DNA of 64,000 bases from Phanerochaete sordida. Lineage: Eukaryota > Basidiomycota > Agaricomycetes > Polyporales > Phanerochaetaceae. Location: contig BPQB01000040.1 of assembly GCA_019973155.2 (NCBI GenBank), positions 1 through 64,000 on the forward strand. The letters are read 5' to 3'. Position numbers and translations under genes: made by a program. The notes under the pieces are model-generated. The model had not been told where the DNA came from, made no database searches, and saw nothing but the letters and a program-made list of their open reading frames with translations. Of this stretch, positions 1 through 64,000 are shown piece after piece; position 1 is the first letter of the stretch; each line of letters opens with the position of its first letter.

Positions 1-31
<31 letters not shown>
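1..31. repeat. Homopolymer G run at window edge
   Basis: The first 31 bases are all G and pass directly into ordinary GC-rich sequence. A pure G run at a sequence end is more typical of an assembly or no-signal sequencing artefact than of biology. It is not a telomere, because no TTAGGG-type repeat is present. Confidence 0.8.
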
Positions 32-32
<1 letters not shown>

Positions 33-1292
33 GCGGGTGGTGGGCGACTCGGAGGACGCTTCGCCGGGCGAGGATGCTGCTTCAGACGAGGGGGGCGGCA
101 GGCGAGAACGGGTCGTCCTGACAGTGTGCATCCGGACATTCTAGATTTCTAGCAGGTGAGAGATTCATAGCGGGGAAGACGGCGCACTCGGACTCACCTG
201 GAGCTTGCTCTCCTCGAGCGGGTGCAAACTACCTAGGTCCCGGCGTAGACTCCCGTGCCGAGGATACGTCAGTGTCTGTGCTGCAGTGTCGTAAATTTGG
301 TAAAGACCCACGCGACTTACCCGCAGGACGTCGAGCACGTCGACGAAATGTAGCGACACCACGACGAGAGGCAGTCGTGTGAAAGAGAGAACGGCCGGCG
401 TCGTCGGCAGAGCTGGTGCGACATGGCAAGGGCAGCCAGCTCCGAGTGGGTGAGCGGGACGAGGGACGGCGCGGGCGCACGAAGGATATGCGAAGCACTC
501 GAAAGGCGCGCGCCAACCGCGAGTCCGCGCACAGCGCGGCCGCACCGAGGCGGCTCGGTCGACGTCGCGAGAGTCGTAGAGGTCATTATATGCGCTTGAA
601 TCACACGTTCGGCAGCAGTCCAGTGCGTAGGTCCGTGCCTATACATCTCTGGTTTCAATGACACGAATAACAAAACGATGATACTAGAACAATCTACCGA
701 ACCACTCTGCGTCTGGCCAAAGAATCACGCTGACCTGCGTCTGTACGCCCTGTACACCGCCCGAAGACTGCATACGACGAGAGGCAAGAGCAGTCCCATC
801 CACATTATTATAAGAGCCGAGATCTCCAGCGTAGTGGGGTGCGGACTGAAGGACAGCTCAACGAGTTCACAAGTCACGCTAAAAACAGTGCCCGTTAGCG
901 CGGGATGCGACATAGATGCAAAGACACTCGCCTGATCAACTTCTGCGGAGTCTCGCGGGTTCCGGGGACATAAACGACATAGTTCCTATCGTACGATTAG
1001 TCACCAGGACGTACGCCAATAACTTCGTAATACTTACGTGGAATCTCCCAATACAACCCTAGGCTGTTCGCGCCACATTCTACTCGGGGTGTTCTGCGCA
1101 TCTTGGGGACTGCTGCACACATGAATGGTCTGCAAACTTGAGAGACGCCACGGGGCTCACCCGACAGCCCGGTATGTCATCTCGGACTTGTTCGCTCCCT
1201 GCGTGAGCCGCCCAGAGGGCGGCGAGGGTCGAGGGCTTGTAAAGCATGCCAAGTAAGCTCCCGTGTTTTCCGCGATACAAGAGACCGGTGAC
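32..1292. other. No confident gene
   Basis: I see no convincing gene here. Short open frames exist on both strands but none has family features or a consistent intron pattern. The right part (about 1080-1280, minus) may hold further exons of the weak gene candidate at 1293-1595. Confidence 0.4.
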
Positions 1293-1595
1293 TTACTCTT
1301 GCTTGATGATGTATGCGTGGCGGGAGCATTTCTTGACAATCCTGGTCTTCGGTTGGGGATAGATATAGATGACCTTGCAAACGGTCTCCGCCCGAGGAGA
1401 AAAGGGCACGGTGCCGGAGTAGTACTGTAAAGTGTCGGAGAACAGGTACTGAACATATTGGCTGGCCGGCGTGGTGACCGGAGTCCAGTCGCTCTCCGAG
1501 TCGGGGTCTGCGTTCAGAGATAGCGCGAGAGGAGGTCTTTCGAGACACATGCTGACAACGATGGTACGAAAGGAGCGGAAAGCGGAAGACTTCAA
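1293..1595 (-). CDS. Possible exon of an unidentified gene
   Basis: A 100-codon minus-strand frame begins with ATG and ends at a good splice donor (GTAAGT, just after ...IIKQE). Its composition is protein-like, rich in Tyr, Val and Lys (for example SQYVQYLF and VCKVIYIYPQPKTRIVKK). The downstream continuation may lie at 1080-1280, but no frame is clearly favoured. I do not recognise the family. It could be a chance frame. An RNA read across the GTAAGT donor would settle it. Confidence 0.3.
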   Translation of the reverse strand: MKSSAFRSFRTIVVSMCLERPPLALSLNADPDSESDWTPVTTPASQYVQYLFSDTLQYYSGTVPFSPRAETVCKVIYIYPQPKTRIVKKCSRHAYIIKQE

Positions 1596-2439
1596 AGAGA
1601 GGACGTCGTCGTCGTCGGTTGGGGGGAGAGTACGGTGTCGCGCGGGGAGAAAGACACGAAGGAGAGGGCGCGGTGACGAGGCCAGTATGCTCTTATGGGA
1701 CCGCCGTCACCTTACGTGACGTAGGGCGACGACGGTCCTAAAAGCGCAGGCTAGAGCTCCGCACGACGGCTTCTTTGGCTGCTCTTCCGGAGCACTTCTC
1801 GAGCTGCACCTCCGCCTAGAACAGAAAGCGTCGCAGCACAATCGACGCACTGCCGTTTCACAGAGCAAGGCTCAAGGTGGCCAGGATGTTCGCACCATTC
1901 GTGCTCGCCATCCTGAACCTAGGGTCTCGACGGCGCGCTTGACCTCGACTTAGCATACCACTCTGGGGCTGAAAATGGTTGCAGCTGATTTGGGAGACCG
2001 ATGTGGCCGAGGATTCTGTGAAATGGTGACATGACATAGAGGAGGCTCCTTGGCTGCCATAGAACGACTTCTCGACGAGCTCCCGTCCAATACGCCAGCC
2101 TAGAAGTCTCTGAAAACGCACCAGGCGCTGCTAGCTCCTGGCCTGACAATCCAGAGCTGTGGACGAGCAATTGCCGCGGACGCAGCTGCTTTCGGCGTCG
2201 ATTGCGCTCGATTTGTCTTCGTGGCGGGAGGCAAAAGCGGTAGCGCCCTCCGAGGCCCTCCGCCGGCGCCCCGCCCCGCGCGTCGGGATCTCGATCTGCA
2301 GAAATTTCAGAAGCGCCCGCGAACAGGTGCCGCGCGCAGGCTAGGCGTTCTCGCCATCACTTGCCATCTCCCACCGCCGTCCTCAGCAGGCTCCACGCCT
2401 CACAGCACCCCTCTCAAAAGTACCGGAGACACTGTCGAG
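1596..2439. other. Intergenic; upstream region of TSR1
   Basis: No gene is supported. The right end should hold the TSR1 promoter and 5' leader. The frame upstream of the TSR1 ATG stays open back to 2221, but the N-terminus matching the family begins at 2440. Confidence 0.4.
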
Positions 2440-5151
2440 ATGGTACAGTCTGCGCACCATCATCGGCCAACGCTGAAGCAGGTGAGATCCCCGTGCGCTT
2501 TGCGGAAATGGATGGAGCTCATTGGTATTGTCCCACAGCAAAACAAATCCTTCAAGTCGAAGCATGCGTCGAAGGGATCATTGAAAGAGGCTGCTAAAGG
2601 TGCGCCCTTTGATTCAATTCTTGTGAAGCTGTTGTGCTTAACGCTCTCGCCATGCGCCCCAGGCAAGCTCAGCCGTCAACCTATCAAAAGCTCGCACTCT
2701 GCAGCGACCGCGGCGCAGACCCGCCTGAACAGGAAGAACCACGCGAAGCAAGTTCAGCTGCAGAAGAGACAAGCCATCGTCTCTGCGACCCGTCTCTTTA
2801 ATGGAGTCGACGGCGTCCCGCGGATAGTCGCAGTTGTGCCCTTGACCCCGGATATCGATACCGCTTCTGTCGTCGGTGCGCTACAAGAGCCTCTAGATGT
2901 CTCCGAGGACGTACCGTCACAAGGACTGTACAAGCTTCGGTGCGCCACATGCATCGTGCCTGTGCTTTCCTAGCTTCCTAACGTCCTCGCAGGGCAGATC
3001 GCTTCAAGACCTCTCTGCAGTTTGTCACAGTGCCGTACCGACGCCTCTACGCCGCGCTCGATGCCTGCCGCGTTGCAGACTACATTGTGCTCGCGCTCTC
3101 CTCCGAAGTCGAGGTCGACCAGTGGGGCGACACCCTCCTGCGCACGCTCCAGGCGCAGGGCCTCCCTGAGGTCGTGACCGTCGTCGCGTCCCCGTCGCCG
3201 ATGGACGCCAAGGCGAAGCCGGGCATCATGAAGTCTCTGCTCTCCTTCATCCAGTACTTCGTGCCGTCCCAGTCGCGCATCTACGACCTCCACGCCGCCG
3301 CGGACAAGCTCAACGCGCTGCGCACCGTGTGTGAAGGCGCGCCCGAGGAGGTGAAGTGGCGTGAAGGTCGCGCATATATCCTGGCGGAGAACGTCGAGTG
3401 GTCAGAAGGCAGCTTGGCCGTGACCGGTTTTGTGCGCGGCTCGTCGCTCTCTGCGAATCGACTCATCCACTTGCCGAACTTCGGTGACTTCCAAATCTCC
3501 AAGGTGCGCAATTCGCGCAGACAGTGCTCTGAGCGTTCTAACAACATTCTTCGCAGATCATGTCTGCACAGCTACCTAAAAGCTCAAAAGCCGGGCAATC
3601 GAGCGCGATGGAGATCGAGCCGACCCTGCTTGCAGAGCCGGACGCCGAGGACGCAGACTCGCTGGTCTCGAGCAACGAGCCTGACGACCTTGCGAACGAG
3701 CAGACGTGGCCAACCGAGGAGGAAATGGCGGGCAGTTCCCATGGGATGGACGGCAGCTCGATTCCCGATGCGAAGGCAGGCACCACCCCCAAGATCGTGA
3801 AGCGCGTACCAAAGGGCACGAGTTCATACCAGGCGGCGTGGATCGTCGACGAGAGCGACGAAGAGGAGGATGACGGCGCGGGCAGCGACGCCGGCATGGC
3901 CGATGCGGATGCGGACGATGACGAGGAGGAGATGGTCGAGCTCGACGAGGGCGCCGACACCGAGATGGCGACGGAAGGCCGGCGGAGCGTCGCGTTCCAG
4001 GAGTTCGACGAGCTCGACGCGGAGGAGGAGGGCCGCCAGCTGCGCGACTGGCGCGACCGCAAGCGCGAGGAGGAGGACGACCTGCAGTTCCCCGACGAGG
4101 TCGACACGCCGATGGACGTCCCCGCGCGCGTGCGCTTCCAGCGCTACCGCGGCCTGCGCTCGTTCCGCACGAGCCCCTGGGATGCGTACGAGAACCTGCC
4201 GCGCGACTATGCGCGCATCTTCCAGTTCGAGGACTTCAAGCGCACCGAGCGCGCGGTCCGGAGGCGCGCGGAGGAGGACGCGGCTGCCGTTCAGGTGCGT
4301 CGCAGATGGTCTTTGACGAGCAGAATGCGAGTTCTGATGCGCATATAGGCTGGTACCCGCGTCACCATCTACCTGAAGGATGTCCCGCAGGAGGCCGCGC
4401 AGGCGCCCGCGTTCCCGTTCATCGTCTTCGGGCTGCTGCAGCACGAGCACAAGAAGTCCGTGCTCAACTTCACCGTGCAGCGCAACACGGAGTACGAGGG
4501 CTCCGTGCGCTCGAAGGACCCGCTCATCCTGTGCATCGGCCCGCGCCGCCTGCGCGTGAACCCCGTCTACAGCCAGCACACGCGCGGCGGCGGCAAGGGC
4601 GCGAATAACGTGCACAAGTTCGAGCGGTACCTCCGCCACGGGGACGCCCACGTCGCGACGACGTACGGTCCCGTCGTGTTTGGCTCGCAGCCGTGCGTGC
4701 TGCTGAGGGAGACGGAAGACCCGCAAGGTGCGTTCGCTGGCTGCAGACAGGTTTCCCGGAAGCTGACTGCCAGACAGCGCCCGAGCTCGTCGCGATGGGC
4801 AGCTTCCTGAACACGGACACGACGCGGATCGTCGCGAAGCGGATCGTGCTGAGCGGGCACCCGTTCAAGGTGCACCGCAAGACGGCGACCGTGCGCTACA
4901 TGTTCTTCAACGCGGACGACGTGCACTACTACAAGCCCGTCGCGCTCCACACGAAGCACGGGCGCACGGGCCACATCAAGGAGTCGCTCGGCACGCATGG
5001 CTACTTCAAGGCGCACTTCGACGGCCAGGTCAGCCAGATGGACACCGTCTGCATGGCGCTCTACAAGCGTGTGTACCCCAAGTGGGCCGGGCTCTGGTCC
5101 GAGGGTGCGTCTGCGCGTGCGCAGGACGCAGATGACAGGATGGAGGAGTAG
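2440..5151 (+). CDS. TSR1: 40S ribosome biogenesis protein Tsr1
   Basis: Tsr1 is a catalytically inactive GTPase-like factor of the Bms1/Tsr1 family that binds late pre-40S particles and keeps premature translation factors out. I read seven exons: 2440-2481, 2539-2599, 2663-2939, 2993-3503, 3557-4294, 4349-4727 and 4778-5151. They give 793 aa with every junction in phase, close to the usual length. The start MVQSAHHHRPTLKQ followed by QNKSFKSKHASKG is the family N-terminus. The AARP2CN-type middle is followed by an acidic stretch (DESDEEEDD, about 3850-3960). The C-terminal block contains RRLRVNPVYSQHT and a conserved KRIVLSGHPFKVHRKTATVRYMFF-type segment. All introns are GT-AG and 49-63 nt. 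The identification is firm; only the exact ends of minor introns are uncertain. Confidence 0.93.
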
Positions 5152-5520
5152 GGTGTGCGAGGCTGCTGTGGCACTGCATCTGCTGTATCTAGACGTATTT
5201 CGCTTTTGTATCACTGTTCGGCTTTCCGACTGTGTACGATGCACGACTTGCGAGCTCGGTCTGTTTGGCACACGTCTCCTCGACAGCCTGCTGTACAGTG
5301 CGCCTATGCGCTATACATAAACCACGCCCGACAGCGGAAGCGTCGCAGCTACGGCGCGTAATGCGCCTGAGTCATGCAGATGAGCCTCGAAATGGGAAGA
5401 TCGCGCCTTCTGGTGTTCGACCACCGCGCCCGCGCGCAGACGACACACTTCTCTCTCCCATGCCCGCCCACCCGAGGACATAACCCCGCCTGCACCTCTC
5501 CCCCTCCCCACGCAGCTCGG
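5152..5520. other. TSR1 3' region and transporter promoter
   Basis: No gene is visible. The last 60 bases are pyrimidine-rich and end in CCCCACGCAG just before the next ATG. This resembles a splice acceptor, so a leader intron is possible. Confidence 0.4.
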
Positions 5521-7133
5521 ATGGACGCTGCAGCGAACCCCGCCGCCCGCCTCTGGGACAAGGCGGCTGCGCGCGTGCGGGCTCTCACGCAGGACAGGAG
5601 GGACTACCTCGTCGGCATCTCGCTGCTGCTCGTGGTCGTGTTTCTCTGGACGACTGGGAGCTTCATCACGCAGGTGCGTGCGCCCGGTGCTGGTGCTCTG
5701 GCCGGATGCTGAAGCTATGGTGTGCTCCTTAGGACTTGTACGAGGATGGGTATAACAAGCCCTTCTGGTGTGTTACCAGGCCACAAGCTCGCTCCCTGAA
5801 CCGCTGCTGAACGTCATGCCAGGTTAACGTACCTCAGCACTGCCACATTCACACTATACCTACTCCCATACGGGATCAGAAGGGCCCTCGGGGGCGCAAA
5901 GACGAGCGACGGAGGTAGGTGCGTACGCCCGCTCCGCGCCGCAGGCCCTCTCTAACCAAGCTGCAGGGCGCACGAAGGCTACCAGCCCCTCACAACAGAA
6001 AGCGCACCCGAGGCTTTGACTCAGCCAGTGAGTTCCGCCCGCAGAGCGACGAAAGCGCGGTGCTGACGGCGAGCAGGCACCCGAACCCCCGGCGCACGAG
6101 GTGCTGCCGCCGCTCACCATCCGCGAGACGGCACAGCTCGCCGGGTGGTTCTGCCTCCTCTGGTTTGTCGCGAACTGGACGCTGGCCGCGGCGCTGCAGT
6201 ACACGAGCGTCGCGAGCGCGACGATCCTGTCGAGCATGAGCGGTGCGTGATCAGGGCGTCCTCAATATATTCTGTACTGAATTGCGCCAGGCTTCTTCAC
6301 GCTCGCCGTTGGCCGCATATTCCGCGTCGAGAGCCTAACGCTGGTCAAGATTGGTGCAGTCGCCACGAGGTCAGGGCCGTGCTGTATTACCCCGCACGCC
6401 AGAGACTAAGATTAGCTTTCCCCGCAGCTTCGGCGGTGTCGTCCTTGTCTCGCTGGCAGATCGTTCCTCGGACGCGGAAGCACCGCCAGGCAGCGGATAC
6501 TCGGCCGCCGCGTTCGTCGGCGACTGTCTCGCGCTGCTCTCGGCACTCTTCTACGCGCTCTACGTGACCCTCTTCAAAGTCCGGGTCCGTGAGGAGTCGC
6601 GCGTGGACATGCAGCTTTTCTTCGGCTTCGTCGGCCTCTTCAACGTCCTGTTCGTGTGGCCTATCGGCGTCATTCTGCACTTCACCCATGTCGAGCGCAT
6701 CGAGCTGCCGACCTCGAGCCGGGTCGTGGTATTTATTCTGATTAGCGTGAGTTTTCGCACTTTCGGGCCCGTGGATATGAGAATGCTGACGGGAGCTCAA
6801 TTTTATGTGCAGATGGGAATCACACTGTCAAGCGACTACTTGTACATGCTCGCCATGCTCAAGACCACACCGCTGGTCGTGACGATTGGACTTTCCCTCA
6901 CGATGCCTGTTGCGGTCATCGGCGACTTTATCCTGCACAAGCCGGTGAAGTGGAAAGTTATTCTCGGTGCCGTGGTGGTCTTGCTGAGTTTTGTGGCCGT
7001 CGGGCTGGAGGATTCCCGGAACAGCGGTGAGAAAGACTTGATCTCCGGCAAGACTCTGGATGAGGAACGAGCCGTTGCCGGGGACGAGTCCGAGGAGGAG
7101 GTAAATCTGGAATCCCATGTGGTGTCGTCGTAG
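5521..7133 (+). CDS. SLC35F-like multipass membrane transporter
   Basis: This is a drug/metabolite-transporter superfamily (EamA/SLC35F) protein, similar in layout to fungal vacuolar or Golgi membrane proteins of the SLC35F3/4/5 group. The substrate cannot be told from sequence. Seven exons (5521-5673, 5733-5767, 5823-5914, 6045-6242, 6291-6369, 6428-6746, 6813-7133) give 398 aa, all in phase. Hydrophobic helices include YLVGISLLLVVVFLWTTGSF near residue 30, LAGWFCLLWFVANWTLA, FVGDCLALLSALFYALYVTLF, and a C-terminal pair ending in VILGAVVVLLSFVAVGLE. The tail is acidic and hydrophilic. One long intron (5915-6044) has an acceptor inferred from phase. It reads in the same direction as TSR1 and the HAC1-like gene. 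Confidence 0.82.
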
Positions 7134-7589
7134 CGTTCCCTTCTCCCTGGTGCTCCCGTGATGTACTTCCCATTAGACATTCTGTAGATCTTTTGCCGGT
7201 TCTTGCCCATGCAGTCTCACAAGAGCGTGCGAACGCGGTCGCGGGTTCGTGTGGAAGCTCTGCAACGTTCCGCCGCAGGCTGCGCGCTGCGGCGTATGAC
7301 CTCGGCCGCGGTTGTGTGTGCCTTGTCGTGACTGTGGACGGTGTCCGTGCGGGGCGTTGTCGGCAGGCACATGGCCTGCGCAGGCCATCCACAGCGGCTC
7401 CCAAAGGAGGCAGTGCCGGCAAATGCCGAGCGGACGTGGCTTATACGTGGCCGCAGCGGGCAGACGCCGATCTCATACCTCCCCTCCTCCCTCCACGTAC
7501 GCCCGCAGTTTTCTTCTTTCCCTACAAGACCAGGCCATTCAGTCTTTTCTCTCTCCCTCCACGTATCCTCGAACGACCACCTCAGCACC
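7134..7589 (+). promoter_or_regulatory. Upstream region of the HAC1/XBP1-like gene
   Basis: This stretch separates the transporter stop from the bZIP ATG. It holds two ACGTGG cores at 7434-7439 and 7445-7450, spaced 11 bp. These resemble the CCACGT core of unfolded-protein-response elements. A CT-rich leader (about 7480-7580) precedes the ATG. Function is inferred from motif similarity only. Confidence 0.4.
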
Positions 7590-8662
7590 ATGAAACGCTC
7601 AGCCGAGTCCGCCTTCGTCGTCGAACAACTCCCCGGCTCTCCCGGACCCTCGTCGTACTCCCCTTCGGAAGCGTCGACGCCCTTGCCGTCCTCGGAATGC
7701 CCTCCTCGCAAACGCTCCCGCTCCGAAGTCACTCCGGAGGAGCGCAAGGAGGCCCGTGCACACCGCAACCGCATCGCCGCGCAGAACAGCCGCGACCGGC
7801 GGAAAGCGCAGTTCTCCCACCTTGAGCGGCGCGTCGCCGAGCTCGAGGAGGAGAACAGGCACCTGCGCGCGGGCATGGGCCTCGCTCCCCAGTCACCATC
7901 CGCGGAGCAGCTTTCGCAGGAGCGCCAGAAGGAGCTCGCCCGGGAGAAGGAGAACCAGGAGCTCAGAGAGAGAATCAAGACCCTCGAGAACGGCTGGGAC
8001 GCCGTCATCAAGGCCCTCGCGGCATCTGGTCTGCCCCTCGCTGTCCCCGCCCCACCACCACACCCCTCCGACTCAACAACTGCGCCGTCACGTCCCGTGT
8101 TCGCCCAGCCGACACACTCATATCCATCACCCGCCCCATCATCACCATCATCGAGTTCCGGATTCGAGTTCGACGAGTACGAGCCCACTCGCCACCTAGC
8201 ACGGGTGGCGACCACCGATGCCCCTCTTTTATCATCGGTGCCCCAGCAGCGGGTGGACTCCCAACGAATCAACTTGAGCTCGAGCTCACCCCTTCCCCCT
8301 CGACACAGGCCGCCGCCCCGACGGTGTCCCTCGACGAAGGCGCCATGGAGGATCTCTTCCGTGAGATCCTCGCACCGTCGCCTCTACTCTCGTCGGCGCC
8401 TGTGCCCATCGGCATCACCATCGAGGAGGCCCCCCAGCCTGCGCCCACCGGGGCGCCCGCTGTGAGCGCAGCCTCCGTACAGCCGATGATCGACTGGGAA
8501 GGCGAAGCGGAGATGCAGAGACTCCTGGAGATGCTCCCCGACGTCGCCGGCGACATGAACGGAGAAGCACCTAGCGACGCGATCGACTTTCCCTCCGCCC
8601 TCGACTTGGGCCTCAACGGATGGGACCTCAACCTCACGTCACCGACAGTCGCCGCGTTCTAG
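7590..8662 (+). CDS. HAC1: HAC1/XBP1-type bZIP factor with non-spliceosomal intron
   Basis: This is the probable transcription factor of the unfolded protein response. The bZIP basic region lies at residues 52-74, with signature NRIAAQNSR (N60 and R68) and the AAQ.SRDR.KA pattern seen in XBP1 and HAC1. A leucine zipper starts near L78 (LERRVAELEEENRHL). The N-terminal frame (from 7590) runs out at 8465, while the acidic C-terminal frame (EGAMEDLFREIL, EAEMQRLLEMLP) lies in another register and ends at 8662. Removing 8200-8246 (47 nt) joins them into 341 aa as ...RHLAAGGLPTNQ. The excised piece lacks GT-AG ends but sits between two IRE1-type loops (see 8191-8253). Unspliced mRNA would encode 291 aa with a different tail. 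The bZIP call is firm, and the HAC1 call rests on basic region plus RNA structure. Confidence 0.86.
8191..8253 (+). promoter_or_regulatory. IRE1-type unconventional intron (8200-8246), three hairpins
   Basis: Three hairpins lie end to end. Hairpin 1 is a perfect 6-bp stem GCCACC/GGTGGC (8191-8196 with 8204-8209) around the 7-nt loop UAGCACG. Hairpin 2 is a perfect 8-bp stem CACCGATG/CATCGGTG (8213-8220 with 8233-8240) with a 12-nt loop. Hairpin 3 is a CCC/GGG stem (8241-8243 with 8251-8253) around the 7-nt loop CAGCAGC. IRE1 cuts after the third loop base, a G, in HAC1/XBP1 messages. Cuts after 8199 and 8246 remove 47 nt, which is 2 mod 3 as needed to join the frames. Loop 3 fits the known CNG|CAGC pattern exactly. 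Loop 1 keeps the central G but starts with U. Confidence 0.82.
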
Positions 8663-9461
8663 GCTTCCCTTTCGTCCCCGTCGTCATCATCTTCTTGGGT
8701 CTTTTCAAGTCGCATCTCCGCTTTCTAATTTATAATGTTTTCCCAGTTTTGGTTCTCGGTTTCATCTTGGATTCTCCCTATCATCAGGACATAGGCTCGC
8801 ATCCACCCCGCTTTCGCTCGCGCAGAAGTACCTTTGCGTCTTCCCTTCCCTCGCGTCTCCCCCTTTGCTCCTTCGATGCCTGTCTCCTGGCTGCCTGCTG
8901 CACGCTGTTCTCCCTTCGGGTCGATGAATCGCGTGCGCTCGTTGGCTAGTGAGCGCTCGAGTTGTAGAGTTGTAGATCGTAGGATTCGTTTGTACGGCTT
9001 CGGTGCTCTCTGCGAGGAATGTCAAAAGATTGCGAACGCCAAATGTTTTTGTGTGCATGTGTGATCTGACCTGTCTGTTTGTCTAGTGACCGGCTGCTAT
9101 CCAGTCGAACTCGATCTAGTTCATAGCGGTGAAGCTCGTCGGCGGCACACCAAGCGTTATTCGTCGTCCTCCGGGTCGTATTGTTGAGTTAGACATGCGC
9201 GACACCGTCGCCTCCGTCCCGCGGAGAACCTGTGAGCCTCCTAGATGCCACCTTCCCACTGCTTAGTTTTACAACATGTCTGAACGAAGTTGTAAGATGG
9301 CAAAGCGTGCGCGACGCCCGATGGTGTCTCATACAAAGCAATCGGTCTTTGTGTTCGCGCCGTACTCGAACAACTAAGAGAATGCGAACGCAGATTGTAG
9401 CATTGCAAGAAAGAGGGATACAACAGCATTTTCCGTTGAGCAACTTCACCACACCGGACGC
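8663..9461. other. Convergent 3' regions of HAC1-like gene and RSE1
   Basis: The two genes converge here, and I see no gene in the 800 bases between their stops. The part after 8663 is T- and C-rich, like a 3' UTR. Confidence 0.5.
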
Positions 9462-12400
9462 CTAGAACCCGCTCGCGGTGACACGGAGCTGCTCGAGCTT
9501 CTTGAGCACCTCGCCGACGGTGCGGTCGAGCTCCGTCGCGATGTTGCTCTGCTTCGACGCGGGGAGGCGCGCGAACTGCTCGCAGAGGTCGCCGTCGACG
9601 ACCGCCTTGACGGGCACGTAGTACCCGCGCCACGCGAGGTGGTCGCGCCCGACGAGGCTCAGCTGCTCCGTGCGCATGTGCTGCTCGAGCGTCGAGATGA
9701 AGTCGACGTCCTCCTTCGAGACGAACGGCACGAGGATGCCGACCGTGCCGTGCAGGCCCGTGTACAGCAGCACCTCGCGCCCGCCCGCGACGAGCGCGAC
9801 CTTCTGGATCGACGTCACGATGTCCCCGACGTGGAAGTGCGCGAGGAGTGCCGTCTTGTGCGGCGCGCCCATCAGCACGCCCTTCTCGTGCAGGATCCCC
9901 GCGCCCGTTGGGTCGTCGTCGACTTGGTCGCTGATCTTAGCATCGAGTCGGTTGACGAAGACGTTGCCGAAGCGATCGCCCGCCGCGACGGTGTTGTAAT
10001 CGACCATCGTCACGGCAGTGGTCCAGCGTGGTTGTGCGTCGTCGGCGAATACGAGGAGACGGTTCTCTGGCGCCTTGTACACGGCGTAGTGGATGGACTC
10101 TTGCATGTCACCGACGATGATACGCGAGCCTTGTGTGTTCAGCGTCACAATTGCACCTGAGAAGCTCTGCAGGACATGGTGAGCAGATTGTACGCACTTG
10201 TGCGGAGTGCAGGCATACCTTGTTCTCGACCTTGCGCAAGAGCTTTTTCTTTCCGATATCATACAGCCTCAACGACTTGCCGACACCAGCCGCCAAGCGA
10301 CCTTGGAAGGCCATGACAGCGAGCGGAACATCGTTCGTCTCCGTCTGCGGTACTCGTCAGCAAGGTGGGCGCTTCCAGCGCGTGGTACGACTCACCTTGT
10401 GCAGTAGCTCGAGATCCCGGCCATCATTCACGAAACGGTAGGTTCGCAGGAAGCCGCTTGTACATGATCGCGGCGCAAGGAAGGTGTCTTGCGCAGTGCC
10501 GACGACAAGCGTCAGCTCACCTCCACGCGCAGCGAAAGGAACGATCGCTATTGAGAACGCAGACTCGTTGTTGTCAAGTGGAATAAAGGTGACTGTTTGA
10601 GCCTATTCGTCCGCGTTAGATGAGGTCCATGAGAAAGAGCTCGGATACTCACGTCAACTGGGCTCACGATACGAATACCTGAGGCCCATGTCCCAGCAGG
10701 TGCTTTTTGTCTGCCAAACACTTCCGGAGGAAGGTTCAGCATTTCCTCGTCAACCTCTTTTCCTTGCCGCCTCTGAGCAAGGTTTACGAATGAGCACGAC
10801 GCAAGGTTTGAGTTTGAGAGAGTAAGCTTACCAGCTCCTCAACTTTCTTCTCCTTGGCTTCCTCTCCCATGACCCTGTGGTCGCCTTCAATCAGATAGAA
10901 TAATCCGTTGGTAGGGTGCACGATCATCTTGCGGGGCGTGTATGAGAGCGGAATGGCATCCTGCTTCAGCTTGGTGCCTAGCTTGGGAATTTGGAAGATC
11001 CTACGGGACAGATGTTAGCTAAACGTTGCACGACACAATCATATCGGACGGAGCCCAGTGACATGAACGATGCACGAAGGGAAAGGTAGGCACGATATCG
11101 AATGTTACCGCTCATTGCCGTATTCTCCGTCTTCGTGAGATGCAGGGAAGCCGGCCGACTTACCTCAGAACGCTCCCTGAAATACCAATAAGACCCTCCG
11201 GACACAGCTCGGCGGAAAAACTCCATGCGTAGTCAAGGTTATCGAAGATGAGGGGTGTGAAGTGCATGAGGTTTTGGTGGGTATAATTGAGCCATGACCG
11301 GGAGGAGAGCGCGAGGATACCAGGGTTCTTCTGGACTTGAACCCGTACCAGCTTGATAGGCCGCGTTCCCAAGAACCTAAACCCTATGTCAGACGCCGTT
11401 CACTAGCGAACTCAAGTGAAACATACCTGGTTCGCGTGTCTGTCAGTTGCCCGTTAATAGGGTCAAGCACCGTTCTTAGTAGAACACCGTTTTGCAGGCC
11501 GATGTTCACGAAGGTCGTCGGCTGAACCTTGTTGATGCCGGCATCCAGCATGTCGGCGATGCAGATAGCGGACGGAGGTGCCGTCAATGCTTGCAGACTG
11601 ATGGTATCGAGTGTGCTCTCTGGATCGAGCGAAACGATGCGGACGGTCTGATCTTCACATCCGACGGCCAGGAAAGGTGTACGCTGCCTGCCCTCGGGCA
11701 CTTCGCCGACGCTCAGTGCGAGGACGGTACTGCCCATCGCCTTGCGTTCTTGGTATTCATTGAGCTGGCCCTCGAGGTCGAGCTCGAAATACACGAGCTC
11801 GGCGCTGCTGAGGGCAACGACGACTTGCCGGCGGTTGGTGGTAGCGCAAACGATAGTCTTGCCTTGCGGAACCCGCCACTCATTGACTCGACGGTCCGCC
11901 AGAACGTGTCGAATTCCATGAGGGTGGACCTGGAGGAGAGCGTCGGCACCAAGCTGCTGGACCGCAAGAGTAGGCGACGAGGAAAGGAAGCCAGTATCTT
12001 GCACTTCTTCGATAGTCTCGCCGATCGAAAGGACAAGGGTACCGTTAACGAAAGAGAGGATGATATATGAGTCGTATGGGTCTGGAAAGCGGGTTCGTGA
12101 GTTGAATTATGCACAATGCAAGCTACTGCGCACCGTCTTCTCGTATCTTTGTGGTCCATACGGCATTTGGAATACCGGGAAGATCTGAGCTAACGACCTC
12201 CTCGACGTCCAGACCATGCCTGAGCATTCGCAGTGAACTCCGACCTCCGCGACCGCAGGCGGCGAATATTTGCGGTGAGTCGGAATTCGGAAGCAGGTTG
12301 AGGACCTTCGCGTCCACGATTGGGTCAAGGCTCTCGAGCTCATCGACCAGTGTCAAGTTGTCGAGACCACGAGGACGGAAGTACGCGCGAGGGAGAGCTA

Positions 12401-13796
12401 AGGTAGGGTTCGCCATGCCGTAGTTCGGGTACATCGTAGAGGAGAATTCAGGTTCGTTGTCATCGTCTCCGAGCTTTTGGAACTGGTACAGATGACTGAA
12501 AGGCTGTCAGCGAGACTGGTAAGAGAGCGAAGGAAAGGCACGAACTGGTTGCCGAATTCCGCGGCGACAAACAAGAAGCCCGACTTCAAGATGCATAGAC
12601 TTGAGGCGACCGGTACAGTGTCGAAATACTTGATCTTCAAAGATTTGACGTCTTGCTCCTCATGCTCGATCGTCACTTTGTAGAGATCGCCCTCCTCGCT
12701 TTGCAACAGGAAGAAGAATGCGCCCTGCCAGGACGCTTAGCAAATCTCTCTGTACGCATAGTATAAGGTATGCACCTTCATCTTGTGCATGACCGCCGCC
12801 GTGATGATCAATCCACGCTCTTTATCCTCCAGTGGATGCCGTCGACGAGGGATGGGCACCCGGTGCTGAGGAGCATCCATGTGTCGATAGATGATATGGT
12901 CTTCACAACAGACTAACACACCAGAGGGACCGTCGTAGCGGTCGGAGGCGGATAGCTGCCCGCCCGGCACCTGCACAAGGAGGTTCGCGCGGGGGTCCGT
13001 GGGTTCGCTCCATTTGCGGACGACATGGTTGAGACCGAGATCCAACTCGTAGTATGTCAACAACTGCCCGGCTATCAGTTAGAAGCTAAGCGTAGATGAA
13101 GTAGCAGAGCACACCTTCTCGGCGTTGTTGAATGCCTCTCCCGAAGGATCCTGGTCAGACTCCGTGTAGTCCACCTCCAGCGCGGCGAATGTTGGGTTTT
13201 CGAAGCCTACGTCCAAGCCTACGATGTGATGAATGACAGCGTTGTTCTTGTGGGCTTCGAGGGGAGACGAGATGGTCAAGTTGGCAGCAGCGTCACGGTT
13301 CAGAATGTACACGAGCTTCGCCTTCTCCATTGCAGCAATCATGACGCTACGTCCCTTGGGGTCGGTGGCAAGGTACTGCCCTGGCACGATACGCCGCGCG
13401 CCGGACTTGCCATAGGTCTCTTGATGGACCTTGACAAATGTACTTGTCTTCGGGTCATAGTCGAGAATGACGATGCGTCCAGAGTCCGAGCCTACGATTG
13501 CATAGTCTGTAATTAGGAAAAGGGGATGGTGAATACTGGGCAGAGGCAAACGATACGTACGAGGGCTCACCCTTCGTGCCGCCAGTCAGTCGGAATGCCG
13601 CTAACGAGCGTATGGAGCCAAAGACATCGCTCGTGATGATTGTCGAGACTTTGCCAGTCTGCACGTCCGGACGGAGGAGTTCCAGTCGCGTGCCTCGCGA
13701 GACGATAATCTCCTGCTGCCTCGCCCCTGAGAAGTTGCCGACAATGGCCTGGGTGATGGCCGTCGGAGGCTGAAGGGTGAGGTTATAGAGATGCAT
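9462..13796 (-). CDS. RSE1: Splicing factor 3B subunit 3 (Rse1/SAP130)
   Basis: This is the large WD/beta-propeller scaffold of the SF3b complex in U2 snRNP, needed for branch-site recognition. The start [20 protein letters not shown], then [49 protein letters not shown] and [21 protein letters not shown], match the family almost word for word. I see about 12 exons on the minus strand: roughly 13796-13570, 13505-13113, 13066-12773, 12727-12545, 12484-12130, 12083-11430, 11377-11163, 10999-10831, 10771-10650, 10602-10397, 10345-10220 and 10166-9462. The CPSF-A-type C-terminal third ([20 protein letters not shown] onward) is complete. Exon edges are approximate. It starts only 235 bp from AFG1, which reads the other way. 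Confidence 0.95.
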
Positions 13797-14031
13797 TGCA
13801 GGCTGGCGAGACCTGCAATATCCGTTTGGTGGTTCGGAGAAGAAACAAGGCGTTTACCTGGGCGGTGACGCGGTGTTCTTGATCGAGTAACAAACTTGCT
13901 GATCAGGTCAGTACAGAATGCTTATCTTGCTTCAAACGCGTCCTTACTAGTCTGAGGCCGATAACTCCGCGTAGCGCGACTTGACCTCATCCCGCAATGT
14001 CCTGTAGCCCTCGGCTGCAAACCCTAGCCCA
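13797..14031. promoter_or_regulatory. Shared divergent promoter of RSE1 and AFG1
   Basis: Only 235 bp separate the two start codons on opposite strands, so both promoters must overlap here. I see no TATA box. RSE1 may have a leader exon or intron inside this stretch. Confidence 0.5.
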
Positions 14032-16269
14032 ATGTTCAGCGCATTGGGACAACGACGGTTGACGGCATACTTTTACTCACAGCTATTCGCTCGTGACAGA
14101 GCGTCGTTGTCGGGGCTTCCTCCACGCAGGCAGCTGTCTTCGCGTACTTCACAAGGCTCATCCGAGCTCTTGCCGCAGACGGTGGACCTCCTAGACACTT
14201 ATCGAGGACTTGTTGCACTTGGAAGGATCAAATTTGACGAAGATCAAGTCAGAGTCATCCTAGAGGTACGCATATCCCTCGCTCAGCACACTTCCTTCAG
14301 ATACTGAGCGGCGCGAGTATAGCTCAGAAAACTGCACAAGGAACTGGCGGGCTACGCTCCTCCCGCATTGACTTCTCATTATCTTGATACCCGCCTGTCG
14401 AAGAATGCACCCGACGATGAATTCGAACCGTGGTGGTCATCGACCCCATCGGAGGATTTCGCGGCAGTAATCGATACCAAAGCTGTTGTCCGCGTACGGA
14501 ACCATGCCGAAGACTTGGCAGCACTCACGACGCCGAAGGTACTCCCTGTCGCCCACGAGATGTCGTGAATGCTAAGGTTCTTCAGGGTCTTCTCCTCACG
14601 GGCCCTCCAGGGTCGGGGAAAAGCTTCCTCGTCGATCTCTGGTTCAACTCCCTCCCCACGCGGTACAAGACTCGCAAGCATTACAGCCAGCTAGTGCTCG
14701 AGATCTACAGAGCTGTGTGGATAGAAACACAGCGTCGTATGACGAGTAGCTATCAGAGCGAGGATGTCTCCTCTGCTTCTCCCCAGCCGTGGAACCAAAC
14801 GGTCCGCACCCGGTGGAGAGAGCTTATCGCGACAGGGTCCTTGCCCATGAAGTGGGCAAGGAGGCCGAACATGATGTTCTCCGCATGGGGCGCTTCTTAC
14901 AACCCAACTATCGCCTTCGTGGTCGCCCAACGGCTGATTCTCCGGCATTGGCTCCTTGTTTTCGACGAGGTACAGCTCCTTGATGTTTCAAGTGCCACGC
15001 TGCTCGCGGACGTCCTCTCCTGGTTCTGGCGGATGGGCGGTGTCATCGTCGGGACATCGAACAAGGTTCCCGATGATCTGTACCGCAATGGCGTCCAGCG
15101 AGACCGCCTTGAGCCCTTTGTGGAGGCGATGAAGGTCAGATGCCCCGTGGTGGTCATGAGAACCCAGCAGGACTGGCGCGAAGTCAGGGCATCATCGGGA
15201 TCTAGCAGGACGTGGTACACGGTTCAACAGCAGACGGAGTTTGAGCGTAAGCTCGCAGAGCTTTGCTCAGGTGAAACTGCTGCGCCACCAGGTACGTGCA
15301 CCATCATTCGTCATTTCATCTTTTGCTAAACCCCGACGTGTTATTTTCGGCGCTCTGTAGGACCAGGAGCTCGCATCTTGACCGTGTTTGGACGCTCAGT
15401 CCACGTCCCGTGGGCAGCCGGCGGTGTCTGCAAATTCACATTCGACGAGCTCTGCGAAGAGGTCCGCTTTCTGCCATCACCGAAGTCACAGCTGACTGAA
15501 GCCTCCTTTCGTGCAGTCTATGGGTCCCGCGGATTACCTCACGATCGCATCTTCATTCCATACCGTAGCCATTACGTCAATACCTATCCTCAAAGTATCG
15601 TCGAAGAACCAAGCACGACGCTTCATCTCGCTCATCGATGCCCTGTATGAAGCACGGTGTCGCATCATCTGTCTCGCTGACGCGGAGCCTGACGCCCTGT
15701 TCTTCCCCGATGCGGTCTCCGCCGATGCGCCCACCGACGTCGACGTCCTTCTCGCTGAAGCTGTTGGCGCCAGTCGCAACGTCTATCGGCCGAACGTCTC
15801 ATCCTACGACGCCCCCAACATGGCCGAAGCGCCAGTCGCACCTCGCTCTACAGTCGCGCTGGAAGCGCTATCGATGTTCTCCGGCAAAGAAGAGCAGTTC
15901 GCCTACAAGCGTGCGCTGTCACGCCTGCACGAGATGACGAGCGAGGGATACGCCGCGGAAGAGCGCTGGACGCCGCTGCCGGCCGCCGAGCGCAAGTGGG
16001 AGCGGCCCGCCGACGGCGGCGTCGTGCCACGCGGCCGCGCTGCGGCTTCGCGCGCGCCGGGCCCGCCGAAGGGTGGCAGCGACCCTGACTTTGCCGAAGA
16101 GGCGGCGGGCGACCGGGAGCAGTTCGACGCGCGGCAGCGCCCTGAGGCGCCCCGGCTCCGGGACGAGCATGTCTGGGGTGTGCGGGACGACTGGGGAGAG
16201 CGCGCGAAGACGTGGGGACGCGGGGCAAAGGCGCACGAGTCCTCGTCCCGGGGGGATTCTCAGACATGA
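14032..16269 (+). CDS. AFG1: AFG1-like mitochondrial ATPase
   Basis: AFG1/LACE1 is an AAA-type ATPase of mitochondria, involved in turnover of respiratory-chain subunits. Five exons (14032-14265, 14323-14538, 14586-15291, 15361-15461, 15517-16269) give 669 aa in phase. The N-terminus (MFSALGQRRLTAYFYSQLF, then several Arg and few acids) looks like a mitochondrial presequence. Walker A is GPPGSGKS; Walker B is LVFDEVQ, followed by the family pattern VGTSNKVPDDLYRNGVQR. The late block MGPADYLTIASSFHTV and QARRFISLIDALYEAR is also AFG1-specific. The C-terminal 150 residues are Arg/Glu/Pro-rich and low complexity. The third-exon acceptor has two in-frame choices (14577 or 14586), and I prefer the longer intron. 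Confidence 0.9.
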
Positions 16270-18012
16270 GGACCTCATGTCGTGGAATGGGAAGCTCGGA
16301 TCTCCCACGTGGGTGTCGCCGCTCTGCAGTCGCCCATATTCAGCTGTAACATGGATGTAATGTCCCTTGTTGCGTCAATAGACAGTCAGGTGCACCGTGC
16401 TCATCGATTTCTTTCGTCATTACTTGAGAAATTGCAACATCAAACTCCGGCCCCTCTCATGTCGAGCAAACATCTTCTGCTGCAGTATGTTCTGCGCCAC
16501 TTCGCTCGAGTGGTGCTCCGATCCGAGCATGACCTTATCATCGCGACAGACCTGGTGTAAACCTTGCACTCGAACCATGTTCCCCGGTTAGCGATTCATT
16601 CTCAATCGGTCGCTACGACACATTCTGAGGTTTGCGCAGATCAGGGTCGTGGGCATGGGGTGAGCCAGAAGAACGGAGAGAATGAAGCATCGCGGAAGAG
16701 CTGCCTAAAGGCGAAGGCAGACACGAGGTCTGCCATGGCAATACGGCGTGCGGGGAGCTTCCTCAAGACACAACATACGGCCATGTCGAAGCCGCATGAA
16801 GGCGAGCTGCCGTCTCGCACGAGTCGCAAGCCTCGCTGTGCAGCACCGCGTTCCACATGCCCAGGGAGAACATAACTTAGGAGCTCAAATGAGATGGCGT
16901 CGAGCCATGTCATAGGAGACTCCTGGCGCGCATGCACGCGGTCTGATTTTGAGTGTGCCACTCCAGTCGCTAGATCCTCGGGCTGGGAGAAGCGATGCCA
17001 ATTTGAATGGTCGTCAAATGAACGAAGACCTGCGGATCTGCTGCTGTTTCCCCTCCGAGCGAATGTCGGCCGGTAGCATCTCGTTGCACCCGAAAATTGG
17101 CCTTCCAGCGCGAGGTGTCGGACAGGAATATGTCTAGAAGGTGTACTGGCGGCCCGTGGCGTAGCAGGAGAGATCAGGAGCTCGGTACCTGAGGATGGAG
17201 GCATATTTTAATCCCCAATTTGAGGGGCAATCCCGAAAATCCCGCCAAGAGGAAGTACGAATATGGCATCTGCTTGTCCATTTTGGTCATCGATACCGTT
17301 GTGGCGGAACCAAAACATTGGCACTCGAGACATTGCTATATTTCCAGAAGCATGATTCGTTCAGCTAACAGCTACAGGCGATCGTTTGTCCCTCGAAGCC
17401 CCGGAGAGACTCTCCGCGCGCTGCACGCGCTAAGCCACGCTTCTTCATGTTAGCTCAATGTTAGCTACTCCTTTCAAAACCCGTATCGCGTCAAGCTAGA
17501 GCATGTTTGGAGAATGCTTCACCTTTCCTCTATGCAACTGCCATTGAAGACTTACATAGACTCGCGTCGAGCTCTTTGACATAGATATGTAGCCGCAATT
17601 TGCTCCGTGCTCTGGCAGCCGCGCATGCCGGCCTCGACCTCTTCAGCTTCCTTCAATTACGACGTCAAAATCAATGCAAAGACAGACCTGCGGTCGCTTT
17701 AGACACACGCTCAGCTGAGCGAGCTGTATATCGGAACCGAGCTCGACGTCCGGAAATTCGGCGAAAAATAGCCACAGCGCGATGAAAATGATTATTCCAG
17801 TCACATGGATGCTCGCCCCGCACGGCGCCTCCAGCTTGTCCTGAACCATCATGTACAGTGACCACGTTCCACAGCGGCATTTCTCTCCATGCATCTGACA
17901 CACTGTGCTCTGTCGTCAGCCAGCTCGAAGCCGTCACGATGGTCAATTATCCGAGCTGTGTAGCCTGTCTTCCCGACGTTCAGCCTAGAACGTTTTGCAC
18001 GCGTACGAGGGG
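16270..18012. other. Gene-poor interval
   Basis: About 1.7 kb without a supportable gene. The longest frame is a minus one at 16641-17204, but it has Ser/Arg-rich composition without motifs and no family resemblance. The sequence is AT-richer after 17200. Confidence 0.45.
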
Positions 18013-18018
18013 TATAAG
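18013..18018 (+). promoter_or_regulatory. TATA box of xylanase gene
   Basis: TATAAG lies 84 bp upstream of the xylanase ATG. The same spacing (about 70-90 bp) recurs at other secreted-protein genes in this window. Confidence 0.6.
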
Positions 18019-18045
18019 ACGACGTACATCTGCGCCATCGAGTAG

Positions 18046-19031
<986 letters not shown>

Positions 19032-21056
19032 GCGTCCGGCTCGCATCGCCGCTTCAGCGGAGCGCGTAGGGTGGCAGGGGCGAGGCGGCGGAGAGAGGAC
19101 GAGCGGACTGGTTTCTCGTATGTAAAAGCCGTGGTGCTGTCGAGCGATCCCGTCGTAGCGACAGTCACGGGCCTGTACTCAATCACACACGTTTCAAAGT
19201 TCAAACCTTCGCAGCTTGCATTCGTCCTGCGTCCTCAGAGTTCACGGTGCCTCACCAGTTTACCTCACCGCGTGTGGCGCCGCGCGCACGAACGCGGCCG
19301 CCTCCGCGCGCGAGCCCGGGTGCAGTCGCGCGCTGCAGGGCCCTGCCGTTATGCACGCGGCTGCAGTCCCGGCAGCGCCTGCGCTCGCAGCAGCGGGAGC
19401 CAAAAATCCTCGGATCCGAGCACGTCTTCCCACCGCGCAGTTGACCCGGCGGCGCCCCGGTGACCATGCCCACGTCGCCCCACGCCCGCCGCGCGCGCGG
19501 GCGATCCGCACTCGCATGCAGAAAAAAAAAACGATGCGCGTTCTATATTCAGTGAGGAGCGTGACAGGCAGTCCGGGCGAGGAGAGGAGAGAGAGAAGAT
19601 GGTGCGAAGCAAGCGTCGTGTGTGCACAGCCCCAGACGCAGGCGACCGGAGCCACAGACCCATGGGGACAGGAAAAGTTGAATGCGGTATGTAATTGGAA
19701 TGGAGATGCGCCCGAGGAGAACCAGGGTATGAGCATGGGACATGGTAAAACAACATGCCGAGGCGGCCAGAGCCAAAGCCAGGAGCCAGGACAGAGCAGA
19801 AGCAGGAGGGGGCGGCGGCTCGCGCGCGTCCGCGCGGGACGACGCACGAGCGGCGGGGACGGGACACGGCGGTCGCGGGGGCAGTAGATACAGAGCATGT
19901 GTGCGGGAAAAAATATGGATACGTGGCGACGACGGGGACCGGAGGGGGCATATGTAGGGAGCAATCGTACGAATCAGGGCACTGTAACATGAAAAATAAG
20001 GAAGCGTGGAGGAGAAAAATGGACGATGCGAAGAAGCAGAGACCCGAGGGTATAGACAAGACTATTACTTGGTATACGGTGTACAACGTCCGTCTTGAAG
20101 ATACCTGTGCGCGACCACTGGGCCGCGGGCGGCCTTAGGGAATAAGTTATCGCCATCGTCGGCGCCGGCAGCGCGCGGCGGGGGCTCGGAGGTGTCGAGG
20201 ATCGCTGCGACGAGCGAAGGAGGGGACGGGCTGTGCAATGGAGGCGGCGCGGGGAGAAGGCGTCCTGGGCGAGAGAAGGGCGCGGCGGGGCGCCTCGCGG
20301 GGAGCGCCGCTGCGGCGGAGTAACCTCGATGCAGAATCCTGAGCATGCGCCACCTCCTCGCCTTCGCGTTCCACCGCTCGGCTGCGCGCGCGGCTTGGCG
20401 GTCGGCGGCGCGCGCGGGGCGGGGCGGAGCACGCAGCTGGCCGGGCGACGAGGCGAGATGCGATTTGACCAAATTACATTATCGTACGGTGCGACGAGAG
20501 CGGTGTAGGGGGCGGGGGCTGGCGGGGAATCCGAGACTGCCGCAATTATATACAGACAGGCGCGGGGACGGTGTTAAATATGCGGGACGACAAGTAGTGG
20601 CGATCGGCGATGATGTACGGAGGAGTGTCAGTGGGCGTCTTGTATCTGCGGGGGAGTGACGACGTTGCAGGGCTATTACGGCCAGGAGACTTGGCGGGCT
20701 AGGGTAGGGGGTGTCGTGTGCGGTTTTGTGGGTCGTGAGTGATGGTCGTACAGAGGATAACCTTTGATCAGGGGACGATTACGAGGTCCGGGCGACGGAC
20801 GTTTTTGGGGCCTGAGGGAAGTGGGAAGTGCAGGATCGTTGATGCAACGCGGCGGCGTGCGTGCGCCGCGCCGCCGGCCTTCTCGGTGCTGAGCGGTTTA
20901 GGAGCGGCCGCTCCGCGTCCGGCGCAGGGTGCGTTGAGGCAAGTGCGATTACCCGAGACACCGCGCGCAGTTGCCGCCGGACGCGGGTGACACGTCTCCA
21001 AAAAACGCTCGTGAAAAAGAGGCGGCGGCAAGGCGAGATCAATTGCGCTGCGTGGC
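19032..21056. other. GC-rich interval without confident gene
   Basis: This 2-kb GC-rich stretch has many overlapping open frames on both strands, which is expected by chance at this base composition. Those frames are Arg/Ala/Pro-rich and lack motifs. A short A tract occurs near 19519-19528. Part may be the 3' UTR of the minus-strand gene to the right. Confidence 0.45.
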
Positions 21057-22404
21057 TCAGGTGCGACCGCCCCAATACGTCATGGACGCCTGGCGTCGCG
21101 GCACGCTGACGCGCAGATGCTCGCCGTCGAACTCGGCGCGCACGCACGCCAGGTCGGCGTCGTACCCGAACGAGATGCGCCGCTCGAAATGGCCTGCAGG
21201 GCGGTCAGCGGCGGGCGCGGCGGGGTACCCAAGATGAAACGCACCTCCGCCGGGTTCCCACGAGTCCGCGACGATGTGCAAAATCCGTCGCCGCCGCGTC
21301 GACAAAGTTCTGACGGGGAAGCGGACATACGTCATCAGCAACGCAAAGTACGTTAATCAAGGAAAGGCAAAACGCGCACATTGAGTCGCGGCCGTAGCCA
21401 GGCAGGCGCACGAGCAGCGTGTACTCTGTTGGCCCTGTCTTGATGACGACGTAGCTGTCCTGTGGCGGCGGGGCGTGGCTGAGGAACGACTCGTGCGGTG
21501 CACCGGTTTGCGGGGGTGGCGGCGGGGTAAGGACCGTCGGCGGCTGGGGAGGCAGGCCCATCGATATTCCTTCCATAGAGGACGGCGACATGTTCCGTCG
21601 CGACTCGGAAAATTCCCGGAGCCAGTCGGGCGGATTTGCCTGAGGGGGAGCCTCTTGGATCATGTACGCTGGACGGCGAGACGAGCTGGCCTGCGGGTAT
21701 GTGTGAGACGAAGGCGTCGATGCTGTCGGCGGCGGGCCGGCGGACTGGCCGCCTGGTATTGAGCCGGTTGACGAGCCCTGCAGCGACGGCAGTGTATGGT
21801 ACGGCGTGTCCATGGGCAAGGGGAGGCTGAGCGTCGAGCTCCGACTGGTATTGTCCGGGGGCGGAGCCGCCCTGACAGGTTTAGGCGAGAATATCTGTGC
21901 AGAGCTGGGGGTCTCCGGCGTAGACAGCGGGCGGCCGTACAGCTGGACGGGGCTCGCCATGGACCTGCGGTACTGATGGTGCTGATGCCTGTCCGGGGCC
22001 CTGCTCTCGGAGGGGCTCGTCCGTGCGGGGGCAGACTGCTGGATCACGATGTCGTCCGAGGTGTCCATGTAGTGCGGCGTCGGCGAGTGCGACTGCGAAC
22101 GCTGTTGCTCTAGCACGGTCGGCGCAGAGGGACTCGGGGGCCCGCTCGAGAGGTCCGACGGGCCCTGCGTGGGGGAAGAGACCTCGTCTGCGCCGTCGTG
22201 GGCGAGGATGCGAGACGAGGACGGCGAGTGTGAGATATTGTGAATCTGCGAGGGCATGTACGGGAGCGGCACTTCGCGAGGGCTGTCAAAGGACGCGGTG
22301 CGTTTCGAGTACGAGGTGTTGCGATGCAGGAGAGGCGGTCGCTCAGCCGTCGGGGAGCGTGGGTAGTACTGGGTGTGAAAGTGCTGAAGGAGGGGACGGG
22401 TGCG
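21057..22404 (-). CDS. Disordered protein with C-terminal alpha-crystallin-like domain
   Basis: The long N-terminal part is Ser/Pro/Thr-rich and disordered. The C-terminus reads DSYVVIKTGPTEYTLLVRLPG, then (after an intron) ITLSTRRRRILHIVADSWEPGG, then HFERRISFGYDADLACVRAEF and LRVSVPRR, the beta-sandwich pattern of Hsp20/alpha-crystallin domains. Two introns join these pieces in phase: donor GTGCGC after GRDS near 21378, and donor GTGCGT after EPGG near 21252. The 5' end is unresolved. Coding sequence clearly reaches HFHTQYYPRSPT at about 22404, which follows a good acceptor (CTTCAG), so a further upstream exon with the true ATG is needed. A chaperone role is only inferred. Confidence 0.65.
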
Positions 22405-22629
22405 GTGCGAAGGGCCTGGTGGGAGGAGGAAGAGGGGGAAGTCAGTGTCAGATCAGGACAGGACACAGAGACCGACGATCAGATGGTATATGCGCGTGTA
22501 TAGTGTAGTCGGCTCGGAAGCTCGGAATGAGGTGAATCGACGAGGACATCGGGAGGTCAAATCTGCCTCGTGTATGGGGTTGGGCCGGCTTAGCCGACCC
22601 TGGCTTCGAACACCTCCGGGCAGCCATCT

Positions 22630-23226
22630 ATGAACAGCGCTCGCAGAAGAGCTGTGTGAGACGAGGTAATAAAGCCACGGACGGCTAAAGGTAAAAGGAG
22701 CCGTCCTCGACGCAGGCACGGACCTGAAGCAGGCGGCGCATGCCCCCGCATTCGTCGCGCAGGGTGTCGATCCCGCTGCGTGTGATTGGCGAACACACGC
22801 TCCGCCGGTTGACACCATGATGACTGAGCGATACGAGACAGGCTTGCCTTCCGACACGAGTGCGAGGTCACTTGCGTACTCGCTAGCGTACGCGGCATCA
22901 CACGACGCGCACACCATCCTTATCGGGCGGGACATGGGGCGGAGGTACTCACTGCTCGGCGTCGATGCGCGGCTCATTCTCTCCAGCATGTTCACGTCCG
23001 AGTCGAGGTCCTCGTCGATGAGTACGTCTTCCTGGAGTGCCTTCTGGGCCTCGGGGCGCGCGTCTTCGCGTAGGTGCAGATTTTCGAACGGAGTGGCGAG
23101 CGAGGAGGAGTCTGAAGCAGATGTCGAAGAGGTCGAAGTCGAAGAGGTGGAAGAAAACGAAGGCTTGGGCGAGAGCGGGTGGCGGGCGTCGTCGGAGGAG
23201 GGTGGGGGCTGCCTTTGAAGAGGCAT
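22630..23226 (-). CDS. Small low-complexity protein with two Cys-x2-Cys motifs
   Basis: The start MPLQRQPPPSSDDARHPLSP has an ATG at 23224-23226. A Ser-rich stretch leads to ENLHLREDARPEAQKALQED, a plausible short helix. Next come MVCASCDAAYASEYASDLAL and SEGKPVSYRSVIMV. I propose a continuation GIDTLRDECGGMRRLLQ and a last exon LFCERCS ending at a TAG near 22630, which would pair a CASC with a CERC motif as a possible zinc site. This needs two introns of about 38 and 90 nt, the first unusually short, so the C-terminal half is tentative. I do not recognise the family. It sits head-to-tail upstream of the alpha-crystallin-domain gene on the same strand. Confidence 0.45.
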
Positions 23227-25723
23227 GGTGGTGGTCGCCTCAGGCTGAGCTATGTAATGGCTCCAGTGGGGCAGCCGGTGCACTAAACGGAGAGATGGAG
23301 AGAGAAAGAAATAAGCCGCGCAGGACTGGCCGTCGTCGGTGGGCAGGCGAAGCTCCGGGCCCGCCGCCGCCGCCGGCCGTCGCTGCAGCTAAACAGCTCT
23401 CCCTGCCGCCGCCTAGCGGCCAACCTGATCGTTGCCCCGTCCGCGCCTTGCCTCTTCAGGATGATCCGCCCCGATTCTGCGCGGCGACGTCACCGACCCC
23501 CGGCCCGCGCGCTATGGCAACCCCGGCGTACGCGCGCTCCGACGCCGGCGCGTGTGCCCTGCCGCCGCCGCGTGCCGCCCGCGCGCGCCTCCGCCGCGCC
23601 CGGCCGCAGGCACAGTGCGCCCGTGCCTTGCGGTTGGCCGTGCGCGCCGCCCCTGCTCAGCCCGTGCGCCACAAAGCAGATGCCCCGGTTCAACTCTCGC
23701 GAGCGCTGCGCTGCGCCGCCCGGCGCGGCGAGAAGGCCGGGCCAGGCGCCGCTGTGGAGAGCGCGTTTCTCACTCCATGCGCGAAGCACGCCGTTGCCGA
23801 GCGTGCGTGTGCCAATCCCGGCCGCCATCTCTCGCACTCCACACATTTTCGGGGGGCACGCTCGCGCCGCGGTCCTGCCGCACCTGCTGGGCTGCGCGCC
23901 GCCGCCGCCGCCACTGCCCCGAGAGTGCGCACAGCGCCTTGCGCTGCGCCATGTCCACGTCATGCACGTCGTGGCCGCTGTGGGCCTTGGGTCGCCGCGA
24001 GCAGGGGCCTGCAGGCGTGTACGCGGAGCGGGCAGGTGTGCTTCCCTTCTTTCACGTAATGCGCGGCGCGAGTGCTCATAACACCATACTTGGATCTCCA
24101 ATTCAGGCTAACCGAGCACAATGGGTCGACGACTGCCATAACCAACAGCTTGCAGGGGCCGTCGCTGATGCTGGAGGCTCTGCCTGTGCTCCAGGTGTGC
24201 TCCCTACCAGTGCGCACACCGATGCAAGCTCGCTGCAGTGCTGATTGGCTTTGCATGGGCGAGCGTTTGGTTGCTCGATGGCCGACGGAGAGGTTCGGCA
24301 TCATCGAAGGCTCCAACGCTCTCGCCAAGTTCATCAGCCGTCACCGACAGCTGGCGCACTTGGGTTCGGCTTCGGGGTCACAGAGAAGTCGAGCTACCGA
24401 CGCTCAGCGCACGCCGCCAGGCATTTGAGTCCGTCCAACTAGCGACAAGTACACCAGCACCTAGGGATCCTTACGACCAAGTGACTCGGAGGTACTTGGA
24501 CTGCGCTATGAGGCCGGCCTTCTTACAGGTCTCTATAAAGTTAGCTGCCCTCCGCCCGCTGTCACCTTGAACTCTACTTTACTGCTACTAGCTCGGCGCG
24601 TCCGCACGCGCATTGCCTCCCTAGTACCTAGGACTCCGTCGCTCCGAGCCCGACGCAAGGACAGCTGAGGAGCCGCGAATAGGACGGCGGAGGAACGAGG
24701 GCGCTCATCTGACCGCGGTCATCTGCGCCTGCGCAGCGGTGTCTGGCGCGTCTCATACTAGGGTTCCACCTACCCCCGCGGTCCGATGCGAGGATCACAC
24801 GCGATCGCAGGGCGTATCCGTCTCCTTGCGCTGCTGGAGGTATTTTTGCAGACAGGGGCCGCAGGCGTGGGACGCGCGCCGCGCGGGTAGCGATAGCGTC
24901 GCCGCGGGCACTGGTCGCGGGCCGTCGCGCGTGGCCGTCGCCCGACGGCGAGCGCAAATCCGCTTGGCACCTCGGAACTTGTCAGGTTGCCCTGCATGTG
25001 CGGTGAGAACTCGCCATGGGTGTCAGCGCCGTGAAACATGTGCCACGGCGGCGTGGGCGCCTGCGAACCACGACGGCTGCCTAACGCGGGGCGTGGCCGC
25101 CAAGGACGCTTCGGACGCGTCGCCTGCATTGCGCCGCCCGGTTTCCTGTTGCTCGCAAGCTCGCCTTGTGTCCGGTGTCGGGACGCGTGGACGGCGATGC
25201 GCGCACCACGAGACGCAGGCTCTGATGGAGATGCAGCCTAAATCGCTGCACAGGCCGCGCGGAGCCAGGCGCGGCCAGTCGGGGCCGCCCAAGGGCACTC
25301 GCAGCCCGCGGGCCCGTGTCTCATGGACGCGCGAGCACCGGGCTCGGACGCACGCTCTGTTCTCCCAGCAGCCCCCGCCGTCGAGCGTGGCCCCCCTGAC
25401 GCGCTCGGGGCAGCACACGCGCCACCAGCTCGCTTTTACAAATGGGCGGACGCGCACCCCGGGGGTCATTGCGCCGCGTCTGTGCCTTGCAGCGCGATCG
25501 GGGCCCGTCCTGCGCTGATCGGCCGGCGGCAGCCCAGCGACACCCCGCGCGTTCGTTTTCCGTCTCGTTAAATACGCCCTCTGCCTCTGCCCTGCCCCCG
25601 TCCCCGTCCCCGCCGCCCGCGCCCGACCCTCTCCTGGCGCGCTCCCTGCCGACTCTGCACACTGTCTACGGCCGCGTGCCACCACATTCGTTTTCCCCGC
25701 CGCCCGCCAAGCTTCGCCCCGCC
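23227..25723. other. GC-rich interval upstream of the copper radical oxidase
   Basis: About 2.5 kb of very GC-rich sequence. It has long open frames in several registers at once (for example 23037-24059 plus and 25023-25685 minus), all Arg/Ala/Pro-rich and without domains. I take these as composition effects. The right end (25560-25720) is C-rich and probably the promoter and leader of the oxidase. Confidence 0.45.
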
Positions 25724-28032
25724 ATGCCGCCCCGACGGCGCCTCGCCCCGCTCGCCCTGTTGGCCCTCGCGCTCCCCGCGCTCGCGGACGCCCTCGACGC
25801 CCCCGGCCAGCCCGCGCGGCAGAACGCGCCGCTCGGCCAGTACGACATCGTCGGGAACACGCTCGTCAGCGCGCAGCAGGTGCGTGCCCGCCTCTGCGCC
25901 CGGCGGCGCGGGTGTATGCGCCCGACGCGTCGCCCGCGCGGCGCGCCTCCAGACGCCGTGATGCTGACCGCCCCCGCAGCTCTTCCTCGGCACGGAGCAG
26001 AACCTGTTCGTCATCGACAAGGTCGAGAACAACGCCGCGCAGCTCGACGGGCACCCCGCGTGGGCGTCGCGCTACGCGCTCGCCTCGAACAAGGGCACCG
26101 CGATGGACGCTATCACGAACACGTTCTGTGCGGTGCGTCGCGCGCACGCGAGATCGCCCACGAAACTCACGCAGCGCACGACAGGGCGGCGGCGTGCTCG
26201 CGAACGGCAGCTGGCTCGTCGTCGGCGGGAACCAGGCCGTGACGACGGGCGGCGACCCCGCGAGCAGCCAAAACGGCGGCGCGGCGCCGTACCACGACCC
26301 TGACGGTGGGAAAAGGTACGCCCCCTGCTTCAGAAGCTTAATCTGGTCCTGACTGGCGCGTCTAGCTTGCGGTCCGTGGTTTGTGGCGTCGCTTCGCTGT
26401 TTCGGACGCTCATGCTTCTGTTAGGCTGCTCACGCCGTGCGACGACGACAGCTGTCAGTGGGAGCTTGTTGGGCAGATGAGCACGCGGCGGTGGTATGCT
26501 TCAGTGTACGTCTGTTTGCTCTGGGCGCGCTTGCTGTGCTTCATACGATTCTGTCCTCAGGGAAACGTTGGACGACGGAAGAGTGATTATCGTAAGTCAT
26601 CGCCCTTCTATCTGAATACTTGCACTCTAACGATATGGCTCAGATGGGCGGAGACGCCAACGGCGGCTTTGTGAACGACGCTGGACAGACGAATCCGACA
26701 TATGAGTTCTTTCCAGCTGCTGCCGGCGACCAACCCGTCACGTCTCCGCTGCTGCAACGCACTCTCCCCGCAAACCTCTTCCCCCTCATGTGGGTCCTTC
26801 CGTCGGCTCGCCTCTTCGTGCAAGCAAACTTTGGCACGGCAATCCTCGACTACAAGGCCCAACAAGAGTTTCAACTTCCAGACATGCCACATGCTGTGCG
26901 CACGTACCCTGCAAGCGGAGGCACTGCAATGCTGCCACTGACGCCGGCGAACAACTGGACGGCGACGATCCTCTTCTGCAGCGGCATGAACGTCTCGCCA
27001 AGCGACTGGGACCCGAACGCGGCCTGGCCGACGAAGGCGACGTCCAAGTCCTGCGTGCGCATCACGCCGGACGTGTCGCAGAACTACGAAGAAGACGACG
27101 ACGTGCCGAGCCCGCGCTCGATGGGCAACATGATTCTGCTCCCCACGGGCAAGATCCTGTACCTCAACGGCGCGCAGACTGGCGTGGCAGGCTACGGCAC
27201 GGGCTCGAACACCGTCGGCGACTCGTATGCCGACAACCCCGCATTCCAGCCGTGGCTCTACGACCCCGACGCTCCCTCAGGCAAGCGCTGGTCCATGGAC
27301 GGCCTCTCGCCCAGCACGATCGCGCGCATGTACCACTCGAGTGCGACGCTGCTTCCCGATGGCTCGGTCGCCGTCGCTGGGTCGAGCCCGCACCCTGACG
27401 TCGTCCTCACCGGCACGAAGTTCCCCACCGAATACCGCATCGAAATCATCTACCCCTCCTACTACAACACGCGGCGCCCGGAACCGCAGGGCATCCCCGC
27501 GTCCATCGGCTACGGCGGCGCGTTCTTCAACCTCACGCTGAGCGCGGCCGACCTCGGGAACGACGTCACGAACCTGAACCGCACGTCCGTCGTGCTCGTG
27601 CGCACCGGCTACTCGACACACGCCCTCAACATGCAGCAGCGCATGCTCGTGCTCGAGAACACGTACACCGGCGCCGCAGACGCGTCCGGCACCCTCCACG
27701 TCGCGCCCGTCCCGCCGAACCCCGCGCTCTTCCCGCCCGGCCCCGCCCTCCTCTTCGTCGTCGTCGATGGCACGCCCAGCGTCGCCCGCCTCGTCAACGT
27801 CGGCAGCGGCGCGATCGGCACGCAGCCCACGCGCCCGCCCGTGCCGCTCCCCGGCAGCCGCGTCCTCGCCGCGGCGGGTTCGAGTTCCAGTTCTGCGCCC
27901 GCCGCGGGCGCGACGGGCGACGGCACGAAGGTGCATGCTGCGAGCGCGGCGCCGCGCGCGTGGGGCCTGTCCGGCCTCTGGGCGGCCGTCCTCGCGCCGC
28001 TTGCGTTCGCGGGCGTGCTGCTTCCGCTGTGA
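25724..28032 (+). CDS. Copper radical oxidase, glyoxal oxidase family (AA5_1)
   Basis: These secreted enzymes oxidise small aldehydes to acids and make H2O2 for lignin-degrading peroxidases. Six exons (25724-25879, 25980-26132, 26185-26315, 26425-26505, 26561-26591, 26644-28032) give 646 aa, all in phase. A signal peptide (LAPLALLALALPALADA) comes first. Copper and radical residues are all present: Cys102 in TNTFCA and Tyr171 in TRRWYAS (the crosslinked pair), Tyr414-His415 in ARMYHSS, and His510 in GYSTHALNMQQR. Their spacing matches the known glyoxal oxidase (69, 243 and 96 residues apart). After the DUF1929-like domain comes a Ser/Ala-rich linker and a hydrophobic tail (LSGLWAAVLAPLAFAGVLLPL), suggesting a GPI-anchor signal. 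The exact substrate is not known. Confidence 0.93.
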
Positions 28033-28531
28033 TCTCTGGACATTCCTGGACTTTTTCTCTGGACTTTTTTTGCGTTTCGCGACTCGGACGAGCGCGGTGT
28101 GCTGATGGACTTTATGTGTACCCTTGCTGGCCTGCGCGCGCGCGGCCAGGGCTGTATTCCCTGTAACGTATTCCCCTGTACCCTATTCCCCGCTGTACGG
28201 CTTCCGTGCGGCACTCCTCCTCTGCGGCATGTACCCATCCTTGTGTGTACCTGCCTTCACTACCCTGGACCTTGTAGCGTACTACCCTTCCTGCACAGTA
28301 TCGGGACCCACCCGGCGTCGCTCCTTCTGCACGATTAGACTTCTCGGACACTCTCGGACTTAGAGTATGTTATACAAAAGCATTATAGTGGTCGCTTCGG
28401 GCTGTATATGGGTGCGAAGATGTAGCATTCCTCGAGTACTGTGATAGCATACATCGCAGATATAGATGACTGGGGAGCACCAGGCTCCCCGCTTGACGTA
28501 GTAGCAAAACCGGAGAGCACATCGCGTCCGT
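28033..28531. other. Convergent 3' regions
   Basis: This lies between the oxidase stop and the stop of the minus-strand hypothetical gene. I see no gene, only T/C-rich UTR-like sequence. Confidence 0.5.
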
Positions 28532-29185
28532 TCAGACGATCTCGCCCTCCTCCAGGCCCCGTCCCGTCGGGCACTCAGGGAACAGACACTGCGTGAAGCC
28601 GAAGTGCACACATGTCGCAGGCGGCGGCGCGTTACCGAACGGCGTCTGCAGCGGCACAGGCGGCGCGACGGGCAGCGGCAGCGTGCTGGGCATCACGTCG
28701 GGCATGCCCTCGAAGAGCATCGCAAAGGACGGCAGCACCGTCTCGGGGAGCTCCGCGTCGGCGGGCAGCACAAGCTCGGGGAGGCCCGCGAGCACCCTGT
28801 CGGTGGCCTGCGCCTCGGGGGCGGCGAGCGCCTCGAGCGCGGCCGCGCGCGCGCGCTGGAACGCGGCCTCCTGCGCGGCGCCCCAGCGCTCGCCCTGCGT
28901 CCAGCGCGCGCGCGGGTCCTGGCGCACGCACTCCAAGAGCTCGGCCCACTGCTCGGGCGTGGCCTCGAAGGCGCGCGCGCGGCGCAGCACCGCGTTAGAG
29001 GGAAGCTTGCGCGCGGGGTGGAAGACGGCGCAGTGCGGCGCGAGCAGCGCGGGCGGCGGCGCGTCGCCGCAGATGAAGAGGCAGAGGCCCTTGTCGGCGG
29101 TGTTGATGAGGCCGAGGAGGCGCCGGCACTTGGGCGGCGCGGGCGCGTCAGCGGGGGGTGAGGTGGGCACGGCTGGCGTGGGCAT
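28532..29185 (-). CDS. Hypothetical protein, 217 aa
   Basis: A single uninterrupted 217-codon frame begins with an ATG 84 bp downstream of a TATAAA on the same strand. The sequence has a short Pro/Ala N-terminus, then CRRLLGLINTADKGLCLFIC, an Ala/Glu-rich helical middle (QWAELLECVRQDPRARW) and a C-terminal CVHFGFTQCLFPECPTGRG that clusters four of its cysteines. I do not recognise a family. No signal peptide is visible. The Cys spacing could bind metal, but that is a guess. High GC makes chance frames likely here, yet the TATA position and amino-acid balance favour a real gene. Confidence 0.6.
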   Translation of the reverse strand: MPTPAVPTSPPADAPAPPKCRRLLGLINTADKGLCLFICGDAPPPALLAPHCAVFHPARKLPSNAVLRRARAFEATPEQWAELLECVRQDPRARWTQGERWGAAQEAAFQRARAAALEALAAPEAQATDRVLAGLPELVLPADAELPETVLPSFAMLFEGMPDVMPSTLPLPVAPPVPLQTPFGNAPPPATCVHFGFTQCLFPECPTGRGLEEGEIV

Positions 29186-29268
29186 TGTTGAGGGTGGGAG
29201 CTGGGTTTGTTGAGGAAAGGAGGGTGGTGAGTTTGGGATGGTATGGGACCGACGGATCTGAGGGGGTC

Positions 29269-29274
29269 TTTATA
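29269..29274 (-). promoter_or_regulatory. TATA box of the hypothetical gene at 28532
   Basis: TATAAA on the minus strand lies 84 bp upstream of the ATG at 29185, the spacing seen at several other genes in this window. Confidence 0.5.
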
Positions 29275-29738
29275 CGCCTGGTCAGCGAGTGTGGTGGCCC
29301 ATGGTGGGCCGCAGAGCTGGTGACAAGACCAGTGGCCCGCAGGCGTTCTTTGAGAAGAACGCATGGCTCGTGAGTTGATCTGCCAAAGGCACCGTGCAGT
29401 TGCCAAACACGCCCTGAAGATCCTCAACGTAGTGACAAGACAAAGAGAGACAAAGAGCTTGCCACCCACTCATCGTAGAGTCAGCCCTCCAAAGCGAGTG
29501 TCAAAGAGCCTGGACATGCTTCTGGGCGTCGTTGCGAGGCGAGGGCCACAAGGGACGAAGCAAGGCGAGGGCGCTTGCGTACTCCTTGCCACGCGTCGGC
29601 CAGATTGGGACGAGCCTCTCTTTGTGGCGTGCCTGCGAGGCGCGCCCCTCCAATTCCACTCCCACCGCCGACGCCCATCTTCACAGGCCCCGCCTCTCTC
29701 CCCGCGCCCACCTCCTCCTCCTCCTCCTCCTCGCACCC

Positions 29739-30528
29739 ATGGCCGGCTCACCATACCGGCGGCGCCGCGTCGTCTGGGCCGTCATCGCGCTCGCGCTCGG
29801 CGGGCTGCTCTACCTCTCAACGCGCACGGACATCGACGTGTGGGCGCTGCCCGCGTACCTCAAGGACCTCGGTCTCTCGCGCTCCTCTTCGCCCGCCCGT
29901 CTCGTCGCTGACGCCAAGGCGGACGCAGGGCGCCCGCGCGCACAGGAGATCCACGGCCTCCTGCACTTCGTCACCGCGCACCCGGACCGCACGTTCAACG
30001 AGGACGAGGGCGCGATCGCCGTCGCGGGCCTCGGGCCCGTGACCGTCGACGCGCAGGCGCAGGTGGACATGCGCGTGTACGCGCCCGACGGCGACGCGGA
30101 CTGGGCTGCGCACGTGCAGGCCCTCAAGACGCAGCACCCGCTCGTCGTGTTCAGCAAGTCATATTGCCCGTACGTATGCCAGTCCCTACATCGTGTACGG
30201 AAAACAACGGTCGCTTTGCAGGTACTCGAAGCGAGCCAAAGCCCTGCTTGCGTCCTACAACCTGAAGCCTGCTCCCACGGTCGTGGAGCTTGACCTGCGC
30301 GCCGACGGGCCGATCATTCAGGGCATCTTGGGCAGGCTCACAGGTCGCCGGACCGTACCCAATGTTATCCTACAGGTGCGCTTCGCCCTCCATCTGATCC
30401 TCCTCATCTTGAGCCTCTTTCTACAGGGCGAGTCCATCGGCGGCTCGGACGACATTATGGCGCTGCACGAGGAGGGCGAGTTGATGCCTCTGCTGCAAAA
30501 GGCGGGATATGCGATTGGAGGAGCGTGA
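29739..30528 (+). CDS. Membrane-anchored monothiol glutaredoxin
   Basis: This is a Grx6/Grx7-like enzyme of the early secretory pathway, using glutathione for redox or iron-sulfur handling. Three exons (29739-30169, 30222-30375, 30427-30528) give 228 aa. A short basic N-terminus (SPYRRRR) precedes one transmembrane segment (VVWAVIALALGGLLYLS), then a linker and the thioredoxin fold. The active site is CPYS: Cys143 with Ser146 in place of the second Cys, and the first intron splits this motif. The glutathione-binding pattern RRTVPNVILQ and GGSDDIMALHEEGEL follow. The N-terminal anchor suggests lumenal orientation in ER or Golgi. It is divergent from the hypothetical gene at 28532-29185. Confidence 0.92.
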
Positions 30529-30640
30529 TGTCCTGTGCGTTCCCTATGTCAAGATCGTTGTACTTGTATATGGATGGTCGTAGGCTGCTGCGTCGTCTCG
30601 TGTTGTGCTCGCGTCTCTCCAGATAGCTTGGATCTCGAGG

Positions 30641-31424
30641 TTATGCTATGCGCTCGTTCCCCCGGAATATTACATGCCCGACATTACGCTCAAACAGAGG
30701 TGGTATCCGGGGCGCTGGTCTACGCTTGCGCCGCGACTTGCTGGATGGCTTCTGAGAGACAGATGATACACCTTCTGGAGCATCAACAGGCATAGCGTCC
30801 GCAGCTGTAGGTTGTACTTCTGCTGCCGCTGCGGGCGCCGCTGCGTCGGGGGCGGCAGACTCGTCGACGAGCGGCGGCGCAGGGAACCGCCGCTGCGTGC
30901 CACAGCTCGCACACGTATGCGTAATCAAGTTCCCATGATTCGCCGACGCTTTACCAACATCAGCCCCCGCGCACCCCGAAAGCACACAGCAAACGCACGA
31001 TTGACCCGCACATGCGCCGTGCGCCCCGGCTCGAGCACGATGTCGCAGCCCTTGCACAGCGTGCGCTTCACGCTCGGATCCCTGCGCCGCGTCAGCACGT
31101 CCCGCTCCGTACTCTGAAGGCACAAGCGAGCACGCACATCCGCACGTTCGTCTTCTGCCCGATCGCGCGCATGTTGCGCACGTACGTCCGCGCGAGCTCG
31201 GCGGGCGCCGTGCCGTGCCGCGCGCGGGTGCGCTCGCGCGCCGCGTGCCGGCGCGCCGCGCCGTGCAGCGTGTCGGGGAGCGGGGCGTGCGTGGGCGGCG
31301 GTGGCGGCGCGGCGTGCGCGCCGAGCAGGCGGCTCGCCTGGTAGAGGAAGTTGAGGCGCTGCAGGACGTCGCGGTGCGGCACGCTGTGTGGGTTTGGGGG
31401 GTCGTCTTTGGGCTTCTTTGCCAT
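30641..31424 (-). CDS. RPR2: RNase P/MRP protein subunit Rpp21/Rpr2
   Basis: This is a zinc-ribbon protein of nuclear RNase P, which trims tRNA 5' leaders. Three exons on the minus strand (31138-31424, 30999-31081, 30641-30948; introns 56 and 50 nt) give 225 aa. The family core NVRMDPSVKRTLCKGC is restored exactly across the first splice. The four zinc cysteines are in LCKGC and TCASCGTQRRF, and the link HVRVNPSANHGNLITHT is restored by the second splice. The N-terminus (MAKKPKDDPPNP, then RDVLQRLNFLYQASRLL) is the usual helical part. The C-terminal tail is longer than usual, Ala/Pro-rich, then basic (KSRRKRRPAPRIP). Confidence 0.88.
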
Positions 31425-31994
31425 GGGCGGTGGGGAGGCGAGGCGAGGGTGGGTGGAGAGGGCCGTGAGAGGCTGAGGGTGGACGAGTGGGCGGGCGGTC
31501 GTGGTGGTCAGGAGCAGAGTGTGGAGGCGCGACGCCACAGGTCGCGGCGGAGCGCTCATGCTCATATCCTGAGTCTTTGAGATCAGGTGCAGGCGCAGGA
31601 AGGCGTCCTCCAGCTCTCTTTTCTAGTGCATCCAATCCTTGGCTTATGTTACTTACCGCACGTCAGCGCGGTCTCTACGGACGCCTTGCTGAATAGAGGG
31701 AAAGAGGCTGGTCCGAGCAGGCGGTGGACAACATGCCAGTGAGCTCAACTTAGTACAGTTTACCCAACCATATATAATCACCTCATAGTAGGACAACTAT
31801 CCCTGCATGCAGACTCGTCGACCCGTAGATTTGTATAGAGTTCACTGAGTCAATTCTAATGGCAGCCGAAACAAACTACATCTCGCCTAGTAGCGTTGCG
31901 TGCCCGCTGGAATGAGACTCGCGAAGTATTAATGTGGGTCATGGATGATATCGAAGTGGTGGTTGAGATTGAGCTCAGCATCGAGATGGAGGAA
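31425..31994. other. Intergenic
   Basis: This holds the Rpr2 promoter and the 3' end of the first secreted protein gene. A plus-strand frame at 31896-32111 is only the antisense of that gene's last exon. No separate gene is seen. Confidence 0.5.
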
Positions 31995-32621
31995 TCAATC
32001 GACGGGGCGGTTCACGAAGACGAGGTCGACATTCTCGCAGTCGTCGGTAGCGCCATACCGATTCCAAGCGATCTAGACCACCTTGAATTAGACACGAGGC
32101 ACGCTGGGTAAGACCTTGGAAGCACTTACATGCTGGTCAGCGCCACACAGCTGAAATGAGCGCACTGCGTTGGAAGGGCCATACTGGACGATGCCGCCTT
32201 GCAACCTGAATGGGCCCGGGGAGGCGCAGTCACTCGGCCTCGACATTGCGAAGGTAAGGTTGCCGGAAATATATCCGCATGCACCGTCGAAGCTGGGGAA
32301 GACCATGAACGCGGCGGATTCCGTACCCGCCGCGTCAGTAGGGCCAAAGAGCACGTCGCCCTCGAAGGAGAAGAGGCTGCCGGGGCCCGACGTGAGGGTC
32401 GCGGGGGTGCCGTCGATCGGCGCGAACACGCTCTGCACGTGGAAAGAAACAGTCAGCGGGAGCCGTAGAGGACTTGAACGAACACGCACGCCCAGGGGAA
32501 CAGGATCACCACGCCTGTACACTGCGAGCGGGGCGGGCGGAGCACCCGCCTGCCGCTTTGCTGGCAGCTCGCCGCCGAGCGCGACGCTGAACAGGAGGAG
32601 GACGGCGAGGATGGTCTTCAT
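31995..32621 (-). CDS. Secreted protein of unknown function, copy 1
   Basis: Three exons (32490-32621, 32130-32432, 31995-32072) give 170 aa. The signal peptide MKTILAVLLLFSVALGG is followed by a dibasic site (PAKRQ). The mature part has SVFAPIDGTPATLTSGPG, GYISGNLTFAMSRPSDCASPGPF, FQLCGADQHIAWNRYG and a short end VDLVFVNRPVD. Four cysteines (CGY, DCAS, LCGA, DDCEN) line up with those of copy 2 at 35717-36508. Both introns are 57 nt and in the same positions and phases as in copy 2. A TATAAG lies about 70 bp upstream of the ATG, and a run of 17 G (plus strand) sits in the leader. The function is unknown; it is a basidiomycete-type secreted protein. Confidence 0.82.
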
Positions 32622-32656
32622 GGTGCGTGGGTGCGACTTTGCCCGAGACGTGAGCT

Positions 32657-32673
32657 GGGGGGGGGGGGGGGGG
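32657..32673. repeat. Homopolymer G17 tract in a leader
   Basis: Seventeen consecutive G on the plus strand, or C17 in the leader of the minus-strand secreted protein gene, between its TATA box (32689-32694) and ATG. It is probably polymorphic in length. Confidence 0.85.
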
Positions 32674-32688
32674 AGCCACGGCTGGCTG

Positions 32689-32694
32689 CTTATA
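32689..32694 (-). promoter_or_regulatory. TATA box of secreted protein copy 1
   Basis: TATAAG on the minus strand, about 70 bp before the ATG. Copy 2 has a TATATAAGG at the same distance. Confidence 0.5.
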
Positions 32695-34697
32695 AGTCTG
32701 GGCCGAGCGGTAATGAACGCTGTAATGTGTCGCTTGTCGATGTGGAACCATGGAAGTGTGTCGTCTTCAGAGCTCTTGCTCGGGTCATGCATTCGCGCAC
32801 GCTTGTTCGAGACTGGCAATTCTTGCCACCGCGACTGAGAAGTGTCCCGTTTGGATATCACGGCGCGCGACGGGTCCGCAGATCCTTCATGCGAAACGTC
32901 AGGTAGTGTTGATGCTCTATGTGAAGCTAGTTTTGCCATCGTCTGAAGCGAGTACTCACCAACGTGGCACGCCGCGGCGCCGTACACTGCCCGCGGTAGG
33001 CAAGCCCACAAGCAGAGGGCCGATGAGAGTGGGATGTTCTGCCAACGTGGGTCAACGTCACAACGCTTCGATACCAGTGCATATGCCGAACGATGTTGAC
33101 GTCGATGGGAATGCCAGCACATACAAGGTTGGCTTCGAAGTAGACTCGCTTGCCTAGCGTGTCCGGTCAATGCGGACTACAACGCCTATGTATTCCTTGG
33201 TTTCGAAGAAAACGGCGTGTAGGACGAGCTTAGATATATATAAAAAGGCAGTTAGCACCTCACGGCTGCGAACAATAGGGAGGAAACCTGTAGTGCAGAC
33301 AAGTCTATATCAATGTACTCGCTGGCTGCAACGGAACCGATCCTGGCGCCGTTCTTCCCTGCGCGGTACCGGGTCATCATGCGTCTCTGCCTGTCTGATA
33401 ATTTAGCGCAGCTCGGTATCAACCAAGGAGTGTAGTTACGACGCTGGAACTCACCGCATGAGTCTGCAGATGGCGGGTCAAGAGGTCAGAACCAGACGAC
33501 ACCGACACCTGCCATGAATTCCACCGATGAAAAAAGTCTCTAGAGCTCCCGATACCCCGACTAGTAGTATAGGCGTGTCCTGCAAAGCAACAGCCATGTG
33601 TTATATCCAGAGTACGATGGAAGTAGAACGAAAGCAAGCTTTGGTCATCGACAGAGACCAGCTGGGGTCCTCCTGAACGCGCGCCTCAGGACCTCGGGCA
33701 CCGCGCGACGAGTTCCCTCCAGCCTCTCGCGCGGCAAATCTCAGCCAACGCTCGTCATCTCGATGTCTCTGCACCGGAGAGAGACCAAATATCAGCTCAA
33801 ATTCGAGATTTCAACGCTACAGTGACGCGCAATGGCGGCAAGCGAGCTGCGTACTGGCATCGTCGCGGCGAAATGACGGCCTTGGGTCGTCGTCGCCGTC
33901 AAGATCCAGGCAACCTGTATATTACATGACCTCACCGTGCTTCACAGCTGCCATAGAGCTTGTGGAGCTAATACCGAGGTATGGTCTACATCTCTACCAG
34001 CTTGATAAACTTGTAATCTCACATGACAGGCTCCCAACCTCGTGTTGTTCATCTGTCGCGGTCAACGCGGCGAATTAGGATGAACCATTTAATTTCGCGC
34101 ATTCCCAGGTCTGCCTGTCGCTACGGCATGCGTTTGAAATTTGCTTCTGCGCGCAGGGCTCAGGATGTCATGCGTGCATGGGCGACGTGCTGCGCAGACG
34201 TAGCCAGACCTGCCGAGGTCGCTGTCGCACGTCTATAGCCTTTTTGACGGCGTACCCGCTTTGCAAGGCCTTTGTGGCGCTGCACTATGCCCTCTGCGGA
34301 CGCTGTCGGGATCGATCTGAGCTACTCTGGCACCTCTCCAGCTGGCTCAAGCCTTCGTATCTCTATCTCTGGGCGCCTCGAACGTTCCCACCGACGACGC
34401 CCATCTGAGCGACGTGTCTCGGTGGTACTTGTCAAGGAGCTCCACTCGCCCGTGGCTCGCCAGGTACGCCTGCCATGCGCCTGCCATATCCTGGGCATCT
34501 CAGCCAACCACAGCTCATTGTGACGCCCGCAGGTACGCCTCGCCGTGAGCGCAAGCACTCGAAAACATACCGCGCAACTGTGGAGCCCGTCACCTCTGTC
34601 CCTGGCACATGCGTGCGCAACGCTTGGCCCGCGGAAATGCGGGTCTGCTGGAAGTGCACCTCTCCACATCGAGGCATATTGCTTTTTGGTCGTGCCG
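32695..34697. other. AT-rich intergenic region
   Basis: Two kb between divergent secreted-protein genes. No frame longer than about 100 codons has protein-like composition apart from chance frames. The right end is the hydrophobin promoter. Confidence 0.5.
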
Positions 34698-34705
34698 TAT
34701 AAAAG
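34698..34705 (+). promoter_or_regulatory. TATA box of hydrophobin gene
   Basis: TATAAAAG lies 83 bp upstream of the hydrophobin ATG, a strong consensus as expected for a highly expressed gene. Confidence 0.65.
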
Positions 34706-34780
34706 GTGGGCACACCGCGACGGGGGCCCTCAGCAAACAGCTCTCGCCTCCCGCGTACTCAGCTCTTGCAAACCTCCAAG

Positions 34781-35221
34781 ATGTTCTCTAAGCTCGCCGT
34801 CTTCGCCACGCTCGCCCTCCCCCTTCTTGCGGTCGCCACACCTGCTGCGCGCGTCGCTGCCAGGAACACTGCGCCGTCGACCCCGACCACCGCCTGCTGC
34901 TCCAGCACCGAGCCCGTAAGTGGCCTGCATTCATGTCATACGCAGCAACTGATCCGCTCTTTGGGTCTTAGGCCAACTCCGCGTCTGGTGCGGCTCTCTT
35001 GGGCCTGCTCGGCATCGTCCTGCAGGACGTCGACGTCCTCCTCGCGCTCGACTGCAGCCCCATCAGCGTCGTCGGCGTTGGCTCGGGCTCCGAGTGCAGC
35101 GGCACCACCGTCTCCTGCTCGAACGGCGTCGTCGTAAGTGCTCTTCACTCTGCTGAGACAATGCAACTCACTCGCTTTCCAGGGAGGCATCGGTATCGGC
35201 TGCGTTCCCGTCACCGTCTGA
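34781..35221 (+). CDS. Class I hydrophobin with only six cysteines
   Basis: Hydrophobins are small secreted proteins that assemble into amphipathic coats on aerial hyphae. Three exons (34781-34915, 34972-35133, 35183-35221) give 111 aa. The signal peptide [19 protein letters not shown] comes first. The mature sequence shows the class I pattern [30 protein letters not shown] and GIGCVPVTV, with both introns at the usual hydrophobin positions. Eight cysteines are canonical, but here only six exist. The Cys before the first CC pair (C1) is absent from the Thr/Pro/Ser stretch, and the second CC pair is SC, so C6 is Ser. These two are known disulfide partners. The frame and splice sites are intact. 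It sits between the two secreted-protein paralogues. Confidence 0.9.
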
Positions 35222-35716
35222 GGCGACGGCGTCGCCGTTCTCAAGCACTGATGCCAAGATCGCGACGAGAGGACGAATGTGCGCAGCAGGTGTTTTGTGA
35301 AATGTTACGTACTGTATGAGTGTTTGGATACGAAAAGTGGAAGAAACACCCCGAGTGTGAGACCTAAGTTTGGCCGACCCTCGCCACCCGTAAGTGTTCA
35401 TTTGCATGGCCCATAATGACACTATAATATGGCTCTTGACCATCCGCTTATGAGATGACCGTATCCACGCATCTTCCAACCAGAATTGGATGCAGTTGCT
35501 AGCGCGTCCTGAGCCCTGAGGCTTGCCATTTTTTTCAGCTGGACAGACAAGATTCCATGCATCAAACAATCTATATAATCGCAGAAGTGACATGAAGATT
35601 CATCTGAGATTTAGTCTAGACGAGCTCTAAGCCCGGCGTTTCTACAAAATTAGGTAAACGTTAGCGTGGCCGTAAAGAAAGCATATATCCACTCTACTGA
35701 CCGCTCTGCTGACCGC
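35222..35716. other. Convergent 3' regions
   Basis: This lies between the hydrophobin stop and the stop of secreted protein copy 2. No gene is seen. Confidence 0.5.
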
Positions 35717-36508
35717 TCAGAGCCCAGCGCTCTCGCTCGCAGCAGGAGGCTGGGATGAGGTGGGCGCCAAGTCGCTGGAGGCCGGGACCGGGATCGGGAT
35801 GGAGCTTGGAGCGATGGACTGAGTGGACGAAAAGTCTGTCGAGGCCGGGATGGGCGCACTCGAGGGGGCAACCGAGGTCGGCGCCTCGAAGACGAGCGTG
35901 ACGTCCGTGCAGCCGCTGGGCGAGGTGCCATAGGCGTTCCAGGCGATCTAGACGGCAGCGATGACACACGGGTCTCCCAGCATGCACCGCGGGTGTATAC
36001 GCACATGCTGGTCTGGGTCGCAGACCTGAAACGAGCTGAAGTCCCGGATGAGAGTGGGCGTGTATTGGACGACTCCGTTCAGGGCGCTGAACGGACCCGA
36101 CGAGGCACACTTGTTCGAGTTTGACGCGGAGAAGGTGAGCTTGCCGGAGAGGTACTCGCAGCCTGCGAAGCCGTGGGGGAAGGCAATGAAGGCGTGGGAG
36201 CCCTCTCCGCCTGTACCATCGACGGGGCCCTTCAGTTTGCTACCCTCGACGTAGAACAGGTCACCGTTGCCGGTGGTGACGGTGGCAGCAGAGCCTCCGC
36301 TCCCCGCAAGAACGCTCTGCGCGAGAGCGTGTCAGTTTTGGTCTACATAACAACGTCACGAAGAAGCACGCACACCAAGGCGGAGGCCATCGCTGCCATC
36401 GCTGTAGACGGCCAGCATGGTAGGGTCAGTCGGCGACTGTCGCCTCGCAGGGACCGCGCCGCCGAGCGCGACGCTGCACAGGAGAAAGCTGGCGAGGATA
36501 GTCTGCAT
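35717..36508 (-). CDS. Secreted protein of unknown function, copy 2
   Basis: This is a paralogue of the gene at 31995-32621. Three exons (36374-36508, 36005-36316, 35717-35947) give 225 aa. The signal peptide MQTILASFLLCSVALGG and dibasic PARRQ mirror copy 1. The core SVLAGSGGSAATVTTGNG, EYLSGKLTFSASNSNKCASSGPF, FQVCDPDQHIAWNAYG and DVTLVFEAPTS aligns along its length, including four cysteines. Copy 2 adds a Ser/Pro/Thr-rich C-terminal tail of about 50 residues absent in copy 1, possibly O-glycosylated. Both introns are 57 nt, as in copy 1. A TATATAAGG stands about 70 bp upstream. Confidence 0.82.
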
Positions 36509-37325
36509 GGTGGGATGTGTAAGTCGATGTTGACGACAGGAGCTGGGCTATCGGTCAGCCAGCAGGAGCCCTCACCTTATATACATCGGCTGGATGGGAT
36601 TCAGAGTCGAGTGTCATCGCTGTTCGCTACGAGGATCGGTTAGTGGAGTCCTCAGAAATGCTGCGGGACTCAAACTTACGCGATATTGTGGCTGCGAAGC
36701 CCCGTTTTGACCAGCAGCCTCCCACATGTCACGGTGCAAGACTCGTGTCTGCGCACGCTTGTTTTGTGCTGAAAATTGGGACGGGACAGCGGATTTGTTG
36801 GGGTCCCATATAAAGTGGTACGCATCACTTGGATTAGAGCCGCTGTTCCCCTAAAATCCACACTCACTGTGCATCAGGGCGAAGACCGTGTTATGCCCGC
36901 AGCATGGCCGCCTTGGAGAGCCTGATGTTGAATGTCAAGCGTATGCAAGCAACAATACCGCTATGGCTTCCATCCACAGGGGAGCTCTCATAGAATGGAA
37001 CTACCCCATGCTAGTGTTCACAGTTCTAAGGGATCCGATAATCAGACTCATTTCTCGAAATGCTCAATAGAGCTCACCGTCTTACTGGCAGGATATGCAT
37101 GGAAGAGTGCCAAGATGAGCATGGGTCAAAACAGGCGGCCACAGTTTTGTCTGCGGCAGAGTCACGCAAGAGCAATTTGAGTACATTCACGGCTCTAATT
37201 CCAAACAACACGATAGCAAATACAAAGCTGGTGAACATCGCGTTCAGTCCTCTAGCTTATAACGGATGTCCGAGAGACTCACCAATATGGAACACAGGTA
37301 AAAGAGACTCCAGTCGCAAATAAGC
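36509..37325. other. AT-rich intergenic region
   Basis: No supportable gene. Some short frames occur, none with a signal peptide or motif. Confidence 0.5.
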
Positions 37326-40300
37326 CTAGTCGTCGAAACTACTCGCTTTCTTCCTTCCCCGACCCCGCGCACCTCCGCCTCTTCGCCCGCGCTTCGAAGC
37401 TCGCGACGGAGCCGATGTCGCAGACCGCTTAATGCCGCGCATGCCCCCGCCGTTTGGGCAAGCTGAACAAGATGGGTACTCCGTCACATCAGACGATCAT
37501 CAAAGCTCATGACGTACATACCGTTGCTGAAGTGGCCGAGCTGCCCGCATTTGAAGCATTCGTTTCCAGTACTTCCACCAGTCAGCCCGCCTCCGGGACA
37601 CGCTGTTACACGGACACGTCAGTGAAACAGGATTACCCACTGTCGCCACGAGCTTACCATTACTGAAGTGCCCGACCTGCCCACACTTGAAGCATGCGTT
37701 CGAGCCAGACGCACCACCCGCAGCGGTACCGAAGTTCCTCGCCCCGCCGCCGCCGCCGCCAGCGCTTGGACATGCGCTCGCCCAGTGCCCACGTTGCCCA
37801 CACTTGAAGCACTCGCCGTCGCCACCGCCCCCACCGCCACCTCCGCCGCCGCCGAAACTTGGGCCCGAAGCAGCAGGCCCCCGCGGCGGCTCGTCCGCCC
37901 ACTCGAAGAAGCCACACTGCTCGCCCTGGCGGTTCACGCACGTCCAGAACTTGCGCCCCTGGTTCGGCCCCTCCTTCTGTACCTCGCGCTGCACGGCCGG
38001 CTGCGGGCAATTGCACTGCCGCTCGCCTCCATCCGCACCCGCGGCGCCCATGAACGAGGGACCCATGTACGACGGGCCCGCGGAGGATGGTGGCGGACGG
38101 GCGTTGCTTGGAGGCGCTACCCGCGAGGGACCTGCGGTGGGCGCGTCGGCCCACGCAAAAAAGTTGCACGCGTCGTTGCTGCCGCACTTGTGAAACTGGC
38201 GGCCCTTGTTCGGGCCGTCTTTCACGACGGTGCGCGTGATCGCGGGCGTGCCACACTCGCAGTTCGGCTCCCCGTCGGCAGCGGCAGATGTCGAAGCTGG
38301 TGGACGGGGCGGCGGGCGAAGCGGTGCCGCGCGAGAAGATGGAGCAGGAGCTGACGCTTTCCGCGTTCTACTGCGGGACGCTGGCGCTGGCGCTGGCGGT
38401 GGGTCGTTGTCAAAGACTGGAAGGACCGTGTCACTGGTCGTGTACATGCAGACTTGGCGGCTGTGCACTCACAGTCATCGTCGTCGTCGTTTGGGGGTGG
38501 CGGAGGTGGAGGGGCTGCTCGTGCTCCGCGACCTCGTCTCGATGCTGCTGCACCTCGGGTTGAAGTCGCTCCTCGTCCGCCGCGCCCTCCTCTACCACCC
38601 CTTCCGCCGCGCCCACCACCGCCTGCGCCTCCGTCATCGCCGCCGCCGCCTCCACCTCCACCACCACCACCACCGTTGTTAAGATCCAGAAAGTCAGCCT
38701 CGTAGTCGATGCCCCGACCCTGTAATCGATTGCCGACGTTCTACATGCGGGTGTCAGACAGGAGATCCTCATAGTTACAGACCAGGCTCACGGTAATGAC
38801 ACGGTTGATGTCTCTCTTAATCTTCATGTACATCTCCTTGTATAGCTCGACATTCTCCGTGAGCATCTCTGTCTTCGTCTTCTGCCCTTCGCAAATCTGG
38901 ACCATCTGTCGCTCTGTCTGCAGGAAGGACATGCATAAAATCAGGCAAAGTGGCTGCATCTCGAGTGGAACTGACTTGCCTCTCTGCGCATCTCCGGTCG
39001 ACTCAGACTACGGTCGAAGCCGATTTCGTTGTAGCCCTCTACAAGGCCGATACCGAGCGTCGACGGGACGAGGTACTTGGTCGCTCCCTGCATGCGCTCG
39101 ATGACGTACTTGCGGTCAATAATAGTTTGTATGTGCTGCGCGATTGTCGCGTCGGTGCCTGTCCGTCGTCTGTCAGACGTACTCGCATGCGCCACTAGAC
39201 GGTAGACACACCGATCCCATTCTTGTCCATGAGAGTCACCAGATCCGCTTCTGTGAGGAGGCTCGGCCGACTCGTCTGGCCCTCTTTGAGCTCGCACACG
39301 CTGGGCATGAACTCCTCGCCCTCTGCAAAGTTGGGGAGCTCCTTGTCCGACCACTTGTCGTACGGAAACACGTCGAGATAGTTGCGCTCGCGCACAGTCA
39401 GACCTGTAGGGATAGTTCAGTTCTATACACAGCACCAGACGTGCAGTGACCACGCACCGGTCGCGCTGAATTCCTCGCCACCGCACACGACGTCAACAGT
39501 AGTCTCCCATCCAAGCGCGTCTTTCGAACAGGACGCCAGGAATCGGCGAGTGATATACTCGTATACGCGCTTCTCGTCTCCTGCCAGGTTGCCGGCGTGT
39601 GCAGTGGGGTGAATGGGCGGATGCGCCTTGTCGTTCTTCTTCCCGCGCCGTGGGGGCGTGAACTCGCCATTCTGGAGACTGAAATCCACGTGAGTACGCG
39701 CATACATCCACAGCAAACTTGGACGTACGACGTAGCGAACTGGCCCCATGCAGGATCGACGGTCTGCTTCTGGATGAGAGTCATGAAGTCGAACTGCGGG
39801 TCGAACTGGTCTGTTTCTGTGCGCGGGTACGACAGAAATCCTTGCTGATACAAATGTTCGGCAATCTATGCGCATATAGTCAGCAACGCGAGCCTCTGAC
39901 GGCTCAGAAACCCCATACTTACATCGAGCACTTTCTTTGGCGAAATCTTCAGCAATCGCGATCCAGCTTTCTGTAGGTCGACCGTAGTGAGCGGCAAGGG
40001 CTTCCTATAAGTGCAGATTAGGATAGAGCCAATGATTTATCAAAATTCGGGCCTACCATTTCTTCGTGTTCTTGTTCACCACCTTCGTAACTCTCGCCGT
40101 CGGGTTATCCAGCACATGCTCGTATATCCCAAGCGCGACGTCGAAGTCGAACAAATGCCCTCTGCGCCATGTAAACGGCGTTTCCGATTCATCGCCCGTA
40201 TCTTCGTCCACCCGAGTGAGAGCGAGATAGATGTACCAGAAGTCCTCGGGGACGAACGACTTCACTTGGTTGTAGCGCGAGACCACGAAGCCGAGAGTGG

Positions 40301-41091
40301 GAAACTGGCAGGGTCCTGTTGCCCTCGCCCTGTAAGCAGTCAGGACAGAGGTAGGGCAGCCCAAACGTCACTTGCCGTAGGATATCACGTCCTTGAGCTG
40401 GTCGAATCGTTGCTGGAGTTGTAGAGTCTGGAAGCGCGTGAACGCTGCTCCGATGCGCAGGTCGAGCAGAGTCCGGGCTTCGACAGCGTTTGACTGTGCC
40501 ATGTCGAGGTTAACAGGATGTTGCGCGGCATTATGTATCTGTCTGCAGCGTCTCATGTAGCATCAGTCGCCGCGCGGGGATGTTCACACTCACTGAGCTA
40601 TAATTGCGCTGAACCTCGCCCTCCGCACTGTGATCCCCGCCTTGGCCTTTCTGCAGACGTTTGCTATCTCGGCTCCAATGTTCTCCCCCTCCCTGTCGCA
40701 ATCGGTCCATATCATCAGCATGTTCGCGCGCCGGGCCTCGACCTCGAGATTCCTCGCAATGCCCTGAGAGCCTTCTTTCGTCTGTGTAACGATGGGCGCA
40801 TCGAAGAGGACGAAGGGGTCGCATGACTGCCACTTGCTGTACTGCTGTTCAAATTCGTGTTCCATGAGGTGACCGGTGACGGAAGTGACAGTGAACTGGG
40901 AGTTGGTCTGGGGATAGTTGAAGTCATAGTTCTTGATGTATTTGTTGGGGCTTGGACGCTACGTGAAAGGAGTTGAGACGCGTCACAAAGCACAGTTATC
41001 GTCATCGTACAGTATTAAATTGACCTCCGGAGAGTATCTGGGTGATAGACTTGGCTATGGAGGGCTTTTCCGCGACGCAGAGCACCCTCAT
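37326..41091 (-). CDS. TOP3: DNA topoisomerase III (alpha type) with zinc-finger tail
   Basis: This type IA topoisomerase decatenates DNA with RecQ helicases during recombination. The start MRVLCVAEKPSIAKSITQIL is the TOPRIM N-terminus, joined across one intron to RPSPNKYIKNYDFNYPQ and VTSVTGHLMEHEF. TOPRIM acidic residues are in WTDCDREGENIG. The catalytic Tyr is in the block GFLSYPRTETDQF near 39850. Further exons follow to LVPSTLGIGLVEGYNEIGFD. The C-terminal tail holds two GRF-type zinc fingers (CECGTPAITRTVVKDGPNKG and the similar CNCPQPAVQREVQKEG), then three CCHC knuckles (CFKCGQRGHWASACP, CFKCGQVGHFSNACP, CFKCGQLGHFSNACP). The last exon is basic (RGRRGGGARGRGRKK) and ends SSFDD. I count at least ten exons; some edges are not fixed. 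Confidence 0.92.
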
Positions 41092-42115
41092 TAGGTGGCG
41101 AACGAGCGTCAGCTGCGCAGGACAAGAAGGTCTGAGAATCGCTTCAGAAAGCTAAGAGGTGGGTTCAAAAGCTTGGCTTACGCGCTGCGGTATACAGAGA
41201 AAGGGTGGAGGGGAGAGTGAACAAGTCAGGACATGGCGAGGGACAAGTGCCCGTTCCCCGCTCGCGGGACGCGGTCGCGTCCAAATTCGCGTGGCATCCA
41301 CGTGAACAATAGCTTCCGCTTAGCGCCAGCTGCAGCACCAGAGCCGTCAGTCAACCTTTCGTCTTGGGGCTTGTAACCCATGACCATGTGGTAGCAGGGC
41401 GGGTCAGGCTGCGAAAGAGGCCTCTTTCGATATGATTTTCTCCCAGACACTCCCTCTGGAGCAAATGCCACGGAGCACGCTGCGCCAAGATGCCCGTAGG
41501 AGTCTGTGCGATGGAAGGTCATAGCGTATTAGCGTCGCCGGACAGCAGGATAGTTCATACAAGAGGTTACTTCGCTACGCTCCGTATGAGGGCCTGCAGG
41601 CGGCAGCAGTACATGTGCGAGCACGAAAGGCCACATGAGAGGCGCGGGTCGGGGAATGCCCGTTGCAGCGGCAACGTTCCGAGCCGATCGAGGTTGTACT
41701 ACGGTGCTGAAAGGAGAAGGCAGGGCTAGGCACGGCATAACGAGGATGCGGCAGCACACATGAACGGTCAGCACCGAGAGGCAGAGAGCAGGCGACTAGC
41801 GGAAGCAAAATCGTGGGAAGACAGTCGAAAACGTATAAAAGGAGCGGAGTGGGGGTCAAGGGCGTGGAGTGGGGGTAAGGGACGATAATAAACGCAGTCG
41901 AAAACGTATAAAAGGAGCGGAGTGGGGGTCAAGGGCGTGGAGTAAGGGTAAGGGACGATAACAAACGCATTACTTACTTTCGAGGGATGTGCGTAATAGT
42001 ATGAAGAATTCCAATCGTCCCGCGATATACATAATTACACGATTCACAGGGGTCCTGTCGCACACTGCCCACTAGGCGAACCACCATGAGTCAAGCTTCG
42101 AGCCGCGAATACTGT
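41092..42115. other. Intergenic with a duplicated TATA segment
   Basis: About 1 kb between the TOP3 start and the HIT gene stop. It holds the TOP3 promoter and a 73-bp tandem duplication (41822-41968). No coding gene is supported. Confidence 0.5.
41822..41968 (+). repeat. 73-bp tandem duplication carrying a TATA motif
   Basis: Two adjacent near-identical units (41822-41894 and 41895-41968) start with CAGTCGAAAACG and differ at a few bases. Each carries CGTATAAAAGG and G-rich GGAGTGGGGGTCAAGGGCG. The TATA-like motif faces right, towards the end of the HIT gene, so it has no obvious gene to drive. The duplication is recent, judged by identity. Confidence 0.85.
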
Positions 42116-42818
42116 TCAAAGGCGGCTCTGCATCTTCTTCAAAGTCTCCGCGAGCTCCTCTCGCGGAACCTCGACGCGGGGCCAGACATCTTCCGAGAGA
42201 AGGAGACCTTTCTCCGTGTTTGGCTTTGGAATGACGTGGAAGTGGACGTGGTCGACGTGCTACACTAGTTATCAGAGATGCTCCTCCCCTCTCAGCTGCA
42301 CGAACGCACCTGGAAGGCCATCTTGCCGTTGTTCTGCAGGACGTTGAACTGCTCGGCGCCGGTAGCCTGCGCGACCTTCTTCAGCACCGGACCGATGTCC
42401 GCGAGGTACTCGTTGGGCATGTCCATGATGGTGCGCGCATGGCCTGCGAGGCGTTGTCAATGATCTTCCATAGACGCAAGCAAGACGGCGTTAAGGACGT
42501 ACACTTCGGTATGACCTGTGTATGGCCTTCCGAGACAGGACCAATGTCGAGAAAGGCGAGTCTAGCAGGGTACCGCCACAGTCATTACTGCGCCTCGCGT
42601 GAAGTATGGACAAGCGTACGTCTTCTCTGTCTCGTACACCTTCATGCAAGGAATCTTTCCTGCTCTTCATTGTGAGCACTGCGGCGGTACACCCAAGTCT
42701 TTGAGTGTCATACCTGCCACGATCAAGCAGAAGATGCAGCTGCAATACACGATGGTCAGGGCCGGCGCCGCATACACACATGCGAACCATGGACGCACTT
42801 GGGGTCAGACTCAGCCAT
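42116..42818 (-). CDS. HNT1: HIT-family nucleotide hydrolase (Hint type)
   Basis: HIT proteins hydrolyse adenosine phosphoramidates and related nucleotides. Six short exons give 140 aa: MAESDPN, CIFCLIVAG, KIPCMKVYETEKT, LAFLDIGPVSEGHTQVIPK, then CHARTIMDMPNEYLADIGPV to NVLQNNGKMAFQ, and HVDHVHFHVIPK to the end. The HIT motif is HVDHVHFHV with its catalytic histidine. The opening pattern CIFC..I.G.IP is classic for the family. Each junction is GT-AG and restores phase. Introns are small and most exons are under 70 nt, so gene finders may miss the N-terminal half. Confidence 0.9.
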
Positions 42819-43131
42819 CTCTTCTTAGGTTGTCCGTGCTCGACGGTCGGAGGGTAACCTGGAGAGGAGCAGAAGGAGGATGCGCCGCATCGTACGCTGT
42901 AAGCGGGCGACAATCACGTCCGTCGGGATGCCGTGTGAAACAAACTGGCCTTGCCCAGCCAAGTCGCGTCTTGACTTTCGTTTCATATGCTGCGCCCGCG
43001 ATCTTGAGTAAGAGATGGACGTGGCGACTAGAGGAAGTTCGGCACACGCTAGGGCTGCGTGAGTCCGCAGTGCGCACGCGGCGCGCCGCGCGCGCAAGCG
43101 TGACCTTGTGGTCGAGTAAAAAGACAAAAAA

Positions 43132-43205
43132 TGAGTCGGCCCAGGATCGAACTGAGGACCTTCTGTGTGTTAGACAGATGCGATAACCAACTACGCCACC
43201 GACCC
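43132..43205 (-). tRNA. tRNA-Val (AAC)
   Basis: The minus strand folds as a full cloverleaf. The acceptor stem GGGTCGG pairs with CCGACTC (one G-U), followed by discriminator A. The anticodon arm is TCTGT, loop CTAACAC, ACAGA with anticodon AAC. The T loop is TTCGATC. There is no intron and CCA is not encoded. Confidence 0.93.
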
Positions 43206-43498
43206 ATGTATACCGGACGGAAATGAATAATCCTCAGGCGTAATTGCTCCGCGTAACAAACAGCCACGCGTCGCAGAGTTGTCCATTCTCGACAACGCAT
43301 TTCGACTCGTGCCCTAGTCTACATTCATCAGAAATATTCAGCCGTGTGAGAGTGATGCGGCTCCGACTCGGTCAGACCCGAGCTGTCGATGAGATAAGTA
43401 TAATAACCTTCATTGCGATATACTTACAAGATGGCCGAATACATACAGCATCACGTACAGTAACAGGTTACAGAGAAAGACACGCCACGAATACATCA
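43206..43498. other. Intergenic
   Basis: Short AT-rich spacer between the tRNA and the FunK1 kinase stop. Nothing else is seen. Confidence 0.5.
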
Positions 43499-46220
43499 TC
43501 ACTTCCTCGCCTTCTTGCGCGAGCCTGCACCGCTTCCGCGGGCACTCGTCGACGCGGCGGTAGAGGGTCCGGCCCCAGGAGTCGCCCGGTCGTCGGCCCG
43601 AGACCTCTTGAGCGGCGTCCCAGACCTTCTGCCTTGCTCCGCGATGAACTGTGCCAGCGAGACGACCTGGATGCTGAAGTCGGTTTGATACGCCGCCGTG
43701 AATGCCTTTTTGAGCTCTGCTGAGAAGACATCGTAAGTCGGGTCCGCCACATTGCGATCAATCGCAGCCACGTTGCGCTCTGCGAGTTTGTAGCAACCGA
43801 GCAAGGAAAGTCGTATGTTTTCGAGAGACAGGATGATGTCTCCCCGTAGATAGGGATGTAGGTTTCGTCCCTGTATGAGCAGAGTGTTGTCCTTCTCGAG
43901 CAGCGCGGTACGGTCGCTCGTGGACAGGTTGTGAAATACCTTGCGGCTGTGTGCGCGTTGGCGTGGAAGACGCGCATCCCGCTCGTCCTCGGGCTCCAGG
44001 TCCGCCTTCGGAATGTTCTTGCCGGGTTCCGGGACGAGAATGGCATGCTTGTCGAAAACAAAGAGGGCACAGAGCCACCACAAGGACTCCATGTCGTGCA
44101 AAGGGTTGTAGCGCCATGGCCCTGAAACGACGATAGCATCCTCAAGCATGCGCTTCTTGTCGTGACTGGACACACTGCGATTGCCTCGGGTTCTCTCCGA
44201 CCCTAAGTCAAGGAGTCTGTTGGCGGGCTTCGAGGTGCTTGCCAGTGGTTCGGATTCAGCTGTGTCCAACTTGCTGGGAACGAAACGATAACCTCGTTCA
44301 GCAACTTCAACGGACATGAACGCGTCGGTGCCCTAAGACAAGCAGGCATCAGTGACATAAAACACGTACACCGTGAGGAATTAAACTCACGGTTCGGATG
44401 TCATGCGCAGCGGAGACCTGATCGGTTGGATCGCATTTCTTCGCGTACTCGAAATCTGCAAGCTTTACGGTAGCCGATTTTTTTGGGTCATCAGAGCGAA
44501 GGATGAGAATGTTTCCGGCAGAAATGTCGCGATGAACCCATCCTGCGGAGTGGACGATGCTCAAGACTGTGAAGAGGAGTTGTAGTCAGAAAAGGGAGTA
44601 TCGCAGATGTCAAACGTGACGTACCAAGAGCTGCGGCGCGTATGGCCCAGAGTGCTTCAGAGAGGTCCTTGACAGCGTTGAGAGTGACGCAGACTTCCTC
44701 GTAGACGATGCGGTGGTGTGCCTTTAGGGAGTACTGCTCGGCGCGATGCTCGGCAATAGAGTGCAGGTCGTAGACGTTGCGGTGATAGTTCTTCACTTCT
44801 GAATTGAGCTGCCGGATGGTGGCAGCTTTCCGGTCCACGGCCTTCGCGTCCTCGTCCACTTGCGGGATGGCGAACATGCGAAGCCGCGTGCCAGTGGGAT
44901 CAGTTGGGTCGGTTTCCAACTCGAAAGTGGTCGTGAGATCTCGTTCGGTGCCGATGAAGACGTCCCCAGAGGCCAGCACGTGCAGTGTGTGGTTCGCGAG
45001 CGCAGCCCTCGATTCCTCGTCAGGCACGTCCGCTATGATCCGCTGGACAACATCGGCCTCGCGGGGTCTGTCGTCGTCGATCCAATTGTCCCTGATCACG
45101 ACGTCGGATCCAGTGAGCTCTCCATCTGCTAGTAGCTTTGCCTTCCAAGCCCTCGTTGCTCGGCCGCGAAGGTTGAAGGTTCCGACGTTGGAAAGGAGCT
45201 CCGAGGTTTGATATACGAGGTCTTGGCCCGTCTTCGCGTCGTGCACGGTGATTTTGTACTGGGTCTCCCCGTTGACCTTGATGCGCTCCATGGTCGGATC
45301 CCATCCGAGTTCGGTCTCGGAACAGTACATGAGTGCGACAAAGAAGCGCACGAGGTACTCCGGTTCCTTTACACGCACGGTGAGTGGGATGCGTTACGGA
45401 AGAATAAATCAGCTACGTACCGTGAACCAGTGAAAGGGTTCCGACACCGCGTATGTCGAGCGATTGCAAAACCAAAGGCGCATGACACAATCCTCGATAG
45501 TGAAAGAGTACGCGAATCTGCGACGAGGATCATCGCGCATAATTTGGTGCATGCTCCACATTGTCTTTTCCACATCCTGCATTAAGTTGCCAGCATTAAC
45601 TCGAGAGCGACGGGTGAGATTAAACAGAAGAGACTCACGTCGTTCAGTGTCTTAATGCTAGACACGAGCTTGAACTCTCCACAGGCCGCAGTATCGTTCC
45701 AGAGCAGTCCGTTGGCGTTATCGCCGTCCAGAAGGAAGATCCCGTCCGGTTTCGATGAGCTCTTCCTGTGCGTATGCTCGGGAGTCTTGCCTGGTTCGGC
45801 AACAAGTCGTGTAGTCCGCCCCTCGTTCGCCTCCGTCAGGCCGCAGACCGCGCGATAAGCTTCAGCTATGGCGTCCGCGACATCAGGAAGGCTGCTGAAG
45901 GTATCGTCCTCATTGTACGTCGATTTTCGAGGCCCGTCTTCAGGGAATGCGGTCCACTCTGCGTCGGTGATGGAGTAGTGGCCTTCATTGTCTAGATGTT
46001 CGATGATTTTCTCAGCGAGGTCTTTGATGGTGAGCGTCGAGCCCGGCGCGCGGGCCGGGAGGAGTTTGTCGAAGAAGTGTTCGACACCGATCTCGGGCAC
46101 AGCCCAGCCGGCGTCGTCGGCCGCCCCGTAGCGACCGCGCCTTATGTCGCCAGACGCGTCTTCGAACTTGCCCCCAGTGGGCTTCGAGGGCGATTCGTAC
46201 GAGATCAGAGGGTTCGACAT
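43499..46220 (-). CDS. FunK1-type fungal protein kinase
   Basis: FunK1 kinases are a family greatly expanded in mushroom-forming fungi; their targets are unknown. The frame starts at 46220 (MSNPLISYESPSKPTGGKFE). The N-terminal region is followed by exons with SELLSNVGTFNLRGRATRAW and DWVV-like blocks of the FunK1 domain. The catalytic loop is GWVHRDISAGNILIL, with HRD and the metal-binding Asn. The DFG position reads LADFEYAKKCD, a variant common in this family. The C-terminal exon contains GPWRYNPLHDMESLWWLCAL, also family-typical. The tail is Ser/Arg/Lys-rich and ends SRKKARK, a likely nuclear signal. I count about five exons; the introns near 44400-44600 and 45380-45600 have approximate edges. 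Confidence 0.88.
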
Positions 46221-46500
46221 GGTAGGGGAGCACTCGGCGTACCGAGAATGAGCGGGCTACATGGTCCAGCATGGCCTTGTATTTATATGTCTGTGTTGTA
46301 AAGCGAGTGGCCCTGGCCGCAGTTGCGCACGCTTTCGACGCGTGTGCAGAACGAGTGGCCTGAGAGAGGTCAGAGAATGGGTTCAAGTTGAAAGTGTCCA
46401 AATGAGGAAACGGAGCCACTTCAGTTGGGCAGTTTAAAACGCTGCGATACTCAATCGCGTGCGGTTCAAACGCCCTCGGCGCAGGCGCTTAAGAGAAAGC

Positions 46501-46587
46501 GCCCCGCAAAAGAAATGTTTCCAGCAAGAGTCGAACCCGCGACCTCACGTAACTCAAGGTCTCCGCTAACCACTACGCTAACGGGGC
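46501..46587 (-). other. tRNA-like segment (left)
   Basis: Minus strand. The 5' end GCCCCGT can pair with GCGGGGC at the other end. A box-A-like TAGCGTAGTGGTT and a box-B GGTTCGACTC are present. The anticodon arm does not form a normal 7-nt loop, and extra bases lie between the T arm and the acceptor strand, so this is not a functional tRNA. It most likely serves as, or descends from, a Pol III promoter. Confidence 0.6.
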
Positions 46588-46848
46588 ATGATATTGCAGC
46601 GTTGCCGATGGGATATATCGTCATGTATTATGCCCCAGAAAGACAAAGGATAGTGGATTACAACAGGCACACTGCGCTATATAGCATCAGAATGCTAATT
46701 AATGGGCACCGCAGCGTGTCCGAGGACGCTATAGAGACCTACGCGAAGAGTGGCAGCGGTCAAGGGTACACCGGGTCCGCAGTGTCAGGGGTCTCTATGA
46801 CGTCATGGAACAATTTCACGGTGCCATCGTTGAATAGTGCCGGCCGCC

Positions 46849-46886
46849 TAAGATGCAGCTCGTGTAGAACCCACTACTCCACGTGG
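46849..46886. repeat. Internal 38-nt inverted repeat, left arm
   Basis: Perfect inverted match to 47375-47412, with arms starting TAAGATGCAGCTCG. The arms are about 490 bp apart. Confidence 0.9.
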
Positions 46887-46988
46887 CAGGATAATGTCAC
46901 GCTTTTCGGCGCCCTCTCAGTTTTGGCTGGGGACGGCGTGACATCTGGCACTGTTCTGCTTTCAACTCTGTGCGTAAAATCGTATTAA

Positions 46989-47051
46989 AAAATCGGTTTC
47001 CATAGGATTGTGTGCAGCTAGAACACAAAGATTTCTATGGAAACCGATTTT
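46989..47051. repeat. Perfect 17-bp hairpin
   Basis: Arms AAAATCGGTTTCCATAG (46989-47005) and its reverse complement (47035-47051), separated by 29 nt. Inside the loop TTGTGT and ACACAA can pair as well, which would extend a cruciform. Confidence 0.9.
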
Positions 47052-47374
47052 GAAGTATGATGATTCCATGAAAGTTGAAAGGAAAACGGAGTCTGGGTTC
47101 AGCGGCGCCTGCTCGGCTTTGGCAGAGATGCAGCCTCTAAGACGATGTTTCCCTTTCTCCTCAGTCATATCGTTCCCGGCAGTCAAATCTTGATCCAAGT
47201 ATAATGCTAGTAGACTGCTCTACACATTCTATGGGAATGGATTTTTGGTTTTCGACAATGTTCGTTGTCTGTGGCTTTTGTGAACGCTCTTCGTAGCGGC
47301 TAGCGTGACGGAGTCCGTGCCAATGCGCGGCGCTAGTCACCAGCAGTCACCAGCGCGTCACCCCTGGGTCACTC

Positions 47375-47412
47375 CCACGTGGAGTAGTGGGTTCTACACG
47401 AGCTGCATCTTA
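47375..47412. repeat. Internal 38-nt inverted repeat, right arm
   Basis: Partner of 46849-46886, identical in reverse complement. Confidence 0.9.
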
Positions 47413-47780
47413 CATTCGGCTCTCCCTTGCACGGTCACAGCTTCGCTGCGCTGCACAGGAGGAGCTGTGAGCTTTTAATCGTCCTGTATATAGCAGAATA
47501 TATTTAATTCCCTCAGAAAGATATTGCAAAGGCGTGATTTCTCCTAATACATGCTTTCATTGGCCACTGCGCCGCTTTCTACTGCTATTCCCGGCCACGA
47601 AACCGTACAGTAAAATGTACATACTAATATAGCTACTATATTACTATCTTTTGGCTTGTGTGGTGTACTAATACCCCCACTGTTCTTGTTGCAGCCTCTC
47701 TGAGGCTTGACTTCTGCTTCGGGAATGCGCGGTGAAGTCAGTTTACATTAGTAAACGGGTACGTCATGACTGATAGAACC

Positions 47781-47862
47781 GGCTGCCACCATAAGGACAG
47801 GTTGCTCAGTGGTATGCGCAGCTTTACGGCCGAAACGGTGAGTTCGATCCCGGCCAAAGCCA
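47781..47862 (+). other. tRNA-like segment (right)
   Basis: Plus strand. It has box-A-like TTGCTCAGTGGTA (47802-47814) and box-B AGTTCGATCC (47841-47850), with short GGCT/AGCC ends able to pair. A T6 run follows directly, a Pol III stop signal. Its head differs from the left tRNA-like segment while the tails outside match. Confidence 0.6.
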
Positions 47863-47940
47863 TTTTTTAATTACTCACGGCGCTTAAGGGCGTTTGAACC
47901 GCACGCGATTGACTATCGCGTCGTTTTAAACCGCCCAACT

Positions 47941-48497
47941 TCGACTCTTGGGAAACGCTCAGTTGCGCCGCGCCACAACTCTGGCGCCTCGATCTCATCC
48001 ATTGTCCGTCGCACACACCTGAATGCTGCATTCAAGAGAAGCAGTTAATTTTCTCGGAGATAGATACTGCCACTCAAGAAGGTGCTCAGGAGGCCACATC
48101 ATATCTCTCACACAAAGGAGTCTCAGTGAGATCTGAGTCACACTGTTGTGCTCTCGACAGGAAGATTGGCAGTCGTACCACCGTCCACGACGATAATAAG
48201 CCTGCGGATGTTCCTTGGTTTCCCGCGGACGATGTGGCCGATGGTGCAATCTACTTGCCGCATTGAACGCGGAATATTTACCTCTGAATGCCACGACCTA
48301 TCAACACCAGCGACTTTCTGCAGCTACGTGTACGATCGCGCCCAAAATCTCACCGTGAATCGGGAGATAGTGCGAAGTTCTGCAGCGCGTGTATTGCAAT
48401 TCGATGCTATGATGAGAAACATGACCCATTACCATCTGCAATATTGCTCGCAGTCCGTCGCCACATCAAACGATGCCACTCACGACCGAGACACGAG
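47941..48497. other. Gene-free repeat-region spacer
   Basis: AT-rich spacer between two repeat elements. No coding or RNA gene is supported. Confidence 0.5.
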
Positions 48498-48902
48498 CTG
48501 TAGCGGAATGTACGGTACAAACCGTAACGCATAACGCACCCCTTTTTGGTTTACTGTATTATTTCAGCCTTTTCGTAACGCTTCCGGTCCCAAACTGTGC
48601 CAAAACCGACATGGCACAGGCTGTCCTTGCGTTCTGGGCAGCGATTCCGCTTTTTCCTTGACATTTTTCACATTACGAGAGGGCGACCCGTGCTACGCAC
48701 GGTGGAGAGAGGTCGTGCTGAGGAGAATAGAGAGAGAGAGAGAGAGACAGTGCGCATAAATTAGCCTTCATCGGCGTCTGGGGCAGCAAGATCCAGCCAG
48801 ATAAAAATTCACTCAAAGTATGAGGCCGGTTTGTAGCTCGGACTCGGGCAAGTCGAAGCGTGACGCACCCCCGGGCGGTTTGTACTGTACACTCCGCTTC
48901 AG
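48498..48902. mobile_element. Probable MITE with 27-nt terminal inverted repeats
   Basis: Terminal repeats at 48498-48524 and 48876-48902 share the pattern AGCGGAxTGTACxGTAC followed by AAACCG, with three mismatches in 27. The 405-bp interior has no long frame. A target-site duplication is not evident, so the class is unknown. Confidence 0.55.
48729..48747. repeat. AG dinucleotide microsatellite
   Basis: About nine AG repeats within the MITE candidate. Confidence 0.85.
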
Positions 48903-49491
48903 TAAATTCAGCTTCCTCGCTTGACAAACGATCATTCCGATACAGGGCAGATCTTGTGGGAACCTCGAAGCAGATGCCGGGGGACTCCATACGCGACGCT
49001 ACGCCAGAGGAACGACGGTACTGCGTCGTCCAAGATCAGGAGAAGTTGCCCCTTCATCTCGCCCGGCTCTCAAGCTCTTCGCCGCCCGGCTCCTTCCCTC
49101 CGATCCGCACTGCATCAATCCTGCGCCTCACCGCCCGCGCCAGACCGCTCCCACGTCGCGCTCTTCGTGGCGCACCGAACGCAGCGCGCCGGAGATCGGC
49201 GCTCAGTCTCTTCGCCTCCTGCTCCCACACCGCTCTGTAGCAGCACCGCCGCAACGATAGAAGCAACGAAACGTTCGCGTAGGTTTCGCCGGGGCGCATA
49301 TATCGAGCTGTTGAGACGACAACATAACGATATATAATATAGCTGATATACAAGTGTGCAGAGCAGGTGTAATCGAGCACGTTCTGTTTCAAGTCCTGCC
49401 TCGCGGGGCTAGTCCATAGATCCTGCCTCTGGCGGGCATGCTAACAAGCAATAATATCGGGTCTGGTCGAAGGATGGACGAAGCAGGCCGT
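48903..49491. other. Intergenic; 3' side of the Ohr gene
   Basis: No gene is supported. The stretch is pyrimidine-rich near 49070-49260. Confidence 0.45.
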
Positions 49492-50176
49492 TCAGGCCTT
49501 GGTGATCTTGACGTCGATGCCGTGCTTCAGCGCGCGGCTATACGGGCAGAACTATACCAACCAATTAGCGGCGTACGACTGCGCGAGACACGATGCGACG
49601 TACGTCATGCGCAGCCTGGATGAGCGCGTCGTCGGGCACGCCCTCGACGGTGAGCTCGACGCGCAGGCCGAAGCCCTCGAGGTCCGGGTCCATCGGGTGC
49701 CCGAGGAACACCGTCGCGTGCACCTTTGCCTTGTCCGTCATCTCCTTCTTGCCGGCGCGCGCGCCCTGGAGCTGGAGCGCGCCGAGGAAGCACGCTGCGC
49801 CGCGTCAGCACGCGTGCGCGCACGAGAGTGGGGGGCACGCACCGGAGTAGCCCATCGCGAAGAGCTGCTCGGGGTTCTGCCCGTCGCCCTTGCCGCCCGC
49901 GACCTTGGGCATCGCGAGCTTGAGGTCGAGCGGCGCGTCGCCCGTGGATGTGACGTTGCCGTTGCGGCCCGCGCCCGAGGCTGTCGCCTTCGAGAAGTAC
50001 TGCGTGCGAAGTCAGCGTGGGGTGCAGCGTAACGGCGGCGCGAGACGCACGAGGTGGTCCTTCAGCGTGAGGATGCCGCGCGCGTGCAGCTTGTTCGGGT
50101 AGCGCGTGTAGCGGCCGGCGGCGCCCTGCATGACGCGTGCGGAGAGCGGGCGGGTGACGGCTTGTGTGGGGCGCAT
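49492..50176 (-). CDS. Organic hydroperoxide resistance protein (Ohr/OsmC family)
   Basis: Ohr enzymes reduce organic hydroperoxides with a Cys-Cys pair, usually using lipoyl or dithiol partners. Four exons give 177 aa. Splicing restores HLYFSKATASGAG, GYSACFLGALQLQ and AAHDFCPYSRALKHGIDVKI. The two catalytic cysteines are Cys96 in YSACFLG and Cys160 in FCPYSRA. The Arg/Ala-rich, acid-poor first 35 residues (RPTQAVTRPLSARVMQG) look like a mitochondrial presequence. The family is mostly bacterial, and fungal members are thought to derive from old transfer. Base composition here matches the neighbours, so transfer is not recent. Confidence 0.92.
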
Positions 50177-51512
50177 GGTGAGCGGGGGGTATTAGGAGCA
50201 ACGAGCGGGGGTATGATAGTCTAGACGAAAGCGATAGAAAGCGAGAGCAGTGTCGAGTGCGGGTGTTGGAACTTCGTCGTCGCGTCGTAACGGGTCGTAG
50301 ATGGAAGCGCAGTAGGGTGGAACGACCGCGAACGCGGCGCGTTATATACCGCGCAGGACGGTGTGGCGACAAAGCTGGGTATGTGCTCATCGTGCTCCAG
50401 CGATGAGCGCATGCCCTGAACCGGGTTCCTGGGGCGGCGCCGCACCCAGGAATGCGGCCGCAGCAACGCAGCTCGCGACACCACGGCGGTTGGGGACGAC
50501 AGCGGGAGAACTGGGTCCGGCTCCGAGGGGCTCACCCGCGTCGGTGCCAAAATGCCCCGCCGCAGATTCTTCGAAGGCGGAAACACAGAACAGCCTCAAG
50601 TCTGAGGATGCGCACTCACCGTTTCCAGCGATCCTGAACATCGTTTCTCTGCGTTTCGGGGTGGGAGGACGAGAGAGGAGGGTGAGGAGGTCGTGGGACG
50701 CGTGCAGGCTTGGCGATGAGCTCACCGTCGCGTCTCCTAGGCGCCGACGCGGGGTATCCCGTGCGGCTGACATAATCTCCAAAACCAGCAGGTGTTGTCC
50801 TCGCGTCTTCGGAGTCACGCTCCTCGTCCGCGCCGCCTGACTGTCCGAGCCCCGACGCGCTCCTCCCTTCATGCTACACGCCATATGAATGGTAAAATGT
50901 CCTGCTGCTGGGAACCTGCGCCACAGCGTGAACTTGGTGCGAACTCGCGCCATTTTTCGCACGTGGATCTCGAGCAAATTTGTGCTCCACGGCCCCGAGC
51001 CTCACACGACAACGCGATCATACGGTCGAAATCTTCCATCTATGACGCCGCTGTTGGCAGGCGGCACTGTAGACAAAAGATAATTTGCCTGCTGGTCGTC
51101 CCAATGGGTGGTTTCTTCTCGCAGCGCTGTAAGGCGCAAGGTGCGTCAGGTGGAGCGCTCGAACAAAGATCTCCACATATCCAGATGTGCAGCGGAGGGG
51201 CTGGTACGGCAGTCCTAGCGCTGCCCGTGGCGATGTACCGCGCAGGCTGGCGCACGGCCTACGTTTGAGCCCCAGAGCGCTACGCACATCACGAGATGGC
51301 GCACTGCGCCTTCAGCGGTCCCATCCATGCAAGCAATTCGAAGAACGACTGACATTATTTCACGACACTAGACTACTACAGAGCTGACAGTAACAACAGA
51401 TCACGAGAACGATACAAAGAAATACGCATGAGAAGCCTCCGATACAAGGCATTTTCGGCGCAAATCACAAACCCAGACCAGCACGAACGTCCGTTCCATC
51501 CCCTCCGAGCCA
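50177..51512. other. Intergenic
   Basis: Long frames overlap on both strands (for example 50387-50977 minus), but they have no motifs and Arg/Ala/Pro bias. No gene is supported. Confidence 0.4.
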
Positions 51513-53419
51513 TCACCACTGCACCGGCCTAAGACGGAATCCCGCTCGAGCATTATCGTCACCCGCATCTGCAGGCCCGCCGCGCTCGTCGTCGCTGTCG
51601 CGCGCCGCGCCATAGCGAACTGGCGGCTCGATCGGCGGGTAACGGTACGCGCCCTGCTCGAGCGGCGGGGCACGCACGTCGCGCGACGCGCCCCGCACAA
51701 ACTCGTCGTGCACTGCACGCCGGCAGGCGCGCGGGCGCGGCGGTGCGTAGGGATCGTAGCGCGGTGCGTGGTGGGCTGGAGGCGAACGGTCGCCGCGGTA
51801 GGCGTACTCGCCGGGGATGACGGTGCCCGGGGTGTCGTCGTGGGCGCTGATGTGGGTGTATGCGGGCGGCGAGGGCGGGACGTGTGACCAGACCGTGCGC
51901 AGCGGTGGCACGCTGCCGAAGGCGTCGTGGAAGCGAGGGAGTGCTGGCGGGGTGCGTGGGGACGGGGCGTATGGCGAGGAGCGATAGGATGGGTCGGGGT
52001 ACGGCGCGTCGGGGCGCGGTGCGTAGGCGTAGGCGGTGGTGTGCGGTGCGGGAGCGTAGGGCGTCGAGTCGTAGGGTGCGGTGTCGTAAGGCGCGTCAGC
52101 ATAAGGCGCATCGGCGTACGGTCTGGGCGACTCAGGTCGGGCAGCCAGCTCCAGCGGCGGCGCGCACGGGCTCGTGCCGGCGGTCGACGCTGTCTGGCGG
52201 CCCCGAGAACTCGTACTGGGTGCGAATGGCGCGCTGGTGGGCGACGAGAGCGTGGGCGAAGATGCTCCCGAGGACGCCGGCGGCAGCGATGTCAGATCCG
52301 AGAGCGCGGGCGTCGACGGGCTGTAGGACGGCGAGGACGAGCGCGACGACGCCGCCGCAGACCGGGCCTTGCGCTTCGCGTTGGCGGCCTTCGCAGTGGG
52401 CTTGCCGTTTGCCTTGCCTTTGCCCTTCCTGCCCTTCGCGGCGCTCTTGGGCGCGGCGCTCACGCCAGCAGCCCTCTTCTCCGCATCCCTCTTGCGCCGC
52501 TCCTCCGCGAGCCGCGCCTGGTGCTTCTCGGCGGCTCGCGCGAGCCAGCGCGGCGCGGCGTCGACCTCGCGCTGCGCCGCGGCGGCGACAGCGTCGCGGA
52601 AGCGCGCCGGGACGCGCGCGAGGTCGTACGCGGCGCAGTCGTACGGCATCGGCACGAAGTGCGTGTCGCGGTGCGTGCGCTGCTCGCGCGTGAGCACGCG
52701 GCGGTACGCGTGCGTGCCCGCGCGCCGCTCCGCGCGCGTCGGCTGGCCGTGCGCGTCCTGGCGGTGGTGCGAGAGGTTGCGGGCGTGTGCGTGTGCGTAG
52801 CCGCAGGCGAAGAGCTGGCCGTCCGCGTCGAGCAGCACGACGCCGCATTCCCATGGGATGCGCGGTTTGTCTCTGCGGGGCGCGTCAGTGGAGTGGGGCA
52901 GAAGGGCAGGAAACAGACGCACTTTGGCCATTTCGTGCACCCGAATCCGCGGTGGTGGCACTGCAGATGTATTTTCTGGGCGAACATCAGCCCGCAGTAT
53001 TCGCAGACGTAGTCACGTCTGGGTGCATGGTTAGAAACATGACGCATAGACAGCAATTGTCGAACTTACTTTGTGAGCGGGAGGTGTGTCTTCACATGTT
53101 TCATTCGAGCCGAGGCCGCACTGCAGCTTTGGGCCCCGCACGGGCAGGTCACCTGAGGCTTCGTTAGAATGTGGATCTCGGACGCGGCATGGTGATGCAG
53201 GAGCTCACCTTGCTTGGGAGGCTGCCCTCCTCATCCTCCTTCTCGAGCTGGTGGTGCCACGTCAGGCTGGCGTTATAGGCTTCCATGGACTGGTGAAGTC
53301 TCGCTCTGGGATCGCCTTTGGTGCAAGACCTGTACAGAAAAGCAGAGAAGGTTAGTTGTGAAGAGAGAAAAGCGCTGCGGTGATACTCGCTTTGACTTCG
53401 ACTTCGATTTTTTGGCCAT
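51513..53419 (-). CDS. Zinc-finger protein with long disordered tail
   Basis: The probable start is MAKKSKSKS at 53419, 84 bp below a TATATAAG. The exons then read CTKGDPRARLHQSMEAYNAS, a Cys/His segment CPCGAQSC to MKHVKTH, the classical-looking CEYCGLMFAQKIHLQCHH, and a third segment WECGVVLLDADGQLFACGYA to LSHHRQDAH. These are consistent with three zinc-binding units, so a DNA- or RNA-binding regulator is likely. The first splice (donor GTCAAA) is the weakest. The last exon (52961-51513) is long, with Lys/Ala-rich then Tyr/Pro/Ala-rich low complexity, including PYADAPYADAPYD-type repeats. I do not recognise the exact family. Confidence 0.75.
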
Positions 53420-56400
53420 TTGGTCGCGATGAAAGTCGTGGAGCAGGAGGGAGTCAGAAGCAAAGGTGGAGAGACGACTTGACGGTCAAAAGGCAAGGAG
53501 CCTTATATACCCGCAAATCGAACCGTCGAGGAGGAGGCAAGTTGATGTTCGCACGTGCCCAGATGGAGTTCCTCTCGAGGGCTCGATGCAGGATCCCAGA
53601 TAATCTAAATTGTCGTCCTCGTGGTTACAAAGTAGCAGACGGGCATCTGCGAAGTATCAGCCCTATCATTTTACGGCGCGGCGGTACCACGTACCACAGA
53701 TGGCAGTCGCCTTGTTTCTCGCCCCGATGCAGGTCGGGCGCTCCTTGTGCAGCCTCGAGCTCTCGCTCCCCAACACCGCTCCGTCCCCGAGCGCATCGAT
53801 ATTAGCCTTACCGCCCCAATTTGAGTCGCCGAGATTCGATGAGGCATAGGCTGCCGTGCACGATAGGAGATTTGAGGAGCAGGCACCGAGGCTGCATCGA
53901 GACCTGCAGCAGCGGGAGCGGTCAGGTCCAATTCCGAAAGCAAAACAAGGACAGGTTTTCGTACCTAGGCTGCACGCAATTTGTCCCGCCGGGAGGTCTG
54001 ATTTTCCGAAACGGGGTCCTCAGCACGGTACTGCCGCCGCGCTGCGTCGCCCGAGGCACTGCGCCTGCGAAGCGCCCCGCCTGGCGTTGTGGAGCACATG
54101 TGCAGAGGGGAGACCTTGTCCATGGTCCACGGGCCTAGGAGACCTCGAGAAGATTGATGATCTCCGCCTTGCCTCCCACTCCTGCCTCCCCTCGAGTCCC
54201 CGAGCCAACACAGCGTGGCGACCATGCTGTCGACGGCGGTGCTTTCTAGATCTGAGCTGGGACGAGGGCGCACGGTCGAGTACCTCTATTCGGAGGTAAT
54301 TACCCATATCTTGGGTGGGTACGCCCCGAACTGGTCGCATCTGCCTGCCTCGATGGTAGGCACGGGTGCTTCAACGCTCCGCACGTGGCGATGACCTGTA
54401 GAACGTCAGAAGCAGGATCTGTTGCGGTGCTGTGCTTCTGGCGTACGAGGCGCGGCGGTGGTGACATAATTGCGCGCTTGCCTGACCGTTCGTGTACCGA
54501 CGGGCGCCATCCTCCTCTGTCACAGAACCCACTCGGCCGTCTGGCCGATCCTACAGGCTCGCCATCGTCAAATGTGTCAGAGTACAATGGAAGAAGGGGT
54601 ACAGACATGCTTCACGAGCGCGTTTCCAGGCGTAGTGGAGTCACGATTCCGAAAACGTTCGGTTGAAGGCGCCACGACGTCGCAGAGAACAAGGGCGCTC
54701 GCCGAGGATCGTCCACGCCGTAGAGTCGCGTAAATGGTTTCGAGCGTAACCAGAATGGACAAAAAGATGATGTCGGCGATGGTGAGAACCGCACGCACAC
54801 GACGACGAAGCAGTCCGCCGGGCCGCCACACTGGGTGTTCTGTGAGCGATGTTAGGGAAGACGCAGTGAGCGCGTCCTGAGAGGGACTAACTATGAGAAG
54901 AGGGCATCGATGGTCGCTCTAGAGAGTGCAGAGGGAGTTTGCACCGTTTGATGACGGCGACCGTCAGGTGGCCGAATGGGGGCCACTCACGACACAAGGC
55001 CCATGCACCGAGCTCAGAAGCGCGATGACCATGTCGATTCTTGACCTCTTCCCCTACTCGACGCTACGAGCCTCTGAAGCCGTTTCAGTCCCAGTACTAA
55101 GCCGGCGAAAGATTACGCGACTTACCGCTGTCGGGTGACGCCCGAGCTGAGGAGACGCGTCTCATCTTTTCTCTCTGCTCCGTCTTCATGGACGCTGAAT
55201 TACTTCGCCTCGCCTTCGCCCTGGGCAAGTTAGCTTGTCAGAATACGAACGACAAGTCGACGAACACATCGGCTCATCCATGCATACTACGACGCTCCAC
55301 CACGATGAGCACACAAGAATGAGCCCAGCTGCGGCATCCCGGTTTCTCTGCCACACTTCATTCCATCCCGTCCTGCTCCTAGCTCGTCCAAGATACAACA
55401 GTCCAGGGAACCAGGCACCGGCCCCTCCAAACAGCTTCCAGATCCAGAAAACCTGCGACCCTAAGCGACCTCGGTCGGCGCCTGGAGGCCCTGCAGACGC
55501 AGCGACGCAGCGTCCGTGGGCCTCCAGGCGTCGGACGGCAGACACTCGACGCTGGTTGCCGTGTAGCCACCAAGGCCCTACATCCCCGCTCATTGCACTC
55601 AGCCGTCTTCCCGCATCATATCTCTTCAAATACCTAACGACCACGCACCGAACAAGGGCTCCCGTAGGCACGCAGGCGCGCTGTGTCCAACCTGTCCGCC
55701 CACCTCTGTAGTATCGCGCACTCGCAGCGGCGTCGCGTCGACTATTGGACTGTCCGGAGGAACACGCCGCCAATAGTCAAGAGTGGGTCACGAGACGAGG
55801 GGGGCGACGTACTTCATTCTCTCGCCTGCTTCTTCGCGGTAGCAGGGCATTTCGATAACGATGCAACTGCTCCCAAGAGTCTCGGATTGGAGAAGTTGGG
55901 CGAGAATCTGAGCGAAGACGACTGGAATATATTGTTTAAGGTGCGTCGGTACCCAGTGGCATCATGCACTCACTATTATGAACCTCGAGGCTCTGACCAG
56001 ACGCCGTGGACCGCGAGCTGAGCAAACGGCTAGACGAACAACGATCAGGTAGTACCATGTCACCATGATCACCATCCGCGCAATAAGCTCTAACGGGCGA
56101 TCAGTTGGACACGTCTCGTAAGCTGAACCTCCACTTCTGCTTATCCCCGTTGCGATTTTCGGCGTACAAGCGGCGCTGCGTTTGGCCGGATCAAAACCAT
56201 TGGTCGCAGTGGAGTTGAAGATACAACATGGATACGACTGACTGTATCGAAGTGTTCTCTTCCTTGCGCCTTCTTGTGTAACGCTGAATCGCGATGACAT
56301 ATGCAGAAGCACGACAGAGCTGTAACAGGGCGTAAACCCATCTTATTCTCTAGAGGCGAGGCAGTGACATGCTTGCCGTGCAAATCCCCTCGGACATCTT

Positions 56401-58236
56401 TGCAAGTGGCGATGGCGATGGCGAATCTTTGCAATGAAAGTCCCGCATACCGTGCTGGTACGAAAATCGTCGAATCGCTGCAGAGCGTGCCGCGCGGTCA
56501 ATCCTCCACTGGAGAGCATCTAGCGTGGCTCACTAGGCAGCGCGAAAGGCTGGGCTGGGGTACTACAATTACAATGAGGTACGTGCAGTCACAGGGTTCT
56601 CGTACCTGTCTTGACATCTTCTCGCTGAAGAGATTGATTGCTAGGGTGTAGCATTGCCAGAATATGTGATCCCAGGCGTGGGCAGACGAGTTCGGCAGCG
56701 TTGACTAGCAGGCGTTCGACGTGGTCCAGCTGCGTACTGTGTGAGAGCGGAAGGTCAATTGTACGAATATCCGTCTTGAAATTGACTCAGAGATGGGTGA
56801 GCTGTTGCTTTGGAGAAGACTCAGATTCAGTCGAGACGGGGTTCGAAGAATATTGCTGACGTACCGTGCAACGCAGGCAAGTCTGCGTGTCTGCGTGTCC
56901 GTTGTACACCAAAGCTCTGGCCGTCACCAAGAGTCAAAGGCACAACACGTCCGTACCCACTCGTCCATCAGCAAGGTACATTCTGACGAGGCTGCAAGGA
57001 GAGCAATCAGACTCCGGGGCGAGCCCGGTGAAGACCAGCATCATGCTGGTCTTCACTTGGGCTCGGTCTGGATGTTCTGAATACTCCACGCTTCCAGCCA
57101 CAGTGTATAACAAACCACTTTTTTCGTAGCAAAGGAACGAAGGTGTGTGAGAGGTCATCGCGGGTGGAGGAGAAGATGAGATACAGGCGCCTGAGGCGAG
57201 GCAATCGTCGAGATCGACGATTCGCCGCGCGCATCGCCTCTTGTTCTCTCACCACGATCTCGGCCAGCCTCAGGGTAGCTTACACGACCGCATACACACG
57301 CACACATGCGCACAGGTTTCTGGTCTCTGGTCTCTCAGTCTCTGGTCCCCGTTCCGACCCATCTCGCTCTGGCTACCGGACTCCCTCCGCTTGGACCATC
57401 TCATCAACATGGTCGCCCCCGACGAGCACCGCCGGCTGCCACTGACCACGCAACCTTCGCCTACCTCCATGGCCTTTCGGAGTACTCGCGCACGGAGGAC
57501 TTATCACCGGGTAAATGGCCCAAGCTGGTCGAGTGGGGGAGATCTCATCAGCGTGAGTGTCGTCTTGCTCATCTTGGTTCCTCAAGCTCCTACAAGAACA
57601 TCTGCAGAAGCATCCTCCCATCGTATCAGACCACCACCACTTCGAGCCGACGAAACAAGCCGGCTAGCAATGCAGGCGCAGCGCTGTCGATGGTACTAGT
57701 CTTGGACCTGTCATTCCGTCTGCGTCGCCCGCCCCGTCGCCTTCCGCCGTCGTCGCAAAGCTTCTGCGTGTACCCTCGGGACCAAGCGCACTGCACTGCG
57801 GGACATCTCAAGGCTGGAAGCAGCCAAAATCTTCGCTACCGTCACCCTGCCTTGCGCACGCTATGAAGCCTCGACCCTGGATTAATGTCGGTACGCTCTA
57901 TCCTTGGCGCATCCTTCGTTGTCTGGCGTGCTGGTCTATCATGTCCCTCTCCGGGCGCGGGGGTTGTCGTTCGACGAACTATTTTCAAAGCAATTATATA
58001 CGTGATTTGCATATCTTACGCAATGCAGGTTCTACTGCATCTCTACGGTAATCCTACCAATTCACCCTGTACAACGTAGCCCACGAATATATTGGTGCTT
58101 TGCCATTCATCGCTGTAGTCGGCGGAATCCTCGTAGCAGTCAGATCGCGAACAGTTGCATTGCAAGGCAGCTGAGATATGATACAGGAATACGAGAGCGT
58201 GGAAAGACTGATGACCATAGCGAGGGGCCGTTTCTA
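53420..58236. other. Gene-poor interval of 4.8 kb
   Basis: No firm gene. Three weak coding-like hints exist. One is a minus segment at 54720-54831 with a membrane-helix pattern (VLTIADIIFLSILVTLETIYA). Another is a plus frame ending at a GTGCGT donor near 55940 (LGLEKLGENLSEDDWNILFK). The third is a plus frame from 57409 with a donor near 57561. None links to a full gene. They may be exons of genes with many small introns, or remnants. Confidence 0.35.
53502..53509 (-). promoter_or_regulatory. TATA box of the zinc-finger gene
   Basis: TATATAAG on the minus strand lies 83-90 bp upstream of the ATG at 53419. Confidence 0.5.
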
Positions 58237-60397
58237 TCATGCGCAGGAACCGTCGACGACAGCCTGACCCTCGCGCAGCGCACGATCCGCTGCTTCCTGA
58301 CGCTCCGCGTGCGCCGCTGCGCGCAGCCGCTTCCAGTTGTACGACCGTTTGTACCTCTGGGGCTCGCGTTCACGCACTTTGCGCATCAGCGCGAGGGTCG
58401 CGGCGACCTTCGCCTCGTTCACCGCGAGGTGGCGCTCGAACACAGGGTCGACGGCTCGTCAAACACCTCGCATGCCTCGGCGGACATGGTGACGGTCCGG
58501 TAATCGCGCCATGGCGGCTCTGGAACGTACCGAATCGTGCCAGGCGGTGGCGGCGGTAGGGGCTCTGGAGACGCGATGCGCGGGACGGGCCCATCGAAAA
58601 TACATGCTGTTGGTTGCGGCGACCATTCAAGTGGTGCGGCCGAAGTCGGTACTGGAGCCGGAGCCACAGGACTGCGCTCTGGAGCTTGGTCCGGCCAGTC
58701 GTGCCCCGGTACGTTATCCTGCGAGGAGCTTGATGGCTGCGACGATGCATCCGACTCGACTTGTGTAGCGACGCTCGACGTCGAAGCGGGTTTCTTGGGA
58801 CGTTGTTTGCGGGTCTTTCGTGGCCGAGGTACGCGCGCAGCGACTGGGAAAGCTGCGCGTGGCGGCTCGGGTTCACGTTCGACATCGTTAAGCAGGGAGT
58901 GCACGTTGGACACACGGGCGTGTGGCTCTTCGGGTCTCGCGGCCTGGTCGTCACGCGCCACCGTGTCCTGTTCCATAGGCACCTGCGACTGTGCCTGCGC
59001 AGCGTCCATTTGCATCGGGCTGTCGATTAGTGAGGGCAAGGTATGTTCTGCGGAAGGCTCAAACGTCGCAGGCGCCTCAAACGTCGGTCCCACATACTGC
59101 TGAGGGGTCCAGTGTCCAGCGGCTGCAGCTTGTTCGATAAAACGTTCGACGGCCTGACCGGGTCGAGCGAGCGTGGTGGCGTCGTGCTGGCCATTGTTGA
59201 TTGCGGGCAGTAGCTCAGTGCTAATCCCCATTGAGTGCTGGTCAGGATAGCCGGGGTAGCCAGGGTAATACTGCATAGGCGGGTACCCAGGCGTCCATGC
59301 GTGGGCGTACGGATCGGCAGGGGCGTAGTAAAGAAGCGATGGAGGCGGCCAGTCTGGATGTTGAGGCCACATCGCGCCGTCGGGTGGCGCGGCCACGTTG
59401 CTCGCCGACGGCGTCCAGCCCGCACCTGCAACTGGCCAGTAGACTTGTTCACCAGGATGGAGGAGAGACGGTGGCTGGTATGGATAATGCTGGTGTGGCC
59501 ACGGCATAGCTGCGCCTTCGGACATGGTGGGAGATGGTGGTTGGGAGACGAGAGGTGGGCCTGCTGTGGACAGAGAGGCGGCATGTAGATGCTGTGCGTG
59601 AGGCCCGGGCGCTGTCGCGAAGAGGCCACCATGCAAGGACAAAGGTTGACCGCGATCGTTCGTGGCATTGTCGACCGTTTGCGGCCCCGGCGTTTGCGCC
59701 AAGCATGTCTTCTGTGGCGACCCCTCGAAGTCGAAAACGTCAGGATACGTGGATGGTGTGCGGAGCGGGCTGCTATCTGATGATGAAGGTGTCAACGCAG
59801 AGGTGCCAGCCGATGGACCAGGAGAGTGTCCACCACGGCGGCCATTATCGTTGCCACTCGTGTGCTCTGGCCTTCTCCGCACGGGACCGTGCGCAGTGGC
59901 CGATTGACCCTCAGACAGCGAGACCGGCTCTGTATCCACTGACGCCTCTTCCGGGCTGCAGACCAAGAACTCGACCCGGTGCAAGGAGTCGGCAGGGACG
60001 TCGGGCTCCGTGTCTCCGTTCCCATCGGGGCCGAAGCCGTCGCTCAGCGTCCCATCGAACGCCACGTTCCACCCGCCCCCTGCAAGGTAGTCCCGCAAGT
60101 TCTGAGACGGCGCATCCTTCTTCTCGCGGGGACCTCGTGGAATGGGCTCCTTCTTCTCACGAAGATCTCGTGGGAGGGGTGGCTTCGGGGACATGTTGTG
60201 CTCAGGGTGAGCGGCTTCTCGGTGGCGAGATGCTTTAGACGGATGGGTGAATAACTTTGTACAGAGTACTCCGTTCTTGTCCTTGAGGCCGCACTCCGTG
60301 TACGTTTTCTGTGGCGGCGACAAACTGCTGAACGTGTCAGTCGTTCGTTCCTGGTAATAATAGTCGGATGGAGCACTCACTGTACGTTCTGGTGCAT
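58237..60397 (-). CDS. Large disordered protein with an N-terminal Cys/His finger
   Basis: A long minus frame starts best at MHQNVH (60397) and is spliced once (GTGAGT donor, TTCAG acceptor) into SLSPPQKTYTECGLKDKNGVL. An alternative unspliced start lies at 60449. The segment ECGLKDKNGVLCTKLFTHPS to SRHREAAHPEH resembles a C2H2-type finger. About 500 residues of Pro/Ser/Gln/Tyr-rich disorder follow (YYPGYPGYPDQ). The frame closes at 58419, but a basic helical block (ERHLAVNEAKVAATLALMRK to the stop at 58237) continues in another register. The switch must occur at 58422-58458. A regulator of unknown family is the best guess. Confidence 0.65.
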
Positions 60398-63300
60398 TTT
60401 CAGTTGGCCAGGCTGCGCGAAGCTGTCCCCACAGCCTGGGATTGTACATAGGAAAGGACGCCTGGATGAGACGGGTAAGTATTGCCGACGAAACGATCCG
60501 GCAACGAAGTGCAGAAACTTACCACTTCGCAGGCAGATGCGCGAAAGCATGCCTCAGCAGTTCTGATTTTCCGTTTGTGACCAGCCTGTAGCAGCCGGGA
60601 CAGCGCACCTACGCGCACCTATGTCAGGCCACAGCCACGCTATAATTCCGATCCAAATACCTTGGGTATCCTAACCACATATTTGCTGAGGCCATGGTAT
60701 ACGAGTCTGACGAACCGCCGCTTCAGCCAGAGCCAGACGGCGCAGAAGACCTTCATCCCGCTGTACTCGCCCTGGGCCACTGGGACGAGGCTGTGTGGAT
60801 TCGGGAGAACATAACTCTGTCGCTTGCTGCAAGGGTGGTCAATGTGGCGTTCAGAGTATCGGTCGCAGAGATGCATACGGGTGAGGGCGAGCCGCGTCGC
60901 CAGACTCGGGAACATGCTGAGAGTCTGCGTAGCGGTTGTCTGAACGTACGCGCTTCTTTCCGGCGCGAGCCATGGCAGTGATGTGGGCAGGGTGAGGGAG
61001 ATGTCGTCCGAGAGCACTGACGAGGGAGAGGCTGGAACTGTGGCGGAAGTGGGTGAAAGTCAGGAAGATGTGAGAGATATTTGCTGGCGAGAGTAGACGC
61101 GGACCCCGTTCGATGACGGCCTCTGAACGTCGCACAGGAGACGGAGAAATGTTGGGAAGAAACGCCGGAGACTAGCCACCCAAATCGAGAACATTGTGGT
61201 AGTGATGCTGGGCGGCAGCGGGGAGACCACGACCGCAAAGTTGAGAGGTCTCTGATCATCTTCTACCCAGGTAGTCCACGCAGTCGCCGAGACCCTAGGA
61301 GACGAGGTGGTGAGCGATTGCATTGACCCGTGGGTTTGGTAGCCTATCACACCTCGCAGAGCAACCGTGCGCTTGTCCGCGTTTAGGCAAGTCTTCTGGG
61401 CTCGCCGCCCGGGCGCCCGTCGTGTAGTACGTGTACAACGTTGGCAGACGCGGTGTGCCCCAGATCGGCGAGATAGACCTGCCTTCTCGGAGGGCTGCTA
61501 AGCCCGTTCGGTGTTGGTCATCTCCACTGTGTTCGCCGCGCGCCCTGTCAACGAGTTTCTCCGTCTGCACGGGTGCTGCGCCTGCCTAACGCGTCCACAT
61601 ACCAGTCGAATCGATCCACCTTGGGTGCGCAGACATCAAGATGTCTCCTGGATGGGATACCTGCAATTCTCGCGCTCCATCGCCTCCAGGGTCGCCTTGC
61701 TATGACATTCGCCCTGTCTTCGCCATCACCACGCGCACTCTGAAATCTTCATCGTCAGGAATCGTACGCAAGCCAGTGTGAGAAATGCATCCTCGCCCAT
61801 GGGCTGTGTGACGCGCTCTCAGTTGCAGAGTCTTTTGGTCAGGTGTCCGCTACGCAAACAGAAGGCTATGATGCAACGATACATGCTCATGTATTGCTCA
61901 TGTAATCTCGTGCTTGCGGCGGGTGAGTAAAGAGCGCGGACGCGACTAGGCACAACGCTCACCGACAGGTGTCGCAGCAACGCCACCACGGCCTGCGGAC
62001 TCCGTAGCCAGCTTCGGCGGGGCGATTACGACCTTGTACCGATTTGGCATGCCGAGCTTCCGTGTGCATGAGCAGCGGAGACGCGGGCGGCGTGGCGCAT
62101 CCCATCATTCTTCGGGAGAAGGAGGTGAGGGCACGTAAAGGGTCCGATGCGGGCCTGGTCGTAAAGGGTGCGTGATGGCACCGCCGGACGTGGTGCAGCA
62201 TGGCTTGAAGGGCTTCCAAAAGTCAAGGTTCAAGAAGGGTCGCGCAGAAAGTCGATTGTTTCTGATGAATTACTCAGAACAGCGGGGCGGAGGGAGCGAA
62301 GGACATACCCAGATGGGATTCTAACCTGGAGGTCCATCTCCTCACAAAGATGACGCACGTCCTGATTCAACGTTCCATGAACAACATCGGTGCAGGCATG
62401 GATTTCGTGAACACTCAATTATTGCCTGCAAGTCCCGGTCGCTACCATGGGCGTGACGGCATGAATCTGCCAAGTCCCTCATGCCGAGAATTCTCGTAGA
62501 CGGCCGCTCGCCATGATAAACGAACACGGAATGCGCTGTGATGACACAGAGCCTGAACCTGCATGTTCTGCAGCTCACGCTGATCCTAGAGTCTGTTGCC
62601 GCATTGTCTAGACCTGTAACACAGCGTACGCTGAGTGAGGGCCGGACTGGTCTGTTGGCATGAGTGAGAGCGTCCACAGGTGTATTCCATAGGTTTCATG
62701 ACCAATGACTCACCCGTTGCCGTCAGATCCTCGCTTAGCCTGCTACCAGAGGCTGGAATGGACTTCGCACTCTTCGCCAGCGTCGCACAAGGCATCGTAA
62801 CGTGTACCCGTGGCCCAACTCGGGCTGAGGGCGCGCAGACGCGTGACTCTGCTCTAAATATCATGGTTTTCGCGTGTATATTCTTTCATTACTGTTAGCT
62901 TGCTTGACAAGCTATGCTGTCGATGTGATAATTGAAGCCAGATTTCTGTCACCCGGATCATCCCGAGATCCGAACGCGGCCGTCCATCCTATCTTATCTT
63001 ATCTCTTCCCTTTCCAGCCAACATGCCGTCGCGCACTTGGAGACCCACCACCCACCCTCGTATGCACTGCCGTCCAGCCCTCCTCTGCCTCCCGCACTGT
63101 CCTAAATCACGTAGCAGCACGCTGTGAATTGAATATCTTGCTTCCTCATCTGCCTCGTCCAGCTCTGTTGAGGACAGCTTATCCCGCCCGTCCCGTACAT
63201 ATGCGGAACAGCCCAAGGACGTGTGTGTAGCCATTCCCTTCTCCCACTGGGCCACCGGGGAGAGCAAGGGTGACTTGTCAGCAGATATGCATGGCAAGGA

Positions 63301-64000
63301 GGTACTTGCCCTGCCTTATCTCGCTCTACCAGCTTCTATAGCCTGTGTCCCAAGCCTCTCCAGGGGAGCGAGGCTTCATGCACAATCCGCTCTCCCTGCC
63401 CAGCCTGCCTTCATAGTGAGCAAAAAGTGTACGCAGCAATGGGTTTCTCTCCTCTCCTGCTTGAATTTATGTCCACCTCCATTGACCTCATTAGTCCCCA
63501 CTCCGTGGTTAGTAGCCGTTTGCGACGACGTTCATCTGTACCTTTTCATTCAAATGAAAAATGCCGAGTTATATCATTGTCTCCTCTTCTCTCCTCGCAA
63601 GTCCAACAGCGATAGACTGTGGTGACGGAGCTTTGTCAAGCAAGCGCAGTGCCGCCGACGGCGGCCCTTCTCTAGTTCGCCCAGGTCGCGAGAAGCAGCA
63701 TGGAAGAGGGGGACAGTCAAAGCGACGCGACGCCGACGCTGCGTCATCCAGAGTCGGATTCCAGACGCACGAGCGTCGAGCGCGCACCGCGGATGCCGGT
63801 CCGTGCCCGTATGTCATCCGACACGCCAGCCACGCGTTGTCGTACCACGGTCCACCGTCGTCCACCAGCTTACACAGGAGCACATGCGTGCAAATATCGA
63901 GGTAGCCACGCACCGCTGCGACTGTGTATTTCCAATGTCGCCGTCCCCGTAGTAGTGCACGTCGAAGCCGGAGCCTCTCGAGTCTCGGTGCACTGACCCC
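60398..64000. other. No confident gene to the window end
   Basis: A plus frame at 60694-60981 and a minus frame at 60640-61017 overlap antisense. Both have an ATG in good context, so one may be real, but no family is recognised. From 61000 on I see only short frames without motifs. The sequence is AT-richer and may include old repeats. Confidence 0.35.

What the first reader, a model, noticed from the sequence alone, without database searches (positions are those of the whole stretch)
8191..8253. IRE1-type unconventional intron in a HAC1/XBP1-like gene, with a 47-nt excision
Seen: two coding frames out of register; three consecutive perfect hairpins at the junction; the outer two with 7-nt loops UAGCACG and CAGCAGC. 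Cutting after the third base of each loop removes 47 nt (2 mod 3) and gives one 341-codon frame reading ...RHLAAGGLPTNQ. No GT-AG pair tested here gives a credible intron. Known: HAC1/XBP1 mRNAs are cut by IRE1 in 7-nt loops (CNG|CAGC) after a bZIP frame. Inference: this gene is the UPR switch of this fungus. A 47-nt intron and a U-first 5' loop differ from the well-known 20, 26, 56 and 65-nt cases.
Basis: partly seen in the sequence, partly recalled or inferred. Interest (0 to 1): 0.9.

Follow-up and report, generated by a model that had tools for sequence, protein, structure and literature searches.

The report
Stress-switch intron in mushroom HAC1 gene
This fungus, a relative of wood-decay species, carries a gene for its protein-folding stress response whose messenger RNA very probably has 47 letters cut out by the stress sensor IRE1 instead of by the normal splicing machinery; the kind of switch is well known, but one of its two cutting sites departs from the rule worked out in yeast, and seems to do so in many mushroom relatives.

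Summary
A bZIP frame (ATG 7590) and a downstream frame (stop 8662) are out of register; removing 8200-8246 (47 nt) between loops UAG|CACG and CAG|CAGC gives one 341-codon ORF. Corrections: the third hairpin is weak (closing-pair probability 0.10-0.28), and 485 conventional-end pairs would also keep frame. Comparison decides. Of 218 proteins listed by three searches (the window's own included), 175 read the 5' site in the unspliced frame and 15 carry the spliced junction. P0151 and P0111 are identical for 187 residues up to the junction, then fit one DNA read in two frames over 68 residues, with an implied 41 nt removed: an unspliced and a spliced form of one gene. 47 nt is the commonest implied length (50 of 127). 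The genome encodes an IRE1 RNase and a Trl1-type ligase domain. So this is the HAC1 gene of a Phanerochaete-like fungus. Less expected: the 5' loop lacks C1 and G6, which yeast Ire1 needs, and codon logic excludes G6 in all 175; the 3' loop fits. This IRE1 has the S. pombe/human-like interface, but that only partly explains the tolerance.

The parts
7590..8199 (+). Exon 1: N-terminal part and bZIP domain of the HAC1/XBP1-like protein
   Evidence: ORF; Pfam bZIP_1 2.7e-11 and bZIP_2 5.4e-9, residues 49-94; closest named relative Phanerochaete carnosa, 77% over 68% of the query
7734..7871 (+). bZIP domain (basic region and leucine zipper)
   Evidence: Pfam; best of five PF00170 hits in the whole genome, 44.9 bits
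8189..8211 (+). 5' splice-site hairpin: 8-bp stem, 7-nt loop UAGCACG (8197-8203), cut after G8199 (inferred)
   Evidence: (inner pairs 0.995 or more)
8200..8246 (+). IRE1-type (non-spliceosomal) intron, 47 nt, begins CA, ends AG; the joint is ambiguous by two bases on either side because both sites share AG|CA
   Evidence: proteins with spliced junctions
8213..8240 (+). Intron-internal hairpin (8 bp, 12-nt loop)
8241..8253 (+). 3' splice-site hairpin: weak 3-bp G-C stem, 7-nt loop CAGCAGC (8244-8250), cut after G8246 (inferred)
   Evidence: closing pair 0.10-0.28
8247..8662 (+). Exon 2: C-terminal part in the spliced frame (first codon completed by G8199), putative activation domain (inferred; no Pfam match), stop 8660-8662
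   Evidence: exon-2 peptide conserved in relatives
8247..8465 (+). Alternative C-terminal tail of the unspliced protein (291 aa in all), stop 8463-8465
   Evidence: P0001

Best explanation
This is the HAC1 (XBP1-type) gene of an Agaricomycete close to Phanerochaete, and 8200-8246 is its IRE1-excised intron. Shown: two frames, two 7-nt loop sequences with a G|C bond at the third position, a frame-restoring 47-nt segment, conservation of the element in many relatives, proteins matching a spliced and an unspliced form of one relative's gene, and IRE1 RNase and Trl1-type ligase domains in the same genome. Inferred: without stress the mRNA is read through to a 291-aa protein; under ER stress IRE1 cuts both loops, the ligase joins the exons, and the new frame adds a C-terminal domain that makes the factor active. 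How this IRE1 tolerates the off-consensus 5' loop is open; its S. pombe/human-like dimer interface is a partial candidate.
For: Exact joint and 341-aa ORF. Of 218 listed proteins (window's own included), 15 carry the spliced junction and 175 read the 5' site in the unspliced frame. P0111/P0151: 187 of 187 identical residues, then two frames of one DNA over 68 residues (best of 200 shuffles: 8; ten other spliced proteins: at most 9), an implied 41 nt removed. Six of the 15 lie on contigs of 1.2-2.4 kb from unnamed organisms. The exon-2 peptide AAGG..TNQLxLEL, nearly all of which the three GT-AG alternatives ending at 8308 would delete, is conserved. IRE1 RNase 88.5 and 58.8 bits, with the Y1043, N1057 and H1061 equivalents kept. 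tRNA-ligase CPD domain 95.5 bits. The intron has no GT-AG ends.
Against: No transcript of this species was seen. No spliced form with 47 nt removed was found next to its unspliced partner (search with P0042). The 3' hairpin is weak. The 5' loop breaks two of the three yeast-defined positions, and the yeast interface mutant (K992D,Y1059R) still wanted CNG|NNGN in HAC1-derived loops (PMC8104961, passage), so the interface does not fully explain it. No 5'-UTR attenuator pairing: 99 of 200 shuffles pair as well. No Rfam family reached its gathering score. Many gene models of relatives show other joins. Codon-position GC does not discriminate: GC3 is 0.783 in the exon-2 spliced frame and 0.736 in the unspliced tail.
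Confidence: 0.94

Rival explanations
1. An ordinary spliceosomal GT-AG intron joins the two frames, for example 8253-8308 (56 nt), 8238-8308 (71 nt) or 8205-8308 (104 nt), and the hairpins are incidental.
For: These keep the frame; the 3' site ACACAG follows CTCAC and a pyrimidine tract; several relatives' gene models contain other joins near here.
Against: Donors GTGGAC, GTGCCC and GTGGCG lack G at +5 (that fungal donors favour G there is recalled); models of relatives disagree with each other on the join; the exon-2 peptide that would be lost is conserved; 15 listed proteins join at H-x-A|A-G.
Confidence: 0.04
2. Programmed ribosomal frameshifting, or a sequencing error, links the two frames.
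For: The two frames overlap for hundreds of bases.
Against: P0111 lacks the intron-encoded residues that P0151 has; frameshifting would keep them. The unspliced frame recurs in many relatives, so it is not an error.
Confidence: 0.01
3. It is an IRE1 intron, but the 5' cut lies elsewhere in the AG|CA ambiguity window or in a different fold, so the working loop is not UAG|CACG.
For: Both sites share AG|CA, so the spliced sequence fits five cut positions; the 5' loop may close to five nt.
Against: G|C after loop base 3 is the bond in that window that matches the rule for yeast Ire1 (PMC549064 and PMC8104961, passages).
Confidence: 0.06

Closest known systems
Cryptococcus neoformans HXL1 (56-nt IRE1 intron; PMC3154848, passages)
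   Same: Basidiomycete bZIP gene, IRE1-dependent intron downstream of the bZIP, frame switch, no 5'-UTR attenuator detected; the paper names homologues in Coprinopsis and Laccaria.
   Different: 56 versus 47 nt; the paper names CAG at both intron borders, here UAG at the 5' one. Its loops are in a supplementary figure that I did not see.
Saccharomyces cerevisiae HAC1 (252-nt intron; PMC549064, passages)
   Same: Two hairpins, cut after G3 of a 7-nt loop, ligation by tRNA ligase.
   Different: Both yeast loops have C1, G3 and G6; here only the 3' loop does. Yeast has a long intron pairing with the 5' UTR (PMC6116095, passages); none found here.
Metazoan XBP1 (26-nt intron; PMC4490496, start of abstract in a search listing)
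   Same: Short intron and C-terminal frame switch (PMC4891664, passages); IRE1 here has the pattern at yeast 992/1059 that human IRE1 has (PMC8104961, passages).
   Different: Length; XBP1 exons are joined by RTCB, here a Trl1-type ligase domain is encoded. XBP1 loops were not compared.
Trametes (Pycnoporus) cinnabarina P0029
   Same: Orthologue whose gene model reads the same 5' element, STRHLAR.
   Different: The genome paper (PMC4101180, passage) says no clear Hac1/XBP1 orthologue was found, although Ire1p and Trl1p were. That the two names are one species is recalled.

Membership tests
HAC1/XBP1 genes with an IRE1-excised intron | bZIP frame upstream of the intron | tested here: met
   Pfam bZIP_1/bZIP_2
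HAC1/XBP1 genes with an IRE1-excised intron | Two hairpins with 7-nt loops, scissile bond after the G at position 3 | tested here: inconclusive
   5' hairpin strong; 3' loop and G|C present but its stem is weak, 0.10-0.28
HAC1/XBP1 genes with an IRE1-excised intron | Removal switches frame and adds a new C-terminus | tested here: met
   291-aa unspliced versus 341-aa spliced protein
HAC1/XBP1 genes with an IRE1-excised intron | Spliced product exists at this junction | tested here: inconclusive
   Supported in relatives only: P0111/P0151 pair and 15 of 218 junction proteins; no RNA of this species, and the RNA origin of the relatives' contigs is inferred
HAC1/XBP1 genes with an IRE1-excised intron | Genome encodes IRE1 RNase and an RNA ligase | tested here: met
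   PF06479, PF08302, catalytic residues
HAC1/XBP1 genes with an IRE1-excised intron | Splicing depends on ER stress and IRE1 | not testable with these tools
   Needs RNA from stressed and ire1-deleted cells
S. cerevisiae-type Ire1 site consensus (CNGNNGN in both loops) | C1, G3 and G6 in the 5' loop | tested here: not met
   UAGCACG: only G3 fits. S. pombe Ire1 cuts other loops (PMC8104961, passages), so I take this as a property of the yeast enzyme, not of all IRE1 substrates
S. cerevisiae-type Ire1 site consensus (CNGNNGN in both loops) | C1, G3 and G6 in the 3' loop | tested here: met
   CAGCAGC
S. cerevisiae-type HAC1 attenuation | Intron pairs with the 5' UTR | tested here: not met
   Duplex -24.8 kcal/mol; 99 of 200 shuffled UTRs as good (150 nt upstream of the ATG taken as UTR)
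S. cerevisiae-type HAC1 attenuation | 3'-UTR bipartite element | not tested
   -
Spliceosomal intron | GT-AG (or GC-AG, AT-AC) ends | tested here: not met
   CA...AG in the IRE1 register; no shift within the ambiguity window gives such ends (read)

The most novel reading that the evidence does not exclude
Agaricomycete HAC1 mRNAs use an asymmetric pair of IRE1 sites: a 3' loop of the type CNG|CNGC and a 5' loop UNG|CNCG that lacks two of the three bases yeast Ire1 requires, kept in most of the relatives seen. It is cut because their IRE1, with a permissive dimer interface (D at yeast 992, K at 1059) and perhaps further changes, accepts it, and the two sites may differ in cleavage order or rate.
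Probability: 0.45. Interest if true: 0.55.

Novelty: new member of a known kind. Interest (0 to 1): 0.45.

Why it matters
It identifies the unfolded-protein-response switch in wood-decay and mushroom fungi, where gene models often miss it: a published white-rot genome reported no clear Hac1/XBP1 orthologue (PMC4101180, passage), and relatives' models place mutually inconsistent joins at this spot. It gives an exact 47-nt RT-PCR marker for ER stress, to be tested. The off-consensus 5' loop shared by many relatives makes a clean test of how IRE1 and its substrate evolve together.

Tried and rejected
Rfam: six matches, all below gathering score and unrelated. Relatives' DNA: P0001 as query found none in viral contigs or in the bacterial and archaeal genomes, so covariation of the stems could not be tested; metagenome scans were capped at zero. 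A 47-nt spliced/unspliced pair: not found. A 5'-UTR attenuator: no better than chance. Codon-position GC of exon 2 (0.70/0.51/0.78) first looked like support, but third positions of the unspliced tail are 0.736, so I do not count it. The solved-structure search with exon 1 gave nothing at E 0.001. The survey of HAC1/XBP1 introns by Hooks and Griffiths-Jones 2011 is not held, so whether it covers Agaricomycetes and their 5' loops is unknown.

Paper searches: judged by titles and abstract starts, the rows shown (30 of 48; 11 of 11; 25 of 150; 25 of 149; 15 of 70; 20 of 151; 20 of 309; 12 of 19) held no paper describing an IRE1 intron in an Agaricomycete; most subscription papers are not in that library, and two searches of ten were left unused.

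Limits of the counts: each protein search lists only its best 120 (of 473, 448 and 479 hits), giving 218 distinct proteins, the window's own P0001 among them; they are 90%-identity clusters of related fungi, not independent samples. Implied intron lengths come from protein frames, assume the same cut positions and are 2 mod 3 by construction. In one search, 90 of the then 188 proteins fell outside my two patterns; re-sorted all 218: 127 read through the intron, 48 read the 5' site and then leave the frame, 22 show the exon-2 frame or AAG[GED] only, 15 spliced, 6 neither. The pattern demands Arg at the 5' site; the open pattern (188 proteins) found Arg in 145 of 158 matches and Ala, the spliced joint, in the other 13; 30 had no match. 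P0110 and P0120 read RHPAAGG and P0217 CHSAAGG; whether the cut or the codon differs there cannot be told without DNA.

Full report
The observation. The window carries a bZIP frame starting at ATG 7590 (Pfam bZIP_1 2.7e-11) that stays open to a TGA at 8463, and a second frame, open from 7826 to the stop at 8660-8662, out of register with it. Cutting after the third base of the loops UAGCACG (8197-8203) and CAGCAGC (8244-8250) removes 8200-8246, 47 nt, and gives one ORF of 341 aa reading ...TRHLAAGGLPTNQ.... The stated coordinates are right.

The fold. The 5' hairpin has eight pairs, the inner ones with probability 0.995 or more; the intron-internal hairpin has eight pairs; the 3' hairpin has only three G-C pairs plus possible G-U pairs and a closing-pair probability of 0.10-0.28 in five fold windows. 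The region folds better than 199 of 200 dinucleotide shuffles. A twin-hairpin rule fitted to this case finds it alone in 64 kb, with none on the other strand and none in 60 shuffles; a looser rule finds only it, with a shuffle mean of 0.08; the strict yeast consensus at both loops finds nothing here.

Frame alone is not proof. 485 GT-AG, GC-AG or AT-AC pairs of 35-200 nt would also join the frames without a stop. Three GT-AG candidates end at a fair 3' site (8308), but their donors lack G at +5.

Relatives. Three protein searches, each listing its best 120, gave 218 distinct proteins, the window's own P0001 among them; the closest named relative is from Phanerochaete carnosa (77% over 68% of the query). 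In one search, 175 of 218 read the 5' site in the unspliced frame (167 with Leu, 8 with Ser before Ala-Arg), 15 carry the spliced junction (H-L-A-A-G type), 22 show the exon-2 frame across the intron or the AAG start only, and 6 show neither. Among the 127 that read through the whole intron, implied lengths are 29 (1), 35 (2), 38 (8), 41 (10), 44 (21), 47 (50), 50 (32) and 53 (3). So 47 nt is ordinary for this clade.

A spliced and an unspliced form of one gene. P0111 (1344-base contig) and P0151 (1381-base contig) are identical over all 187 residues up to HLA. After that P0111 reads A-G-G-L-E-L-F..., P0151 reads R-V-A-T-T-E-R-P-S-S-V-S-L-Q-R-V.... A dynamic-programming test shows that one DNA can encode both tails in two frames over 68 residues, with an implied 41 nt removed; 200 shuffles reach at most 8 and the ten other spliced proteins then tested at most 9. 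P0120 and P0142, from two Mycena species, give 78 residues, but with RHPAAGG. The joined form can come only from RNA or from a predicted gene model; that the short contigs are RNA-derived is my inference from their size.

Against GT-AG. Relatives' gene models place different joins at this spot (for example HLAR|LELN in P0014, QQR|LELEL in P0008, LLSS|LSPSP in P0003, joins inferred by eye). The peptide just after the IRE1 joint, AAGGLPTNQLELELTPSPS here, is conserved (AAGGFATNQLQLELSPSPS in Trametopsis cervina, P0004), and nearly all of it would be deleted by each of the three GT-AG candidates ending at 8308. Codon-position GC does not help: the third-position value is 0.783 in the spliced exon-2 frame and 0.736 in the unspliced tail.

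The machinery. The same genome has the IRE1 RNase domain in two exons behind a frame with kinase motifs recognised by eye. It matches solved IRE1 structures (2rio at 3.9e-36; 3fbv, the yeast enzyme according to PMC8104961, at 4.2e-36), with the equivalents of Y1043, N1057 and H1061 kept. A tRNA-ligase CPD domain of the Trl1 type is present.

The unexpected part. Yeast Ire1 needs C1, G3 and G6 of the loop (PMC549064, passages; CNG|(C/A)NGN in PMC8104961, passages). The 3' loop here fits. The 5' loop has U1 and C6. Codon logic extends this, if the loop sits at the same place: in H-L-A-R it starts at the second base of Leu, always U, and position 6 is the first base of Arg, C or A, never G. So G6 is excluded in the 175 proteins that read the 5' site, and C1 in the 167 with Leu. 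Because demanded Arg, the fair check is, which allowed any residue: after H-x-A it found Arg in 145 of 158 and Ala, the spliced joint, in 13. The 3' site reads L/Q/R, then Q/P, then R in 125 of 127, all compatible with CNGCNGC; the other two read QR-Q and LQ-Q. At yeast positions 992 and 1059 this IRE1 has D and K, the S. pombe/human-like pattern that 175 of 230 orthologues have (PMC8104961, passages). In that paper the yeast double mutant (K992D,Y1059R) accepted S. pombe BIP1-derived hairpins with only G and C required at the cut, but in HAC1-derived loops it still required CNG|NNGN, that is C1 and G6. So the interface is a partial explanation at best, and being common it is not diagnostic.

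Verdict. A HAC1/XBP1-type gene with an IRE1 intron: a new member of a known kind. Length is not notable in its clade; the asymmetric 5' site is the interesting residue. ER-stress dependence in this species remains untested.

Noticed in passing
G000:C30:403594-404035 (L006, L007): The fungus's IRE1 RNase domain has D and K at the positions of yeast K992 and Y1059 and K for R1039: the S. pombe/human-like interface, which by the argument of PMC8104961 predicts that it can also do IRE1-dependent mRNA decay.
   Followed up: partly
P0029 (Trametes cinnabarina): An orthologue with the same 5' element exists in a species whose genome paper (PMC4101180, passage) reported no clear Hac1/XBP1 orthologue.
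   Followed up: partly
window 8200-8246, third frame: The intron is also open in the exon-2 frame (TGGDHRCPSF...); some relatives' gene models read it that way and skip the TRHLA region (for example P0004, P0012, P0039).
   Followed up: partly
window 9462-10262, minus strand: Convergent neighbour with a CPSF A domain (PF03178, 2.6e-62), probably an SF3B/RSE1-type splicing factor or a relative (by recall).
   Followed up: no
window 6351-7133, plus strand: Upstream neighbour with a weak EamA-type transporter match, below the curated cut-off.
   Followed up: no
P0053, P0059, P0067, P0079, P0166, P0195, P0205, P0209: Ser replaces Leu at the 5' site, which would put C at loop position 1 if encoded by TCN, so C1 may have been regained or kept in a few lineages.
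   Followed up: no
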